Source of the DNA: Endomicrobiaceae bacterium | Lineage (GTDB): Bacteria; Elusimicrobiota; Endomicrobiia; Endomicrobiales; Endomicrobiaceae | Length of the DNA stretch: 58,808 nt | Reading direction: 5' to 3' | Assembly (NCBI GenBank): GCA_028690485.1 | Contig: JAQVBD010000005.1 | Coordinates: 6,165-64,972 of the forward strand | Part shown: piece after piece, positions 1 through 58,808 of the stretch | How the letters are laid out: each line of letters begins with the position of its first letter | Numbering within the stretch: the stretch's first letter is position 1 | Program-made: the position numbers and the translations under genes | The notes under the pieces: generated by a model | What the model was told of the DNA's origin: nothing | The model's input: only the letters and a program-made list of their open reading frames with translations | Databases searched by the model: none

Positions 1-1722
1 CTTCTCTTCTTTCTCTAATCTCTTTTTCTCTTCTTTTGTTAATTCAACTACAGGCTCTGCTTTACTTATCTCTGTCTGTGGAACTATATTCTCTTTTGCT
101 TTTGTTTCTGCTGCTGCTTTATCTATTTGTTCTGCTTGTATCCTTAAATCTTCTTTAAGTTTTGTTTCTATTGCTATTTTTTCTTTATTTTCTGTTATAA
201 AACTTCTATTTATTTCTTTATTTGATAAATCATCAATAACAATAATATCTGGCTTGAATGTAAAATTATTACTTGATACTGAAATTGTATATGACTTATT
301 TGGTTTAAGATTATTTATACTATATTGTCCATCTTTGTTAGTTTTTACATTCAATTTTTCTCCATAAGTAATTATTGCATCCTTTATTGGGGTATTGAAA
401 TTCTTTACAGTTCCAGAAATTGATAATAATCCCTCAAATATAAATTCAGTATCTTTATCTAAGTTTTTGACAGTTTTTTTAGATTCAATGAAAGATACCC
501 CTTGTTTTTTAACGGAAATAGTATAATCTTTACCATAATTTAATTTACTTATTTCACATTTTCCATTTTCATTAGTTTTAAATATATCCTTAATACCACT
601 CACTGTTACATCTGCATCTTTTACTGGCGTTCTCCCTTCCATTACGGTTACAATAACTTTATATTTTGCTATAGAAACTGTGAAATCTTGAATACTTGGT
701 TCAATTAATAATTTTTTTATTGTTTTAGATTTTGGACTAAATAAATATCCTGTACTAGATATAGTTATAATATATTCTTGATTAACACCTAACTCATCAA
801 TTTTATAAAATCCACTAGAATTTGTTTTATATTCTTTATCCCTATTACTTATATTAATAATGGCACCCATAAAAGGTTTTCCATTATATGTTACATTGCC
901 GGAAATAGAACCATACACCGAAAAATTTAAATCTTCTTCGTCTTGTGTTATTTTTCTAAGAGCTATTGTTTTTGGTGATACAACTAAATTGTTACTATTT
1001 GAAACATTTATTATATAGTCTCCATTTGTTGTTAATCCCTTTATTTTGTAAAAACCTTGCTCATCTGTTTTGTACTTAACTCCATTTACATCAATTTCAG
1101 CATTATCAACACCTTGCCCTAGCGATGTCACTCTACCGGATGCAGAAATATCCTTTTCAAAATTATGAATAATATCTTTATCTAAAAATTCTATGGTAAA
1201 AGGTTGAAAGAAATGTTCATTTGATATAACAGAAACAGTATAAGGTCCATCATATTCTAAATTATCTATAACATAGGAACCATCATAATCTGTAAAATAT
1301 TTTATATTTCTATGGCTCACCATTACAAGAGCCCCTCTGATAGGTTTACCTCCAACTAAAACCTTTCCACTTATAGAAAAATTGCTTACAGTAGCTGTAA
1401 AATTTTCATTAATTTTACTTTCTGTAAGACCTCTATAGGTTTTTACATTTGGAGAAAAGCTATACCCTGCTTTCGAAACTGTTAAAGTATAGATTCCGCC
1501 CTTTGGTAATCCATGAATAATATAGTTGCCATATCTATCAGTTTTAGTCCTCACATTCTGAGTTCCGGTAACATCAATATTAATATCATTTAATGATACC
1601 CCAGCAGCAGATGATCTAGATATTCTTCCACTAATTGATACCGATTCTTCAGAAGAATATATATTAGCACATAAAAATAATAAACTAACATTCATCAAAA
1701 AGATTGAAAAAATTTTTTTCAT
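1..1722 (-). CDS. Secreted protein with multiple carboxypeptidase-regulatory-like (Ig-fold) repeats, 3' end beyond window
   Basis: The frame is open from an ATG to the window edge (574 codons visible). The N-terminus is a signal peptide (MKKIFSIFLMN followed by a hydrophobic stretch ending near ANIYSSEE). After it come about six repeats of roughly 75-85 residues. Each has the pattern G-x-V/I...G.P..GA.I.V.......T...G.Y.I..L......Y.ISVS..G..F.P....., which is the carboxypeptidase-regulatory-like/CnaB-like beta-sandwich seen in surface and adhesin proteins of Gram-negative bacteria. The last visible part (about residue 530 on) is charged and rich in Lys and Glu, probably a coiled or linker segment. 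No catalytic motif is visible. The role is unknown, with cell-surface structure or binding most likely. The weak upstream context shows only an AAAGGAT-like ribosome site. Confidence 0.8.
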   Translation of the reverse strand, partial: MKKIFSIFLMNVSLLFLCANIYSSEESVSISGRISRSSAAGVSLNDINIDVTGTQNVRTKTDRYGNYIIHGLPKGGIYTLTVSKAGYSFSPNVKTYRGLTESKINENFTATVSNFSISGKVLVGGKPIRGALVMVSHRNIKYFTDYDGSYVIDNLEYDGPYTVSVISNEHFFQPFTIEFLDKDIIHNFEKDISASGRVTSLGQGVDNAEIDVNGVKYKTDEQGFYKIKGLTTNGDYIINVSNSNNLVVSPKTIALRKITQDEEDLNFSVYGSISGNVTYNGKPFMGAIINISNRDKEYKTNSSGFYKIDELGVNQEYIITISSTGYLFSPKSKTIKKLLIEPSIQDFTVSIAKYKVIVTVMEGRTPVKDADVTVSGIKDIFKTNENGKCEISKLNYGKDYTISVKKQGVSFIESKKTVKNLDKDTEFIFEGLLSISGTVKNFNTPIKDAIITYGEKLNVKTNKDGQYSINNLKPNKSYTISVSSNNFTFKPDIIVIDDLSNKEINRSFITENKEKIAIETKLKEDLRIQAEQIDKAAAETKAKENIVPQTEISKAEPVVELTKEEKKRLEKEEK

Positions 1723-1795
1723 AAGTATCCTTTATTTTAACTATTGCCTTTTATTTTAACCTTTTTAACTTTATTTTTCAACAAAAATAATTAAT

Positions 1796-4006
1796 TTATT
1801 TAACAATTGTCAAATTTGCAAACTTTACAAGTAATTTTTTCCACTGACCACCAGCAAATAAAATTATTAATTTTAAGTCTTCTCCGGAACCTGATTTTTC
1901 TATTATTTTCCCATTACCAAAAACTTGATGTGAAACCATTGTCCCAATTTTATATGGACTGTTATCTATTATTTCTTCACTTTCTATTTTTTCATTTTCT
2001 ATATGATTTTGAACATATTTTTTAGCCCCATTAAAATAATTATTTCTTGCATACGAATTTGTTACTACATTATTTGCTGTTCTATCTGACATTTGTTCTT
2101 TAAATCCTGCTTCCAGTAAAAACCTTGATGGAACATTCCATTTTGTTTTACCAAAAACTGTTCTTTCTGATGCCCAAGTCATATATAAATTTTCTTTTGC
2201 TCTTGTCATTCCAACATACATTAATCGTCTTTCTTCTTCCAATTCTTTTTGATCATAAGCTGATTCTCCAATAGGAAAAAGACCTTCCTCTAATCCAACT
2301 ACAAAAACATTTTTAAATTCCAGTCCTTTAGCTAAATGCAAAGTCATTAATGTAACTTTATCTGCACTGTCTTCCCAAGAATCTATGTCACTTACCAGAG
2401 CTATTTGTGATAAATATCCGGATAAAGATTTATCAGGAGATCTTCTTTCAAAATCTTCAACAGCGGAAACTAATTCTTGTATGTTTTCTATTTTGCTTTT
2501 GGTTTCAGGCGTATCTGTTAATTCCAATTCTCTTATATATCCAGTATCATTAATAACTTTTTCTACTATTTCTTTTACTGTTTTATCATATTTTAAATTA
2601 ATGTTTTTTTCTATCAATGCTTTAAAAGAATTAAATGATGTAAGAGAACTATTTGGTATTATATCAGAATCAACAAATTTTAGTGATTCAAACAAAGATA
2701 TTCCTTTTTCTGTTGCAAAATGTTCTAATTTTGCCATTGAAGTTTTACCAATCCCTCTTTTTGGAACATTTACAACTCTCTTAAAACTAATGTTATCATT
2801 TGGATTATGTATTAACTTTAAATATGCCATTATGTCTTTAATTTCAGCTCTGTCATAAAATTTTAAAGACCCAACAATTGCATATGGTAACCCTTGCCTT
2901 CTTAAAGCATCTTCTAATGCTCTTGATTGGGCATTTGTTCTATAAAATATGGCAAAATCTGACAGAGAATATCCGCTTTCTTTATTGATTAAAATCATAT
3001 CTACTACTCTGTATGCTTCATCATTTTCATTCATATTTTGAAATACATTAATAGTACCTTTATCATCATTTTGAGTCCATAATTTTTTATCAACTCTGCT
3101 GTAATTATTTTTTACTACATTCCACGCTTTTGCAAGAATTTTTGGTGTTGAACGATAATTTTCTTCAAGTTTTACTACTTTACAACTTGGATAATCTTTC
3201 TCAAAATCCAAAATATTATTAATATCAGCCCCTCTCCACGAATAAATACTTTGGTCATCATCGCCAACAACACAGATGTTTTTATGTTTGTCAGTTAACA
3301 TTTTTGTTAACAGATATTGCGCATGATTTGTATCTTGATACTCGTCAACTAATACATATTGAAATTTATCTTGATATTTAGCTAATATTTCCGGATTATC
3401 TTCTAATTTGGAAACTGTTTGCATGATTAAATCACCAAAATCCAAAGCATTATATCTTTGAAGTTTTTTCTGATATAATTCATATATTGCACCTATAGTC
3501 TGACCGTAAAAATCTCCTTTTGACTGACAATCAGACTGCATATCAGTAGGAGTATCTAAATCATCCTTTGCTCTACTTATCCTATTAGCTACCCAAGTAG
3601 GTTTAAATTTCTTATCATCAAGATTCATTTCTTTTATACATTCTTTAATAACATTTACTTGTTCTGACATATCATAAATAAGAAAATTTGAATCTAATCC
3701 AAAATTTTTAGCTTCACAAGATAATAGGTACATACAAAATGAATGAAAAGTTGAAACTCTGACTTCACTTCCTAAATTTGAAGTTATTTCATTAACTCTT
3801 TTTCTCATTTCTCCTGCAGCTTTATTTGTAAAAGTAACTGCAAGAATATTATAAGGTTTTACTCCTTGTTCTAAAAGATATGCAATACGACATGTAATAA
3901 CTCTTGTTTTACCGGTACCTGCTCCGGCAAAAATTATTAGAGGTCCTTCTGTATGTAAAACTGCTTCTTTTTGTGATGAATTTAAACTATCAAGAAATAT
4001 TGTCAT
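1796..4006 (-). CDS. pcrA: ATP-dependent DNA helicase PcrA/UvrD
   Basis: This is a superfamily 1A 3'-5' DNA helicase acting in nucleotide excision repair and removal of recombination intermediates. At 736 residues it has the normal family length. The Walker A motif AGAGTGKT is at 27-34, motif II DEYQDTN at 221-227, and motif III GDDDQSIYSWRGA at 248-260. Motif VI is visible as EEERRLMYVGMTRAK in the C-terminal half. The last about 50 residues (IGTMVSHQVFGNGKI onward) form the Tudor-like tail typical of PcrA, which contacts RNA polymerase in studied members, so PcrA is preferred over Rep. The gene is divergent from cysE. Its -10 box lies nine bases before the ATG, implying a leaderless message. 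Confidence 0.96.
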   Translation of the reverse strand: MTIFLDSLNSSQKEAVLHTEGPLIIFAGAGTGKTRVITCRIAYLLEQGVKPYNILAVTFTNKAAGEMRKRVNEITSNLGSEVRVSTFHSFCMYLLSCEAKNFGLDSNFLIYDMSEQVNVIKECIKEMNLDDKKFKPTWVANRISRAKDDLDTPTDMQSDCQSKGDFYGQTIGAIYELYQKKLQRYNALDFGDLIMQTVSKLEDNPEILAKYQDKFQYVLVDEYQDTNHAQYLLTKMLTDKHKNICVVGDDDQSIYSWRGADINNILDFEKDYPSCKVVKLEENYRSTPKILAKAWNVVKNNYSRVDKKLWTQNDDKGTINVFQNMNENDEAYRVVDMILINKESGYSLSDFAIFYRTNAQSRALEDALRRQGLPYAIVGSLKFYDRAEIKDIMAYLKLIHNPNDNISFKRVVNVPKRGIGKTSMAKLEHFATEKGISLFESLKFVDSDIIPNSSLTSFNSFKALIEKNINLKYDKTVKEIVEKVINDTGYIRELELTDTPETKSKIENIQELVSAVEDFERRSPDKSLSGYLSQIALVSDIDSWEDSADKVTLMTLHLAKGLEFKNVFVVGLEEGLFPIGESAYDQKELEEERRLMYVGMTRAKENLYMTWASERTVFGKTKWNVPSRFLLEAGFKEQMSDRTANNVVTNSYARNNYFNGAKKYVQNHIENEKIESEEIIDNSPYKIGTMVSHQVFGNGKIIEKSGSGEDLKLIILFAGGQWKKLLVKFANLTIVK

Positions 4007-4015
4007 AATATTTGT

Positions 4016-4044
4016 ATTATATCATAACCTGAATGTTATGACAA
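4016..4044 (-). promoter_or_regulatory. pcrA promoter, overlapping the cysE -35 region
   Basis: On the minus strand a -35 TTGTCA (4039-4044) and a -10 TATAAT (4016-4021) are separated by exactly 17 bases. The pcrA ATG begins at 4006, so the expected transcription start falls only about three bases upstream of the start codon. Confidence 0.75.
4022..4041. promoter_or_regulatory. Inverted repeat between divergent pcrA and cysE promoters (possible operator)
   Basis: TCATAAC and GTTATGA form a perfect 7-base inverted repeat with a 6-base centre. It lies inside the pcrA spacer and touches the -35 regions of both divergent promoters. It is well placed for a dimeric repressor, but the sequence matches no operator I can name. 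A chance palindrome in AT-rich DNA is possible. Confidence 0.4.
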
Positions 4045-4066
4045 AAATTTTATTTTATTGTATAAT
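4038..4066 (+). promoter_or_regulatory. cysE promoter
   Basis: A -35 ATGACA (4038-4043) and a perfect -10 TATAAT (4061-4066) are 17 bases apart. The ATG of cysE is only six bases after the -10, so transcription should start at or next to the start codon (leaderless). Confidence 0.7.
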
Positions 4067-4072
4067 ACTTTT

Positions 4073-4726
4073 ATGGGTAAAATTGCATTACTAAAAGAAG
4101 ATGTTAAAACAATATTTCATAAAGATCCTGCTGCTCGTTCATGGGCAGAGGTTTTGTTATGCTATCCAGGTCTTCATGCTATATGGGCTCATAGATTTTC
4201 TCATTTCTTATGGAAACATAAATTCTATTTTTTAGCTAGATTTTTATCACATATATCTAGACATTTTACCGGTATAGAAATTCATCCTGGTGCCACAATT
4301 GGCAGAAGATTTTTTATAGATCATGGTATGGGTGTTGTTATAGGTGAAACTGCAGAAGTAGGAGATGATGTCCTTATATATAAGGGTGTTGTTCTTGGCG
4401 GAACTTCTTTAGAAAAAGAAAAGAGACATCCGACAATTGGTAACAATGTTATTATAGGCTCAAATGCTATTGTAATGGGTGCTATCAATATTGGACATAA
4501 TGTCAGAATTGGCGCAGGCTCTGTTGTTGTCCATGATGTACCTGCAAATGCAACCGCTGTTGGTGTTCCTGCAAGAATAGGTCTTGGATACAACCAATAT
4601 GAACTTGACCATTTAGAACATGCCAAATTACCTGATCCTGTCGCTGATGCAATGAAATTTGTTTTAAATGAACAAAAAAAATTAGAAGATAAACTTAATC
4701 AATTTATCAATTCTTCAAAAAAATAG
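4073..4726 (+). CDS. cysE: Serine O-acetyltransferase (first step of cysteine synthesis)
   Basis: The enzyme transfers an acetyl group from acetyl-CoA to serine, giving O-acetylserine for cysteine synthase. The protein (217 residues from this ATG) has the short helical N-terminal domain of the compact CysE class. A left-handed beta helix of hexapeptide repeats follows ([42 protein letters not shown]). The catalytic Asp-His pair is D83-H84 in [14 protein letters not shown]. The end (VGVPARIG) is the usual C-terminal arm. An upstream TTG in frame was rejected because it lies before the -10 box. No cysK neighbour is present in the window. The gene converges on rsmA. Confidence 0.95.
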
Positions 4727-4748
4727 TAACTTATTTATCTGTTAAATT

Positions 4749-5510
4749 TTATATTGTAATAATCTGACAAATTTTCAAATAATCATCTAAATTTAATTTG
4801 TCTGGTCTAGCCATAGTATCAATTTTCAAATTATTTAGTATCTTGATAACTTCCGATTTCTCTTCTTTTACAAATGTAGATAATCCATTTAATATTGTTT
4901 TTCTTCTCATTGAAAAGCAGTGTTTTATAAGTGGAAATAAAATAGCTGTTGGTTCTTGTGGATTCTTATTGATAAATTGTATAACCGCAGACATTACTTG
5001 TGGTTTTGGATTAAAACATCCAGGCGGAACATCAAATAACATTTTTGCATCAGCATAATATTGTCTGAACAAAGAAATATAACCATAATCTTTTGTACCA
5101 GATGATGATGCTAATCTGATGATAACATCTTTTTGTAACATTATAACAGCAGAAACAAAATTTTTACAAGGCAAAAATTTTTGTACAATTGCAGTACCTA
5201 CATTGTATGGTAAATTTGCAACAATTTTAAATGGTTTTGTTGGCAAATCAAATTTTAAAAAATCCTTATTAATAACTGTTATATTGTTAGCATCTTTATA
5301 ATTTTCTTGTAAAATTTCTGCAAGACCTCTATCAATATCAACTGCTATTAAATTATCTGTCAAATTTTTTAAAATATTTGTTAAAGCTCCTTTACCGGGT
5401 CCAACTTCTATAACAGTGTCATTTCTTTGGATATTTGCTGCCTGAATAATTTTATTAGCAATATTATTATCTACCAAAAAATTTTGACCATGAGGTTGTC
5501 TCATATACAC
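4749..5510 (-). CDS. rsmA: 16S rRNA dimethyladenosine transferase RsmA (KsgA)
   Basis: It dimethylates two adjacent adenines in helix 45 of 16S rRNA late in 30S assembly, using S-adenosylmethionine. The start (QPHGQNFLVDNNIANKII) is the classic KsgA N-terminus. The SAM-binding loop VGPGKG is at 36-41 and the catalytic motif NLPY at 99-102. The C-terminal small domain is present, and the 253 residues are near the family norm. The third residue is also Met, so the true start could be two codons later. It is followed upstream, three bases away, by the phosphoesterase gene on the same strand, so the two are likely cotranscribed. Confidence 0.95.
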   Translation of the reverse strand: MYMRQPHGQNFLVDNNIANKIIQAANIQRNDTVIEVGPGKGALTNILKNLTDNLIAVDIDRGLAEILQENYKDANNITVINKDFLKFDLPTKPFKIVANLPYNVGTAIVQKFLPCKNFVSAVIMLQKDVIIRLASSSGTKDYGYISLFRQYYADAKMLFDVPPGCFNPKPQVMSAVIQFINKNPQEPTAILFPLIKHCFSMRRKTILNGLSTFVKEEKSEVIKILNNLKIDTMARPDKLNLDDYLKICQIITI

Positions 5511-5513
5511 CTT

Positions 5514-6608
5514 TTATTTATATAAATTTATGCAAACAATTTCACTTCTGGAAAATAATCTCATAGGTGGACCCCACCATCTTGTTCCTGATGTTACATA
5601 AAGATATGTGTTATCTTTCTTATATAAACCATAATAATATTTAAAAAAAATATATTCAATTAAATCAAAAGGTGGTATTTGCCCTGCATGTGTATGTCCT
5701 GATAACTGTAATGTAATTGGATATTTTGATGATTCAAAAAATGCAGTTGGTTGATGAGATAAAAATATTACAGGTTTTTTAAAATCTATATTCTGAAAAG
5801 ATTTTTTTATATCAGCATGCTGGGAATCAAAATGTTTTGACATTTTCATATCAGGAATCCCTGATACATAAAGAATATCTTCAATAAGAATATTTGTATT
5901 ATGAACTATAGTTGCTTTTATATTATCACAAAATAAATTGAATTCATTAATGCCTGTATAATATTCATGATTTCCACTAACAGCAAAAACTCCATATTTT
6001 GATTTGATTTTATCAAGATTATAAGATTGATATTCTTGCGATAAATTGCTTTCTAAAATATCTCCGGCAAGCACAACTATATCAGGGTTTAACTCGTTTG
6101 TCATTTTAACAATATTTTGAACTTCTTTATAAGATGTAAAAGAATCTATATGGGTATCGGCTAATTGTACAATTGTAAATTGGTTAACAGACAAATTTGG
6201 AACATTAATAGAAATATTTTTTATTACCGGTCCTCTATATACATTAAATACCGAATATATGGAACAAATTACTGTTAACACACAAGCTATTAATGTTGAA
6301 TAATATACAAATTGATTATTTCTAATGAATATATACATTATATCTGTTATAAAAAATAATGAAAACATTATAGATATAACACCAAACCAAATATATCCGT
6401 ATCCAATAAAAGACTTTATAAAGTTATTTTCTATAATTTTATGAGAAAAATATTGTGCTAATATGCCCCAAATTGCAAGAAATAAAAATACAGCTAAAAT
6501 TGTGAAATATGCATTAGTTTCTAATCTAAATACAATTGCAATTTTATTAAAAACATAATAATGTACTAATATATATATAACAAAAAAACTAATGATAAAC
6601 ACCATCAA
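5514..6608 (-). CDS. Membrane-anchored metallophosphoesterase (YkuE/YaeI type)
   Basis: Four hydrophobic segments in the first about 120 residues anchor the protein. They are followed by a calcineurin-like phosphoesterase domain with the complete two-metal site: DTH at 151-153, GD at 182-183, GNHE at 212-215, SHQP at 284-287 and GHTHAGQ from 304. This arrangement is typical of the family that cleaves pyrophosphate or phosphodiester bonds in lipids, such as UDP-2,3-diacylglucosamine hydrolases of the LpxG type. The true substrate is not readable from sequence. The end GTRWWGPPMRLFSRSE is a conserved family signature. The gene lies directly upstream of rsmA in the same direction. Confidence 0.88.
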   Translation of the reverse strand: MMVFIISFFVIYILVHYYVFNKIAIVFRLETNAYFTILAVFLFLAIWGILAQYFSHKIIENNFIKSFIGYGYIWFGVISIMFSLFFITDIMYIFIRNNQFVYYSTLIACVLTVICSIYSVFNVYRGPVIKNISINVPNLSVNQFTIVQLADTHIDSFTSYKEVQNIVKMTNELNPDIVVLAGDILESNLSQEYQSYNLDKIKSKYGVFAVSGNHEYYTGINEFNLFCDNIKATIVHNTNILIEDILYVSGIPDMKMSKHFDSQHADIKKSFQNIDFKKPVIFLSHQPTAFFESSKYPITLQLSGHTHAGQIPPFDLIEYIFFKYYYGLYKKDNTYLYVTSGTRWWGPPMRLFSRSEIVCINLYK

Positions 6609-6675
6609 ACCAAACCTCTATATAAAATTACATTTACTAGGAACAATATAAACAATGAAAAGAATATGAAGAACA

Positions 6676-7893
6676 TCATCCTTTATTTTGGTTACCCAAT
6701 AACTTATTTTTAAGATACAAACTAACTATTATAGTTATAACTGCACCGAGTGTAGATGCTAATTTTACGCCTAAACCATTTGCAAGATAACCACCCAATA
6801 AACTGCCGATAGGTGTAAATCCTAAAAAAGCCATTATAAAAAAACCAATAACTGTTCCCCTGTGCTGACTAGGAGCATTGATTTGAATATATGTATTTGT
6901 CAAACTCATACTTACTACCATACAATATCCGGTAATTGCTAAAAACAAACAAGCCGAATATATATTGGTTATTAAACTAAAAAAAACAATGCCAAAACCA
7001 AGACTTAAAGAACTATAAAAAACCCATTTCTGTATATTGTCTGTGTTTTGTTTTCCGGCAACTGTTATTGTAGCAAGTAAAGCTCCAACACCAATAGCAG
7101 ACATAAATAATCCAAGTCCATTTGCTGTCATTCCATAAACATCTTTAACAAAAATCGGCATCAAAACTATAGGGAATACCGTAACTATGCCATTTACAGC
7201 CAGAACTATTAACATAGATAAAACAATTTTATTACCTTTTACAAAATTTGAAGCAGCAAATAATTTATCTTTAAATTTTGCTGTATTTGCTTCAAGTGTA
7301 TGCTTTATAGGAATAATATGTGCAAGAGCTATGATAATTGCTATATATGAAATAGTATTAAATAAAAAACATAAAGATTCCCCATATTTTGCAATAATAA
7401 TTCCTGCAATAGCAGGTCCAATAACTCTTCCGGTATTAAAAATAAGAGAGTTTAATCCTATTGCATTCATTAAATTTTCTTTAGGAACTAAATCGATTAT
7501 AAATGATTGCCTAATAGTCATATCAAATGCATTTACAAGCCCAAGAAATGTTGACAAAATAAAAATATGCCAAATTTGAATAGCTCCTGTCATAGTTAAA
7601 ATTGTTAAAATACCAGCTTCTAACATCAAACAACTTTGTGTAATAAATAGGAGTTTTTTACGGTTATATCTATCTGCAAAAGTTCCTGCAAATGGAGAAA
7701 TTATTAAAATAAAAATTTGGCTCAAAAAAGCGACCATTCCAAGTAATACAGCAGAGTTTGTCATACTGTAAACTAGCCAAGGTAAAGCTGTCATCTGCAA
7801 CCAAGAACCGATAACAGATATAATCTGTCCGAAAAAAAACAGCCTATAATTTTTTATATTTAGAGATTTGAATACTGAATTACTGATAAGCAT
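6676..7893 (-). CDS. Major facilitator superfamily transporter (EntS/MFS_3-like exporter)
   Basis: This 405-residue protein has about twelve hydrophobic segments. The first cytoplasmic loop carries the MFS motif A pattern GTFADRYNRKKLL. The N-terminal start (NYRLFFFGQIISVIGSWLQMTALPWLVY) closely resembles the MFS_3 group, which includes enterobactin exporter EntS and macrolide exporters. It probably moves a small molecule out of the cell by proton antiport. The substrate cannot be told. The gene ends up two bases from the DUF4416 gene start-to-stop junction, so both probably share the promoter in front of the DUF4416 gene. Confidence 0.85.
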   Translation of the reverse strand: MLISNSVFKSLNIKNYRLFFFGQIISVIGSWLQMTALPWLVYSMTNSAVLLGMVAFLSQIFILIISPFAGTFADRYNRKKLLFITQSCLMLEAGILTILTMTGAIQIWHIFILSTFLGLVNAFDMTIRQSFIIDLVPKENLMNAIGLNSLIFNTGRVIGPAIAGIIIAKYGESLCFLFNTISYIAIIIALAHIIPIKHTLEANTAKFKDKLFAASNFVKGNKIVLSMLIVLAVNGIVTVFPIVLMPIFVKDVYGMTANGLGLFMSAIGVGALLATITVAGKQNTDNIQKWVFYSSLSLGFGIVFFSLITNIYSACLFLAITGYCMVVSMSLTNTYIQINAPSQHRGTVIGFFIMAFLGFTPIGSLLGGYLANGLGVKLASTLGAVITIIVSLYLKNKLLGNQNKG

Positions 7894-7894
7894 T

Positions 7895-8413
7895 TTATTT
7901 TTTCAATAAACATTGTCTTGCTTGTAAGATAAAACTAGTGGCGGCAGGACAAATATAATCAGGATATGTCCAAGGCAATTTTATAAAACCTCCCTTCTTG
8001 TACATTGTTGTCACTTCAGCATATATACCATCTGAAAGGTATATTCTATGACTAAAATCTTTTGTAGATGCTAAAATAACATTTGCAGGAGTAATATATC
8101 CAGGATCTATATTGATTATTCTATTTTTATTTTCAGATATCGAAGCTTCCAAATTATTTGTTTCTATTTTTATGCTTGATAATCTATCCGGAGATAAAAG
8201 AGTTTCAAAAGATATCCATTGCCTTTTAAGATTATCTCCCATTTCAGGATTATAATATTGTGTAAATGAAAAATCTATAATTTCACTTTTTATATCAATT
8301 TTATTATTGAACTTCTCTTCTAATAACTTATAAATATCTTCTATATTAACTGAAGAATTGAAAATTAACCCGCAGAAAAATTTTGATAAATGTACTTGAT
8401 ATATCTGTCCCAT
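7895..8413 (-). CDS. DUF4416 family protein
   Basis: The 172-residue protein carries the diagnostic block of this uncharacterised family: NIDPGYITPANVILASTKD, then HRIYLSDGIYAEVT, then LPWTYPDY. It is soluble, with no signal peptide. The family is scattered in anaerobes and deep-branching bacteria and its function is unknown. The conserved Asp, Lys, His and Glu residues in the block look like an active or binding site, but that is an inference. The gene is first in a two-gene unit with the MFS transporter. Confidence 0.85.
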   Translation of the reverse strand: MGQIYQVHLSKFFCGLIFNSSVNIEDIYKLLEEKFNNKIDIKSEIIDFSFTQYYNPEMGDNLKRQWISFETLLSPDRLSSIKIETNNLEASISENKNRIINIDPGYITPANVILASTKDFSHRIYLSDGIYAEVTTMYKKGGFIKLPWTYPDYICPAATSFILQARQCLLKK

Positions 8414-8422
8414 AACAGCGAT

Positions 8423-8451
8423 ATTATTGCAAAAACAAAAAGTATTTTCAA
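8423..8451 (-). promoter_or_regulatory. Promoter of DUF4416-MFS unit
   Basis: On the minus strand TTGAAA (8446-8451) and AATAAT (8423-8428) are 17 bases apart. The ATG follows the -10 by nine bases, with no ribosome binding site, again suggesting a leaderless transcript. Confidence 0.6.
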
Positions 8452-8553
8452 TTTTAAATATTTAAAAATATAAAATCTGCCGGATTTAAATACTTTAAAA
8501 TTATATAAATAAAAATATTATTTATTATTATAGATGCACGCTATTTATAGTAC

Positions 8554-8582
8554 TTGACAAAAAAAATTTTTTGTTGTAGAAT
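8554..8582 (+). promoter_or_regulatory. glnA promoter
   Basis: A perfect -35 TTGACA (8554-8559) and a -10 TAGAAT (8577-8582) are 17 bases apart. The spacer is a run of A then T. Transcription should start near 8589, giving a leader of about 95 bases that contains the switch-like hairpins described next. Confidence 0.85.
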
Positions 8583-8603
8583 AATTAAAAGTTGAATAGA
8601 TAA

Positions 8604-8654
8604 TTTGGGCAAAGGTGCTTAAAAGGTTAGAACAAATCTTTTAGGTATTTTTTT
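8604..8654 (+). promoter_or_regulatory. glnA leader: AAAG-hexaloop hairpin overlapping an intrinsic terminator (ANTAR-type switch candidate)
   Basis: Hairpin 1 is TTTGGGC (8604-8610), hexaloop AAAGGT, then GCTTAAA (8617-8623), seven pairs including two G-U. The competing hairpin has a 5' arm at 8611-8628 that begins at the first base of that hexaloop, a loop AGAACA (8629-8634), and a 3' arm at 8635-8652. It gives 18 pairs with several G-U, ending in a seven-base T tract (8648-8654), so it looks like an intrinsic terminator. The folds are mutually exclusive. Position 1 A and position 4 G of the first hexaloop fit the RNA recognised by ANTAR proteins. The second loop (AGAACA) has A1 but not G4, so the usual tandem-hairpin motif is not fully met. 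Confidence 0.65.
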
Positions 8655-8683
8655 ATTAGTATTTTAAAAAATGGAGGTATATT

Positions 8684-10012
8684 ATGAGTTACACAAAAGA
8701 AGACATTATTAGGATTGTAAAAGAAGAAGATGTAAAGTTTATCCGTTTACAGTTTACAGATATTTTTGGGACGTTAAAGAATGTTGCTATTACATCAAGC
8801 CAAATTGAAAAAGCAATGGATAACAAATGTATGTTTGATGGTTCTTCCATCGAAGGTTTTACAAGAATAGAAGAAAGCGATATGTATCTTTATCCGGATC
8901 CAGATACTTTTGTAATTTTCCCTTGGAGACCACAAGATGGTAAAGTAGCAAGACTTATTTGTGATGTTTATACTAGTGATAAAAAACCATTTGCAGGTTG
9001 CCCAAGACAGATTCTTAAAAGGACTTTAAAGGATGCTGCTGATTTAGGATATACATTTAATGTTGGACCTGAATTAGAGTTTTTCTTATTTCTAACAGAT
9101 GACAAGGGAAAACCAACAACACAAACTCATGATGATGCCGGATATTTTGATTTAGCTCCTATAGATTTAGGTGAAAGTGCAAGAAGAGATATGTGTTTAA
9201 CTCTTGAAGCAATGGGTTTTGAAATTGAAGCTTCCCACCATGAAGTTGCAAGAGGACAACACGAAATAGATTTTAAATATGGTGATGCATTAAAAACAGC
9301 TGATAATATAAATACATTTAAACTTGTTGTAAAAACAATTGCACAGAAACATGGTCTTCATGCAACATTTATGCCAAAACCAATATTTGGAATAAATGGT
9401 TCCGGTATGCATACAAACCAATCATTATTTAAAAATGGTAAAAATGTATTTTATGATGAAACAGATAAATTACAAATTTCTCAAGAAGCTTATAGTTATA
9501 TAGCAGGTCTTTTAAAACATATAAAATCTATGTCAGCTATTTTAAATCCTTTAGTTAATTCTTATAAGAGATTAGTTCCAGGATATGAAGCACCGGTTTA
9601 TATAGCTTGGTCTGCAAGTAATAGAAGTAATTTAATAAGAATTCCAGCAGCTAGAGGTTCGTCAACAAGACTTGAACTTCGTTGCCCAGATCCAACAGCA
9701 AACCCATATTTCTTATTATCAGTATGTCTAGCAGCAGGATTGGATGGTATAAAAAACAAGTTAAAAGTTAACCAATCAACAGATAAGAATATATTTAAAA
9801 TGACACAAGAAGAAAAAGATGCAGCAGGCATTGAAAGTTTGCCACATAATTTAATTAATGCTGTTCAGGCTATGCAAAAGAGTGAACTCATCAGAAAAAC
9901 TCTTGGAGATCATGCATTTGAATTATATACTCAGGCAAAAATTAAAGAATGGGATGCTTATAGAACAAAAGTACATCAATGGGAAATTGACGAATACTTA
10001 ATAAATTATTAA
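8684..10012 (+). CDS. glnA: Glutamine synthetase, type I
   Basis: It makes glutamine from glutamate, ammonia and ATP, the entry step of nitrogen assimilation. The 442-residue length fits the GSI-alpha group of Firmicutes and Thermotoga, which lacks the adenylylation insert. No NLYDLP adenylylation site is seen. Family signatures are [10 protein letters not shown] near residue 50, GPELEFFLF near 128, [11 protein letters not shown] near 245 and the ATP-site block [13 protein letters not shown] near 320, followed by [14 protein letters not shown] strong ribosome site (GGAGGT) precedes the ATG. With no adenylylation site, control probably acts through the leader RNA and by feedback. Confidence 0.96.
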
Positions 10013-10036
10013 TATATATATAGTTCTTAATAAACT

Positions 10037-10105
10037 TAGAATTTTAAATGGGCAAAGATGTCCAGAAGAGTACAAAGGTCTTCTGGACATCTTTACCATT
10101 TAAAA
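10037..10105 (+). promoter_or_regulatory. purF leader: -10 box plus AAAG-hexaloop hairpin inside a very long hairpin
   Basis: A -10 like TAGAAT (10037-10042) sits just upstream, so the RNA would start near the hairpin; no good -35 is seen. Hairpin 1 is TGGGC (10049-10053), hexaloop AAAGAT, GTCCA (10060-10064). The competing structure pairs 10054-10069 with 10079-10094 (16 perfect pairs, loop GTACAAAGG). It can extend outward by pairing TTTTAAATGG (10042-10051) with CCATTTAAAA (10096-10105). As in the glnA leader, the 5' arm of the long hairpin begins at the first base of the hexaloop. A proper T tract is lacking (only CTTTA follows the inner stem), so termination here would be weak or work differently. 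Confidence 0.6.
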
Positions 10106-10145
10106 CAATTTAGAAAAACAATTATCTTACAAAAAGAGGCTATAT

Positions 10146-11516
10146 ATGTGTGGTATATTTGGTATAGAGAATAATATTAATTCATCAACATTAGCATTTG
10201 CAGGTTTAATAACCTTGCAACATAGAGGTGAAGAGTCTGCAGGAATAACCTCAAATGGTGATGGCGATATATATAACACACATAAGTCTATGGGGTTAGT
10301 ATCTCAAATCTTTAAAGAAAAGATATTAAATACTCTTACCGGTAAAGTTTCTATAGGGCATGTAAGATACAGCACTCATTCAGAAAGCACTTTACTTAAT
10401 GCACAGCCTTTTGATTTTAACTGTATACATGGAAATATAGCCGTTGCACATAATGGCAATATAACAAATTTTGAAAAGATTAAAGATAGACTTGCTAAAA
10501 GTGGTTCTATTTTTAATCATACATCAGACACAGAGATAGTTGCTCATTTAATTGCTGAAAATACCGGAAAAACCATAGGACAAATTATAAGAAAGTCTGT
10601 ACAAAGTTTAGAAGGTGCATTTTCACTATTATTTATTCACAAAAACAAGTTAATAGGTGTCAGAGATTCTTTTGGTTTCAGACCTTTAGCATTAGGGAAA
10701 GTTGAAAATTCATATATTCTTGCCTCTGAAACAAGTGCGATAGATGCAATAGGTGGCAAGTTTATAAGGGATATTAAACCAGGTGAAATTATAGTAATTG
10801 AAAATGGCAAGATTATAGAGTCATTGCAATTGACAAAACAAACAAAAGAAAAATTATGTATTTTTGAGCAGGTATATTTTTCGAGACCAGACAGTATTCT
10901 TTGTGGAAGAAATATAAAAGATGCCAGAGTTGATATGGGTAAATATTTAGCACTACAAATGAAACACATAAAAGCTGATGTTGTTGTCCCTGTCCCAGAT
11001 ACCGGAATATTTTCTGCACAGGGTTTTTCACAAGCTTCTGGTATAGAGTTACAGATTGGTTTTATAAGAAACCATTATGTTGGTAGAAGCTTTATTAAAC
11101 CTTCACAAAAAATGAGAGAAATTACAGCAAAATTAAAGTTGTTTCCGATAAAAGATGTTATAAACGGCAAAAGAATTGTATTGATAGATGATTCTTTAGT
11201 CAGAGGAACAACAGCTCAAAAAATAGTTACAATGTTAAGAAATGTCGGTGCTAAAGAAATTCATTTGGCTTTATCGTCTCCGGCAGTAATATCGCCTTGT
11301 TTTTACGGGATAGATACACCGATTAAAAGCAAACTTATAGCATCTTTAAAATCTATAGAAGAAATTAAAAATTTCTTAAATGTTGATAGTCTTACATTCT
11401 TAAATATTGAAAATATGAAAAAAGCATGTGGAAATGGAAGACCCAATAATTTTTGTTCTGCTTGTTTTGATGGCAAATACCCGTCAAAAATAGACAAAAA
11501 GAAGTTAAATGCTTAA
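10146..11516 (+). CDS. purF: Amidophosphoribosyltransferase (glutamine PRPP amidotransferase)
   Basis: It transfers the amide nitrogen of glutamine to PRPP, the first committed step of purine synthesis. The start MCGIFGIE puts the nucleophile at Cys2 with no long propeptide. The N-terminal Ntn-hydrolase domain has LQHRGEESAGI and HNGNITN. The C-terminal phosphoribosyltransferase domain carries the PRPP loop VLIDDSLVRGTT. Cysteines in CIFEQVYFSRPDS, SPCFYGIDTP and NNFCSACFDGKYP match the four ligands of the [4Fe-4S] cluster of the Bacillus-type enzyme. The gene is not in a purine operon but lies between glnA and the amt-glnB unit, with its own structured leader, so it appears to be controlled with nitrogen supply. 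Confidence 0.93.
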   Translation: MCGIFGIENNINSSTLAFAGLITLQHRGEESAGITSNGDGDIYNTHKSMGLVSQIFKEKILNTLTGKVSIGHVRYSTHSESTLLNAQPFDFNCIHGNIAVAHNGNITNFEKIKDRLAKSGSIFNHTSDTEIVAHLIAENTGKTIGQIIRKSVQSLEGAFSLLFIHKNKLIGVRDSFGFRPLALGKVENSYILASETSAIDAIGGKFIRDIKPGEIIVIENGKIIESLQLTKQTKEKLCIFEQVYFSRPDSILCGRNIKDARVDMGKYLALQMKHIKADVVVPVPDTGIFSAQGFSQASGIELQIGFIRNHYVGRSFIKPSQKMREITAKLKLFPIKDVINGKRIVLIDDSLVRGTTAQKIVTMLRNVGAKEIHLALSSPAVISPCFYGIDTPIKSKLIASLKSIEEIKNFLNVDSLTFLNIENMKKACGNGRPNNFCSACFDGKYPSKIDKKKLNA

Positions 11517-11551
11517 GAAATAAAGTACGATCTTTGTAATATAAACATAAT

Positions 11552-11614
11552 TATAATTTTAAATATTGGACAAAGTAGCCCAAGAGATTTGTAATCTTTT
11601 GGGCTACTTTTTTT
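11552..11614 (+). promoter_or_regulatory. porin-amt-glnB leader: AAAG-hexaloop hairpin overlapping a strong intrinsic terminator
   Basis: A TATAAT -10 (11552-11557) lies just upstream, so the RNA likely begins at the hairpin. Hairpin 1 is TTGGAC (11566-11571), hexaloop AAAGTA, GCCCAA (11578-11583), with one A-C mismatch. The terminator pairs 11572-11588 with 11594-11610 (17 pairs, one G-U, loop TTGTA), followed by TTTT. The 5' arm starts exactly at the hexaloop, as in the glnA and purF leaders. The ten bases AATTTTAAAT before hairpin 1 are also shared with the purF leader. The terminator lies about 110 bases before the porin ATG and would stop the whole operon unless hairpin 1 forms. Confidence 0.7.
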
Positions 11615-11645
11615 GTACATATATTTTATTTAATGCTTTTAAAAA

Positions 11646-11691
11646 TTTTGCAAAGGAGCAAAAACATAAGGAGGTACCAAAGGTTTTTGTT
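11646..11691 (+). promoter_or_regulatory. Second AAAG-hexaloop hairpin in the porin leader
   Basis: TTTTGC (11646-11651), hexaloop AAAGGA and GCAAAA (11658-11663) make a perfect six-pair hairpin with A1 and G4. Again bases from the loop onward can pair downstream: GGAGCAAAAAC (11655-11665) with GTTTTTGTTTC near 11683-11693, enclosing a GGAGG decoy. No T tract follows. It could be the second half of a tandem ANTAR site or a separate control of translation. The real ribosome site of the porin (AAAGGAG, about 11711) lies outside. Confidence 0.45.
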
Positions 11692-11724
11692 TCAGTTGTT
11701 AAATTTTATTAAAGGAGATTTAAA

Positions 11725-12780
11725 ATGAAAAAAGGAATTTTATTTGCAGTTTTTGTCGCACTACTTTTAACTGTCACATCATCATCAATCGTAAAAGCTG
11801 AAGACCTTTCTGTTGCAAGTGTATTATCCGGCTGGAAGTTTAGCGGAGATCTTACATCATTTGCATCTTTTAAGGCAGAAGAGAGATCAACGGATTCAAA
11901 ACTCAATTTCTCTTATATGCAGTTTTATGCAGAAAAACAGATTCAAAAAGACTTGACGGTTTATTTATCTTTGGTTATAAACAATAAGGAATACAATAAT
12001 GACAAAAACAATTATGAAACAACAATGTTGGTTGATACAGCATTTTTGTCTTATGCCGTAAATGATGTTTTAAGCGTACATGTTGGTAGAGAAATTATCA
12101 ATTACGGATATGAAAACCCTATATGTATAATTGATGAGAAATTTGCAATATTACCTGCAATGTCTTCTGCTTATTTCGGCGGGTATGTTTTGAGAGGTGA
12201 CGGAGTTGGAGTTGTTGTAAGAAATTCTGTAGTTGATGTAAATGCCGCTTATATGAACATTCCTACGGATAATTCTATTAACGGTAAATCTTATTATGCA
12301 AGAGTAAGTAAAACCATAGGATCTTTGACAATAGGCGCAAATGGATTGCTTGCAAAAGGACCGGATTATTCCCTAGAAGGCGATATTTCTGCTATTCCAC
12401 CTACTTCATCTAAAGACGATACAGTATCTTACTTTGGTCCTGATATAAAGTTCCAAAATGATTTGCTTGATTTCAGAACAGAAGTGATTTTTGCAAACAG
12501 AGAAACAGAATTTACACCTGGTGCAGGCAAAGAATCTATAAACAGAATCGGATTCTATTCCCAGATTACAGTAAATCTTCTTTCTGAAAAGAAGCTGTAT
12601 GTTGGTTCAAGACTTGATTATGTTGAACCTTACACACAACCTAAGGAAATCAACAGATATCTCAGCGGTGTAGTAGGTTCTTATTTGTATGATAATGTTT
12701 TGGTAAGAGCTCAATTTAAATCAAACATTGATGAAGGCAAAGATTCTGAAGCAGGACTTATGCTGACGATTACATTTTAA
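11725..12780 (+). CDS. Outer-membrane porin-type protein in the ammonium uptake operon
   Basis: A clear signal peptide (MKKGILFAVFVALLLTV, cleavage near VKAED) is followed by about 325 residues of alternating hydrophobic strands. The last residue is Phe (TLMLTITF-like end), the outer-membrane barrel insertion signal. It resembles general porins with long loops rather than a named family. It is transcribed first in the unit with amt and glnB, 26 bases ahead of amt, and sits behind the terminator-type leader. This suggests it lets ammonium or a small nitrogen compound cross the outer membrane. Its codons look less AT-biased than those of its neighbours, consistent with high expression. The exact substrate is unknown. 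Confidence 0.75.
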   Translation: MKKGILFAVFVALLLTVTSSSIVKAEDLSVASVLSGWKFSGDLTSFASFKAEERSTDSKLNFSYMQFYAEKQIQKDLTVYLSLVINNKEYNNDKNNYETTMLVDTAFLSYAVNDVLSVHVGREIINYGYENPICIIDEKFAILPAMSSAYFGGYVLRGDGVGVVVRNSVVDVNAAYMNIPTDNSINGKSYYARVSKTIGSLTIGANGLLAKGPDYSLEGDISAIPPTSSKDDTVSYFGPDIKFQNDLLDFRTEVIFANRETEFTPGAGKESINRIGFYSQITVNLLSEKKLYVGSRLDYVEPYTQPKEINRYLSGVVGSYLYDNVLVRAQFKSNIDEGKDSEAGLMLTITF

Positions 12781-12805
12781 ATTTAATAAAATATAGGAGG
12801 ATCAA

Positions 12806-14185
12806 ATGAAAAAAGTATTATTTACAATGTTGTTTTGTTTTATTTCTCTGTTTGCATTTAATATTATACAAGCAGAAGATTTGACAGGAATTCAGGAAGA
12901 AAATGCTGTAGTTGAAACGACATCTGCAGCTTCTGTTGCTGAACCAACAGAAGCAGTAGTAACACCAGCTTCTACAATAGACACCGGAGATACAGCATTC
13001 ATGCTGGTTTGTTCAGCACTTGTTATGCTTATGACTCCAGGATTAGCTCTATTTTATGGAGGGATGGTCAGGCGAAAAAATGTTTTAGGTACAATGATGC
13101 AAAGCTTTGTAGCTTTAGGTGTAGTAACTATTGCATGGGTTATTTATGGTTATAGTTTAGCTTTTGGCCCTGATATAGGTCATTTGATAGGCAGTTTAAA
13201 ATGGGCGTTTTTAAATGGTGTCGGGCTTGATCCTAATCCTGATTATTCTGCGACAATACCTCACCAATTGTTTATGATATTTCAAATGATGTTTGCAGTT
13301 TTAACACCGGCTTTAATAACTGGTGCATTTGCAGAAAGATTTAAATTTAAATCATACCTAATCTTTTTAGTTGTTTGGTTAACTTTTGTTTATTGTCCTC
13401 TTGCTCATTGGGTATGGGGAGTTGACGGTTGGATAAGAAATCTTGGTGGACTAGATTTCGCCGGTGGACTTGTTGTTCATATAGCTTCAGGAACATCTGC
13501 ACTAGCTACAATATTAGTTATAGGAACAAGAAGAGGTTACAAAAAAGAAAATATGCCACCTCACAGTTTGCCACTTACTTTGTTAGGTACGGCGCTATTG
13601 TGGTTTGGATGGTTTGGTTTTAATGCAGGAAGTGCTTTATCTGCAGGACAATTATCAGCTTCAGCTTTTGTTGTAACACATATAGCAGCTGGTGCTGCTG
13701 TTCTTGCTTGGATGTGTGCAGAATGGTTAATAAGAGGCAAAGCTACTGTTTTGGGCGCTCTTTCTGGTGCAGTTGCAGGACTTGTTGCAATTACTCCAGG
13801 TTCAGGTTTTGTTACCCCTATATCATCTGTATTTATTGGTATAGCAGGCGGACTTGTATGCTTTTTTGCAGTAAATATGAAAGAAAAATTGGGATATGAT
13901 GATTCTTTAGATGTTGTCGGTGTCCATGGTGTTGGCGGTATGGTAGGTGCTCTTTTAACAGGTGTGTTTGCTACGACTCTTGTAAATTCTGCTGGTGCAA
14001 ACGGGAGTTTTGCATTATTAAAAATTCAGATGATCAGTGTAGTAGCAGCAATAGTATACTCTTTTATAGTTTCTTTCATTTTGCTTAAAATAATTGATAA
14101 AATGTTTGGATTAAGAGTTACAGATAAAGAAGAGCTTCAAGGTCTTGATTTATCACAACATGGCGAAAGCGGATATAGATTCTAA
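12806..14185 (+). CDS. amt: Ammonium transporter, Amt family
   Basis: It is an inner-membrane channel for ammonium. The 459 residues begin with a signal-like segment and an extracytoplasmic stretch, then eleven hydrophobic helices. Family signatures seen are FYGGMVRRKNVLGTMMQSF, HWVWGVDGW, DFAGGLVVHIASG and VVGVHGVGGMVGALLTGVFA. The two histidines of the pore are expected in the segment around CPLAHWVW and in GVHGVGG. The gene is followed 20 bases later by the PII gene, the classic amt-glnK pairing in which PII plugs the channel when nitrogen is plentiful. Confidence 0.95.
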   Translation: MKKVLFTMLFCFISLFAFNIIQAEDLTGIQEENAVVETTSAASVAEPTEAVVTPASTIDTGDTAFMLVCSALVMLMTPGLALFYGGMVRRKNVLGTMMQSFVALGVVTIAWVIYGYSLAFGPDIGHLIGSLKWAFLNGVGLDPNPDYSATIPHQLFMIFQMMFAVLTPALITGAFAERFKFKSYLIFLVVWLTFVYCPLAHWVWGVDGWIRNLGGLDFAGGLVVHIASGTSALATILVIGTRRGYKKENMPPHSLPLTLLGTALLWFGWFGFNAGSALSAGQLSASAFVVTHIAAGAAVLAWMCAEWLIRGKATVLGALSGAVAGLVAITPGSGFVTPISSVFIGIAGGLVCFFAVNMKEKLGYDDSLDVVGVHGVGGMVGALLTGVFATTLVNSAGANGSFALLKIQMISVVAAIVYSFIVSFILLKIIDKMFGLRVTDKEELQGLDLSQHGESGYRF

Positions 14186-14205
14186 TTTGAATACAGGAGG
14201 ATAAA

Positions 14206-14544
14206 ATGAAAAAGGTAAGTGCAATAATAAAACCATATATGGTAGAAGATGTTAAAAATGCTTTAAAGGCAATAGATGTCAATGGGTTAACAAAATCTAA
14301 TGTTGAAGGTTTTGGTAAACAAGGTGGGCATAAAGAAATTTACAGAAGTAAAGAATACTGTGTTCAATTTGTTGTAAAAGCAAAAATTGAAGTTATTGTA
14401 CAAGATGAAATGGTAGATAAAGTTATAGATGTAATAATAAAAACTACCAGAAGCGGAGAAATTGGTGACGGCAAAATTTTTGTTTATCCAGTAGAAAGAG
14501 TTATCAGAATCAGGACTGGGGAAGAAGGAGACAAAGCTATATAG
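14206..14544 (+). CDS. glnB: Nitrogen regulatory protein PII (GlnB/GlnK)
   Basis: This 112-residue trimeric signal protein senses ATP/ADP and 2-oxoglutarate. The T loop is VEGFGKQGGHKEIYRSKEY. Tyr51, the uridylylation site of enteric PII, is present. The B-loop TRSGEIGDGKIFVYPVERVIRIRTGEEG is highly conserved. Being directly behind amt, it most likely acts as GlnK, gating Amt. Whether it is uridylylated is unknown, as no glnD is in the window. A strong terminator follows. Confidence 0.95.
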   Translation: MKKVSAIIKPYMVEDVKNALKAIDVNGLTKSNVEGFGKQGGHKEIYRSKEYCVQFVVKAKIEVIVQDEMVDKVIDVIIKTTRSGEIGDGKIFVYPVERVIRIRTGEEGDKAI

Positions 14545-14585
14545 TATTTTGTTTATTTCTCATTTTTTAAAGTTGTATTAGATAG

Positions 14586-14652
14586 AAAAATCTCCATCTA
14601 TATGTTGTATTTAACATTTTAATATGTATAATATAGATGGAGATTTTTTTTT
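14586..14652 (+). terminator. Intrinsic terminator after glnB
   Basis: An 18-base perfect stem (14586-14603 with 14631-14648) is followed by continuing T residues to 14652. The loop is 27 bases and AT-rich. It closes the porin-amt-glnB operon. Confidence 0.85.
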
Positions 14653-14738
14653 ATATATTTTTTTGTTATAATATTAAAGTGTATAGTATATATATAGTAA
14701 ATATACTATCAAACAATTAAAAATAGCGAGATACCAAA

Positions 14739-16463
14739 ATGATAAAAACAGGTGCTGAAATATTTGTAGAAAGTTTGTTAAAAGAAAATGTTGAAGTTGT
14801 ATTTGGTATGCCTGGTGGTTCATTGCTTCCAATTTTTGATAAAATCCATGGCTCAAAACTAAAATTTATTCTTACAAGACATGAACAGGGAGCTTCACAT
14901 ATGGCAGACGGTTTTGCAAGATCTACCGGTAAAGTAGGTGTATGTCTTGCAACTTCAGGACCAGGCGCAACAAATATAGTTACAGGACTTGCAACTGCAT
15001 ATATGGATTCAGTTCCGGTTGTCGCTTTTACAGGACAAGTAGCTACATCTCTTATTGGTAATGATGCTTTTCAGGAAGCAGACACTACCGGCATTACCAG
15101 ACCTGTTACAAAACATAATTTTTTAGTTAAAGATGTAAAAGATTTAGTTACAATAATTAGACAAGCTTTTTATATAGCAAAAAGTGGCAGACCGGGACCA
15201 GTTCTGGTTGATATCCCTGTAGATGTACAAAGAGCCAGCTGTGAATTTATATGGAAAGATATTGTTAATATCCCATCATATCAACCAGTATTTAAAGGAC
15301 ATCAAGGACAAATAAAAAAAGCTATAGATGCAATAAATAAAAGTAAAAACCCTGTTTTATATATTGGTGGTGGAGTAATAAGTTCCGGTGCAGAAAAAGA
15401 AATTGAGATATTGGCTAAACAAGCTGATATTCCGGTTACTTCAACTTTGCTTGCTATGGGTGCATTTCATGGTGCAGAAAAATTAGATTTAGGTATGTTA
15501 GGTATGCATGGAACATATTGGGCAAATAAAGCTATGCAGACAAGCGACTTAATCATTTGTGTAGGTGCCAGATTTGATGACAGATGTACAGGTAAAGTAT
15601 GTGGTTTTGCTCCTAATGCTAAAATTGTTCATATAGATATTGATCCAACATCAATATCAAAAATTATCAGAGTTGATATTCCTGTTGTAGGTGATGCAAA
15701 GAATATTTTAACAGAAATTATAAAAGAAGTAACTCCTAGAGAAAATAAAAAATGGTTAGCAGAAATTGATGCTTGGAAAAAAGAAGAGCCTTTAATTTAT
15801 GACAAAACTAAAGGTTTAAAACCTCAATTTATACTTGAAAAAATATCAGAGATTACAAAAGGTGAAGCTATAGTTACTACAGAAGTTGGCCAACATCAAA
15901 TGTGGTCAGCACAATTTTATAAACCAGCAAAACCAAGAAACTTTATTACTTCCGGAGGTCTTGGAACTATGGGCTTTGGTTTTCCTGCCGGTATAGGGGC
16001 GAAAGTAGGTAACCCAAAGAAAGATGTTATCGTTGTTGCCGGTGATGGCTCTTTCCAAATGAATATACAGGAACTTACAACAGCATCCTTATATGGAATA
16101 GATGTAAAAATATTTGTACTAAATAACCAGTTTTTAGGTATGGTAAGACAGTGGCAGGAAATGTTTTATGGTAAAAGATATTCTCAGACATGTTTAAGGA
16201 AAAATAAAAATTGTCCGGCTATATGTAATTCCCCTAGCGACAAATGCCCTGTATATGTCCCAGATTTTGTAAAATTAGTTGAAGCTTATGGTGGAACAGC
16301 TCAAAGAGTTACAAAATCAAAGGATGTAGAAAATGCAATTAAAACAGCATTAGCACATAAAGGTTTTTATTTAATAGATTTTATGATAGACATAGAAGAA
16401 AATGTTCTACCAATGGTACCAGCAGGTGCTAACCTTGATGAGATAATTACGAGATTAGCATAA
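14739..16463 (+). CDS. ilvB: Acetolactate synthase large subunit with Cys-cluster insert
   Basis: It condenses two pyruvates (or pyruvate and 2-oxobutyrate) in branched-chain amino acid synthesis, using thiamine diphosphate. The N-terminal domain has MPGGSLLPIFDKI and RHEQGASHMADGFARSTGKVGV (catalytic Glu). The ThDP-binding block is GDGSFQMNIQELTTA followed by LNNQFLGMVRQWQE. The 574 residues fit the family. A short insert before VPDFVKLVEAYGG carries four cysteines, C485, C492, C496 and C503 (C-x6-C-x3-C-x6-C), suggesting a metal or Fe-S site. Similar inserts occur, as I recall, in some anaerobes. No small subunit ilvN or ilvC follows, so partners must lie elsewhere. Confidence 0.9.
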   Translation: MIKTGAEIFVESLLKENVEVVFGMPGGSLLPIFDKIHGSKLKFILTRHEQGASHMADGFARSTGKVGVCLATSGPGATNIVTGLATAYMDSVPVVAFTGQVATSLIGNDAFQEADTTGITRPVTKHNFLVKDVKDLVTIIRQAFYIAKSGRPGPVLVDIPVDVQRASCEFIWKDIVNIPSYQPVFKGHQGQIKKAIDAINKSKNPVLYIGGGVISSGAEKEIEILAKQADIPVTSTLLAMGAFHGAEKLDLGMLGMHGTYWANKAMQTSDLIICVGARFDDRCTGKVCGFAPNAKIVHIDIDPTSISKIIRVDIPVVGDAKNILTEIIKEVTPRENKKWLAEIDAWKKEEPLIYDKTKGLKPQFILEKISEITKGEAIVTTEVGQHQMWSAQFYKPAKPRNFITSGGLGTMGFGFPAGIGAKVGNPKKDVIVVAGDGSFQMNIQELTTASLYGIDVKIFVLNNQFLGMVRQWQEMFYGKRYSQTCLRKNKNCPAICNSPSDKCPVYVPDFVKLVEAYGGTAQRVTKSKDVENAIKTALAHKGFYLIDFMIDIEENVLPMVPAGANLDEIITRLA

Positions 16464-16533
16464 ATAAAAAATTTATGTCATTTTCATTTCAATATAATTA
16501 TGGCTTACTATCAAACATTGCTTTCTAAAGTAA

Positions 16534-16562
16534 TTGACATATTTGTTCAATTTGTATATAAT
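16534..16562 (+). promoter_or_regulatory. perR promoter (perfect consensus)
   Basis: TTGACA (16534-16539) and TATAAT (16557-16562) are separated by 17 bases, a full match to the housekeeping consensus. The ATG of perR is eleven bases downstream, so the leader is about five bases and translation would be leaderless-like. Confidence 0.88.
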
Positions 16563-16568
16563 ACCAAG

Positions 16569-16583
16569 TTGTAATGATTACAA
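16569..16583. promoter_or_regulatory. PerR/Fur-type box over the perR start
   Basis: TTGTAAT-G-ATTACAA is a perfect 7-1-7 inverted repeat. It differs from the Bacillus Per box consensus TTATAATNATTATAA only by one symmetrical base pair in each half. It covers the expected transcription start and the perR start codon, so bound PerR would block its own operon. Confidence 0.8.
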
Positions 16584-16972
16584 ACAAACTAAAGAAGGTA
16601 TCACTTAAGTCCACTTTTCAAAGAGAAAACATTCTTGAATATATTATATCAAGGAAAGAACATCCTACTGCAGATATGATATATCAATATATGCTGACTA
16701 TATCTCCGTGTATATCAAAAACAACTGTTTATAATACTGTCAAATCATTAAATAAAACCAATCTTATTAAATCTATAAAATTTTTAGGTAAAGATGAAAT
16801 TAGATATGATGGTACAGTTGATGCACACCACCATTTTTTATGTGAAAAATGTGGTAGAATTTATGATATTGAAATACAATGCCAACATTTTAAAAAAGAA
16901 AATATTGATGGACATAAAATAAATAATGTATATGCCTATTTTACAGGCATATGCAAAGAATGTAAAAAATAA
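16574..16972 (+). CDS. perR: Peroxide-responsive repressor, Fur family (PerR type)
   Basis: The protein has the winged-helix N-terminal half ([23 protein letters not shown]) and the metal-binding dimer domain. Structural zinc ligands are C90, C93, C127 and C130. The regulatory site matches PerR: H30, D79, H85, H87 and D98 correspond to H37, D85, H91, H93 and D104 of Bacillus PerR. The aspartate at the last position and the neighbours (rubredoxin, flavodiiron, superoxide reductase, rubrerythrin) favour PerR over Fur. It is first in the oxygen-defence operon and carries a matching box over its own start. Confidence 0.9.
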
Positions 16973-16983
16973 TAGGAGGAATC

Positions 16984-17142
16984 ATGGAAAAATTTATATG
17001 TACTGTATGTGGTTATGAGTATGATCCAGCAATAGGAGACCCTAATGCAGGAATACCTGCAGGAACTTCTTTTGAACAATTACCTGAAGATTGGGTTTGT
17101 CCAGTATGTGGAGTAGGCAAAGATTCTTTTGAGAAAATATAA
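16984..17142 (+). CDS. Rubredoxin
   Basis: This 52-residue protein reads [19 protein letters not shown], then a short middle, then [19 protein letters not shown]. The two CxxC knuckles bind one iron. It is a small electron carrier, most likely feeding the flavodiiron protein, superoxide reductase or rubrerythrin encoded downstream. The ribosome site AGGAGG is ideal. Its stop overlaps the start of the nifS-like gene by one base (TAATG), so translation is coupled. Confidence 0.96.
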
Positions 17143-18386
17143 TGAATGCTAAACAAATTTACTTAGATAACCAATCTAACACAAGAATTGATGATATAGT
17201 TTTGGATTCTATGTTACCATATTTAAAAGAAAATTATGGTAATCCTCAAAGCATTTATTCTCTGGGACAAATATCAAAAGATGCTATAGAACAAGCAAGA
17301 TCTTCTGTTGCAAAGTTGATTAATGCTCAAAACAATGAAATTATTTTTACATCATGCGGTTCAGAGTCTAATAATTTGGCAATAAAGGGTTTTGCCTATT
17401 CAAATTCTAAAAAAGGAAAACATATTATTGTCTCTTCTATCGAACATTTTTCTATATTAAATACTGTTAAATCTTTATCTGCAGAAGGTTTTGAAATAAC
17501 ATATCTTCCGGTTGACAAAGAAGGATTTGTCGATCTTGAAGAATTGAAAAAATCGATAAGACAAGATACAATCCTTGTTTCCGTACAACATGCAAATACA
17601 GAAATTGGTGTTATCCAAAACGTAGCAGAAATATCAAAGATAGTTAAAGAAAAGAATATAACGTTACATGTTGATGCAGTATGTACAGCGGGAATAATCC
17701 CTATTGATGTTATTTCTTTAAATATTGATTTATTAACTTTAGCAAGTTCTGTTATATATGGGCCTAAAGGTGCAGCAGCTCTTTATATTAAAAAGGGGAC
17801 TGTTATAAAAGCACAAATAAATGGTGGTATACAAGAATTTTCTAAAAGAGCAGGAACTGAAAATGTACCTGCAATAGTCGGATTTGGAATAGCTTGCGAT
17901 ATTGCAATGTCTGAAATGAATAAAAACTTTGAATATGTTGAAATTTTAAGAAATAAATTAGTAGCCGGTTTAAAAGAAAAAATAAAATATATTTATTTAA
18001 ATGGTTCAATAACAAACAGACTACCTAATAATGTAAATTTTTCTATTGAATTTGTTGAAGGAGAAGCTCTTTTTTTAATGTTGGATGCTAAAGGAATAAT
18101 GGCTGCCAGCGGTTCTTCTTGTGCTTCTAAATCATTGAAAATGTCACATGTTTTAACTGCATTAAATGTTGATACTGCAGTTGGGCAAGGCTCTATCGTT
18201 TTCACATTGTCTAAATTTAATACAATTGAAGAAATTGATTATGTTATTGAAGAATTCCCAAAAATAGTTGAAAGATTAAGAAGTATGTCTCCTTTGTATG
18301 ACCATTTCATTCAAACTGGCAGTAGAATGAAAGCTGGACCGGGAACAGATTATGACGACCATCATGATCATTGTGACAATATTTGA
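17142..18386 (+). CDS. NifS/IscS-like protein lacking the PLP lysine
   Basis: The 414 residues follow the cysteine desulfurase fold throughout: IYLDNQSNTRID, FTSCGSESNNLAIKG, SIEHFSIL, QHANTEIGVIQ, LHVDAV and RAGTENVPAIVGF. The sulfur-carrying Cys is C327 in SGSSCAS. The normal S-A-H-K-x-Y-G-P-K-G motif is here A-S-S-V-I-Y-G-P-K-G, so the PLP-binding Lys is Val204. The PLP-contacting Gln is also changed (DAVC, C181). From memory, Archaeoglobus fulgidus IscS has a similar loss (Asp at this place), lacks PLP and holds a cluster with IscU. A 24-residue tail ends DYDDHHDHCDNI, a possible metal-binding patch. Ordinary desulfurase activity is unlikely. The next gene is the scaffold partner. Confidence 0.85.
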   Translation: MNAKQIYLDNQSNTRIDDIVLDSMLPYLKENYGNPQSIYSLGQISKDAIEQARSSVAKLINAQNNEIIFTSCGSESNNLAIKGFAYSNSKKGKHIIVSSIEHFSILNTVKSLSAEGFEITYLPVDKEGFVDLEELKKSIRQDTILVSVQHANTEIGVIQNVAEISKIVKEKNITLHVDAVCTAGIIPIDVISLNIDLLTLASSVIYGPKGAAALYIKKGTVIKAQINGGIQEFSKRAGTENVPAIVGFGIACDIAMSEMNKNFEYVEILRNKLVAGLKEKIKYIYLNGSITNRLPNNVNFSIEFVEGEALFLMLDAKGIMAASGSSCASKSLKMSHVLTALNVDTAVGQGSIVFTLSKFNTIEEIDYVIEEFPKIVERLRSMSPLYDHFIQTGSRMKAGPGTDYDDHHDHCDNI

Positions 18387-18407
18387 TATAAATTTATGGA
18401 GGGTAGT

Positions 18408-18782
18408 ATGGCGTTTTATTCAGAAAAAGTAATGGATCACTTTGCAAATCCTAGGAATGTAGGCGAGATAAAAGATGCTGATGGTGTCGGAGAAATAGGT
18501 AATCCTGTTTGTGGTGATATGATGAAATTTTATATCAAAGTCAAAGATAACATAATAGAAGATGTAAAATTTAAAACATTTGGTTGTGGAGCAGCTATAG
18601 CTGTATCTTCAATGGTATCAGAGATGGCACTTGGCAAAACTTTAGAAGAGGCTTTAGAAATTACAAATGCATCCGTCGCACAGGAATTAGGCGGACTTCC
18701 TCCTAATAAAATGCACTGTTCAAACTTAGGTGCAGATGCATTACACAGAGCAATAGAAGACTATAAAAAGAAAGGTGCATAA
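18408..18782 (+). CDS. NifU/IscU-type iron-sulfur scaffold protein
   Basis: It holds newly assembled Fe-S clusters. All three scaffold cysteines are present: GNPVCGDMM, TFGCGAAIAV and KMHCSNLG. The Asp next to the first Cys that tunes cluster release is also there. The protein has 124 residues, a single-domain IscU without NifU extensions. The start chosen is the second ATG, because GGAGGG lies six bases ahead of it and inside an upstream in-frame ATG. It follows the lysine-less NifS-like gene by 21 bases and overlaps the stop of the next gene's start, so they act as a pair. Confidence 0.92.
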   Translation: MAFYSEKVMDHFANPRNVGEIKDADGVGEIGNPVCGDMMKFYIKVKDNIIEDVKFKTFGCGAAIAVSSMVSEMALGKTLEEALEITNASVAQELGGLPPNKMHCSNLGADALHRAIEDYKKKGA

Positions 18783-18973
18783 TGGAAAATAATAAAAAAT
18801 GTAAATGTGGATTTTGTGAAAGCGAGTTGCAAAATTCCTGTCTTGAACCTAAATTTTGTTCTCCTTGCACTGTAGAATTTGTTAAATGTGATAAATGTGA
18901 ACTAATGTATGAGAAACATTTAGATAAATGTCCACAGTGTGGAAACTTAAATACCAAGATTGGGAGTAACTAA
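18782..18973 (+). CDS. Small cysteine-rich protein, function unknown
   Basis: This 63-residue protein has ten cysteines, in KCKCGFC, NSC, FCSPC, KCDKC and KCPQC. The arrangement suggests one or two zinc ribbons or a small iron site. The ATG overlaps the nifU-like stop, and the stop lies directly before the flavodiiron start, so it is embedded in the operon and translated with it. I recognise no family. Metal or Fe-S handling is a guess from position. Confidence 0.7.
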   Translation: MENNKKCKCGFCESELQNSCLEPKFCSPCTVEFVKCDKCELMYEKHLDKCPQCGNLNTKIGSN

Positions 18974-20155
18974 ATGAGTACCAAAGTTGCAGATAATGTC
19001 TATTCAGTTGGTGTTGTTGATTGGAATGTGAGGAGTTTTCATGGTAATACCTTTATTACAAAAAATGGTGCTACCTATAATTCATATCTAGTTTGTGACA
19101 AAGAAACTGCTTTAATAGATGTTGTTCATAAAGGATTCGAGGAAGAATTTATACATAATATATCTACAATTATGGAACCTGAAAAAATAAAACATGTCAT
19201 CTTAAATCATTTAGAACCTGATCATTCCGGCTCAATAGAATATGTAGCAAAAGTTTGTAAAAATGCAAAGTTTTATGGTACAGCAAAACTTAAAGAAGGA
19301 CTAAATAAATATTATAACTTAGATATAGAAATTAATATCGTTAAAACCGGCGACTCAATAAAGTTAGGTGACAATACTTTAACTTTTATAGAAGTTCCAA
19401 TGATACATTGGCCGGATAGTATGATTACATATTGCCAGGAAAAGAAAATATTATTTTCAAATGATGCTTTCGGACAACATATAGCTTCTAATAAAATATT
19501 TACTGATGAAATAGACCAAGGTGTTTTAGAAAAAGAAACTAAAAAATATTATGCAAACATTTTATGGCCATTGGGCAATATAATTGATAGAAAATTAAAT
19601 GATATTATTAAAATGAATTTAGATATTAGTATTATTGCACCAAGTCATGGAATGATATGGAGAAAAGAGCCGACAAAAATCATAGAGCAATATTTATCAT
19701 GGGCAAAAAACACTACTGCTAATAAAGCTGTCATAGTTTATGAAACTATGTGGGGTTCAACAGAAAAAATGGCAAGAGCAATTGTAGAAGGTCTTACATC
19801 ACAAAATATTGAAGTCAAATTATTTGATATAGCTTCAACAGATTTTTCAGAACTTGCTTATGAAATGTTAGATGCAAAAGCATTTATTATCGGATCATCA
19901 ACACATGATAATGAAATGCTTTCATATATTGCAGGTTTTTTACATTTCTTAAAGGGAATGAAACCTAAAAACAGAATAGCGATTGCTTTTGGGTCTTATG
20001 GATGGGCAGGTGGTGCTGTAAAAGAAATCGCAGAGATGTTAACTTCTTTTGGAGTTGAAGTTGTTGATAAAGTTGATGTAAAATTTAAGCCAAATAAAGA
20101 TGAAGTCCAAAAGTGCTATGACATAGCAGTATCATTTGCACAAAAGTTAAAATGA
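18974..20155 (+). CDS. Flavodiiron protein (FprA type, oxygen/NO reductase)
   Basis: The protein reduces O2 to water, or NO to N2O, with electrons from rubredoxin. The N-terminal metallo-beta-lactamase domain carries the diiron ligands H79, E81, D83 (HLEPDH), H145, D164 and H225 (SHGMIW). The C-terminal flavodoxin domain begins at about residue 250 with VYETMWGSTEKMA and contains the FMN loop STHDNE and SYGWAGGA. Its length (393) is standard for class A enzymes with no extra C-terminal module. It sits in the middle of the PerR operon, with rubredoxin encoded upstream. Confidence 0.95.
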   Translation: MSTKVADNVYSVGVVDWNVRSFHGNTFITKNGATYNSYLVCDKETALIDVVHKGFEEEFIHNISTIMEPEKIKHVILNHLEPDHSGSIEYVAKVCKNAKFYGTAKLKEGLNKYYNLDIEINIVKTGDSIKLGDNTLTFIEVPMIHWPDSMITYCQEKKILFSNDAFGQHIASNKIFTDEIDQGVLEKETKKYYANILWPLGNIIDRKLNDIIKMNLDISIIAPSHGMIWRKEPTKIIEQYLSWAKNTTANKAVIVYETMWGSTEKMARAIVEGLTSQNIEVKLFDIASTDFSELAYEMLDAKAFIIGSSTHDNEMLSYIAGFLHFLKGMKPKNRIAIAFGSYGWAGGAVKEIAEMLTSFGVEVVDKVDVKFKPNKDEVQKCYDIAVSFAQKLK

Positions 20156-20167
20156 CAGAGGTAAAAA

Positions 20168-20323
20168 ATGGAACTTTTTGAATTTTTTGGAATACTTGGA
20201 GTAATATGTCTTATTTTGGCAATTTTTTTTGCAGCGACAAAAAAATTTAAACTGCATAAAGTGTTTGCTTTTACTGCTGTTATTGCAATTTTGTTGCATA
20301 TTGGAATAAGATTTTTAAAATAA
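20168..20323 (+). CDS. Small membrane protein, two predicted helices
   Basis: This 51-residue ORF starts MELFEFFGILGVICLILAIF and has a second hydrophobic stretch VFAFTAVIAILLHIGIRF, with KKFKLHK between. Its ribosome site AGAGG is well placed, and it is 12 bases after the flavodiiron stop. It was too short for automatic lists, but the spacing, start signal and clean two-helix pattern support it. The function is unknown. A small anchor or electron-transfer accessory near the flavodiiron protein is possible. Confidence 0.65.
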   Translation: MELFEFFGILGVICLILAIFFAATKKFKLHKVFAFTAVIAILLHIGIRFLK

Positions 20324-20341
20324 TAAATATCGGAGGTTTTT

Positions 20342-20779
20342 ATGAAAGCATTAGTATGTTCAGTATGCGGATATGTACATTTACAAGATGTTGCACCAGA
20401 AAAATGCCCAATTTGCGGAGCTCCTTCAACAGCATTTAATTTAAAAGAAAATGCTCTTAAAACAAAAGAAGATGTTGTAACAATAGGTGAAAGCGAAAAA
20501 AAACATTTACCATCTATAACCATTGATACTAAAAATTGTTGTGGACCACAAGCATGCCAAGAAATAAGAGCTAAAATTGGTGAAATCACTCATCCAATGA
20601 CACCAGAACATTCTATACTTAAAATAGTTTTTTATGCAGATAAAAACTTTATAGGATACACTTCGTTAACACCAAGTTTAAACCCTATAAGTGTACTCTG
20701 TGTCACTAATTTAGAGAATAAAAAGATATCTGTAGTAGCACATTGTAATATTCATGGCAGTTGGATATCAGAGATTTAG
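20342..20779 (+). CDS. Superoxide reductase with N-terminal rubredoxin-like domain
   Basis: It reduces superoxide to peroxide without releasing O2. The first about 30 residues form a rubredoxin-like knuckle pair (C6, C9, C22, C25). The superoxide reductase domain follows, with the complete iron site H55 (KKHLP), H84, H90 (ITHPMTPEH), C135 and H138 (CNIHGSW). Between the first two ligands lies an unusual NCCGPQAC stretch (C66, C67, C72) that I do not know from standard desulfoferrodoxins. A GGAGG site precedes the ATG. It is part of the PerR operon. Confidence 0.88.
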   Translation: MKALVCSVCGYVHLQDVAPEKCPICGAPSTAFNLKENALKTKEDVVTIGESEKKHLPSITIDTKNCCGPQACQEIRAKIGEITHPMTPEHSILKIVFYADKNFIGYTSLTPSLNPISVLCVTNLENKKISVVAHCNIHGSWISEI

Positions 20780-20791
20780 AGAGGAACCAAG

Positions 20792-21262
20792 ATAAATATA
20801 TTTGTCTTAGATAAAAATCCAAATTTGGCTGCACAATTTCAATGTGATAAACACATATGTAAAATGATTATAGAATCATGCCAGATTTTATGTTCAGTAT
20901 TTTATCATAATTCAGAAATAGTACCGCCATATAAGTTAACTCATAGCAACCATCCTTGTTGTAAATGGTCTAGAGAATCTTTGGGTAATTTTAATTGGTT
21001 ATTAAAGCATACTAAATCTTTATTGGAAGAATACAATGTACGATATTATAAACATCATAAATGTAATGAAATTTTAGATTGGATTAATAAAAATAAGTCA
21101 AAATTAAAATTCCATAAGATAAAAATAACAGCCTTTGTACAAGCAATGCCTGAACAATACAAAAAGACAGATCCGGTTGAAGCTTACAGGGATTATTATA
21201 AAGGCGGAAAATATAAAATTGCTGTTTGGAAAAATGTTTTAGCACCTAATTGGTTTATATAA
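20792..21262 (+). CDS. Conserved protein of unknown function, probably with an ATA start
   Basis: The frame reads (M)NIFVLDKNPNLAAQFQCDKHICKMIIES and ends MPEQYKKTDPVEAYRDYYKGGKYKIAVWKN. I recall this pattern from a family common in bacteria and phages, with no function I can name. The usual N-terminus NIFVLDKNP is preserved only if translation starts at ATA (20792). No ATG, GTG or TTG occurs between the upstream in-frame stop and that codon, and AGAGAGG lies ahead at normal spacing. The first canonical candidate is a TTG eleven codons later, which would cut a conserved strand. It is 12 bases behind the superoxide reductase. Confidence 0.7.
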   Translation: MNIFVLDKNPNLAAQFQCDKHICKMIIESCQILCSVFYHNSEIVPPYKLTHSNHPCCKWSRESLGNFNWLLKHTKSLLEEYNVRYYKHHKCNEILDWINKNKSKLKFHKIKITAFVQAMPEQYKKTDPVEAYRDYYKGGKYKIAVWKNVLAPNWFI

Positions 21263-21289
21263 TAAAAAAATAATAAGAAGGAGAAAAAA

Positions 21290-21865
21290 ATGAAAAGTTT
21301 AAAAGGGACAAAAACAGAGCAAAACTTACTCAAATCTTTTGCAGGAGAATCACAAGCAAGAAACAGATATACTTTTTTTGCTTCCGCTGCAAAAAAAGAA
21401 GGTTATGAACAAATATCTGCAATTTTTACAGAAACAGCAGATAATGAAAAAGAACATGCAAAAAGATTTTTTAAATTTTTAGAAGGTGGAGATTTAGAAA
21501 TTACAGCTACATTTCCAGCAGGGAAAATAGGCAAAACAATTGAAAATCTTTTAGCTGCTGCTGCCGGGGAAAAAGAAGAACACAGTGTTCTTTATCCTGA
21601 ATTTGCAAAAGTAGCAGAACAAGAAGGTTTTGATGAAATTGCTTCTGTTTATCAATACATTTCAAAAGTTGAAGCAGAACATGAAAGAAGATACAGAATA
21701 TTAGCTGCAAATATTAAAAATGAAAAAGTTTTTTCAAAAGATGGTACAGTAAAATGGAGATGCAGAAACTGCGGTTATGTATATGAATCAGAAGAAGCTG
21801 TCGATTTATGTCCTGCATGTGCACATCCAAAAGCTTATCAGGAAGTAGCAGCAGATAATTATTAA
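21290..21865 (+). CDS. Rubrerythrin
   Basis: It is a peroxide reductase of anaerobes. The ferritin-like N-terminal domain has the paired ExxH diiron motifs (FAGESQARNRY, ETADNEKEHAKR and KVEAEHERRYR). The C-terminal rubredoxin domain is WRCRNCGYVYESEEAVDLCPACAHPKAY. The length (191) and domain order are typical. It is last in the oxygen-defence cluster, preceded by an AAGGAG site and followed by a strong terminator. Confidence 0.97.
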   Translation: MKSLKGTKTEQNLLKSFAGESQARNRYTFFASAAKKEGYEQISAIFTETADNEKEHAKRFFKFLEGGDLEITATFPAGKIGKTIENLLAAAAGEKEEHSVLYPEFAKVAEQEGFDEIASVYQYISKVEAEHERRYRILAANIKNEKVFSKDGTVKWRCRNCGYVYESEEAVDLCPACAHPKAYQEVAADNY

Positions 21866-21887
21866 ACTATAATTTAATATTAGTTCT

Positions 21888-21934
21888 ACAAAAGAAATTC
21901 CAAACCTATATATAAAGTTTGGAATTTCTTTTGT
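21888..21934 (+). terminator. Terminator after rubrerythrin
   Basis: An 18-base perfect inverted repeat (21888-21905 with 21917-21934) has an 11-base AT loop. Its 3' arm contains TTTCTTTTGT rather than a clean T tract. It closes the PerR operon and may also work in the reverse direction. Confidence 0.75.
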
Positions 21935-21971
21935 GCAAACATTTAAATTGTAATTAAAATAATAAGATTAT

Positions 21972-22001
21972 TTCAAAAACAACATCATTATAATGTATAA
22001 T
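21972..22001 (+). promoter_or_regulatory. Promoter of the 419-residue porin gene
   Basis: A perfect -10 TATAAT (21996-22001) is preceded by a weak -35 TTCAAA (21972-21977, spacer 18). The ATG is ten bases after the -10 and there is no ribosome site. Confidence 0.5.
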
Positions 22002-22011
22002 ATACACCATT

Positions 22012-23271
22012 ATGAAAAAAATATTATTTAGTTTATTATTATGTTTGTTTGTTGTACCAATTATAAATGCAGTTACTTTCTCACCTGATTTTAATTTTAG
22101 ACTTAGACATGTCATTCAAGATTTACAGGATTATGATGTGTTTAATGCCAATTACATTAGAATAAGAACATCATTGGGATTGAATACTCAATTCAATGAA
22201 ACATTTTCTTCTTATCTAAAACTTTTAAATGAAAACAGAGTTTATTTCTATAATGTTAAATCCAAGAGTGACGATTATGATATCAATGAATTTATATTTG
22301 AAAATCTTTATTTCGACGCACAAAATCTCTTTAACAATTTATTGAGTATAAGAATAGGTAGACAAAATCTTAATTATGGTGAAAATTTTTTAGTTTCAGA
22401 CGGAACTCCTGGTGATGGGTCAAGAACAGTTTATTTTAATGCCGCTAAATTTAGTTTTAAAACAGATTTATTTACTGTGGATTTAATTGGACATTTGGGA
22501 ACAGAGTATGACCAATATTTACCTGTCTTTAATCAAACTGATCCTAAAACACGCTTAAATTGGCAAGATGAAAAGTCTATAATGGTTTTTGGGAAAAGTG
22601 ATTTATCTCAAAAAGTTTATATAGAGCCGTATTATATTTTTAAAAGTGAAAATAAAAACATTTATGAACAAATGAATACTTTCGGAAGTTATATAAAATA
22701 TAATAATGATACTTTTGTTGTCAGAGGACAACTTGCAACTCAAGTTAGAGAAAAACAATCTCATAGTGCAAATGCTTTTGCCGGATATACTTTTATAGAT
22801 AAACCAAAAATTCTGTTTAACGATAAAATGACACTTGGATATATATATCTTTCAGGAGATAAGCAAAATACTTCAGGCAATGAAGGTTGGAATAATCTGT
22901 TCGGCAGAGGAATGTTCATCAATTCTGATTTGCTCGGCACATTATATATCCCGGAAACCGGCGATTTTGGTTATTGGACAAATTTACAAATGTATAATAT
23001 GGAATATAAACTTGATTTGTCTTCTAAAATTTGTGTATCTGCAAGTTATAATTTGCTATATGCAAACGAAAATGTTTCCAATGTTACAAGCACAATTTTT
23101 GGTACAGGTAAAAATAGAGGAAATTTAACTTTGTTGGGTTTATTTTATCAAGTAAATAAAAATATTAGAGCATTAATTTATGGTGAATATTTCATAGCAG
23201 GTGATTTTTATAATACTAACCAGTTAGATCATGCAACTTTTGTCAAAACAGAAATCACGATGAAGTTTTAA
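22012..23271 (+). CDS. Outer-membrane porin, alginate-export-like
   Basis: A signal peptide (MKKILFSLLLCLFVVPIINA) precedes a barrel with repeated amphipathic strands, ending in Phe (VKTEITMKF). The motifs FRLRHVIQ near the start, RIGRQNLNYGENFLVSDGTPGDGSRTVYFNAAKF near residue 115-150 and the large loops resemble alginate_exp-type porins, which pass carbohydrate or anionic solutes. The family call is by pattern and moderate. It is probably a single-gene unit, with a leaderless-type start. Confidence 0.72.
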   Translation: MKKILFSLLLCLFVVPIINAVTFSPDFNFRLRHVIQDLQDYDVFNANYIRIRTSLGLNTQFNETFSSYLKLLNENRVYFYNVKSKSDDYDINEFIFENLYFDAQNLFNNLLSIRIGRQNLNYGENFLVSDGTPGDGSRTVYFNAAKFSFKTDLFTVDLIGHLGTEYDQYLPVFNQTDPKTRLNWQDEKSIMVFGKSDLSQKVYIEPYYIFKSENKNIYEQMNTFGSYIKYNNDTFVVRGQLATQVREKQSHSANAFAGYTFIDKPKILFNDKMTLGYIYLSGDKQNTSGNEGWNNLFGRGMFINSDLLGTLYIPETGDFGYWTNLQMYNMEYKLDLSSKICVSASYNLLYANENVSNVTSTIFGTGKNRGNLTLLGLFYQVNKNIRALIYGEYFIAGDFYNTNQLDHATFVKTEITMKF

Positions 23272-23311
23272 ATTTATATAAAAATAATTTTGTATAATTA
23301 AAAGAATTAAA

Positions 23312-25117
23312 ATGAAAAAAATAATAATATTCTTGTCTTTAATCATTTGCACCTGTATATCTACTTGTTTTGCCAGTGGCAAAAAAGTTAGTCATAATAT
23401 TGAAAGTCAAAAATTAAATGTAGTTTTTGATGGCAAAAACTATGATGGTGCCAATATTTATAAAATTTCTGATAGTAATTTCTTATCACTAAAAGAAATT
23501 GCCACCCTTTTTGATGCTAGATTAGACTGGCAATCTGTTAGTGGAAAAGTTTCAATGAAATTAAAAAATAAATCTGTTGATATTTTTGTAAATTCTAAAA
23601 AAATATCTTTTGGTAAAAAGAAAGAAAAACTTAATATTCCTACTTTATTATTAAACAATGAAGTATATATCCCGGTAGAACTTCTTTTATTAAAAGATTT
23701 TTCTGAAATATTTGAAAATGTTATTACTTTTGATTCTAAAAATAAGCTTTTAGTCATATCATCTAAATCAAATATCTCTGCTGTTAGATATTACACAAAA
23801 GAAAATAGCACTGAAATTGTAATTGAACTTGAAGAAAATCTTACATATACCATTAAAAAAGGTAAAAAATCGATTATAGTTGCTTTCCAAAGAGGTAAAA
23901 TTGCAAAAGATAATATTATTGCAAATAATGGCGCTATAAAAGATATTACATATGATACAATTGGCAGGGAAGCTGTTTTTACAATTAATTTTTCTCAAAA
24001 ACCAAGATTTGTAAATAGTAAGAAGTTTAAAAACCCTACGAGATTAGTAATTGACATTGAACATTCTTCTTCTGTTGATATTGCAAAACCTTGTGAAATA
24101 ATACTACCGGAAACTCTGGCTACAAATAAAGACATGTGTAAAAATATATCAAAAGAAAAAAAAGAAACATTAAAGACATCAACACAAGACAAAAACAATA
24201 AATCAATAGAACCACCTATACTTGATGAGAAAATAATTTCAAATGATTCAGAAATATATGATAAACCAATATTAGAAGAAGAAAATAATGACTCCGAAGC
24301 TTTATCAAAAGTTAAAGTTGTGAGTATTTCAGAAAATGAAATAATAGATGACAGTTATACATTAATTGATGACACATCAACTTTTAAAGATATCGCACCT
24401 GTCTATGAAGAAAAATCAAAAAATGCAAAAATTATAGTTTTAGATGCAGGACATGGCGGACAGGATGCTGGAGCTATCGGTCCAAATGGAACTAAAGAAA
24501 AAGACCTAAATTTACAAATAATTTTAGCATTAAAGAAAATTTTTGATAAAGACAAAGATTATAATGTCATCCTTACAAGAGATGATGATACTTTTATTCC
24601 TCTTGTAGAAAGAACAAATATAGCAAATAAAAATAAGGCTGATTTATTTATATCTGTTCATTGTAACGCGAATTTTAAAAGAAGTATTGCCGGATTTGAA
24701 ATATATTTCTTATCTGAAAATGCTTCTGATACAGATGCTATATCTACAGAAATTTTAGAAAACTCTGTACTAGCATTAGAAAATAAATCTGATGAGAAAA
24801 AAAACATTCTGCAAAAAATGTTATGGTCAATGGTTGTAAATGAATATATAAATGAATCATCGGAACTATCTAGTTTTATTGTCTGTGAAACTTCAGGAAG
24901 ATTAAAAAGCCAAAACAGAGGAATTAAACAAGCCAACTTCTGTGTATTAAGAGGGTCTCAAATGCCAGCGGTTCTTGTTGAATGTGCATATTTAAGTAAT
25001 TATACTGAAGAAGCAAAATTGCAAACAAAAAGCTTCCAAAGTTCAATAGCTGATTCTATATATGAAGGTGTAAAAAAATATTATGCAAGAAAAACAAAAA
25101 AATGTACCGGTAAATAA
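23312..25117 (+). CDS. N-acetylmuramoyl-L-alanine amidase (AmiC-like) with AMIN and copper-amine-oxidase-like domains
   Basis: This periplasmic enzyme cuts the amide between muramic acid and the peptide in peptidoglycan, usually at division. A signal peptide (cleaved near CFASGKK) is followed by a copper-amine-oxidase-N-like domain (about 35-150) and an AMIN domain (about 155-265). A low-complexity acidic linker leads to an Amidase_3 catalytic domain from about 373. The zinc motifs are VLDAGHGGQDAGA, the Glu in KEKDLN and SVHCNA. The catalytic Glu is in VLVECAYLSN. The gene overlaps murI by 35 bases. A TATAAT lies 13 bases ahead of the ATG. Confidence 0.92.
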   Translation: MKKIIIFLSLIICTCISTCFASGKKVSHNIESQKLNVVFDGKNYDGANIYKISDSNFLSLKEIATLFDARLDWQSVSGKVSMKLKNKSVDIFVNSKKISFGKKKEKLNIPTLLLNNEVYIPVELLLLKDFSEIFENVITFDSKNKLLVISSKSNISAVRYYTKENSTEIVIELEENLTYTIKKGKKSIIVAFQRGKIAKDNIIANNGAIKDITYDTIGREAVFTINFSQKPRFVNSKKFKNPTRLVIDIEHSSSVDIAKPCEIILPETLATNKDMCKNISKEKKETLKTSTQDKNNKSIEPPILDEKIISNDSEIYDKPILEEENNDSEALSKVKVVSISENEIIDDSYTLIDDTSTFKDIAPVYEEKSKNAKIIVLDAGHGGQDAGAIGPNGTKEKDLNLQIILALKKIFDKDKDYNVILTRDDDTFIPLVERTNIANKNKADLFISVHCNANFKRSIAGFEIYFLSENASDTDAISTEILENSVLALENKSDEKKNILQKMLWSMVVNEYINESSELSSFIVCETSGRLKSQNRGIKQANFCVLRGSQMPAVLVECAYLSNYTEEAKLQTKSFQSSIADSIYEGVKKYYARKTKKCTGK

Positions 25118-25904
25118 AGCGCCTATAGGTATTTTTGATTCCGGATTAGGCGGACTTACAGTTATGTCTGCTATTACAAAACTTATGCCAAAAGAAAATA
25201 TTATTTATTTTGGCGATACTGCACATGTTCCTTATGGATCAAAATCAAAAAAAGTTGTTACGAATTTCGCACTTGGAATATCTAAATTTTTAGTAAAAAA
25301 CAATGTAAAATTTATTGTGGTCGCATGTAATACAGCTTCAGCATTTAGCTTAGATACACTAAAAAAAGTTATAAAAGTCCCGATAATAGGTGTTATAACA
25401 GCAGGCTCAGTGATGGCTGCAATAAGCACAAAAAACGATAAGGTTGCCGTTATTGGAACTGAAGGAACTATTAAAAGTAATGCTTATACTAAAGAAATTA
25501 AAAAATATAATAAGAAAATTCAATGTTTTTCTCAAGCCTGTCCATTATTTGTTCCTCTTGTTGAGGAAGGATGGCTGGATAATAAAGTAACAGAGCAAGT
25601 AATAAAAATATATTTAAGCAACATTATCAGCAAAAAAGCAGATACTGTTATTCTTGGATGCACACATTATCCATTATTAAAAAATACAATACAAAAAGTT
25701 GTAGGGAAAAATATAAATATAATTGATTCAGCAACAGCAGTCGCATACGAAGTTAATAATTTATTAAAAGAAAAAAATTTAACAAATAACAAAGGAAAAG
25801 GCTCTTACTCTTTTTATGTTAGTGACAGTCCGGAAAAATTTCAAAAATTAGGCAGTAAATTTTTTAGTAAAAAAATCATAAATGTTAAAAAAGTGGAGAT
25901 ATAA
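25083..25904 (+). CDS. murI: Glutamate racemase
   Basis: It makes D-glutamate for peptidoglycan. Signatures are IGIFDSGLGGLTV, YFGDTAHVPYGSK, the first catalytic cysteine in VACNTASA and the second in LGCTHYPLL. The 273 residues are normal. The start chosen overlaps the 3' end of the amidase gene by 35 bases. A later start would remove no conserved residue before KAPIGIFDSG but has no better ribosome site. The genetic link with the amidase fits cell-wall growth and turnover. Confidence 0.95.
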   Translation: MQEKQKNVPVNKAPIGIFDSGLGGLTVMSAITKLMPKENIIYFGDTAHVPYGSKSKKVVTNFALGISKFLVKNNVKFIVVACNTASAFSLDTLKKVIKVPIIGVITAGSVMAAISTKNDKVAVIGTEGTIKSNAYTKEIKKYNKKIQCFSQACPLFVPLVEEGWLDNKVTEQVIKIYLSNIISKKADTVILGCTHYPLLKNTIQKVVGKNINIIDSATAVAYEVNNLLKEKNLTNNKGKGSYSFYVSDSPEKFQKLGSKFFSKKIINVKKVEI

Positions 25905-25907
25905 GCA

Positions 25908-26282
25908 ATGAAATATAAACTTTCTGTGTTTAAATATTTTTCATCGGCACATGCTTTAAGAGAATATAAAGGTAAATGTGAAAATTTACATGGGCATAAT
26001 TGGAAAGTAAGAGTATGCTTAACAGGGACTAAATTAGATAATTGTGGAATGTTAATAGATTTTACTGATATGAAAAAACATTTAGATACTATTGTGTTAA
26101 ATTTAGACCATAAATTTTTAAATGAAACTCCCCCTTTTGATAAAATAAACCCTACTGCTGAAAATATTGCTACATATATTTTCACATGTATGCAAAAATT
26201 GGAAACTGAAACTGAAACTGCAAAAGTTTATGAGGTTGAGGTATGGGAAAGTGATACTTCTTCTGTGATGGTACAATTATGA
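25908..26282 (+). CDS. queD: 6-carboxy-5,6,7,8-tetrahydropterin synthase
   Basis: Second step of queuosine/7-deazaguanine synthesis: it converts dihydroneopterin triphosphate to 6-carboxytetrahydropterin. Zinc-binding histidines are in SSAHAL and NLHGHNW. The catalytic Cys is in YKGKCENLHGH. The Glu-rich end VYEVEVWESDTSS is conserved. Four bases separate it from murI and it overlaps queC (ATGA), so queD-queC-queE are translated as one block. Confidence 0.95.
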   Translation: MKYKLSVFKYFSSAHALREYKGKCENLHGHNWKVRVCLTGTKLDNCGMLIDFTDMKKHLDTIVLNLDHKFLNETPPFDKINPTAENIATYIFTCMQKLETETETAKVYEVEVWESDTSSVMVQL

Positions 26283-26926
26283 AAAAGAAAGCTATAATTT
26301 TATTTTCAGGCGGATTAGATTCTACTACAGTTTTATATTATGCAATGTCAAAAAAATATGATTGTCATTGTTTGATATTTGATTATGGACAAAAACATAA
26401 AAAAGAAGTAAAAAATGCTGAAAAAATAGCTAAAAGTTTAGGTTTAATTTTTCAAACTGTTCATATAAAACTACCATGGGATAAAAGTGCACTGGTAAAT
26501 AAATCAGTTAATATCCCAAATCATAAAATTATAAAAAAAGGATTTATTCCTCCGACATATGTACCGGGACGAAATACTATTTTCTTATCATATGCAATAT
26601 CTTATGCTGAAACTATAAAAGCAAATTCAATTTTTCTTGGGATAAATGCGGTTGATTTTTCATCATATCCGGACTGTACCGGACATTATCTAAAAGCAAT
26701 GCAAAGTGTAACAAAAGCTTTAAATAATAAAATAACTATCCAAGCTCCTATAGAGCATTTTTCAAAAGGTCAGATAATAAAACTAGGCATGAAGTTAAAA
26801 GTTCCATATAAAAACACATGGACATGTTATAGTGGAACAACGAAACCTTGCGGGATATGCGATTCATGTAAATTAAGAGCAAAAGGGTTTCAAGAGGTTG
26901 GAATAAATGATCCAGCACTTAAATAA
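26279..26926 (+). CDS. queC: 7-cyano-7-deazaguanine synthase
   Basis: It makes preQ0 from 7-carboxy-7-deazaguanine using ATP and ammonia. The PP-loop is LFSGGLDSTTVLY at residues 8-20. The C-terminal zinc site is CYSGTTKPCGICDSCKLRAKGF, with four cysteines. Motif YVPGRNTIFLSYA is diagnostic. It overlaps queD upstream and queE downstream by 20 bases. Confidence 0.96.
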   Translation: MKKKAIILFSGGLDSTTVLYYAMSKKYDCHCLIFDYGQKHKKEVKNAEKIAKSLGLIFQTVHIKLPWDKSALVNKSVNIPNHKIIKKGFIPPTYVPGRNTIFLSYAISYAETIKANSIFLGINAVDFSSYPDCTGHYLKAMQSVTKALNNKITIQAPIEHFSKGQIIKLGMKLKVPYKNTWTCYSGTTKPCGICDSCKLRAKGFQEVGINDPALK

Positions 26927-27626
26927 TTGTACAGCTCCTGTTGATGAAGTTTTTTTTTCTTATCAAGGAGAAGGAATTTTTGCAGGTATTGCTCAAATTT
27001 TTGTCAGATTTTCAGGATGTAATTTAAAGTGTAATTATTGTGATACGTTGACTTCTTTAAAAATAAATTCAAATACAAAATATTATACCCAACAAGCATT
27101 ATATGAATTAATATTAGATGTTTACAGAAAGAATAAAAATAATTTTTATTCTCAAATTCCGTCTGTATCTTTTACCGGCGGAGAACCTTTATTGTATGCA
27201 GATTATTTAATTGATTTATTAAAAATTTTAAAAAAAGATAAATTCAGTATTTACCTTGAAACAAATGGCACGTTACCGGAAGAGTTAACAAAAATATCAA
27301 CTTATTGTGATGTTGTTGCAATGGATATAAAATTTAAATCTGCCTGTAAAAAAGATTTATTTGCTCAACATAAAAATTTTCTGAATATTTCCAGACACAA
27401 AGTATTCATTAAAACTATAATAACCAAATCAACTACAAAACAAGAATTTATAAAAGCAATTAAAACTGTTTGTGATATATCAAAAAATATTAAATTTGTT
27501 ATACAACCTTCAGACAATACAGAATATATAAATAAAAAAGTTTTTGAATTTTATAATCTGGCTGTATCAAAACTAAAAGATGTCAGGATATTACCACAAA
27601 TGCATAAAATTTGGAAAATACGATAA
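26907..27626 (+). CDS. queE: 7-carboxy-7-deazaguanine synthase (radical SAM)
   Basis: It is a radical SAM enzyme that rearranges the QueD product. The cluster cysteines are in GCNLKCNYCDT (residues 34-44). SVSFTGGEPLLYADYL and YLETNGTLPEEL are the SAM-binding strands. The N-terminus has the usual EVFFSYQGEGIFAG. The 239 residues are of normal length. It completes a full queD-queC-queE set; no folE or queF is present here. Confidence 0.95.
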   Translation: MIQHLNNCTAPVDEVFFSYQGEGIFAGIAQIFVRFSGCNLKCNYCDTLTSLKINSNTKYYTQQALYELILDVYRKNKNNFYSQIPSVSFTGGEPLLYADYLIDLLKILKKDKFSIYLETNGTLPEELTKISTYCDVVAMDIKFKSACKKDLFAQHKNFLNISRHKVFIKTIITKSTTKQEFIKAIKTVCDISKNIKFVIQPSDNTEYINKKVFEFYNLAVSKLKDVRILPQMHKIWKIR

Positions 27627-27635
27627 GGCTTAATA

Positions 27636-28322
27636 ATGACATTACATAATAAAGAATTAACTTCTTTTGGAAATAAATTTATTAAAATACTTCACGATTG
27701 TAACCTTATTGCAACTTTTGATGAGTCTTCTTTTAGAGATTATTTATTGCAAATATCAATAAAGAATAAATTAGTCAATTTAGGTAAAATCAATATTTAT
27801 TACAAACCATCTAAAAAATCTTTTTCTCTTTTAACTTCAAATATAAAAGATACTGAAGTTGTTGAAATTATTAATAAATGCTGGGATAAGATAAATAATT
27901 TTGCAACTTACTCGGAAAACTCCGGAATATATGAAGCTTTTGTAGATGGTTCATATATTAATGGTAAAACCGGTTATGGTGCAGTTATATTTTTAGGTGA
28001 CAAAAACATTAAAGAATTTTCAGGCAATATGGCAGATACTTCAACCAGACAGTTTGGCGGAGAACTTTATTCTGTCATAGAAGTATTAAAATGGTGTTGT
28101 GAAAATAATATTCAAAAAATCAGAATAAATTATGACTATGTAGGTATAGAGTATTTTGCAACTGGGAAATGGCAGCCAAAAAATCCGCTGGCTCAGGAAT
28201 ACAAACAAGTAGTTTTATCTTCAAAAATTGAAATTATGTGGAGAAAAATCGATAGCCATACCGGAAATAAAAAGAATGACATTGCTGACAAACTTGCGAA
28301 GTTTGGAGCTTCTGGGTTGTAA
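27636..28322 (+). CDS. Ribonuclease HI-like protein with extra N-terminal domain
   Basis: The C-terminal half (from about residue 98) is a bacterial RNase H1 fold with all four acidic residues: D104 in FVDGSY, E143 in GGELYSVIEVL, D167 in INYDYVG and D215 in KNDIADKLA, plus H208. It should cut RNA in RNA-DNA hybrids. The first about 95 residues form an unrelated domain (ISIKNKLVNLGKINIYYKPSK) that I do not recognise. It is not the HBD/caulimovirus domain seen in other N-extended RNases H. The gene follows queE by nine bases and converges on the sulfatase gene. Confidence 0.85.
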   Translation: MTLHNKELTSFGNKFIKILHDCNLIATFDESSFRDYLLQISIKNKLVNLGKINIYYKPSKKSFSLLTSNIKDTEVVEIINKCWDKINNFATYSENSGIYEAFVDGSYINGKTGYGAVIFLGDKNIKEFSGNMADTSTRQFGGELYSVIEVLKWCCENNIQKIRINYDYVGIEYFATGKWQPKNPLAQEYKQVVLSSKIEIMWRKIDSHTGNKKNDIADKLAKFGASGL

Positions 28323-28325
28323 CTT

Positions 28326-30395
28326 TTAATTTTTAATTAATATATCTGTAGCTGTCATTATTGCTTTATAATAATTTGCGAGTTTTTTATGGTTTTCCGT
28401 AGTATCTGTTTGAGATAGTTTTTTAGTTTCTTTATCAAAATTAAAAGATTTAATAGAATGATCTATAAAATTATATTTTATTGCAATATTATCATTAACA
28501 GCTAATCCGCTTACATTAAATGCCACATTATCTGAAATATTTAACAAATCATTTCCAACAGATGTATACTCAACATCAGATAACGATAATCCATATAAAG
28601 TCGGCATAATATCCATATGTGAACCATTTATTGATGTATTAATTTCTTTGTTTTTTAACTGCTTAGGAATGTATAAATATAAAGGAACTGCATATCTTAA
28701 AAACATATCCTCATCAGAATAATTTGAGAGTTCCCTTAAATTATGATCTCCTGTAACAGCAATAATTGTATTATTAGCAAATTCTGATTCTTTTACCATT
28801 GAAATAAATTTTGCAAGTTCCATATTCGCAAATTGATATAATTCAAAAATCGCTTTATTGTCCAAATCTTTTGTTGACATCATTCCTTTTATTTGTGATG
28901 GGATTTCTAATGGAAGAGGATCATATCCGTTTGGTCTTTTATAAGGAGGATGAGTTCCTGTAGACATTGCATAAATAAATTTTGGTTTATTATCAGATTT
29001 ATCATTTAATTTTTCTTTTAATAATTCAAAAAATTGATCATCATTTATACCCCAAGCATGTCTATCTTTGGATTTTACAGTTATATTCCCTTCACCTACA
29101 ATTTCATCAAATCCTTGTGTCTTAAAAAAAGATTCCAAATCCCTCCAAGTCATACTGCCACCATAAAGAGCAATTGAATGATATCCTGCTTTTTTATATG
29201 GAAGAATAGCTGAGCTTGGAAAAGATTTAAATGCATCAGATGTTTGTGTAATTTGATTAACAAAAGGTCTTTGCGGGATATTTAAAATAATTGATTCTAT
29301 AGCATGAATTGTTATAAATCCTGCAGGTAAAAAATTATAAAAAACAGTATCACTATCAAAATGTTTTTTTAGATCTCCTAATACATTAAATTGTTGATTA
29401 TTGTTTAAAACCGGAAGTTCTCCAAAACCTTCTAAAACAATTAAAATAACATTAGGTTTTATTTGTTCTGCAATTTTATTTTCAGCAGTTTTCTTTAAAA
29501 AAACATCTTTAATTACTAGTTTATCTTTATTGAAATCTAAAAAATTTAAATCATCTATTATTTTATCATCACTTGAATATTTAAAAACATCTTTTAAATT
29601 CATAGTATTGTTTGAATTTTTGATTTTATAGTAAATAGTATCTGCCAACGGATGTACCGGATTTATACATAATTTATTAACAAATAAATCCGGAGAAATT
29701 TGTGAATAAAATATACCTAATGGGAACATTGAAAAAGAACCCCTGGCTATAATAAAATTTACTGATACTATCAATATGATAATAATTGTTTTTGTTAATT
29801 TCTTCCAATATAATGTATTAATAATTCTTTCATTGAATTTTAATTCTTTATATGTCCAATAAGAAAATTTATAAATAACAAAACATAATAGCCCGAAAAT
29901 TATTAAAGCAATATACAACCTATAATCTAATGCTATTGTCTTAATCAGGGCAATGGTATCATCTTCAAAAATACCAAATATTAAAAAATTATAATGATCT
30001 TTAAAATATGAAAAAAATCCAAAATCTACAAATATCACAAAAAATAATAGAGAGAACACTAATGTATAATAATATTTAAATAAAGATATAGATAATTTAA
30101 ATATTGAATAGTTTTTTAATAATAAACAAAATATTAGAATTAATGTAATAGGTGCATTAATATATGCCATAACTGACATATCAAATCTCAATCCCATTAA
30201 AAAAGCTTTTAAAATATATATTTTTAATGTTCCAACTGTTGAAAAATCTGCAAAATAAAGAAAAAAAACAAACCTATAAAGTGTCATCAAAAAAAGCATA
30301 AAAGCATTTATAGGAATGAGTATTAAAAAACTATTGAAGATTAAATTAGAGTTAAATCGTTCTTCCATTTTTTGGATTATACCATTAAAAAGCAC
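28326..30395 (-). CDS. Membrane sulfatase/phosphoglycerol-transferase family protein (LTA synthase-like)
   Basis: Five hydrophobic helices occupy the first about 210 residues. They precede an extracytoplasmic alkaline-phosphatase-fold domain. Metal-site motifs are ILIVLEGFGE, the nucleophile region FITIHAIESI (Thr), STGTHPPYKRP and AVTGDHNLREL. The 689-residue layout matches LtaS/OpgB-type transferases. In a Gram-negative cell the likely product is a phosphoglycerol or phosphoethanolamine modification of glycans or lipids in the periplasm, but the acceptor is unknown. It follows the YfhO-like gene on the same strand with no gap. Confidence 0.85.
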   Translation of the reverse strand: MLFNGIIQKMEERFNSNLIFNSFLILIPINAFMLFLMTLYRFVFFLYFADFSTVGTLKIYILKAFLMGLRFDMSVMAYINAPITLILIFCLLLKNYSIFKLSISLFKYYYTLVFSLLFFVIFVDFGFFSYFKDHYNFLIFGIFEDDTIALIKTIALDYRLYIALIIFGLLCFVIYKFSYWTYKELKFNERIINTLYWKKLTKTIIIILIVSVNFIIARGSFSMFPLGIFYSQISPDLFVNKLCINPVHPLADTIYYKIKNSNNTMNLKDVFKYSSDDKIIDDLNFLDFNKDKLVIKDVFLKKTAENKIAEQIKPNVILIVLEGFGELPVLNNNQQFNVLGDLKKHFDSDTVFYNFLPAGFITIHAIESIILNIPQRPFVNQITQTSDAFKSFPSSAILPYKKAGYHSIALYGGSMTWRDLESFFKTQGFDEIVGEGNITVKSKDRHAWGINDDQFFELLKEKLNDKSDNKPKFIYAMSTGTHPPYKRPNGYDPLPLEIPSQIKGMMSTKDLDNKAIFELYQFANMELAKFISMVKESEFANNTIIAVTGDHNLRELSNYSDEDMFLRYAVPLYLYIPKQLKNKEINTSINGSHMDIMPTLYGLSLSDVEYTSVGNDLLNISDNVAFNVSGLAVNDNIAIKYNFIDHSIKSFNFDKETKKLSQTDTTENHKKLANYYKAIMTATDILIKN

Positions 30396-32531
30396 TTATT
30401 TCAATTTTATATATTTTCGTTTACAATAAAGAGAAATGGCAGTAATTATCAGCAATACCCATGAAAAAACAGATATCCAAGAACCTATAAGAAAAGATAA
30501 AGGTTTATATTCAAATCTTATTCTATGAACACCTTTATCTACAGATATCGCTCTATAAATATAATTTGCCTGTATAATTTCATATTTAATATCTTTATTA
30601 TCCAGATTGTAAGCTTTCCAACCTTTTTCATAATTGCTGCTGACTAATATAATTGCAGGTTCTGTTGTCTTACATTCAATTTCAATTTTATTATCATTTA
30701 AAGATAAAATATTTATTGTGCTGATACCTTGGTTTACAGGTTTATATTTTGGTTCTTTGTCTAATACAACGGTTTGCAAAAAATCAAAATCTTTATCAAA
30801 TAAAATTGAAAATGTTTTTTCCTTATCTTGTTCTGTAATATATTTATAGAATATATTGACTCTTTTTAACATTTTTACATTATATTGTGATACTTTAGAA
30901 GTATCATCATCAACAACATATTTACATCTTAGCATAGCAAAAATATTTTCTGTATCAACATTAGGGGCTTCTAAATGTTTGATAAAATCCAAATAATTTT
31001 TTAAGACATCTGATGTTGTACCAAATATATTTTCATAATTATATTGTAATGAATATTTTTCATTTGAAAAATATCGAATATCATTATTTTTGTAAAAGAC
31101 TTTCATTCGTTCATACTTATAATCATTGTTAAAGAAAAAAGGTTTGGTATAATTTTTTACAAATAGTATTGGCTGTAATATTGCAATAAGCAATATTATT
31201 ATGCGTACAGGAATATATTTTTTAAAAAACAAACATATTGAAAACAACAAAACAAAGCATCCTGTAATCAAAATTGGTTTTTGGAAACTATTATGCAAAG
31301 TGACATCATTTGAAAATAAATTAATTATAAATGGAGACAGCTTACTGCTGAATATAACAATTACTATTGCAAAAATAATTGTCGCATAAATGAAATATTT
31401 ATTAATTTTAATATCTTTTGATATTATTTGGATTATCCCATAAGACAAAAGAGGTAGTGTTAATATTGAAATAAAAAAATTTAATTTTATAGGACTTCTA
31501 AAATTGTTAAATAGCGGGATTATTGCAGAAAGAACATACGATATTATATGCTGATATGTTAGCAAATATAATATGACAATCAATAAAATATATTTTAGAC
31601 AATTCTTTTTTAAATTATTAAATATCGCCAATGAAATAATAAGTATATTAAATATACCAATATATATAGCTGTTTCCCAAAAATAATAGCTGGTAAATTC
31701 AGTAAAAACAGGAAACATCAATGTTATCAAATGAGACATGCTTGATTTTATTGACACATGCTGTAATATTCCTGAAATTCTAGCTCCTTGCAAATAAAAT
31801 TCAACACTAGGCAACAATTGTACTGCAGACAAACTTAGTGCAACAAAATAAGAAAAAACTAATGTTATGATTGTAGTCTTATTAAAACAAAAAAACAAAA
31901 CATATATAAAAGATACTATTGCTGTATAATAAACATATTGAAAATGTCCTGCAAATATTTGCAGTGAAATAACAGCCGAAATAGGAATGATTAATTTATA
32001 ATTATTATTTTTAAAAGTTCTATCATATAAAAATAGCAATAATGGAAACCATGCCACTGTAATAATATTAGATAAATGACCGGCAACAGCATGGAGATAA
32101 AAACTTGCGCTAAATACTGCTATTATTGCTGTATACAATGATACTAATTTTCTATTTATTTTATTATTTATCCATAAAAAAACTGAAAAAGACAATATAA
32201 AAAAATGTAATAAAAATGACCAATTTATAGCTTTGCTTATCGGTAAGAATAAAAAAATAAAATTAAACGGATAAAATGTTGCAGTTTCTGAATTAGCAAA
32301 AAAAGGATGACCTGAAAAAATATTTAATGTCCATAAAGGGATGACACCGGAAAGCAAACTATCGGAAACATATTGTCTTATATTTATATAATAATTTAAA
32401 TCTTTTAAATCAAACTTTGAAAAATAGTATCCAACTGGTGCCCAAATAATATCTATATGAATTATTGATATTATAAAAAATAAAATTAAAGCTATTTGAA
32501 AATTATTTAACTTATCAAAAAATTTTTGCAT
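30396..32531 (-). CDS. YfhO-like polytopic membrane protein (probable GT-C glycosyltransferase)
   Basis: This 711-residue protein has about 13 hydrophobic segments, then an extracytoplasmic C-terminal domain (CKTTEPAIILVSSNYEKGWKAYN) and a final helix. The loop HAVAGHLSNIITVAWFPLLLF and the ending RFEYKPLSFLIGSWISVFSW match the bacterial YfhO family, linked to glycosylation of lipoteichoic acid or surface polymers. The SGHPFFANSETATFYPFN motif is conserved in the family. Its pairing with the sulfatase/LTA-like gene supports a joint role in cell-surface glycopolymer modification. Confidence 0.8.
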   Translation of the reverse strand: MQKFFDKLNNFQIALILFFIISIIHIDIIWAPVGYYFSKFDLKDLNYYINIRQYVSDSLLSGVIPLWTLNIFSGHPFFANSETATFYPFNFIFLFLPISKAINWSFLLHFFILSFSVFLWINNKINRKLVSLYTAIIAVFSASFYLHAVAGHLSNIITVAWFPLLLFLYDRTFKNNNYKLIIPISAVISLQIFAGHFQYVYYTAIVSFIYVLFFCFNKTTIITLVFSYFVALSLSAVQLLPSVEFYLQGARISGILQHVSIKSSMSHLITLMFPVFTEFTSYYFWETAIYIGIFNILIISLAIFNNLKKNCLKYILLIVILYLLTYQHIISYVLSAIIPLFNNFRSPIKLNFFISILTLPLLSYGIIQIISKDIKINKYFIYATIIFAIVIVIFSSKLSPFIINLFSNDVTLHNSFQKPILITGCFVLLFSICLFFKKYIPVRIIILLIAILQPILFVKNYTKPFFFNNDYKYERMKVFYKNNDIRYFSNEKYSLQYNYENIFGTTSDVLKNYLDFIKHLEAPNVDTENIFAMLRCKYVVDDDTSKVSQYNVKMLKRVNIFYKYITEQDKEKTFSILFDKDFDFLQTVVLDKEPKYKPVNQGISTINILSLNDNKIEIECKTTEPAIILVSSNYEKGWKAYNLDNKDIKYEIIQANYIYRAISVDKGVHRIRFEYKPLSFLIGSWISVFSWVLLIITAISLYCKRKYIKLK

Positions 32532-32532
32532 A

Positions 32533-33081
32533 TTATTTTTGCAAACTATTTAAATATATGATTTTTGATGCATTCTCTACAACAGATAAATATAGACATG
32601 CTTCTTCTAAAGTTTTACCACCTGCAAAAGTACCATGTGTTTTCACAATTGCCACTTTATATTTTGATATAAGTTCCGGTATTTTATCAGCAACTTCTGT
32701 TGAGCATATTGTTTGTTCACAAGATAAAACCGGTATTTGTGGCAAATAAAAAACTCCCTCTGAATCTATAGGTTTTATTATTTTATTTTTAAAAGAAATA
32801 ACAGTTGCATAAATTGTATGAGCATGAGCAATTGCTTTTATATCCGGATTATTTAAATATATTGCTCTATGAACTTTGGCTTCCAATGATGCTAATTTAT
32901 CTTTACTCTCATCATGGAGATTAATATGAACAATATCTTTTTCAGTAAGATACCCCAACATAGCACCATGTCTTTTTATTAGAATATTGTTTCCTTTCCT
33001 AATACTGATATTACCTGAATGAGAATGATTTAATCTTTGTTCATATAAAATTTTCCCGAACAAAATCATATCTTTAATCAT
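32533..33081 (-). CDS. Class II aldolase/adducin family protein
   Basis: This 182-residue cytoplasmic protein has HSHSGNISIR, the zinc-site HAHTIYATV and the third histidine in VKTHGTFAGG. Family members are L-fuculose-1-phosphate or methylthioribulose-phosphate enzymes. The precise substrate cannot be told, and no sugar kinase is nearby. The catalytic Glu corresponds to EAKVHRA in the middle. It lies just upstream of the YfhO-like gene, on the same strand, with its own probable AGAGGAT ribosome site. Confidence 0.85.
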   Translation of the reverse strand: MIKDMILFGKILYEQRLNHSHSGNISIRKGNNILIKRHGAMLGYLTEKDIVHINLHDESKDKLASLEAKVHRAIYLNNPDIKAIAHAHTIYATVISFKNKIIKPIDSEGVFYLPQIPVLSCEQTICSTEVADKIPELISKYKVAIVKTHGTFAGGKTLEEACLYLSVVENASKIIYLNSLQK

Positions 33082-33192
33082 AATATCCTCTTTTATGTTT
33101 GCTTTTATTATGATAAAGCTATCAAAATAAAAAACACCTGTAAAGTTTATATAGAAAAAATGTATATTGGAATTAACTTTACAAACTATAAA

Positions 33193-34026
33193 TTACCAAG
33201 TTTTAGATTTTTCCAGTATATACACCGTAACTTCTCTATGCATCCAAGACTGTTCTTCTTGTTTATTATTAACACCTAAATCTATTCTGTTGCCTATAAT
33301 TGCAGACCCCGTATCTCCTGCATAACCATAGCCATAGCCGGAAATATACAATCTTGTTCTTAATGGTATAACTTTTGGGTCAACTGCAACTATACCTCTT
33401 TGCATTTTTTGGCCTAAACATGTTACTGTTCCATCTCCCCAAGCAAGAGGATCTCCCGGATAATATGCTGTAGCTATCATTTTTATTCTTTTTGTTTTGG
33501 ATAAATCATAAATCTTCTCTATTTCATTGTTCTTTTTTAATAAAAGCAATCTGTAAAATGTTTTTGAAATAGTTTTTTCACTATCATAAATAAAATTATT
33601 AAATTTATTATCATAATATATTTGGGTAAGATTATAATATGTATCTTTTACTATACCTTTTTGTAATTCTACTTTTCTTAAATTTGATGTATATGTTTTT
33701 TGCCAAATAGGTCTAAAAGATGATTGCTTTGATGCTTTTGATTTTATTTTTTTAACTCTTATTATTTTTACTCTGGAATCAGGGTTAACTGGTTTATCTA
33801 AATCATAATATATAATATCATCTTGATTTAAAATTATATTTTTTTCTTTTAAAATATCTCGTAATATTTTATTTTTGTCATAAGTTACAGATATAAGCTT
33901 ATCATCTACTAATATGTAAGTTTTCCTAGACAGCAATGAATTAGTATTTAATACAAATGCTAATAGAAAAATTATACATGGAATATAAAGAAGTCTAAAA
34001 ATTTTTTTTGTTTCAATTTTCTTCAT
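33193..34026 (-). CDS. 3D-domain (lytic-transglycosylase-like) cell-wall protein with DUF348-like N-terminal domain
   Basis: A signal anchor (residues 10-30) is followed by a DUF348-like segment (YILVDDKLISVTYDKNKILRDILKEKN). The C-terminal 3D domain has the three Asp motif region: MIATAYYPGDPLAWGDGTVT, RGIVAVDPKVIPLRTRLYI and YGYAGDTGSAIIGNRIDLGV. This double-psi barrel cuts glycan strands in peptidoglycan. The layout resembles YabE/YuiC-type proteins. It follows the radical SAM gene on the same strand by one base. Confidence 0.85.
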   Translation of the reverse strand: MKKIETKKIFRLLYIPCIIFLLAFVLNTNSLLSRKTYILVDDKLISVTYDKNKILRDILKEKNIILNQDDIIYYDLDKPVNPDSRVKIIRVKKIKSKASKQSSFRPIWQKTYTSNLRKVELQKGIVKDTYYNLTQIYYDNKFNNFIYDSEKTISKTFYRLLLLKKNNEIEKIYDLSKTKRIKMIATAYYPGDPLAWGDGTVTCLGQKMQRGIVAVDPKVIPLRTRLYISGYGYGYAGDTGSAIIGNRIDLGVNNKQEEQSWMHREVTVYILEKSKTW

Positions 34027-34027
34027 A

Positions 34028-34621
34028 TTAATCTAAATATGGTCTGGCTCTAAATGAAACATCTATTGATTTTGCAATTTGTTCAACTTTTGATACATCA
34101 AGATTCTGTAATTCAACAGCCGTTATCACAACCAATGGAATATATTGTTTTGCAAGTTTTGCAAAATTAATTATTTCGTCAAATGATTCTTCTGCAAACA
34201 TTGGATTATTTAATTTATTATGTTCTTGCGGATTTGTTCCATTTAAACTAATAGAAATAATATCAACAAGCCCTTTTAATTCCGGCAATATATTTTTTTG
34301 ATGGTATCTGTTTGCAAGACCGGCAGTATTTATTCTAACGACAGCATTTTTTGATTTCAACCAAGTCGATATTTCTATAACTTCCTTTAGTCTTATTAAA
34401 CTATCGCCATAACCACAAAATATAATTTCTTTATATTTTGAAATATCATTACCTATAGAATTTATTACTTCCTGTGATGTTGGTTCTGTATCTAATTTTA
34501 ATGAATGACCTCTGAAATTTCCGGCCCATTTTTGTTTTATACAATATGGACATGCCATCATACAACGATTTGTTATATTCAAATACAAACTGTCTAAATA
34601 CTGATAAGATAATGTATTCAT
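34028..34621 (-). CDS. TatD-associated radical SAM protein
   Basis: The 197-residue protein has the cluster motif CMMACPYCIK close to the N-terminus and the strand LYLNITNRC. It then has YKEIIFCGYGDSLIRLKEV (the GGEP-like SAM strand) and SLNGTNPQEH. This is the TatD-linked radical SAM family. Its substrate is unknown. I set the start at the second ATG because GGGAG lies five bases before it; the earlier ATG would overlap tatD. Gene order tatD then this gene is typical of the family. Confidence 0.85.
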   Translation of the reverse strand: MNTLSYQYLDSLYLNITNRCMMACPYCIKQKWAGNFRGHSLKLDTEPTSQEVINSIGNDISKYKEIIFCGYGDSLIRLKEVIEISTWLKSKNAVVRINTAGLANRYHQKNILPELKGLVDIISISLNGTNPQEHNKLNNPMFAEESFDEIINFAKLAKQYIPLVVITAVELQNLDVSKVEQIAKSIDVSFRARPYLD

Positions 34622-34623
34622 TT

Positions 34624-35400
34624 CTACTCCCATAAATTAAATAATTTTATTGTATTTGCCGAAGTCATATTACAAACATCGTTAAGAGGAATATTTTTAA
34701 TTTCTGCTATTTTTTTTGCAATTTCCACAACATAAGATGGTTCATTTCTTTGACCTCTGTATAACTGAGGAGCCAAATATGGACAGTCTGTTTCTATTAA
34801 AAGTTTTGCTATATCTACACTCGCAATAATTTCTCTTAATTTATCTGATTTTGGATATGTGCAAGGCCCATCAATACCTATCAAAAAGCCCATATCTAAA
34901 ACTGCATTTGCTTCCTCTAAATTTCCAGAGAAACAGTGAATAACACCTTTTGGTAATTTTTTAAAATCTTTTAATATTTTCAGCATGTCATCATATGCAG
35001 ATCTGCAATGAATACATACAGGTTTTTCTATTTCAACAGCTAAATTCATTTGTTTTATAAAAACTTCTTTTTGTACATTTCTTGGAGACAAATCATAATG
35101 ATAATCTAGTCCTATTTCGCCGACTGCCACACATTTCTTATCACTTAATAATGTTTTTAGTTTATTAAAATTATCATCACTGAACTTTGAAGAATCTTGC
35201 GGATGAATCCCAAACATAGAAAAAATATTTTCTTTTTGAGATAATTCAAAAACATTATCCCAAGTTTCCGGTTCACAACCAACTTCTATTATATATTTTA
35301 CTCCGCTTGTAAAAGCTCTATTTAAAACTGCATTTCTGTCAGCATCAAATTTTTCATCACAAGTATGAGCATGAGAATCTACTAACATTTTTTTGTCCAT
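34624..35400 (-). CDS. tatD: TatD family metal-dependent hydrolase/DNase
   Basis: It has a TIM-barrel metal hydrolase fold. Metal ligands are in VDSHAHTCD near the start, GEIGLDYHYD in the middle, PVCIHCRSA, VIHCFSGN and ETDCPYLAPQ near the end. The 258 residues are standard. It has 3'-5' exonuclease activity in studied members. The stop of metG and the ATG of tatD overlap by one base, indicating coupling. Confidence 0.95.
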   Translation of the reverse strand: MDKKMLVDSHAHTCDEKFDADRNAVLNRAFTSGVKYIIEVGCEPETWDNVFELSQKENIFSMFGIHPQDSSKFSDDNFNKLKTLLSDKKCVAVGEIGLDYHYDLSPRNVQKEVFIKQMNLAVEIEKPVCIHCRSAYDDMLKILKDFKKLPKGVIHCFSGNLEEANAVLDMGFLIGIDGPCTYPKSDKLREIIASVDIAKLLIETDCPYLAPQLYRGQRNEPSYVVEIAKKIAEIKNIPLNDVCNMTSANTIKLFNLWE

Positions 35401-36953
35401 TATTTCTTTTCCAACTCTATTCTAGGAAATAATATTTCAAAACTTCCTAATGATGACCCTTTTATAGAAAAACCATCTTTTGGTAACTGTTTATCAATAA
35501 AATATTGTTTTGATGTATCATATATATTTCCATTAGCCCCATTTAATCCCCATATTTTTTGTGAAATTGTCGGCATAAACGGTATTAAATGCATAGCAAT
35601 TAAATCAGTTGCCTGAAAATAACAATACATACATTTTGCAAGTTTTTCAGTATCTGTTTTTGCAAGTTTCCAAGGAGCATCATTTTCAATTTGCTGATTA
35701 ATTAAAGTAATAGCATTTTGCAAAATTTCTGTTGCTCTATGAAACTGCATATTTTCTATTGCTTGTCCGTATCCATCTTCTAAAATTTTTGCAACAGATT
35801 GAGTTAAAGTATCTTCAACCTGGCAGTCTGGAATTTTACCTTCAAAATATTTTTCCGCCATTTTATTAGTTCTCGAAACTAAATTTCCTAAATTATTTGC
35901 TAAATCAATATTGTATTTATGTGCCAATGCAGATATTGAAATATCTCCGTCAGGTCCAAAAGGTATAAGAGATACTGTTAAATATCTTGTAGGGTCTACA
36001 CCAAATTTTTCTACTAATTCTGAAGGGGTTATTACATTACCTATGGTTTTTGACATTTTCTCGCCATTGATTGTAAAAAATCCATGAGCATAAACTCTTT
36101 TATGAACAGCTATATCTGCGCCCATTAAAAGTGCCGGCCATATTACACTATGAAACCATAAAATATCTTTTGCCATTAAATGTATATCTGCCGGCCAATA
36201 TTTTTCAAAAATTGCTTTATCATCTTTATAACCTATTGCAGATACATAGTTAATCAATGCATCAATCCAGACATATACAGTCTGACTGTTATCAAATGGG
36301 AGAGGAATTCCCCAATCAAGAGCTGCCCTTGAAATACTTATATCTTCTAATCCTAACTTTAATTTACCTAGAATTTCATTTCTTCTGGTTTCCGGCAATA
36401 TTTCTATATGATTAGGATTTTGTGAATTTTCAATCATATCAATTAATTTTTCATTAAAAGATGACAATCTAAAAAAATAATTTTCTTCTGACTGAACTTT
36501 TGGCGGTTTTTTATGGTCCGGGCAACATCCATTTTCATCTAAATCTTTTTCTGAAATGAATTTTTCGCAATGAATACAATATAGCCCTTCATATTTTTTC
36601 TTATATATTAATTGTTTGTCATAAAGAGTTTGCATAATCATTTGAACAGTATCTTCATGTATTTTATCAGTTGTTCTGATAAAACCTGAATAATCAATAT
36701 CTAACAACTTCCAAGCTTCTTTAAAATGTGTGCTCATTTCATCACACAATTGTTTTGGAGTTATCTGTTTTGCCTGCGCAGATTGGCATATTTTTGCACC
36801 ATGTTCATCTGTCCCTGTTAAGAAAAAAACATCAAATCCTTGTAATTTTTTCCAACGAGCAACAATATCAGTAGCAATTGTTGTATAGGCATGACCTATA
36901 TGAGGTCTATCGTTTACATAATAAATTGGAGTCGTAATATAATATTTATTCAT
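35400..36953 (-). CDS. metG: Methionyl-tRNA synthetase
   Basis: It charges initiator and elongator tRNA(Met). The class I signatures are HIGHAYT near residue 18 and GEKMSKTIGN. A zinc-knuckle insert around residues 125-150 carries CIHC and CCPDH. The 517 residues lack the C-terminal tRNA-binding (EMAP-like) extension found in longer versions. A good AAAGGAT site precedes the start. It is upstream of tatD and its partner radical SAM gene. Confidence 0.96.
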   Translation of the reverse strand: MNKYYITTPIYYVNDRPHIGHAYTTIATDIVARWKKLQGFDVFFLTGTDEHGAKICQSAQAKQITPKQLCDEMSTHFKEAWKLLDIDYSGFIRTTDKIHEDTVQMIMQTLYDKQLIYKKKYEGLYCIHCEKFISEKDLDENGCCPDHKKPPKVQSEENYFFRLSSFNEKLIDMIENSQNPNHIEILPETRRNEILGKLKLGLEDISISRAALDWGIPLPFDNSQTVYVWIDALINYVSAIGYKDDKAIFEKYWPADIHLMAKDILWFHSVIWPALLMGADIAVHKRVYAHGFFTINGEKMSKTIGNVITPSELVEKFGVDPTRYLTVSLIPFGPDGDISISALAHKYNIDLANNLGNLVSRTNKMAEKYFEGKIPDCQVEDTLTQSVAKILEDGYGQAIENMQFHRATEILQNAITLINQQIENDAPWKLAKTDTEKLAKCMYCYFQATDLIAMHLIPFMPTISQKIWGLNGANGNIYDTSKQYFIDKQLPKDGFSIKGSSLGSFEILFPRIELEKK

Positions 36954-37090
36954 AAATATCCTTTAAAATTAATATCGTAGATTATTTTGTTTAGTATACC
37001 AAAATTTAATTTTTTAAAATAGCTTCTATAATATGTTTGATATTTTTACAATGGTTACTTTTTTATAAAATCATAATTTATTTTCAGACA

Positions 37091-37741
37091 TTACGATTTG
37101 GGCTTTTCCTCTGCCCAAGATTTCCTTACATATAAAGGTTCAACTTCTTTAAAAGATACACCTTCTTTGTCTGAAGCAATAAAAGCCAATGTTGATGCTT
37201 TTGGAAAGTGTAAATTTGGCATTAGATTAACAGATGTTTTCCCTAATTCTTTTGATAATACTTTTTTATGTACTTCAACAGCATTTCCTATTACTAAAAT
37301 ATTATTTTTATATTTTTTATATTTTTTTATAAAATCTTTAATAGTTACTATTATAACTTTATTATTTTGTTTAATGTAAAGTTCTTCTCTTAATGCATCT
37401 ATAGCAGCTACTATTTTTATATCTTTAATATTTATATTTGATTCAAGAATAGACAAAGTATCAATAGAAACTACCGGCTTATTTAAAGTTTGTGATAATG
37501 TTTTTACAGTAGTCATAGCAACTCTAATCCCTGTAAAACTACCGGGTCCACTTGAAACCGCAAATTTATCTATATCTTTTATATCCCAATTAACATCTTT
37601 TACTATTTTTTCTATAAGTGAAATAAGTATCTCTGAATGTATTTTACCGGCATTATAAAAATATTCTGCAACAATGTTCGAATTCTCACTAATCGCTACA
37701 CTTAATGATGCACCTGAAGATTCAATTGCTAAAATTTTCAT
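37091..37741 (-). CDS. tsaB: tRNA t6A modification protein TsaB (glycoprotease family)
   Basis: It is a partner of TsaD and TsaE in forming threonylcarbamoyladenosine at A37 of ANN-reading tRNAs. The ASKHA-fold start MKILAIESSGASLSVAI and the motif KFAVSSGPGSFTGIRVAM are diagnostic. The 216 residues are typical. Its start overlaps the tsaE stop by four bases, so the two are translated together. Confidence 0.94.
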   Translation of the reverse strand: MKILAIESSGASLSVAISENSNIVAEYFYNAGKIHSEILISLIEKIVKDVNWDIKDIDKFAVSSGPGSFTGIRVAMTTVKTLSQTLNKPVVSIDTLSILESNINIKDIKIVAAIDALREELYIKQNNKVIIVTIKDFIKKYKKYKNNILVIGNAVEVHKKVLSKELGKTSVNLMPNLHFPKASTLAFIASDKEGVSFKEVEPLYVRKSWAEEKPKS

Positions 37742-38223
37742 AAATATCTCTTTATTTTTATTTTTCTTCCATTTTCTGTATAGTCAATATTTATTTCCCA
37801 TCTTTTTTTTATATTGTAGTGGATGATTCTGTCACTCCATTCTATAAGAGAAATACCATTACCAAACAAATATTCATCAATACCTAAATCAAAAGTGTTA
37901 TTTTCATCTAATCTGTATAAATCAAGATGATATAAATTACAAGTTTCACTTTCAAATTCACTAACCAACATAAAACTTGCACTTCTGACAAAACCTTTTA
38001 TTCCGAACTTTGACATTACACCCTGTATAAAAGTTGTCTTACCTGCACCCAAATCCCCGTTAAGAAATACTATGTCTGTTGGTTTTAAAATACAAGCAAA
38101 ATCTTTTCCAAGTTCCCTTGTTTCTACATCTGTCGATGTATAAAAGATTTTATTATTAAAAGTGTTTAAAGCCACTATATTTGATTTTTCGTTTTTGATC
38201 GTTTTCAAAATACTCAACCTCAT
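37738..38223 (-). CDS. tsaE: tRNA t6A modification ATPase TsaE
   Basis: It is a P-loop ATPase with GDLGAGKTTFIQGV, the motif SASFMLVSEFE and LYHLDLYRLDENN followed by ISLIEWSDRI. It works with TsaB and TsaD. The listed ATG overlaps thiL by 68 bases. A GTG at 38175 (codon 17) would overlap by only 20 bases and still keep the conserved part from KIFYTSTDVET. Neither start has a clear ribosome site, so the 5' end is uncertain. Confidence 0.93.
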   Translation of the reverse strand: MRLSILKTIKNEKSNIVALNTFNNKIFYTSTDVETRELGKDFACILKPTDIVFLNGDLGAGKTTFIQGVMSKFGIKGFVRSASFMLVSEFESETCNLYHLDLYRLDENNTFDLGIDEYLFGNGISLIEWSDRIIHYNIKKRWEINIDYTENGRKIKIKRYL

Positions 38224-39166
38224 TTGTATTGTTCACAACTCCAATATAAGAAATACTTGGAACTAATTTTTGCAATTTTATCTTATCTATAGGATTTATT
38301 GTAAACACAAGTTCAAATTCTTCAGCCCCAAAAAGAGCATAGTTATAAATTTTCTGTATATTATTATTTGTAAATTTTTGTAAATCTTTCGATATGGGGA
38401 TGCTATTAAGATTTATATTTGCCCCTTTTTTATTATCAGTAGTTAACAACTCTATTGATTTGAATAATCCGTCTGAAGAATCTGTCATAGATGTTATATT
38501 TATATTTCTTGATATCAAATTTGCTATTGTTATTTTAGCTTGAGGTAAAAGATGTCTTTTTATAAGATTCTTTTCAAATTGCTTTAAATTTTCTTTTTTT
38601 TTGTTTTTTAATAAAATATCTAAACCTGCTCCTGAATCGCCAAATGTTCCTGTTGTACAAATCAAATCTTTATTTTTTGCTTTGCTTCTGGTAATTATAT
38701 TACTATCACTTATACCTATTACCGTAATTGAAATTGTTATATATTCTGAACTAACAGTATCGCCGCCAGATATATGTATACAGTATTTTTGGCAAGTTTT
38801 TTTTATAGATTTAAATAATCTTTTAACATAATTTTCTTCAATGTTTTTAGGAACACCTAGAGATATAAAAGCATACAATGGTTTTGCATTCCCCATTGAG
38901 GCAATATCGCTCACATTTACTTCAACAGCTTTTTGACCAATTTGCTCAGGTGTTGCCCATTGTTTTTTAAAATGGGTATTTTCTATTAAAATATCTGTAG
39001 TTACTAAATATTTTGAATTTTTATGAGATTGGAAACAAAAACAATCATCCCCGATATCTAAATGCACTTGATGATATCTTTGCGGATGAGTATTATTATC
39101 TCTAATAAATTTAATTAGTCCAAATTCTCCAAGAGAAGATAAAGGTTTTTTCTTTTCTTTGTCCAT
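38156..39166 (-). CDS. thiL: Thiamine-monophosphate kinase
   Basis: It phosphorylates thiamine monophosphate to the active diphosphate. It has LGEFGLIKFI, LDIGDDCF (metal Asp pair), the long loop VTTDILIENTHFKKQWATPEQIGQKAVEVNVSDIASMGN and SGGDTVSS, which are the family signatures. The 336 residues are standard. It begins the thiL-tsaE-tsaB run. Its -10 (TATAAT, 39175-39180) is eight bases from the ATG. Confidence 0.94.
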   Translation of the reverse strand: MDKEKKKPLSSLGEFGLIKFIRDNNTHPQRYHQVHLDIGDDCFCFQSHKNSKYLVTTDILIENTHFKKQWATPEQIGQKAVEVNVSDIASMGNAKPLYAFISLGVPKNIEENYVKRLFKSIKKTCQKYCIHISGGDTVSSEYITISITVIGISDSNIITRSKAKNKDLICTTGTFGDSGAGLDILLKNKKKENLKQFEKNLIKRHLLPQAKITIANLISRNINITSMTDSSDGLFKSIELLTTDNKKGANINLNSIPISKDLQKFTNNNIQKIYNYALFGAEEFELVFTINPIDKIKLQKLVPSISYIGVVNNTNEVEYFENDQKRKIKYSGFKHF

Positions 39167-39174
39167 ATTTTTAA

Positions 39175-39180
39175 ATTATA
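39175..39180 (-). promoter_or_regulatory. -10 box for thiL-tsaE-tsaB
   Basis: On the minus strand TATAAT is eight bases before the thiL start. No good -35 at 17 bases; TTGTAT at 20 bases is the nearest match. A leaderless message is expected. Confidence 0.5.
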
Positions 39181-39275
39181 CTATTTTCACAAAATAATTT
39201 ATACAATAAACTTATGTATTGATTTTGAAAATATCCTTTATAATACAAATGTTTGTGGTATTTATTTATTACAGT

Positions 39276-39304
39276 TTGAAAAACGATTGATAATTTTGTA
39301 GAAT
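39276..39304 (+). promoter_or_regulatory. glmU operon promoter
   Basis: TTGAAA (39276-39281) and TAGAAT (39299-39304) are 17 bases apart. The ATG of glmU is 26 bases further, so this unit has a short ordinary leader. Confidence 0.7.
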
Positions 39305-39330
39305 CAGCAAGTTGATTTAGAACAAATATT

Positions 39331-40701
39331 ATGAACAATATTTATGGTGTTATACTTGGAGCTGGTGAAGGCACAAGAATGAAGTCTTGTCTGCCTAAAG
39401 TTTTACATAAAGTAGCAGGGAAAGAATTAATTTCTCATGTTATTGATTGTTTGAACCATGTTAAACTACAAAAACTTTTTGTAGTTATTGGAAGTGGTTC
39501 TGATTTGGTTTTGAAACATCTTAAAAGATTTGACGAAAATTTAAATATTACCACTGCCCTTCAGGAAAAAAGATTAGGATCAGGGCATGCTCTTTTACAA
39601 ATTAAAAAATATGCAGAGGGATTAAAAGGTCATTTAATTGTTATGTGCGGAGATACACCGCTGGTAAGACAAGAAACTATTAAACAATTATTACAATATC
39701 ATATAAAAAATAAAAATTTTGCTACTATATTATCCGGTATTGTTAATGAACCTTTTGGTTATGGCAGAATTGTTAGAGATTCTAACGGTAATGTAAGTTG
39801 TATAATTGAAGAAAAATCTGCTAGCCAAGAACAAAAACAAATAAAAGAAATAAACAGCGGAATATATTGTTTTGATTTAGAAACTCTTTGGCAAGCATTA
39901 TCAAAAGTAAAAAACGATAATAATAAAAAAGAATACTATTTAACAGATGTTATTTCTATATTAAATAAATCTGGATATAAGACTGATGCTTTATCTATTA
40001 CTAATGAAGAAGAAATTCTAGGTATTAATGATAGGAAACAACTCGCTTATGCCAGCAAAATTTTAAGAAATAGAAAATTAGATAAGTTAATGTCTGATGG
40101 TATTACTATTATAGACCCAACAACAACATATATTGACAATGATGTAATTATTGGGCAAGATACTGTTATAAAACCTAATACTTCAATTGAAGGAAAAGTA
40201 AAAATTGGGAAAAATTGTCAGATTGGACCGAATACCTGTATATGTAATTCTTTGATTGGTGATGATACGATCATTTTATATTCTTATGTAGATGGTTCAA
40301 ATATAAAAAACAATGTAAAGATTGGACCTTTTTCCCATATTAGACCTGATTCTATTTTAAAAGATAATGTAAAAGTCGGAAATTTCAGTGAAGTAAAAAA
40401 ATCAGTTATAGATAAAGGATCAAAAGTAAATCATTTATCTTATATAGGTGATGCTATTATCGGAAAAGATGTGAATATTGGAGCAGGAACTATTACTTGT
40501 AATTACGATGGTAACAATAAACATCAAACAATTATACAAGATGAAGTTTTTGTAGGTTCAAATGTAAATCTTGTAGCTCCTGTAAAAATTGGAAAAAAAG
40601 TACTTATAGCGGCAGGTTCAACCATAACAGAAAATGTTTTGCCTAATAAACTAACGATAGCAAGAGCAAGACAAATAATAAAAGTTCGTAAAAAGAAATA
40701 A
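39331..40701 (+). CDS. glmU: Bifunctional UDP-GlcNAc synthesis enzyme (uridyltransferase and glucosamine-1-P acetyltransferase)
   Basis: It makes UDP-N-acetylglucosamine for wall and outer-membrane sugars. The N-terminal nucleotidyltransferase domain has LGAGEGTRMKSCLPKVLHKVAG and CGDTPLV. The C-terminal half from about residue 255 is a left-handed beta helix with hexapeptide repeats and NYDGNNKHQTIIQDEVFVGSN. Both catalytic modules are complete at 456 residues. The gene is first in a long unit; prs follows nine bases later. Confidence 0.96.
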   Translation: MNNIYGVILGAGEGTRMKSCLPKVLHKVAGKELISHVIDCLNHVKLQKLFVVIGSGSDLVLKHLKRFDENLNITTALQEKRLGSGHALLQIKKYAEGLKGHLIVMCGDTPLVRQETIKQLLQYHIKNKNFATILSGIVNEPFGYGRIVRDSNGNVSCIIEEKSASQEQKQIKEINSGIYCFDLETLWQALSKVKNDNNKKEYYLTDVISILNKSGYKTDALSITNEEEILGINDRKQLAYASKILRNRKLDKLMSDGITIIDPTTTYIDNDVIIGQDTVIKPNTSIEGKVKIGKNCQIGPNTCICNSLIGDDTIILYSYVDGSNIKNNVKIGPFSHIRPDSILKDNVKVGNFSEVKKSVIDKGSKVNHLSYIGDAIIGKDVNIGAGTITCNYDGNNKHQTIIQDEVFVGSNVNLVAPVKIGKKVLIAAGSTITENVLPNKLTIARARQIIKVRKKK

Positions 40702-40710
40702 GAGGATAAA

Positions 40711-41637
40711 ATGAAGCTTAAACTTATTGCAGGTAGTGCAAATCCCATTTTGGCTCAGGAAATTTCTAAAAAATTAGGGGTTGAATTGAGTGCAGCAAAA
40801 ATTGGGCACTTCAGTGATGGCGAAATTCAAGTAAAAATTATAGATAATGTCAGAGGTGCTGACTGTTATATTTTACAGCCTACATGTTCCCCTGTAAACG
40901 AAAACATTATGGAATTGCTAATAGTTGCTGATGCTTTAAAAAGAGCTTCTGCAAAAAGAATTACAGCAGTGATGCCTTATTATGGTTATGCCAGACAAGA
41001 CAGAAAATCTGAACCAAGAGTACCTATAACTTCAAAACTTATTGCAAATCTTATTACAGCTTCAGGAATTAACAGAATTTTGACTATGGATTTACATGCC
41101 GGTCAAATCCAAGGTTTTTTTGATATTCCTGTTGACCACCTATACGGAACGCCTGTCCTGTTAAAATATTTTGAAGAAAGAAAATTAGATAATCCGATAG
41201 TAGTTTCGCCTGATGCAGGCGGTGTAGAAAGAGCCAGAGCTTTTGCAAAACATTTGAATGCCGATTTGGCAATTGTAGATAAGAGAAGACCTAGACCAAA
41301 TGAAGCTGCTATTATGAATATTATTGGAGATGTGAGAGGTAGAAATGCTATCATTTTAGATGATATGATTGATACGGCAGGAACTTTAACTAAAGTTGCA
41401 GAAGCAATAAAGAATGCCGGTGCAACCACTGTTTTTGCTGCATCTTCCCATGGAGTTTTATCAGGTGAAGCTTTAGAAAAAATTCAAAACTCATGTTTAC
41501 AAGAAGTTGTTATAACAGATTCTATTCCGCATAGCGGAGAAAATAAAAAAATTAAAGTCTTATCAATTGCTTCCCTTTTAGCAGAAGCAATTATGAGAAT
41601 ATCTAACGATGAGTCTATAAGTGCACTTTTCGTTTAA
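40711..41637 (+). CDS. prs: Ribose-phosphate pyrophosphokinase
   Basis: It makes PRPP, the ribose donor for purines, pyrimidines, NAD and histidine. Signatures are GHFSDGEIQVKI, YYGYARQDRKSEPR and the PRPP loop IILDDMIDTAGTLT. The 308 residues are normal. The neighbouring glmU is the usual gene partner in many bacteria. AGAGGAT precedes its ATG. Confidence 0.96.
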   Translation: MKLKLIAGSANPILAQEISKKLGVELSAAKIGHFSDGEIQVKIIDNVRGADCYILQPTCSPVNENIMELLIVADALKRASAKRITAVMPYYGYARQDRKSEPRVPITSKLIANLITASGINRILTMDLHAGQIQGFFDIPVDHLYGTPVLLKYFEERKLDNPIVVSPDAGGVERARAFAKHLNADLAIVDKRRPRPNEAAIMNIIGDVRGRNAIILDDMIDTAGTLTKVAEAIKNAGATTVFAASSHGVLSGEALEKIQNSCLQEVVITDSIPHSGENKKIKVLSIASLLAEAIMRISNDESISALFV

Positions 41638-41672
41638 AATAAAACAAGAAGAAATATAAATGGAGGAAACTC

Positions 41673-42323
41673 ATGAAGCAAGTAGCATTAGAAGCAGAAA
41701 TAAGAGAAGTGTCACAGAATTTAAATGTAATTAGAAACGCAGGCAAAATTCCTGCAGTATTCTATGGGAAAAACGAAACTCCTATAGCTGTTACAGTTGA
41801 TACTAAGAAATTTATGACAATAGTAGGGAAAGAAGGTGCTAACGTTATTATTGAATTAAAATTCAAAGATTTTTCTAAAACAGCTATCATCAAAGAATTA
41901 CAAAGACATGTACTTACACAAGCTCCAAATCATGTTGACTTTCAAGCTATATCATTAAAGGAAAAAATTAATATTCTTGTTCCTGTTCATATTGATGGCA
42001 TCGCTGACGGTGTAAAAAATTCAGGTGGAACATTAGAACATATCTTGAGAGAAATTAAAGTTAGATGTTTACCAACAGATATCCCATCTAAAATAAGTGT
42101 TGATGTTTCAGCTTTGAAAATTGGTGAAGCTCTTACAGTTTCTCAATTACCAAAGATTGATGGTGTTGAATACGAGAACGATCCAACAAATATTGTTGTA
42201 AATATAATCGCTTTATCTGTTGAAGAAGAAAAACCAGTAGATGTAACAGCTGTACCTCAGGCACCTGAAGTTATTGCTAAAGGTAAAAAAGAAGAAGAAG
42301 GCGCAGAAGGAACAAAAAAATAA
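41673..42323 (+). CDS. rplY: Large-subunit ribosomal protein bL25, CTC (long) form
   Basis: It binds 5S rRNA. The N-terminal L25 domain (IREVSQNLNVIRNAGKIPAVFYGK) is followed by the beta-rich TL5/CTC C-terminal domain (VPVHIDGIADGVKNSGGTLEHILREIKV, and SVDVSALKIGEALTVSQLP). The tail after residue 190 is charged and low in complexity. The 216 residues fit the CTC form. GGAGG precedes its ATG and pth follows directly. Confidence 0.95.
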   Translation: MKQVALEAEIREVSQNLNVIRNAGKIPAVFYGKNETPIAVTVDTKKFMTIVGKEGANVIIELKFKDFSKTAIIKELQRHVLTQAPNHVDFQAISLKEKINILVPVHIDGIADGVKNSGGTLEHILREIKVRCLPTDIPSKISVDVSALKIGEALTVSQLPKIDGVEYENDPTNIVVNIIALSVEEEKPVDVTAVPQAPEVIAKGKKEEEGAEGTKK

Positions 42324-42329
42324 TTGTCT

Positions 42330-42908
42330 ATGTCTGATATTAAACTTATTATCGGACTTGGTAACCCAGGCGAAAAATATACTAATACTCGCCATAATTT
42401 TGGTTTCAAAGCTGTTGACAAGATTATATCTCTTGAAGATCTTGCATGGAAAAACTGGAATGATATGGCGAGTATTACTTTTTATACGAAAACTCAAAGG
42501 AAAATTTTGTTTGCAAAGCCAATGACTTTTATGAATAATTCCGGTTTCGTTGTAAGTGCTCTTTTAAAATATTATAAAATTATGCCATCTGAAATGTTAG
42601 TTTTATATGATGATTTTTCTATATCTGTAGGTGAATTCCGATTTAGAGCAAATGGTTCTGCAGGTGGTCATAACGGCATTAATTCTATAATAACACAAAC
42701 TGCTACAAATTCATTTCCAAGAATGAAATTAGGCATAGGTCCTCTTGGAAAATATTCAAACACAGCAGATTTTGTATTAAGTAATTTTACAGATTCTGAT
42801 AAAAATCAAATTGAAAATATTTTGAATTCAATTAAAGACATAGTAGATACAATAATTGATTTAGGTTTTGATAAAGCTATTTCAAAAATTGCTTTAAAAA
42901 AAGAATAA
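42330..42908 (+). CDS. pth: Peptidyl-tRNA hydrolase
   Basis: It frees tRNA from stalled peptidyl-tRNA. Motifs are IIGLGNPGEKYTNTRHNFGF, KPMTFMNNSG, VLYDDF and GGHNGINSI, with the catalytic His in TRHNFG. I use the internal ATG; an in-frame TTG six bases earlier begins at the rplY stop. The rplY-pth pairing is very common in bacteria. Confidence 0.95.
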   Translation: MSDIKLIIGLGNPGEKYTNTRHNFGFKAVDKIISLEDLAWKNWNDMASITFYTKTQRKILFAKPMTFMNNSGFVVSALLKYYKIMPSEMLVLYDDFSISVGEFRFRANGSAGGHNGINSIITQTATNSFPRMKLGIGPLGKYSNTADFVLSNFTDSDKNQIENILNSIKDIVDTIIDLGFDKAISKIALKKE

Positions 42909-42910
42909 TA

Positions 42911-43564
42911 ATGATAATAACAGTTCAAAAAAACTTTTCTGATTTATTAATGCAAACTACTGATAAAGATAAAATTTTTATTGTAGGTTGCGCCGGTTGT
43001 GCAACTAAATGTAATACCGGCAGTGAAGCTGCCATTTTGGAAATTGAAGAAAATTTTAAACAAAACAACAGAATTGTAAGTGGTTTTGCAGTTTTAGATA
43101 CAGCTTGCGATATAAGAGTTGCAAAAAAAGAGCTCATAAAAAATAATAATTTTTCAGAAGCTACAATAATACTTGCTCTGACTTGCGGTGCAGGTATTCA
43201 AGCTATAGAGAAAATTACAGATTTAAAAATTATTGCAGGTCTTGACGGATTATTTGTCGGAACAACTGAACGAATTGGTGTTTATAATCAATATTGCAGT
43301 ACTTGCGGACAATGTATTGTTGATAAGACTGCAGGAATATGTCCTGTTACAAGATGTTCAAAAGGCCTGATAAACGGACCTTGTGGAGGTTTTGTAAATG
43401 GGAAATGTGAAGTTGATCAAGAAAAAGATTGTGCTTGGGTATTAATTTACGAGAAACTTAAAAAAACAAATTCAGTAAATATAATAAAAGATACATATCT
43501 GCCACCACGAAACATTGTAAAGCCTAAAAATATAATTTATAAAAAAAAAGACATCAAACAATGA
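42911..43564 (+). CDS. metV: MetV-like zinc protein, partner of methylene-THF reductase
   Basis: It belongs to the methylene-tetrahydrofolate reductase C-terminal (MTHFR_C) family that forms the MetVF complex in acetogens such as Moorella. Cysteine motifs are CAGCATKCNTG near residue 25-35, TCGAGIQ, YCSTCGQCIV and the diagnostic end CPVTRCSKGLINGPCGGFVNGKCEVDQEKDCAW. It likely binds zinc or Fe-S and couples the reductase to electron donors. It overlaps metF by four bases. Confidence 0.85.
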   Translation: MIITVQKNFSDLLMQTTDKDKIFIVGCAGCATKCNTGSEAAILEIEENFKQNNRIVSGFAVLDTACDIRVAKKELIKNNNFSEATIILALTCGAGIQAIEKITDLKIIAGLDGLFVGTTERIGVYNQYCSTCGQCIVDKTAGICPVTRCSKGLINGPCGGFVNGKCEVDQEKDCAWVLIYEKLKKTNSVNIIKDTYLPPRNIVKPKNIIYKKKDIKQ

Positions 43565-44427
43565 AATTTAAAAACAAATTAGCTACTAATGATTTTATTA
43601 TAACAGCCGAACTTTTTCCTCCTAAAGGGACAGAAATATCTACATTACTAAATAAAGCAGATATTTTAGCAAAAGTTGTCGATGCTATAAATATAACTGA
43701 TAATCAAAGAGCTTCTATGAGAGTTGGTTCTCTTGCAATATGTAAACTCTTGAAAGATAGAGGATATGAATCTATACTACAAATGACATGCAGAGACAGA
43801 AACAGAATAGCATTACAGTCTGATTTATTAAGTGCAAGTGTTTTAGGACTAGAAAATGTTTTGATTTTGAGCGGGGATCACACATCAGCAGGTGAATATA
43901 TTGGTACAAAAGCTGTATATGATTTGGATACTATTCAATTAATAAAAGCTGCAAGACTATTAGAAACTGGAGTTGATTTAGCCGGTAAAAAACTGAAAGG
44001 CAGCCCAAAATTTTGTTTAGGGGCAGTTGCTAATCCTACAGCCAGCCCATTAGATTTACAACTTTTAATGCTTGAAAAAAAAATTAATGCAGGTATAGAG
44101 TTTGTGCAAACACAAACCATTTTTGACATAGTGCAATTCCAAAAATTTTTTGATACAATACGATACAAGAATATAAAAATATTGCCAGGAGTTACAGTGA
44201 TTAAATCTGTTGCTTTTATGGAATTTCTCAAAAAACTTCCAGGTGTAAATATTCCACAAAATATTCAAGATAGAATCCTATCAGCAAAAAACCCATTCGA
44301 TGAAGGCATACAAATTTGTGCAGAAACTATATGTAAGTTAAGAGATTTTGCCGATGGTGTTCATATAATGGCAATAGGAATAGAAGAATACATTCCAGAT
44401 ATATTGAAAAAATCGGGGAAAATATGA
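43561..44427 (+). CDS. metF: Methylenetetrahydrofolate reductase
   Basis: It reduces 5,10-methylene-THF to 5-methyl-THF, feeding methionine synthesis or the Wood-Ljungdahl branch. The FAD-barrel shows ITAELFPPKG, LQMTCRDRNRIALQSDLL, NVLILSGDH and CLGAVANPTA, with FVQTQTIFD and ILPGVTVI near the end. The 288 residues are typical. Coupling to metV suggests a heteromeric ferredoxin- or NADH-dependent enzyme. No acetogenesis genes are in the window, so methionine supply is the safer role. Its stop overlaps the next gene by four bases. Confidence 0.94.
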   Translation: MKFKNKLATNDFIITAELFPPKGTEISTLLNKADILAKVVDAINITDNQRASMRVGSLAICKLLKDRGYESILQMTCRDRNRIALQSDLLSASVLGLENVLILSGDHTSAGEYIGTKAVYDLDTIQLIKAARLLETGVDLAGKKLKGSPKFCLGAVANPTASPLDLQLLMLEKKINAGIEFVQTQTIFDIVQFQKFFDTIRYKNIKILPGVTVIKSVAFMEFLKKLPGVNIPQNIQDRILSAKNPFDEGIQICAETICKLRDFADGVHIMAIGIEEYIPDILKKSGKI

Positions 44428-45332
44428 GAAAAAAAATATTATTAGTCGTAATGTGCCTCGTTTTATTGATTCAACCCATTTTTGCTAGCGGGTCTGGGAC
44501 TACAGTATTCCAAGTTTTACAAATTCCTATGACAGCTTATGAAGCTTCTTTAGCAAACAATTATATTTCAGATATATCATCTTCTGTTACAAATCCATCA
44601 ATCATTCCTTTTGCATCAAGATCATTAATATTAACACATGCAGTCTACTTAGAAGATACCAGCTACAGTGTAGCTGGATTTAATCTTCCTCTTAATGAAA
44701 AATCCGGTTTAAATATATCATGTACTTATTTTGATTTAGGAACAATGAAAAGAACATTAGATGATGGTGCAGGCGGATATATAGAACAAGGCAACTTTGG
44801 TGCTAATGATAAAGCATTAAATATTTCTTACGGAATAAAACTTAACGAAATTTTTTCAGCAGGACTTTCTGCTAAATATATTAAACAAACCATAGATGAT
44901 GTCTCATATGAAGGTTATGCGGGACATTTAAGCGGATTATATTTTGCTAATGAGTCTTTATTTTTTGGCATGGGTATAAATAATTTTGGACCACAGGTTG
45001 CCGGATATAATTTGCCAACAAACTTATATTTTTCATGTTCTGATAATGTAAATGAAAATACAACCGTGATAGCTCAATTAGATGGATATTATAATGACGA
45101 TATATATGAATTAAAATTAGCAACTGAAGTAAATCTGGAAGAAATTTTATTTTTTAGAATTGGTTATAAAATACCATTAAAAAAAGAAATCGAAGATTTC
45201 ACATATGAATTTGTTTCGAATTTAACTGCCGGTATTGGTTTTAAATTTGATTTTTTATCTGTAGATTATGCTTGGTTACCATCTGGTGATTTAGGAAATA
45301 CTCATATGTTTTCTGTATTAGTTAAATTTTAA
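44424..45332 (+). CDS. PorV/PorQ-like outer-membrane protein
   Basis: A signal peptide ending near FASGSGTTVFQVLQIPMTAYEAS leads into a barrel of about 14 strands, ending in Phe (FSVLVKF). The opening FQVLQIP...A..ASLANNY......T.NPS and the late block GIGFKFDFLSVDYAWLPSGDLGNTH are the PorV/PorQ (UPF0164) signature. PorV shuttles type IX secretion cargo in Bacteroidota, and similar proteins occur in other phyla. It lies directly before two proteases with sorting-type C-termini, which supports that role. No other type IX components are in view. Confidence 0.8.
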   Translation: MRKKILLVVMCLVLLIQPIFASGSGTTVFQVLQIPMTAYEASLANNYISDISSSVTNPSIIPFASRSLILTHAVYLEDTSYSVAGFNLPLNEKSGLNISCTYFDLGTMKRTLDDGAGGYIEQGNFGANDKALNISYGIKLNEIFSAGLSAKYIKQTIDDVSYEGYAGHLSGLYFANESLFFGMGINNFGPQVAGYNLPTNLYFSCSDNVNENTTVIAQLDGYYNDDIYELKLATEVNLEEILFFRIGYKIPLKKEIEDFTYEFVSNLTAGIGFKFDFLSVDYAWLPSGDLGNTHMFSVLVKF

Positions 45333-45347
45333 TTTGAGAGAACAATA

Positions 45348-47870
45348 ATGAATAGAATAAAAAAATATATTTGTTTTTGCTTTATTTGTATCACTTTTTT
45401 GTGTTTTACAAACAACCTTTTTGCTGTCCCGGCAAATCCTAACCCAATCAAAATCACACAACCTGACGGAACAAATATAACAATTCAAGCAAGAGGTGAT
45501 GAATTTTATCATTGGGATGAAACTTCCGAGGGTTACACCATATTAAAAGATACAGAAACAAAATTTTGGACTTATGCACAGAAAAATCAAGATGGAAGTT
45601 TGCTACCTTCAAGTTATATTGTTGGTAAAGTTTCTGCAATATCAACAGGGTTACATAAATCATTAAAAGATGATATTAAATTAAATGCTGCCCAAACAAA
45701 AATCAGCGCATTGAATACATATTCACAAAAAACATATCAAAAAATATCACAACAACTATCAAGCCAAAACAAAACAGTATCTTCTATAGGAACAAAGAAA
45801 AATTTAGTTATTCTTGTTGAATTTAGTGATTTAGGTTTCAGAGATAACAAACCATTTAGTTCATCTTCAACCGACAATGAAATTAGAGCGGAATATGATA
45901 AATTATTCAATACTACTAATTATACAGAAGATGGAGCGGTTGGTTCAGTTAAAGATTTTTTCAATGAAGTATCTTATGGAGCACTTACTATGGAATCAGT
46001 TATATCTCCTATAGTAAAACTTGATTCCAGCTATGTTGAATACGGAGAAAGTTCAAGTGCAACAAAAACTTCAAGAGATATGGTAAAAGAAGCTTTGGCA
46101 AAACTTGAAGCTGCCGGGTACGATTTTAAAGCAATTTGGCCATCTTCAGATGAGCCGGAAGGTTTAACTTTCATACATGCTGGGGGCGGAGCGGAATATG
46201 CAGGAAATGATTCGGCTTATATATGGTCACATAAATGGTCATTAGCAACTCCTGTCATATATGATGGTATTACATTCAGTTTATTTCATACTGAACCTGC
46301 CAGAAGAGGTTGGGATATTGCTGCTTCAACACAAGGTTTAACAAGAATAGGTGTTATATGTCATGAATCTACTCATTTTTTTGGTATGCCTGATTTATAC
46401 GATTATACATATACAAGTGAAGGATTAGGTAAATTTTGTTTAATGTCAGGCGGAAGCTGGAATGCTTCTGATTCTAATAACGCAGGCAACTGTCCGGCTC
46501 ATCCATCCGCATGGATAAAATATCAACTTGGTTGGATTGTCCCAAAAACTCCTAAAGCAGGCACAAATACAATAGGAACATCTGCGACATCAAGTGTTGC
46601 TTTTTATAAATTAACTGGAGAATATTTTAGTGCCAGTGAATATTTTTTAATGGAAAACAGACAAAGTGTTGGTTTTGATAAATATATTCCGGGAACTACA
46701 AGAGGTATCTTAATTTATCATGTAGACGAAACACAATCTGATAATAATGATAGAACTCATTATCTAGTTGATTTGGAAGAAGCTGATGGAACAGCCGTAT
46801 GGACTAATGATCATTTAGCAAATGATACAAACAGTGGCTTAGATTCAGATTACTATAGAAATAATACAGTAACTGTTTTTAATGACAGTTGCTCATCCTC
46901 TCCTAATAGTAAAAGTTATTCATACCAGTCATCAAGTATAGATATTTCTCAAATTTCTGCAAGTAACGCTGTAATGTCATTTGTTGCACCAGAACAACCA
47001 AACTATACAAATTTTATTGAATACTTAACAGATACAAAAGGAGTTAAATTCTTAAATTTGGTAATGAAATATTCACCGGAAAAAACAAAAACAGAATTGT
47101 TGTTATTAGATACAACTGAACAAGCAAATATAAATAAATATTTTACATTTACAACTTCTGGAGCACTGGAAGCTGACAATATGTATAATATTTATGATGC
47201 TTATAATAATAATTTATCAATTTATGATATACAAAAAACTCAGACAGGTCTAGTTTCGGCATCACAAGCAAATTTAATTAATAAGCTAAATTATGATCTA
47301 AAAAACTCATCTCAAAGTTTTACTTCTGTCGGCAATATTAGTACAAATAATAATCCTCCAACTGAAGAAGATACATCAACTGCAATCAATAACAAGCGTT
47401 TTACAGGCACCGAAGCAATTACAAATATAGCAACGTATTCTGAGGAATTAGGTTATTTATTTCCTAAATTATCAGATATGTATTCTGGTGAAGGATATGA
47501 TATTATTGAAGTTATTTCTACAATGAATATATCACAGTATACAAATTATGTTTATATACAAGGTGAAGCAGTAATTTATCATGATTTATCAAATGTTGTA
47601 TTTTTCCCTAATCCTGCAAGAAATGGACAAATTAATATTATCAAATTACCTTCAAATTCAAGTACTTTAGATATACAAATTTATACGATAACTGGGAAAA
47701 TAGTTAAAACTTTTAATATATCAGATACACAATTAAATGGAGACGGTTCAAGAAGTTTAAAATGGAATTGCAAAAATCAAGGCGGAGATAATGTCGCTCC
47801 AGGTGTATATTTAATTATGATTAAAACATCTTCCGATAAAAAAATATCAAAAATTGCAATTATAAGATAG
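45348..47870 (+). CDS. Secreted M6-family metalloprotease with type IX sorting-like C-terminus (copy A)
   Basis: It has a signal peptide (about 1-28, to NNLFAVPANP) and a propeptide-like stretch. The zinc site CHESTHFFGMPDLYDYTYTSEGLGKFCLMSGGSWN begins at H339, E340 and H343, as in immune-inhibitor-A type proteases. A further about 150-residue region (MKYSPEKTKTELLLLDTTEQ) has no name I know. The last about 90 residues are a FlgD/sorting domain (FFPNPARNGQINII, YTITGKIV, WNCKNQGG, GVYLIMIKT, SKIAIIR). It likely leaves the cell and degrades protein. Copy B follows 62 bases later. Confidence 0.88.
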   Translation: MNRIKKYICFCFICITFLCFTNNLFAVPANPNPIKITQPDGTNITIQARGDEFYHWDETSEGYTILKDTETKFWTYAQKNQDGSLLPSSYIVGKVSAISTGLHKSLKDDIKLNAAQTKISALNTYSQKTYQKISQQLSSQNKTVSSIGTKKNLVILVEFSDLGFRDNKPFSSSSTDNEIRAEYDKLFNTTNYTEDGAVGSVKDFFNEVSYGALTMESVISPIVKLDSSYVEYGESSSATKTSRDMVKEALAKLEAAGYDFKAIWPSSDEPEGLTFIHAGGGAEYAGNDSAYIWSHKWSLATPVIYDGITFSLFHTEPARRGWDIAASTQGLTRIGVICHESTHFFGMPDLYDYTYTSEGLGKFCLMSGGSWNASDSNNAGNCPAHPSAWIKYQLGWIVPKTPKAGTNTIGTSATSSVAFYKLTGEYFSASEYFLMENRQSVGFDKYIPGTTRGILIYHVDETQSDNNDRTHYLVDLEEADGTAVWTNDHLANDTNSGLDSDYYRNNTVTVFNDSCSSSPNSKSYSYQSSSIDISQISASNAVMSFVAPEQPNYTNFIEYLTDTKGVKFLNLVMKYSPEKTKTELLLLDTTEQANINKYFTFTTSGALEADNMYNIYDAYNNNLSIYDIQKTQTGLVSASQANLINKLNYDLKNSSQSFTSVGNISTNNNPPTEEDTSTAINNKRFTGTEAITNIATYSEELGYLFPKLSDMYSGEGYDIIEVISTMNISQYTNYVYIQGEAVIYHDLSNVVFFPNPARNGQINIIKLPSNSSTLDIQIYTITGKIVKTFNISDTQLNGDGSRSLKWNCKNQGGDNVAPGVYLIMIKTSSDKKISKIAIIR

Positions 47871-47949
47871 TAACAATATATAAATCAAAATACTTTTTAG
47901 TATATATTTTAATTTATATATCAGTTAAATTTTGATAAAATTGCAAATA

Positions 47950-50427
47950 ATGAATAAGATTATTGTTGTATTATTGTTTGTACTCGGAATGGTTATTTTA
48001 TTTAAAGATAGAATTTTTGCTATTTCTGCAAGTCCTGATCCAATTGAAATTACACAACCTGATGGAACAAAAATAAAAATAAAAATAAAGGGTGATGAAT
48101 TCTATCATTGGTTTGAAGATAATGATGGATATACCATATTAAAAGATACAGAAACAAAATCATGGGTTTATGCTATAAAAAATAATAATTCTTATTTAGA
48201 AAAGTCTGATAAAATAGTTGGCAAAATACAACCTTCTTCTCTTGGAATACAAAAATCAATGAAAGATAATTCTGTAATAAATAATTCAATCCAAAAAATA
48301 AAAAAATACACATTATCAACTTCAAAAATCACCACTTCATCTATACAAAAAACATTACCGTCAACCGGAACTATAAAAAATTTGGTAATCTTAGTAGAAT
48401 TCAGTGACAAAAGTATGGAATTTTCTCAAACTGAAATTTATAATTTATTTAATAAAACAAATTATACAACTGATGGAGCCGTAGGATCTGTTAAAGATTT
48501 TTTTAATGAAATTTCATATAACTCCTTAAATGTTGAATCTATAGTTACAGATATTGTTACTCTTGATAATGGATATGCCTATTATGGTGCAAATGACTCA
48601 CATGGTGATGATATAAGACCAAGAGAAATGGTAAAAGAAGCTTTATCAAAACTTAATAGTCAGGGTTTTGATTTTACACAAGCAGATTCCGATGGAGATG
48701 GATGGGTTGATATGTTAACAGTTTTACATTCTGGTTGTGGGGAAGAAGCATCCTCTGATACAAATAATATCTGGTCACACAGATGGGAAATACAAACTAC
48801 TTTTACTACTCATGATAATATTAAGTTAAAAGAATACATGACCGTTCCTGAAAGACGAGGAAGCGAAAGTTCCACAATTGGTATTATTAGAATAGGGGTA
48901 ATTTGCCATGAATTAACACATTTACTTTATATGCCTGATTTAGCAATATATGTACCGGATTTATATGATACTTCTTACAATAGTAATGGTCTTGGAAAAT
49001 TTTGTTTAATGGCCAGCGGAAGCTGGAACGGATCTTCTGGCAACAGGCCTGCTCACCCATGTGCTTGGATTAAATACAGACTTGGATGGATTAACACTCA
49101 AACTCCTCAATCCGGAACAAATACAATAGGACCATCGGCTACATCCAATACTGCCTTTTATAAACTTACCGGAGACTCTTTTAGTGCCAGTGAATATTTT
49201 TTAATAGAAAACAGACAAAGTATTGGCTTTGATATAGGACTACCTGGAACTTTAAGAGGTCTTTTAATTTACCACATTGATGAAACACAGTCTGATAATG
49301 ATGACAGGACTCATTATCTAGTTGATTTGGAAGAAGCTGATGGCAGTTCAATATGGACTAATGATCATTTAGCAAATAATATCAATAAAGGATTAGATTC
49401 TGATTATTATAGAAATAATACAGTAGCTGTTTTTAATGACAGTTGTTCATCCTCTCCTAATAGTAAAAGTTATTCATACAAGTCATCAAATATAGATATT
49501 TCTCAAATTTCTGCAAGTGCTGCAACAATGTCTTTTGTTACTCCTGAAGAAGAAAATTATGAAAATTTTATTAATGCTTTAACAGATGATAAAGGTCTTA
49601 AATTTTTAAATTTGATAATGAAATATTCTCCGGAAAAAACAAAAACAGAATTGCTATTATTAAATACAACTGAACAAGCAAATATAAATAAATATTTTAC
49701 GTTTACAACTTCTGGAGCCAGCCAAGCTGATCAAATGGCAGATGTATATTATGGTTATATTGATAATGGAATTATTTATGATATATCAAAAAACCAGACA
49801 GGTATAGTTTCTTCAGATCAGGCAAATTTAATTAATAAATCAAATGCTAATCTTTCGAATTCTTTACAAACAATTAAAACCATCGGCAATATTAGTGACA
49901 AGGATAATCCTCCAACCGAACAAGACACAACAACAGCAATTACAAACAAAAGATTTACAGGCACAGAAGCTATTGAAAACATAAAAATAGATATTACAAA
50001 TTTGGGTTATTTATTACCTGAATTTTCAGATATGTATTCTGGTGAAGGATACAATATTATTGAAATAACTCCTGATATAGATTTATCAATTTATCCAAAT
50101 TATGTTTATATCAAAGGAGATGAGAGCATTTCTTTTGATAATCTATCTAAAATTGTTGCTTTTCCCAATCCATCAAGAAATGGAGAAATCACTTTTATAA
50201 ATTTACCTACAAATACAACAAAACTTGATACACGAATTTTTACAATTACATCTCAACCTGTGAAAAGTTTTACAATAAATGATACGGAATTTATTTCTAA
50301 TGGGAATAGAAAATTAAAATGGGATTGCCGAAATTACAATGGAGATAGTGTCGCTCAAGGAATATATTTTGTAATGTTTAAGACGGAAGCTGATAAAAAA
50401 ATAATAAAAATCGCAATTATAAGGTAA
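47950..50427 (+). CDS. Secreted M6-family metalloprotease with type IX sorting-like C-terminus (copy B)
   Basis: It is a paralogue of copy A along its entire length. The zinc motif is HELTH (H320-H324). The following conserved Gly is Tyr, and PDL is repeated (MPDLAIYVPDLYD), which may alter the active-site loop. Before it, DSDGDGWVDMLTVLHSG looks like a calcium loop that copy A has lost (WPSSDEPEGLTFIHAG). The C-terminal sorting domain ends IKIAIIR. The start is placed at the ATG before NKIIVVLLFVLGMVILF, since the upstream TTG adds only six residues. Codon use equals that of neighbours, so duplication here is local. Confidence 0.87.
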   Translation: MNKIIVVLLFVLGMVILFKDRIFAISASPDPIEITQPDGTKIKIKIKGDEFYHWFEDNDGYTILKDTETKSWVYAIKNNNSYLEKSDKIVGKIQPSSLGIQKSMKDNSVINNSIQKIKKYTLSTSKITTSSIQKTLPSTGTIKNLVILVEFSDKSMEFSQTEIYNLFNKTNYTTDGAVGSVKDFFNEISYNSLNVESIVTDIVTLDNGYAYYGANDSHGDDIRPREMVKEALSKLNSQGFDFTQADSDGDGWVDMLTVLHSGCGEEASSDTNNIWSHRWEIQTTFTTHDNIKLKEYMTVPERRGSESSTIGIIRIGVICHELTHLLYMPDLAIYVPDLYDTSYNSNGLGKFCLMASGSWNGSSGNRPAHPCAWIKYRLGWINTQTPQSGTNTIGPSATSNTAFYKLTGDSFSASEYFLIENRQSIGFDIGLPGTLRGLLIYHIDETQSDNDDRTHYLVDLEEADGSSIWTNDHLANNINKGLDSDYYRNNTVAVFNDSCSSSPNSKSYSYKSSNIDISQISASAATMSFVTPEEENYENFINALTDDKGLKFLNLIMKYSPEKTKTELLLLNTTEQANINKYFTFTTSGASQADQMADVYYGYIDNGIIYDISKNQTGIVSSDQANLINKSNANLSNSLQTIKTIGNISDKDNPPTEQDTTTAITNKRFTGTEAIENIKIDITNLGYLLPEFSDMYSGEGYNIIEITPDIDLSIYPNYVYIKGDESISFDNLSKIVAFPNPSRNGEITFINLPTNTTKLDTRIFTITSQPVKSFTINDTEFISNGNRKLKWDCRNYNGDSVAQGIYFVMFKTEADKKIIKIAIIR

Positions 50428-50432
50428 CATAA

Positions 50433-52001
50433 ATGTTAAAAATTTCAAATACAAAAATAATTTTTATAGTAATAGCAATTTGGTATGCAGTAGGTAATTT
50501 TATATGGTGGCAAATTAATACTCCTATTATACCATATGATATAGCAGCCAGACATTTTTTGGACATTTTTACTGAAGGATACTTATTTTATAATGCTCCA
50601 CTTTTAACATACATAATGAGATTTATGTTCTATATATTTGGCAAAGAATATTTTGATTTAATAATAATATTTATAAACTATATTTTCTTTTTAATCCCAT
50701 TATATTTTATTTATAAAATAGGCACAGAATTAAAAGATAAAGAAACCGGAAATATTGCAATGATATTATTTGCAATGGTACCAGCAATATATGGAATGAG
50801 CCGACAATATGGTCATCAAGACTATCATATAATAGCGGCAATAGCATTTAATATTTATTGTTTGATTAAGACAGACCATTTTAAAAATTTAAAATGGTCA
50901 ATAATATATGGAATATCTATAGGTTTAGGATTAATGATAAAAGACACATTCATTTCTTATTTTTTCCCGCCTTTTATAATTATATTAATACAAAGTTTCA
51001 GACAAAATTTTAAAGTATCTAACATAATAAACATACTATTATCAATATCGGGTGCCTGCTTAATATCGGGATGGCATTATTTCAGGTTTTTAATATTCAG
51101 AAAACTTCTTAATGAACCAATAACAGATCCTGGAGCCCCTGTATTTTCATTTGAGAGTTTGAGAGTAATGACCGTAGGCTTATGGGAAGAATTACTTTCT
51201 CCACCTATATTTTTATTATTTTTGGCGGGACTGATATGGTTCATTATAAAATATAAAAACGATTATAAATATCCATTTATTTTATGCATGCTTTTTCCAT
51301 GGACAGTAATAATGTTAATGTCTCAACAAAAATATGCAGAATTTGGAGCAGGCTTTATACCAATAATAATATTAATTATTGCATTAAGTTCATCTTATAT
51401 TAACAAAAAATCAGTAAAAAAAATGATATTGGGTTTAACAATTATTATAGGAATGTTGCAATATATAGATTTTTCATATGGAATAGACACAAAATTATTT
51501 AATAATAGTTTTACTTATAAAAATCATAAAATAAATTACTACAATAAGAAAAATACAGCTATAATTTATTATGACAATAGTAAAGATATTCTGGCTATAA
51601 AAATTTCAAACTATTTAAAAACGAATTATCCTAATGCAACTATTTTAATTAAAGAATTCAGGGAAGACACTCTCGATTACTTATCTTTTATCTCATGGAT
51701 GTTATTAAACAATTCTAATGTTTACTATGATGATCTATTTGACTTTCCACCTGTTAATAACATTAATATTGTTATGTATTCTCATATGGGAATAAGTGCT
51801 GATGAACTTATAGCATCGCGGATAGGATATCTTTGTACAACTTTTCAAAAAAACATTAATTACAGTAACAGAAAATTTCTTATGAAGCAATTGAAATTTT
51901 TAAAAGAAAGAGAAAAAGAAATAAATAATAATTTCTATCAAGTGAACTCTTTTAACTTTAAAAATGAATTTAAAAGAATTATAATTTTAGCCAGAAAATA
52001 A
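50433..52001 (+). CDS. Membrane glycosyltransferase (GT-C, PMT/ArnT-like)
   Basis: The protein has a hydrophobic N-terminal two-thirds with about 10-11 helices, and the helix-1 loop contains DIAARHFLDI, similar to the catalytic Asp region of dolichyl- or undecaprenyl-phosphate sugar transferases. The last about 170 residues are soluble and extracytoplasmic (TAIIYYDNSKDILAIKISNYLKTN). The 522 residues suit a family member that moves a lipid-linked sugar onto a surface polymer or protein. The acceptor is unknown. The gene follows copy B of the protease by five bases, so glycosylation of the secreted protease is conceivable. Confidence 0.75.
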   Translation: MLKISNTKIIFIVIAIWYAVGNFIWWQINTPIIPYDIAARHFLDIFTEGYLFYNAPLLTYIMRFMFYIFGKEYFDLIIIFINYIFFLIPLYFIYKIGTELKDKETGNIAMILFAMVPAIYGMSRQYGHQDYHIIAAIAFNIYCLIKTDHFKNLKWSIIYGISIGLGLMIKDTFISYFFPPFIIILIQSFRQNFKVSNIINILLSISGACLISGWHYFRFLIFRKLLNEPITDPGAPVFSFESLRVMTVGLWEELLSPPIFLLFLAGLIWFIIKYKNDYKYPFILCMLFPWTVIMLMSQQKYAEFGAGFIPIIILIIALSSSYINKKSVKKMILGLTIIIGMLQYIDFSYGIDTKLFNNSFTYKNHKINYYNKKNTAIIYYDNSKDILAIKISNYLKTNYPNATILIKEFREDTLDYLSFISWMLLNNSNVYYDDLFDFPPVNNINIVMYSHMGISADELIASRIGYLCTTFQKNINYSNRKFLMKQLKFLKEREKEINNNFYQVNSFNFKNEFKRIIILARK

Positions 52002-52013
52002 CTGTAAATTATT

Positions 52014-52583
52014 TTACCATTTGTTGTTATGTATCTTTGAAGGATTGTATTTTTGTTTAGGCATTTCATTGCCTAAAGGATAACCTATAGGAACAACACT
52101 TAACGGAATTATATTTTTAGGTATTATTAACAATCTTTGTATTCCTTTAACTCTTTCATCCTGAGGATAAATGCCACACCAAACAGCTCCCAACCCAAGA
52201 GATTCAGCAGCTAAAAGAATATTTTCTGTTACAGCAGAACAATCCTGAACCCAATAAGATTCACTTACATCAACATTCCCGCAAACAATAATTGCAACTG
52301 AAGCGTTTTTTACAGGTAAAGCATATGGCAATATTTTTGCAATATCTTCTAACTTTTTTTTATCACTTATTACTATAAATTCCCAAGGCTGTTTATTCAT
52401 TGCACTTGGTGCTGACATCCCTGCTTTAATTATGGTATCAATTTTATCTTGTTCAACTTTTTGAGCAGTGTATTTTCTTACACTCTTCCTGTTTAAAATA
52501 TTATTAATAACAACATTATTATCAGCATAAATTGTTGAACAAATAAGCATAAAAAAACAAATAAATGATATTATTTTTGACAT
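52014..52583 (-). CDS. Nitroreductase family protein with N-terminal signal peptide
   Basis: The nitroreductase fold is seen in NRKSVRKYTAQKVEQDKID, SAPSAMNKQPWEFIVI and ESLGLGAVWCGIYP, the FMN-binding pieces. The 189 residues are of family length. Unlike typical members it opens with a hydrophobic stretch, MSKIISFICFFMLICSTIYADNN, that looks like a cleavable signal. This implies an FMN enzyme located outside the cytoplasm. Its flavin would have to be exported or inserted there. It converges with the glycosyltransferase gene and lies downstream of carB. Confidence 0.85.
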   Translation of the reverse strand: MSKIISFICFFMLICSTIYADNNVVINNILNRKSVRKYTAQKVEQDKIDTIIKAGMSAPSAMNKQPWEFIVISDKKKLEDIAKILPYALPVKNASVAIIVCGNVDVSESYWVQDCSAVTENILLAAESLGLGAVWCGIYPQDERVKGIQRLLIIPKNIIPLSVVPIGYPLGNEMPKQKYNPSKIHNNKW

Positions 52584-52627
52584 TATTAATCTCCTACAAA
52601 TACCTTAATTTATCAATTGAATATATT

Positions 52628-55600
52628 TTACAAATTTATGCAATGAGATTTTTGCAATTTTTCGTAATCGTCGAAAGCTTTTAAATAAGCCATAACTTTT
52701 TCAGTATTAGTTAAAATTGAACATCCACATTTTATAGCTGTTTTTCTGATTTCAGCATTATCTTTTCTATCAGTTAAATCAAAATTTTTATGTATATTTA
52801 TTACAAAATCAACTTTACCGTCTTTTATAATATCAACAGCTCTCGGACTATCGTTCCAATGTACAACATTAACATTATAGCCTCTTTCTTTTAAATATTT
52901 AGCTGTTCCTGTTGTTGCATACACAGGGACATTTAATCTGTATAAGCTATCAATAACTTCCATAAATTTCAATTTATCTTTTTCTCTGCCGGAACTTAAC
53001 AATACACCTTTTTTAGGTTTTTTAATCTGTGTTGCTTCAAATGACAAAATCATTGCTTGGTTAAAACTACTGCCAAGACACCCTACTTCCCCTGTAGATC
53101 CCATTTCAACACCAGTTACAGGATCAGCACCGTCAAGTCTCTGATAACTAAACATAGAAGCTTTTATACCGACAAAAGGTATTTCACTTTCATCAATAAC
53201 AATCTTTTTAATTTTTTCTTTATTCATTACTTTACAAGATATTTCTGCAAGATTTTTCCCGGATACTTTTGAAATAAAAGGGAATGATCTGGATGCTCTG
53301 GAATTACATTCTATAACTTTAACATCGTTGTCTTTTGCAATAAATTGTATATTGAAAGGTCCATTAAGATTTAACCCTTTTGCTATTTTTCTAACAATAT
53401 CTTTTATTGCATTAACTGTTTTAACATAAAGTTTTTCCGGCGGAAAAACTAAAGTAGCATCTCCGCTATGAACACCTGCATTTTCAACATGTTCGCTGAC
53501 AAGTGATATTATCACTTCGCCATCTTTTGCTACACCATCACATTCAACTTCTTTTGCATCAAGGATAAATTTAGATATAACAACAGGATAATCATCAGAA
53601 ATATCTTTTGTAAGTGACAAGAAATAATCTAAGCTCGTATCATCATTTGCAACATTCATCAATGTTCCTGACAAAACAAAACTAGGCCTTATTAAAACAG
53701 GATATCCTATTCTCTTAATAAACTCATCTATTTCATGTCTTGAAGTTGCAGATATCCATTCCGGTTGATCTATTCCTAATTTATCAAGTAATGTTGAAAA
53801 TTTATTTCTATCTTCTGCCATATCAACAGTTTTTGCGCTATGTCCTAAAATTTTAACTTTAGCTTCGCTTAACGGCTGAATTAAATTATTTGGATTTTGA
53901 CCGCCCATTGAAGCGATAACACCTTTAGGCTTTTCGATATCTACTATATCTAAAACTCTTTCAAAAGACAATTCTTCAAAATACAATCTGTTAGATGTAG
54001 AAAAATCAGTTGACACTGTTTCCGGATTACAATTTATAATAACACTGTCTGACCTTTTACCTTTAAAATATTTACTTGTCATAACAGAACACCAGTCAAA
54101 CTCTAAACTGCTACCTATACGATAACTGCCACTGCCAAGAGTTATAATGCTGGAATTCTTCTTAGTCAAAGTAATATCGTTATGTTGCCCGTCATAAGAC
54201 AAATAAAGATAATTAGAACCTGTTGGATATTCTGCTGAAGTTGTATCTATCTGTTTTACTACAGGAACAACATTTAATTTTTTTCTTAATTTTCTTACTT
54301 GTAAAGATAATGTTTTAATTTGTTTTTGATTATATTTTGTTTTTGGATCTTTTACACTTAAGAAAAATTTTACTAACTGATAATCTGAAAATCCTAACGA
54401 TTTTAATTTCCTTAAATATCCCTTATCCAAAGTTTTAAATGCTTCATATACATTTTTAGTCTTTGTTTTTGCTAGTATTGCTGTTACTTCATTTTCTGTA
54501 TCTGCTAATGTTTGGACATGAGTTAAAAACCATTTTGAAATCTTAGACAATTCCGCAATTTTTTCTAAAGTATATCCTCTTTTGAAAGCTTCATATATAG
54601 CAAATAGTCGTAAATTTGTAGGATTTTCGATTTCATACTCTAAAGCTTCTTTTGAAGCATCTTTAAATACACCGGTTGTAATGCCTTCTTCATTTTCGTT
54701 AACCATCCTGATAGCTTTTTGTGTTATTTCACAAAAGTTTCTACCGATAGCCATAACTTCACCAACAGATTTCATTTGTGTCCCAAGCAATTTGGAAACA
54801 CCTGTAAATTTTGTTAAATCCCATCTAGGAACTTTTAATGTTACATAATCTAATGATGGTTCAAAAAAAGCTGAAGTTGTTGTTGTTACAGGATTTTTAA
54901 GTTCAAGTAAATCAAAACCGGATACAACTTTTGCTGCAATATAAGCTATCGGATAACCAGTCGCTTTTGAAGCAAGTGCCGAAGATCTTGAAAGTCTTGC
55001 ATTTATTTCTATAACATAAAATTCATATTTATATGGACTTAATGCAAACTGCACATTACATTCACCAACTACACCTATACTATGTACTATTTTTATAGCA
55101 GTATCTCTAAGCATGTTATTTTCAATATTATCAATAGTTTGACAAGGAGCTATAACAATAGAATCACCTGTGTGTATCCCCATAGGGTCAAAATTTTCCA
55201 TATTACAAATTGTAATACAGTTACCTTGCCTATCCCTCATTACTTCATATTCAATTTCTTTCCAACCATGTAAAGATTTTTCTATCAAAATTTGTGGTAC
55301 AGACATGAGTGCAGACTGTGCAAGATTTTTTAGTGTTTCCGGATCTTTAGCAAGACCACTGCCTAAACCACCCAACGCAAAAGCAGATCTTGTAATAACT
55401 GGATAACCTATTTCTTCAGCAACCTTTAAAGCATCTTTAACGGTTGAAACAGCTTTACTTGCAGGAATAGGAACATTTATTTCCTGCATTCTCTTTGCAA
55501 ATAAATCTCTATTTTCAGAAACTTCTAAAGCTTCTACTGAAGTTCCTAAAACTTCGACACCATATTTTTTAAGTACACCTGATTTTTCAAGTTCAATAAC

Positions 55601-55915
55601 ACAATTTAAAGCGGTCTGTCCGCCAAAACTAGAAATAATACCAATAGGTCTTTCTTGTTCTATAATTTTTTCTACCCAAAAAGGGGTAACAGGATATAAA
55701 AATACTTTTTTATCTATATCACTATTCGTTTGAACAGATGCAATATTAGGATTAACAACAAGAACTTCAAGACCTTCTTCCTGTAATGCTTTAACTGCTT
55801 GAGAACCTGAATAATCAAATTCTCCTGCTTGTCCTATAGCTAAGGCACCTGAACCTAATAATATTACTTTTTGTTTTTTATTTGCTTTTGGGTTTAAAAA
55901 CTTTAGTATTGGCAT
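52628..55915 (-). CDS. carB: Carbamoyl-phosphate synthase large subunit
   Basis: It makes carbamoyl phosphate from bicarbonate, ammonia and two ATP, feeding arginine and pyrimidine synthesis. Two ATP-grasp halves are seen (GSGALAIGQAGEFDYSGSQA at the start, GSGSYRIGSSLEFDWCSV at about 600). The C-terminal allosteric MGS-like domain starts near 940 with KKGVLLSSGREKDKL. The 1095 residues are normal. It lies 243 bases after carA in the same direction, separated by an intergenic hairpin. Confidence 0.96.
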   Translation of the reverse strand: MPILKFLNPKANKKQKVILLGSGALAIGQAGEFDYSGSQAVKALQEEGLEVLVVNPNIASVQTNSDIDKKVFLYPVTPFWVEKIIEQERPIGIISSFGGQTALNCVIELEKSGVLKKYGVEVLGTSVEALEVSENRDLFAKRMQEINVPIPASKAVSTVKDALKVAEEIGYPVITRSAFALGGLGSGLAKDPETLKNLAQSALMSVPQILIEKSLHGWKEIEYEVMRDRQGNCITICNMENFDPMGIHTGDSIVIAPCQTIDNIENNMLRDTAIKIVHSIGVVGECNVQFALSPYKYEFYVIEINARLSRSSALASKATGYPIAYIAAKVVSGFDLLELKNPVTTTTSAFFEPSLDYVTLKVPRWDLTKFTGVSKLLGTQMKSVGEVMAIGRNFCEITQKAIRMVNENEEGITTGVFKDASKEALEYEIENPTNLRLFAIYEAFKRGYTLEKIAELSKISKWFLTHVQTLADTENEVTAILAKTKTKNVYEAFKTLDKGYLRKLKSLGFSDYQLVKFFLSVKDPKTKYNQKQIKTLSLQVRKLRKKLNVVPVVKQIDTTSAEYPTGSNYLYLSYDGQHNDITLTKKNSSIITLGSGSYRIGSSLEFDWCSVMTSKYFKGKRSDSVIINCNPETVSTDFSTSNRLYFEELSFERVLDIVDIEKPKGVIASMGGQNPNNLIQPLSEAKVKILGHSAKTVDMAEDRNKFSTLLDKLGIDQPEWISATSRHEIDEFIKRIGYPVLIRPSFVLSGTLMNVANDDTSLDYFLSLTKDISDDYPVVISKFILDAKEVECDGVAKDGEVIISLVSEHVENAGVHSGDATLVFPPEKLYVKTVNAIKDIVRKIAKGLNLNGPFNIQFIAKDNDVKVIECNSRASRSFPFISKVSGKNLAEISCKVMNKEKIKKIVIDESEIPFVGIKASMFSYQRLDGADPVTGVEMGSTGEVGCLGSSFNQAMILSFEATQIKKPKKGVLLSSGREKDKLKFMEVIDSLYRLNVPVYATTGTAKYLKERGYNVNVVHWNDSPRAVDIIKDGKVDFVINIHKNFDLTDRKDNAEIRKTAIKCGCSILTNTEKVMAYLKAFDDYEKLQKSHCINL

Positions 55916-55977
55916 TTTTTCCTCTTTCTCAAATTTCTCAAAATTATATCGGATTTAATTTCCAGACTGCACCTTTG

Positions 55978-56028
55978 AAATTCCCGTCACCATGTATCGT
56001 TTGTATACACAATGGACGGGAATTTTTT
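55978..56028. promoter_or_regulatory. Conserved-looking hairpin between carA and carB
   Basis: An inverted repeat AAATTCCCGT/ACGGGAATTT encloses inner CCA/TGG and TGTAT/ATACA pairings with small bulges. On the plus strand it ends in a T run (TTTTTT) as a terminator does, but no plus-strand gene precedes it. On the minus strand, which both car genes use, a short AAAAAA lies before and TTTC after. It may be a bidirectional terminator, or a regulatory leader of carB; a TATAAT on the minus strand lies downstream near 55946. Confidence 0.4.
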
Positions 56029-56158
56029 GGTTCAATTTAAAATTTTAATCATATTAAAAACTATACAGACATTTAAATTCTGTAACAAATACAATTATTT
56101 CAAAATAAACACATATATACATTACTATAAATTTGCAATCAAAATATCAATATTACTA

Positions 56159-57298
56159 TTAAAGAGCCTTAATAAATTGGTCCAAAATCCATCCTGTATC
56201 ATTAGGTCCACTAGAAGCTTCAGGATGAAACTGTACAGACATAAAAGGTTTAGTTTTATGTTTTATACCTTCAACACCTTTATCATTTGCATTTTCAAAC
56301 CATAAATCCCAGCTAGGTTCAATTGTACTTTGATCAACGGTATAACTATGATTTTGACTAGTCATAAATGCTTTATGTCCAGGTATTGCAAATACCGGCT
56401 GATTATGACTTCTGTGTCCGTAAGGCATTTTTTTAATTTTTGCACCGGATGCTAGAGAAATAATCTGATGTCCTAAACATATACCTAAAACAGGTTTAGT
56501 TCCTTCTAATAAATTTGCAACTCTATTAACTAAATCACCAGTATTTCTAGGATCTCCGGGACCATTACTTATAAGCCAACCATCGGCTTGAACTTTTGAA
56601 AAATCACTATCCCAAGGAATAAGTTCTATCTGGCATCCCTTAGCAACTAACATTCTTAAAATATTCCATTTAACACCGCAATCAACAACAGCTACTTTCT
56701 TCTTACCTTGTCCATACATTTGATTTGTTGGAGTAGAAACTGTTGGCATTAAATTAAATTTTGAAGGATCAACATATTCATCTTTTTTAAAATTTTCCAC
56801 AAATGGAAATTTCTTTAAAGTATTTTCTCTTTTACATCCTTCAGGAACTATCCATCCGAAAAGATTTCTACTATTTCTTATAGTCTGTACTAAGTATCTT
56901 GTATCAACACCAACAATACCAGGAACTTGTTGACTAATCATCCACTCTTCTAATGATATCCCATTATTATGATGATAACATTCATCGAAAATCTCTGAAG
57001 CAATAATACCTTGTGTTTTTATTGATGAACTTTCATGTCCATAAGACATAAAAAAATCCCCACCATTTAAGGTAGGGACACCATAATTACCTATAAGACA
57101 AAAACTAAATACTAGTATTTGTCCGACATATGATGGATCGGACATAGATTCACTATATCCCAACATACCGGTATTAAAAACCATTTCACCGCTAACAGCA
57201 ACATCTGACCCAATTAATTTACCTTCAAATTTCATACCATTAGAAAGTTCTAATGTAGCTTTTTTTCTAGTTTGTTTTTTAGTCATTGTTTTATCCAT
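56159..57298 (-). CDS. carA: Carbamoyl-phosphate synthase small subunit (glutamine amidotransferase)
   Basis: It takes ammonia from glutamine for CarB. Signatures are LELSNGMKFEGKLIG near the start, the class I glutaminase triad in LGICLGHQIISLASG (Cys nucleophile) and SVQFHPEASSGP (His, Glu), plus NGPGDPRN. The 379 residues are normal. The ATG overlaps the stop of the ANTAR regulator by one base (TAATG), so they are translationally coupled, an unusual link. Confidence 0.96.
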   Translation of the reverse strand: MDKTMTKKQTRKKATLELSNGMKFEGKLIGSDVAVSGEMVFNTGMLGYSESMSDPSYVGQILVFSFCLIGNYGVPTLNGGDFFMSYGHESSSIKTQGIIASEIFDECYHHNNGISLEEWMISQQVPGIVGVDTRYLVQTIRNSRNLFGWIVPEGCKRENTLKKFPFVENFKKDEYVDPSKFNLMPTVSTPTNQMYGQGKKKVAVVDCGVKWNILRMLVAKGCQIELIPWDSDFSKVQADGWLISNGPGDPRNTGDLVNRVANLLEGTKPVLGICLGHQIISLASGAKIKKMPYGHRSHNQPVFAIPGHKAFMTSQNHSYTVDQSTIEPSWDLWFENANDKGVEGIKHKTKPFMSVQFHPEASSGPNDTGWILDQFIKAL

Positions 57299-57891
57299 TA
57301 TTTGTCTTCTATAAAATCAAACATCTTTATTATTGTTTTGGCTATATCGTTTATAGTTCTGCCGGAATCCATAGCTTTTTTTTGCAAATTTCTATATGCT
57401 TGAGCTTCATCTAATTTAAATTTTTTCATCAAGATGCCTCTAGCTCTGTCAACATTTTTTCTTTCTTCAAGTTGTTGTTCAAGATTTAATACTTTCTTTT
57501 CCATATCATAAAACTTATGAGAAAGTCTGACGGCAAGTTCTGTTGTATGCAATAAAACTTGATTGTTTATCGGTTTTGTAATACAGAATATATCTATCGA
57601 ATGTTTCTTTAAATCATCAATATAATCACTCTGTGTCATACTTGTTAATATAATAGTAGGACAAATTCTTAGTTCTTCTATTTTACTTGCAAGAGTAAAA
57701 CCATTCATATCAAGTAATGTATAATCCGTAATAACAGCAGCAGGTAACATCATAGAAATTTTTCTTAAAGCCTCATTACCTGAATTAGACAAATATATTA
57801 TAGAAAATGTATTTTGGGATAAAGATAGAACAGTCTTTATTTCATTTGCCAAGTTATCTGAACAAACTAATATTATTTTAGAATTATCCAT
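57298..57891 (-). CDS. ANTAR-domain response regulator (AmiR/NasT type)
   Basis: This is a two-domain protein. The receiver domain (1-120) has phospho-Asp D56 in VITDYTLLDMNGF, T83/S84 and the conserved K106 (ITKPI). Residues 120-145 form a coiled coil (DMEKKVLNLEQQLEERKN). The ANTAR domain at about 145-190 has RARGILMKKFKLDEAQAYRNLQKKAMDSGRTINDIA. ANTAR proteins bind RNA hairpins with A1/G4 hexaloops and stop terminators from forming. It sits between the glutamate synthase domain gene and carA. Its probable targets are the three AAAG-hexaloop leaders of glnA, purF and porin-amt-glnB in this window. The partner kinase is not visible. Confidence 0.92.
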   Translation of the reverse strand: MDNSKIILVCSDNLANEIKTVLSLSQNTFSIIYLSNSGNEALRKISMMLPAAVITDYTLLDMNGFTLASKIEELRICPTIILTSMTQSDYIDDLKKHSIDIFCITKPINNQVLLHTTELAVRLSHKFYDMEKKVLNLEQQLEERKNVDRARGILMKKFKLDEAQAYRNLQKKAMDSGRTINDIAKTIIKMFDFIEDK

Positions 57892-57949
57892 ACATAGTTC
57901 CTAACTGTATATTATATAAAAAAATTTCAAAAATATCAAAATATATATT

Positions 57950-58690
57950 TTAATATTTTGTATACATATTATTATATGGATTTTTATTTAATGTCATATA
58001 TTTAGAAAATTTATTTATATCAATTGTTTCTGTATATTTAAAATACTGTTTATACTGTTTAACATATTTTGCAAGCGTGTCTAAATCTGATTTTTCCATA
58101 TCAACTTTTCTTACTTCTTTGCCAAGTTTATGTTTAGGAATCATACCATTAATATACATAATTCCACCATGCATACCTGTACCGCAAAATTTTCCTGTCA
58201 GTTCTTCACCTTTAGAAAATCCAAGTCCTAAAACTATTATTATTCCACCAGCCATATATTCACCTAAAAAATCTCCGGCAACACCGCCAACAACTATAAC
58301 AGGTTTCATATCTAAATATTCTTTCATATGAATACCAACCCTGTATCCTACATTATCTCTTATAAAAATTTCTCCGCCTCTCATTGCATATCCTGCTGTA
58401 TCGCCGCAACTTCCATGAACAATTATTTTGCCTTTGTTCATTGTATTTCCAATAGCATCTTGTGCATTGGAAAGAACTTCTATTTCCGGCCCATCCATAT
58501 AAGCAGCCAAATCATTACCAGGCACACCATCAATAATAATTTTAACTTTTCCGCTGATGCCACAACCAATATATCTCTGACCAAAAACATTTTTCAATGT
58601 TATAGAATCATAGGTTAACGCCTTTTCTTTTATTTCTTTGTTTAAATCTCTGGCTAATCTTAAATTTACATCTATGTTTACATTACTCAT
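57950..58690 (-). CDS. Glutamate synthase GXGXG-domain protein (stand-alone)
   Basis: It is a 246-residue protein that equals only the C-terminal beta-helix domain of glutamate synthase large subunit: KNVFGQRYIGCGISGKVKI, GGEIFIRDNVGYRVGIHM, GVAGDFLGEYMAGGIIIVLG and TGKFCGTGMHGGIMYI. In archaeal-type enzymes the amidotransferase, FMN and GXGXG domains are separate genes. This gene overlaps the stop of the upstream partial gene by eight bases, as for a split enzyme. It likely joins other subunits to make glutamate from glutamine and 2-oxoglutarate. Confidence 0.9.
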   Translation of the reverse strand: MSNVNIDVNLRLARDLNKEIKEKALTYDSITLKNVFGQRYIGCGISGKVKIIIDGVPGNDLAAYMDGPEIEVLSNAQDAIGNTMNKGKIIVHGSCGDTAGYAMRGGEIFIRDNVGYRVGIHMKEYLDMKPVIVVGGVAGDFLGEYMAGGIIIVLGLGFSKGEELTGKFCGTGMHGGIMYINGMIPKHKLGKEVRKVDMEKSDLDTLAKYVKQYKQYFKYTETIDINKFSKYMTLNKNPYNNMYTKY

Positions 58691-58808
58691 TTTTACCTCT
58701 GAACATTTTGTTATATCTTATATCTTGAGAAAACACATTCAACCCTATATCTCTTTTAGTAATATCATAGTTCAAATCTCTTAAAGATATTTTATCATTT
58801 ATTAAAGA
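58683..58808 (-). CDS. C-terminal end of an upstream gene, probably another glutamate synthase subunit (partial)
   Basis: On the minus strand the open frame at the window edge reads SLINDKISLRDLNYDITKRD, and ends NKMFRGKNE before its stop, which overlaps the start of the GXGXG gene. Only 41 residues are visible, so the subunit (amidotransferase or FMN domain) cannot be told. Gene order and overlap support a glutamate synthase role. Confidence 0.6.
   Translation of the reverse strand, partial: SLINDKISLRDLNYDITKRDIGLNVFSQDIRYNKMFRGKNE

Follow-up and report, generated by a model that had tools for sequence, protein, structure and literature searches.

Antitermination of nitrogen genes by ANTAR proteins at paired hexaloop hairpins has been established or predicted (PMC3369931, PMC8934654). 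In the eut leaders of Enterococcus, antitermination depends on both hexaloops, and deletion of P1 abolishes induction (PMC3369931, PMC8934654). An overlap between hexaloop and terminator base is already known, the second hairpin being located at the 5′ base of the terminator (PMC3369931). In the structure of EutV the protein touches a single hexaloop, and its authors raised the question of how far single-hexaloop motifs work in nature (PMC8934654). A covariance search has predicted ANTAR leaders upstream of genes for glutamine synthetase, PII, an ammonium transporter, and nitrogenase (PMC3369931). Because its model was based on paired hairpins, that search would miss single-hexaloop leaders, and Elusimicrobia do not appear in its main text (PMC3369931). 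The amiE and nasF leaders are also described as dual hexaloops (PMC3369931), and AmiR is an ANTAR antiterminator with a pseudo-receiver (PMC8934654).

The window considered here is a whole stretch of 58,808 nucleotides from an Endomicrobiaceae bacterium (Elusimicrobiota), the genome of which is assembled in 122 contigs. Its glnA leader is very probably an attenuator that works through one hexaloop under the control of a REC-ANTAR protein whose gene lies in the same window, with purF and the porin-amt-glnB operon under the same element (Table 1). Sequence comparison shows the two alternative folds, conserved and covarying, as well as the regulon and the link to the ANTAR protein. As with EutV and the eutP, eutG, eutS, and eutA leaders of Enterococcus faecalis, an A1/G4 hexaloop excludes an intrinsic terminator, and the regulator is a REC-ANTAR protein with conserved RNA-contact residues. 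Unlike the eut system, the leader has one hexaloop rather than two, the phosphorylation pocket of the receiver is incomplete, no adjacent histidine kinase was seen, and the targets are ammonium assimilation genes. Target genes and terminator competition are the same as in the predicted nitrogen ANTAR leaders (PMC3369931). ANTAR antitermination is shared with AmiR/amiE (AmiC-AmiR) and NasS-NasT, while input through a protein partner, which is characteristic of those systems, is here only a candidate. ANTAR control of nitrogen genes is thus known in kind; what is new is the single hexaloop, the degenerate receiver, and a nitrogen regulon that extends across the family. With respect to the RNA, the novelty of the Endomicrobiaceae leaders is that the first, recruiting hairpin of the known ANTAR pair is missing.

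Table 1. Features of the window and tandem leaders of related genomes
Feature	Position	Strand	Details
glnA promoter, sigma-70 type	8554-8582	+	TTGACA-17-TAGAAT; 11/12 consensus matches
P1 antiterminator hairpin	8604-8623	+	TTTGGGC [AAAGGT] GCTTAAA; 5′ arm 8604-8610, loop 8611-8616, 3′ arm 8617-8623
Terminator hairpin, 18 pairs	8611-8652	+	5′ arm 8611-8628, tip AGAACA 8629-8634, 3′ arm 8635-8652
T7 tract ending glnA terminator	8648-8654	+	sequence
glnA, GSI-alpha glutamine synthetase, 442 aa	8684-10012	+	start codon 8684
Second element, before purF	10045-10102	+	TGGGC[AAAGAT]GTCCA; loop 10054-10059; R2 36.8 bits, E 1e-4
purF, amidophosphoribosyltransferase	10146-11516	+	named from own sequence
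Third element, before porin-amt-glnB operon	11563-11618	+	TTGGAC[AAAGTA]GCCCAA; loop 11572-11577
Extra A1/G4 hexaloop hairpin, porin-amt-glnB leader	11646-11663	+	TTTTGC[AAAGGA]GCAAAA; loop 11652-11657
amt	12806-14185	+	
glnB/PII	14206-14544	+	
Nitrogen gene cluster around ANTAR gene	52628-58690	-	GXGXG, ANTAR, carA, carB
carB	52628-55915	-	
carA	56159-57298	-	
REC-ANTAR protein, between GXGXG gene and carAB	57298-57891	-	profile search
GXGXG glutamate-synthase domain protein	57950-58690	-	
Tandem leader L196	G010:C25:18596-18868		copies at 18596/18699/18816
Tandem leader L200	G019:C15:126369-126505		
Tandem leader L204	G004:C246:5034-5169		
Tandem leader L210	G031:C43:1080-1276		

P1 of the glnA leader has seven contiguous pairs, some of them G-U, and its hexaloop AAAGGT carries both A1 and G4, the positions that mark ANTAR targets; it is predicted to be the ANTAR binding site. 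Folding indicates that P1 overlaps and excludes a terminator-like hairpin in which AAAGGTGCTTAAAAGGTT (8611-8628) pairs with AATCTTTTAGGTATTTTT (8635-8652) at 18 of 18 positions, the 5′ arm consisting of the P1 loop, the P1 3′ arm, and five further nucleotides. The terminator fragment folds at −15.1 kcal/mol (z = −6.0; 0 of 200 shuffles equally stable) and the entire leader at −17.4 kcal/mol (z = −4.5). With increasing transcript length, P1 is the best structure to about nucleotide 52 to 56 of the leader and the terminator is best afterwards. P1 with an open hexaloop has a free energy of −4.4 kcal/mol; folding programs favor A1-U6 closure within the loop, so that AAGG remains. Both strands of the window were scanned for A1/G4 hexaloop hairpins in which the loop and the 3′ arm have a second pairing partner downstream, with a T-rich stretch after it. 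This loop-in-terminator arrangement was found at three sites on the plus strand and none on the minus strand, and was absent from 30 dinucleotide shuffles of the window. Two of the sites are the glnA and amt leaders, and the third, at 43022, was discounted as a chance occurrence inside a coding region. These results bear out the preliminary description, which had proposed the mutually exclusive 7-pair AAAGGT hairpin and 18-pair terminator, the seven terminal T residues, the full housekeeping promoter, and control of a GSI-alpha enzyme at the RNA level by a regulator, a candidate for which is now provided by the ANTAR gene.

The same description held that the default fold would stop transcription before glnA. 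The stable terminator fold stands, but a complete stop is too strong a claim: the 18-pair stem contains just 2 G-C pairs, and approximately five of its pairs are G-U. A generic terminator scan, which needs three G-C pairs, misses this terminator because of its low G-C content, and at −15.6 kcal/mol it is weaker than those of most homologous leaders (mostly −17 to −35 kcal/mol). For these reasons the weak, A/U-rich terminator is probably leaky.

The GSI-alpha assignment and the lack of an adenylylation site, also proposed earlier, agree with the protein comparisons. The best solved matches of GlnA are glutamine synthetases of the Bacillus/Paenibacillus type, and its motif DKNIFKM has Phe where related GSI-alpha enzymes read DRNIYVM; the loop at this position is adenylylated in enteric glutamine synthetase. 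Outside its own family, GlnA has ∼70% identity to its nearest relatives, in Clostridia, compared with ∼50% to other Elusimicrobiota, which suggests that glnA was acquired horizontally. An ANTAR gene next to it was perhaps transferred at the same time.

A covariance model (R2) that covers both P1 and the terminator, built from 11 homologous elements, found three clear sites in the genome, all within the window. The 56-bit score of the glnA element is inflated, its own sequence being in the training set, while the purF and porin-amt-glnB elements are not in that set. The purF leader has a very stable competing hairpin with a poor T-tract; the porin-amt-glnB element has one A·C mismatch in P1 and a strong terminator. 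The extra hexaloop hairpin in the latter leader re-pairs over 11 bp downstream in a structure that encloses AAGGAGG, and is possibly a tandem copy or a translational control. Other GCARNGNNGC sites inspected in the genome were rejected: they are without a downstream partner, and most look coding. Elsewhere in the window, at 45348-50427, lie two neighboring large secreted paralogues that resemble M6-type metalloproteases and appear to have C-terminal sorting-like domains.

Both structures are conserved beyond the window. In an alignment of 17 sequences from several phyla, chosen for showing both structures and therefore biased toward covariation, 92.9% of P1 cells and 88.2% of terminator cells are paired, and neither covariation score was reached by any of 500 shuffles. 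Sequence changes in the P1 5′ arm, the P1 3′ arm, and the terminator 3′ arm are coordinated (AAGC/GCTT/AAGC, GAGC/GCTC/GAGC, and GGGC/GCCC/GGGC) because the P1 3′ arm also serves the terminator. The P1 loop has A1 and G4 throughout 58 elements, although these were selected for A1/G4.

R2 matches occur in 28 of 60 related genomes, and within the family (36 genomes, including that of the window) the presence of the element follows that of the ANTAR gene. Of the 23 ANTAR-bearing members, 22 gave matches, and a direct scan showed that the exception, G005, also carries the element; among 13 ANTAR-less members, clear matches occur only in G034 (86% complete), these genomes being related and not 36 independent trials. 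A single weak match without P1 was found in another ANTAR-less genome (G029), and five ANTAR-less genomes retain amt with no element nearby. The glnA gene itself is present in all 23 ANTAR genomes and absent from 11 of the 13 without ANTAR, 5 of these 11 retaining amt; in many relatives the ANTAR gene is immediately 3′ of glnA. Elements in relatives precede glnA, purF, porin-amt-glnB, amt-glnB, ANTAR-carAB, and glutamate synthase genes, and also nifH (with a mismatch in P1), spermidine/putrescine-binding potD, dapF, diaminopimelate dehydrogenase (ddh), 5-oxoprolinase (pxpA), genes for urea-amidolyase-associated proteins, and GSIII. The element before ANTAR-carAB would constitute autoregulation. 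In some relatives, one leader contains two or three tandem single-hexaloop attenuators, each with its own terminator (Table 1). In another family of the phylum, covariance-model matches that have a terminator but lack P1 (G056:C7:56377-56422, L186; G059:C2:495568-495614, L187) precede a very large gene of >1,100 codons.

Several other readings of the leader RNA were considered. In the preliminary description AGAACA counted as another ANTAR loop, departing mildly from the canonical rule, which would make this a dual-hexaloop leader with a degenerate second hairpin. AGAACA is indeed a 6-nucleotide loop beginning with A, and canonical dual-hexaloop leaders do precede glnA in some Clostridia (L065 and L074). 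However, the AGAACA hairpin is the terminator itself, so that binding there would leave termination unprevented, and across the 58 homologous elements the tip at this position varies from 3 to 13 nucleotides, is unconserved, and is never an A1/G4 hexaloop (in the congener G001 it is the 7-nucleotide ATGATGA). This part of the earlier proposal was therefore abandoned, and a degenerate dual leader is highly improbable. Nor does a second hairpin appear upstream: a second G4 hexaloop 5′ of P1 occurs in 2 of the 58 elements against 1.1 expected, a search for conserved motifs 5′ of P1 found A-richness alone, and recognizable TATAAT- or TAGAAT-like −10 boxes lie mostly ∼18 to 33 nucleotides 5′ of P1. 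In the glnA leader the gap between −10 box and P1 stem is ∼21 nucleotides, and a second upstream hairpin therefore has no room. On this comparison the glnA leader reads as a single-hexaloop leader in which a second A1/G4 hairpin is absent. The weak, A/U-rich stem could also be that of an unregulated leaky terminator or a processing hairpin with the hexaloop as a by-product, but the P1 5′ arm, dispensable for a terminator, has been conserved and shows covariation with the 3′ arm, and the element follows ANTAR presence and precedes nitrogen genes; we regard this explanation as unlikely, if slightly less so than a dual leader. Least credible of all is a metabolite riboswitch (e.g., a glutamine riboswitch), with which a small structured leader and an intrinsic terminator before glnA would be compatible: an antiterminator of only ∼20 nucleotides leaves no room for an aptamer. 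Among 4,227 Rfam families there was no match at the gathering score or at a relaxed E-value, the best subthreshold match being at chance level, and assignment to a catalogued riboswitch or a catalogued ANTAR RNA family was rejected.

A further alternative accepts the same RNA switch and concerns its input only. The REC-ANTAR protein is the sole ANTAR protein of the genome, and its gene is 49 kb from the glnA leader. Its ANTAR domain (PF03861; receiver, PF00072) scores 64.7 bits against a cutoff of 27.3, and the RNA-contact residues R144, K145, Y166, and M174 are identical to EutV R142, K143, Y164, and M172, with R149 in place of K147. The preliminary description assumed a phosphorylated regulator, and an unlinked histidine kinase might phosphorylate the protein in the manner of EutVW, given that D56, T83, and K106 are retained and that several histidine-kinase-like ATPase domains are encoded in the genome. 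None of these matches, however, is on the 65-kb contig that carries the ANTAR gene, and S11 (in S11-D12) replaces one acidic residue of the pocket. Most ANTAR proteins of the family have lost further acidic pocket residues and the Thr (mostly replaced by Ala), and D56 is replaced by Glu in G017 and by Asn or Gly in the glnA-adjacent ANTAR proteins of L089 and L067. The family receivers also have a conserved Cys (DIFCITKP) at the position of the EutV switch residue Tyr101. Given a receiver pocket that is degenerate across most of the family and the loss of the Asp in L067 and L089, phosphorylation as the input is doubtful, and we would give the kinase perhaps one chance in a few. A partner protein or ligand is the likelier input, since the receiver is degenerate; feedback-inhibited GlnA is an attractive candidate and PII is another.

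For the single-hexaloop attenuator favored here, we infer that the ANTAR protein binds the leader, that binding promotes expression, and that nitrogen shortage is the signal. Transcription would start ∼15 nucleotides 5′ of P1, and P1 would fold first. When active ANTAR protein is missing, the emerging 3′ arm of the terminator would displace P1, and a fraction of transcripts would end at the T7 tract. Active protein would hold AAAGGT and keep the loop and the P1 3′ arm from the terminator, and polymerase would then read into glnA. By analogy with EutV, G4 would be stacked on Tyr166, with Met174 as a plug. The purF gene and the porin-amt-glnB operon of the window would be controlled through the same element, and the signal would probably enter by a route other than ordinary phosphorylation. 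As the eut leaders need both hexaloops, a one-hexaloop leader might work differently from them.

The Endomicrobiaceae leaders represent natural one-hexaloop attenuators with a full predicted regulon and one ANTAR protein, and the single-hexaloop question becomes directly testable. Such leaders are overlooked by searches that require the dual hairpin. The system also points to the existence of phosphorylation-independent ANTAR proteins, and it provides a predicted nitrogen control circuit for Elusimicrobiota, a phylum in which little regulation is known.

In a set of 78 glnA leaders, drawn almost entirely from other phyla, the loop-in-terminator element was present in 10, compared with 0.06% of shuffled leaders. 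Most such leaders have no second hexaloop (L089 from Calditrichales, L108 from Thermoguttaceae, L091, L099, L101, and L124 mostly from Oscillospiraceae, L092, and L107), and the leader of Clostridium paridis (L067) has a similar layout by eye. These nine leaders have in common with that of the window a loop within the terminator arm and no second A1/G4 hexaloop, but their stem sequences differ (often GAAC/GTTC) and their terminators are often shorter. The Heliophilum leader (L078), which looked single at first, was not counted as such because another hexaloop, GACGGT, lies upstream. ANTAR genes occur in 27 of 28 compared glnA genomes without the element and in 12 of 12 with a hexaloop leader, so that cooccurrence outside the family is uninformative, ANTAR being almost universal there. 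We tentatively suggest, as a possibility for which the odds are somewhat against, that one hexaloop at the start of the transcript suffices for antitermination in the nitrogen leaders of the Endomicrobiaceae as a family and in scattered glnA leaders of Clostridia, Calditrichota, and Planctomycetota. It would be read by a pseudo-receiver ANTAR protein to which a partner protein passes the signal; the most plausible partner is GSI-alpha glutamine synthetase in its feedback-inhibited state, because the ANTAR gene is often 3′ of glnA and the two genes cooccur in the family. Matches of a further model (R3) elsewhere in these genomes are mostly terminators without a proper P1. An exception, in a gut genome, is a TGAAC[AACGGC]GTTC loop-in-terminator element (G065:C1:260606-260659, L253) directly 5′ of pyrG, which encodes the glutamine-dependent CTP synthase.
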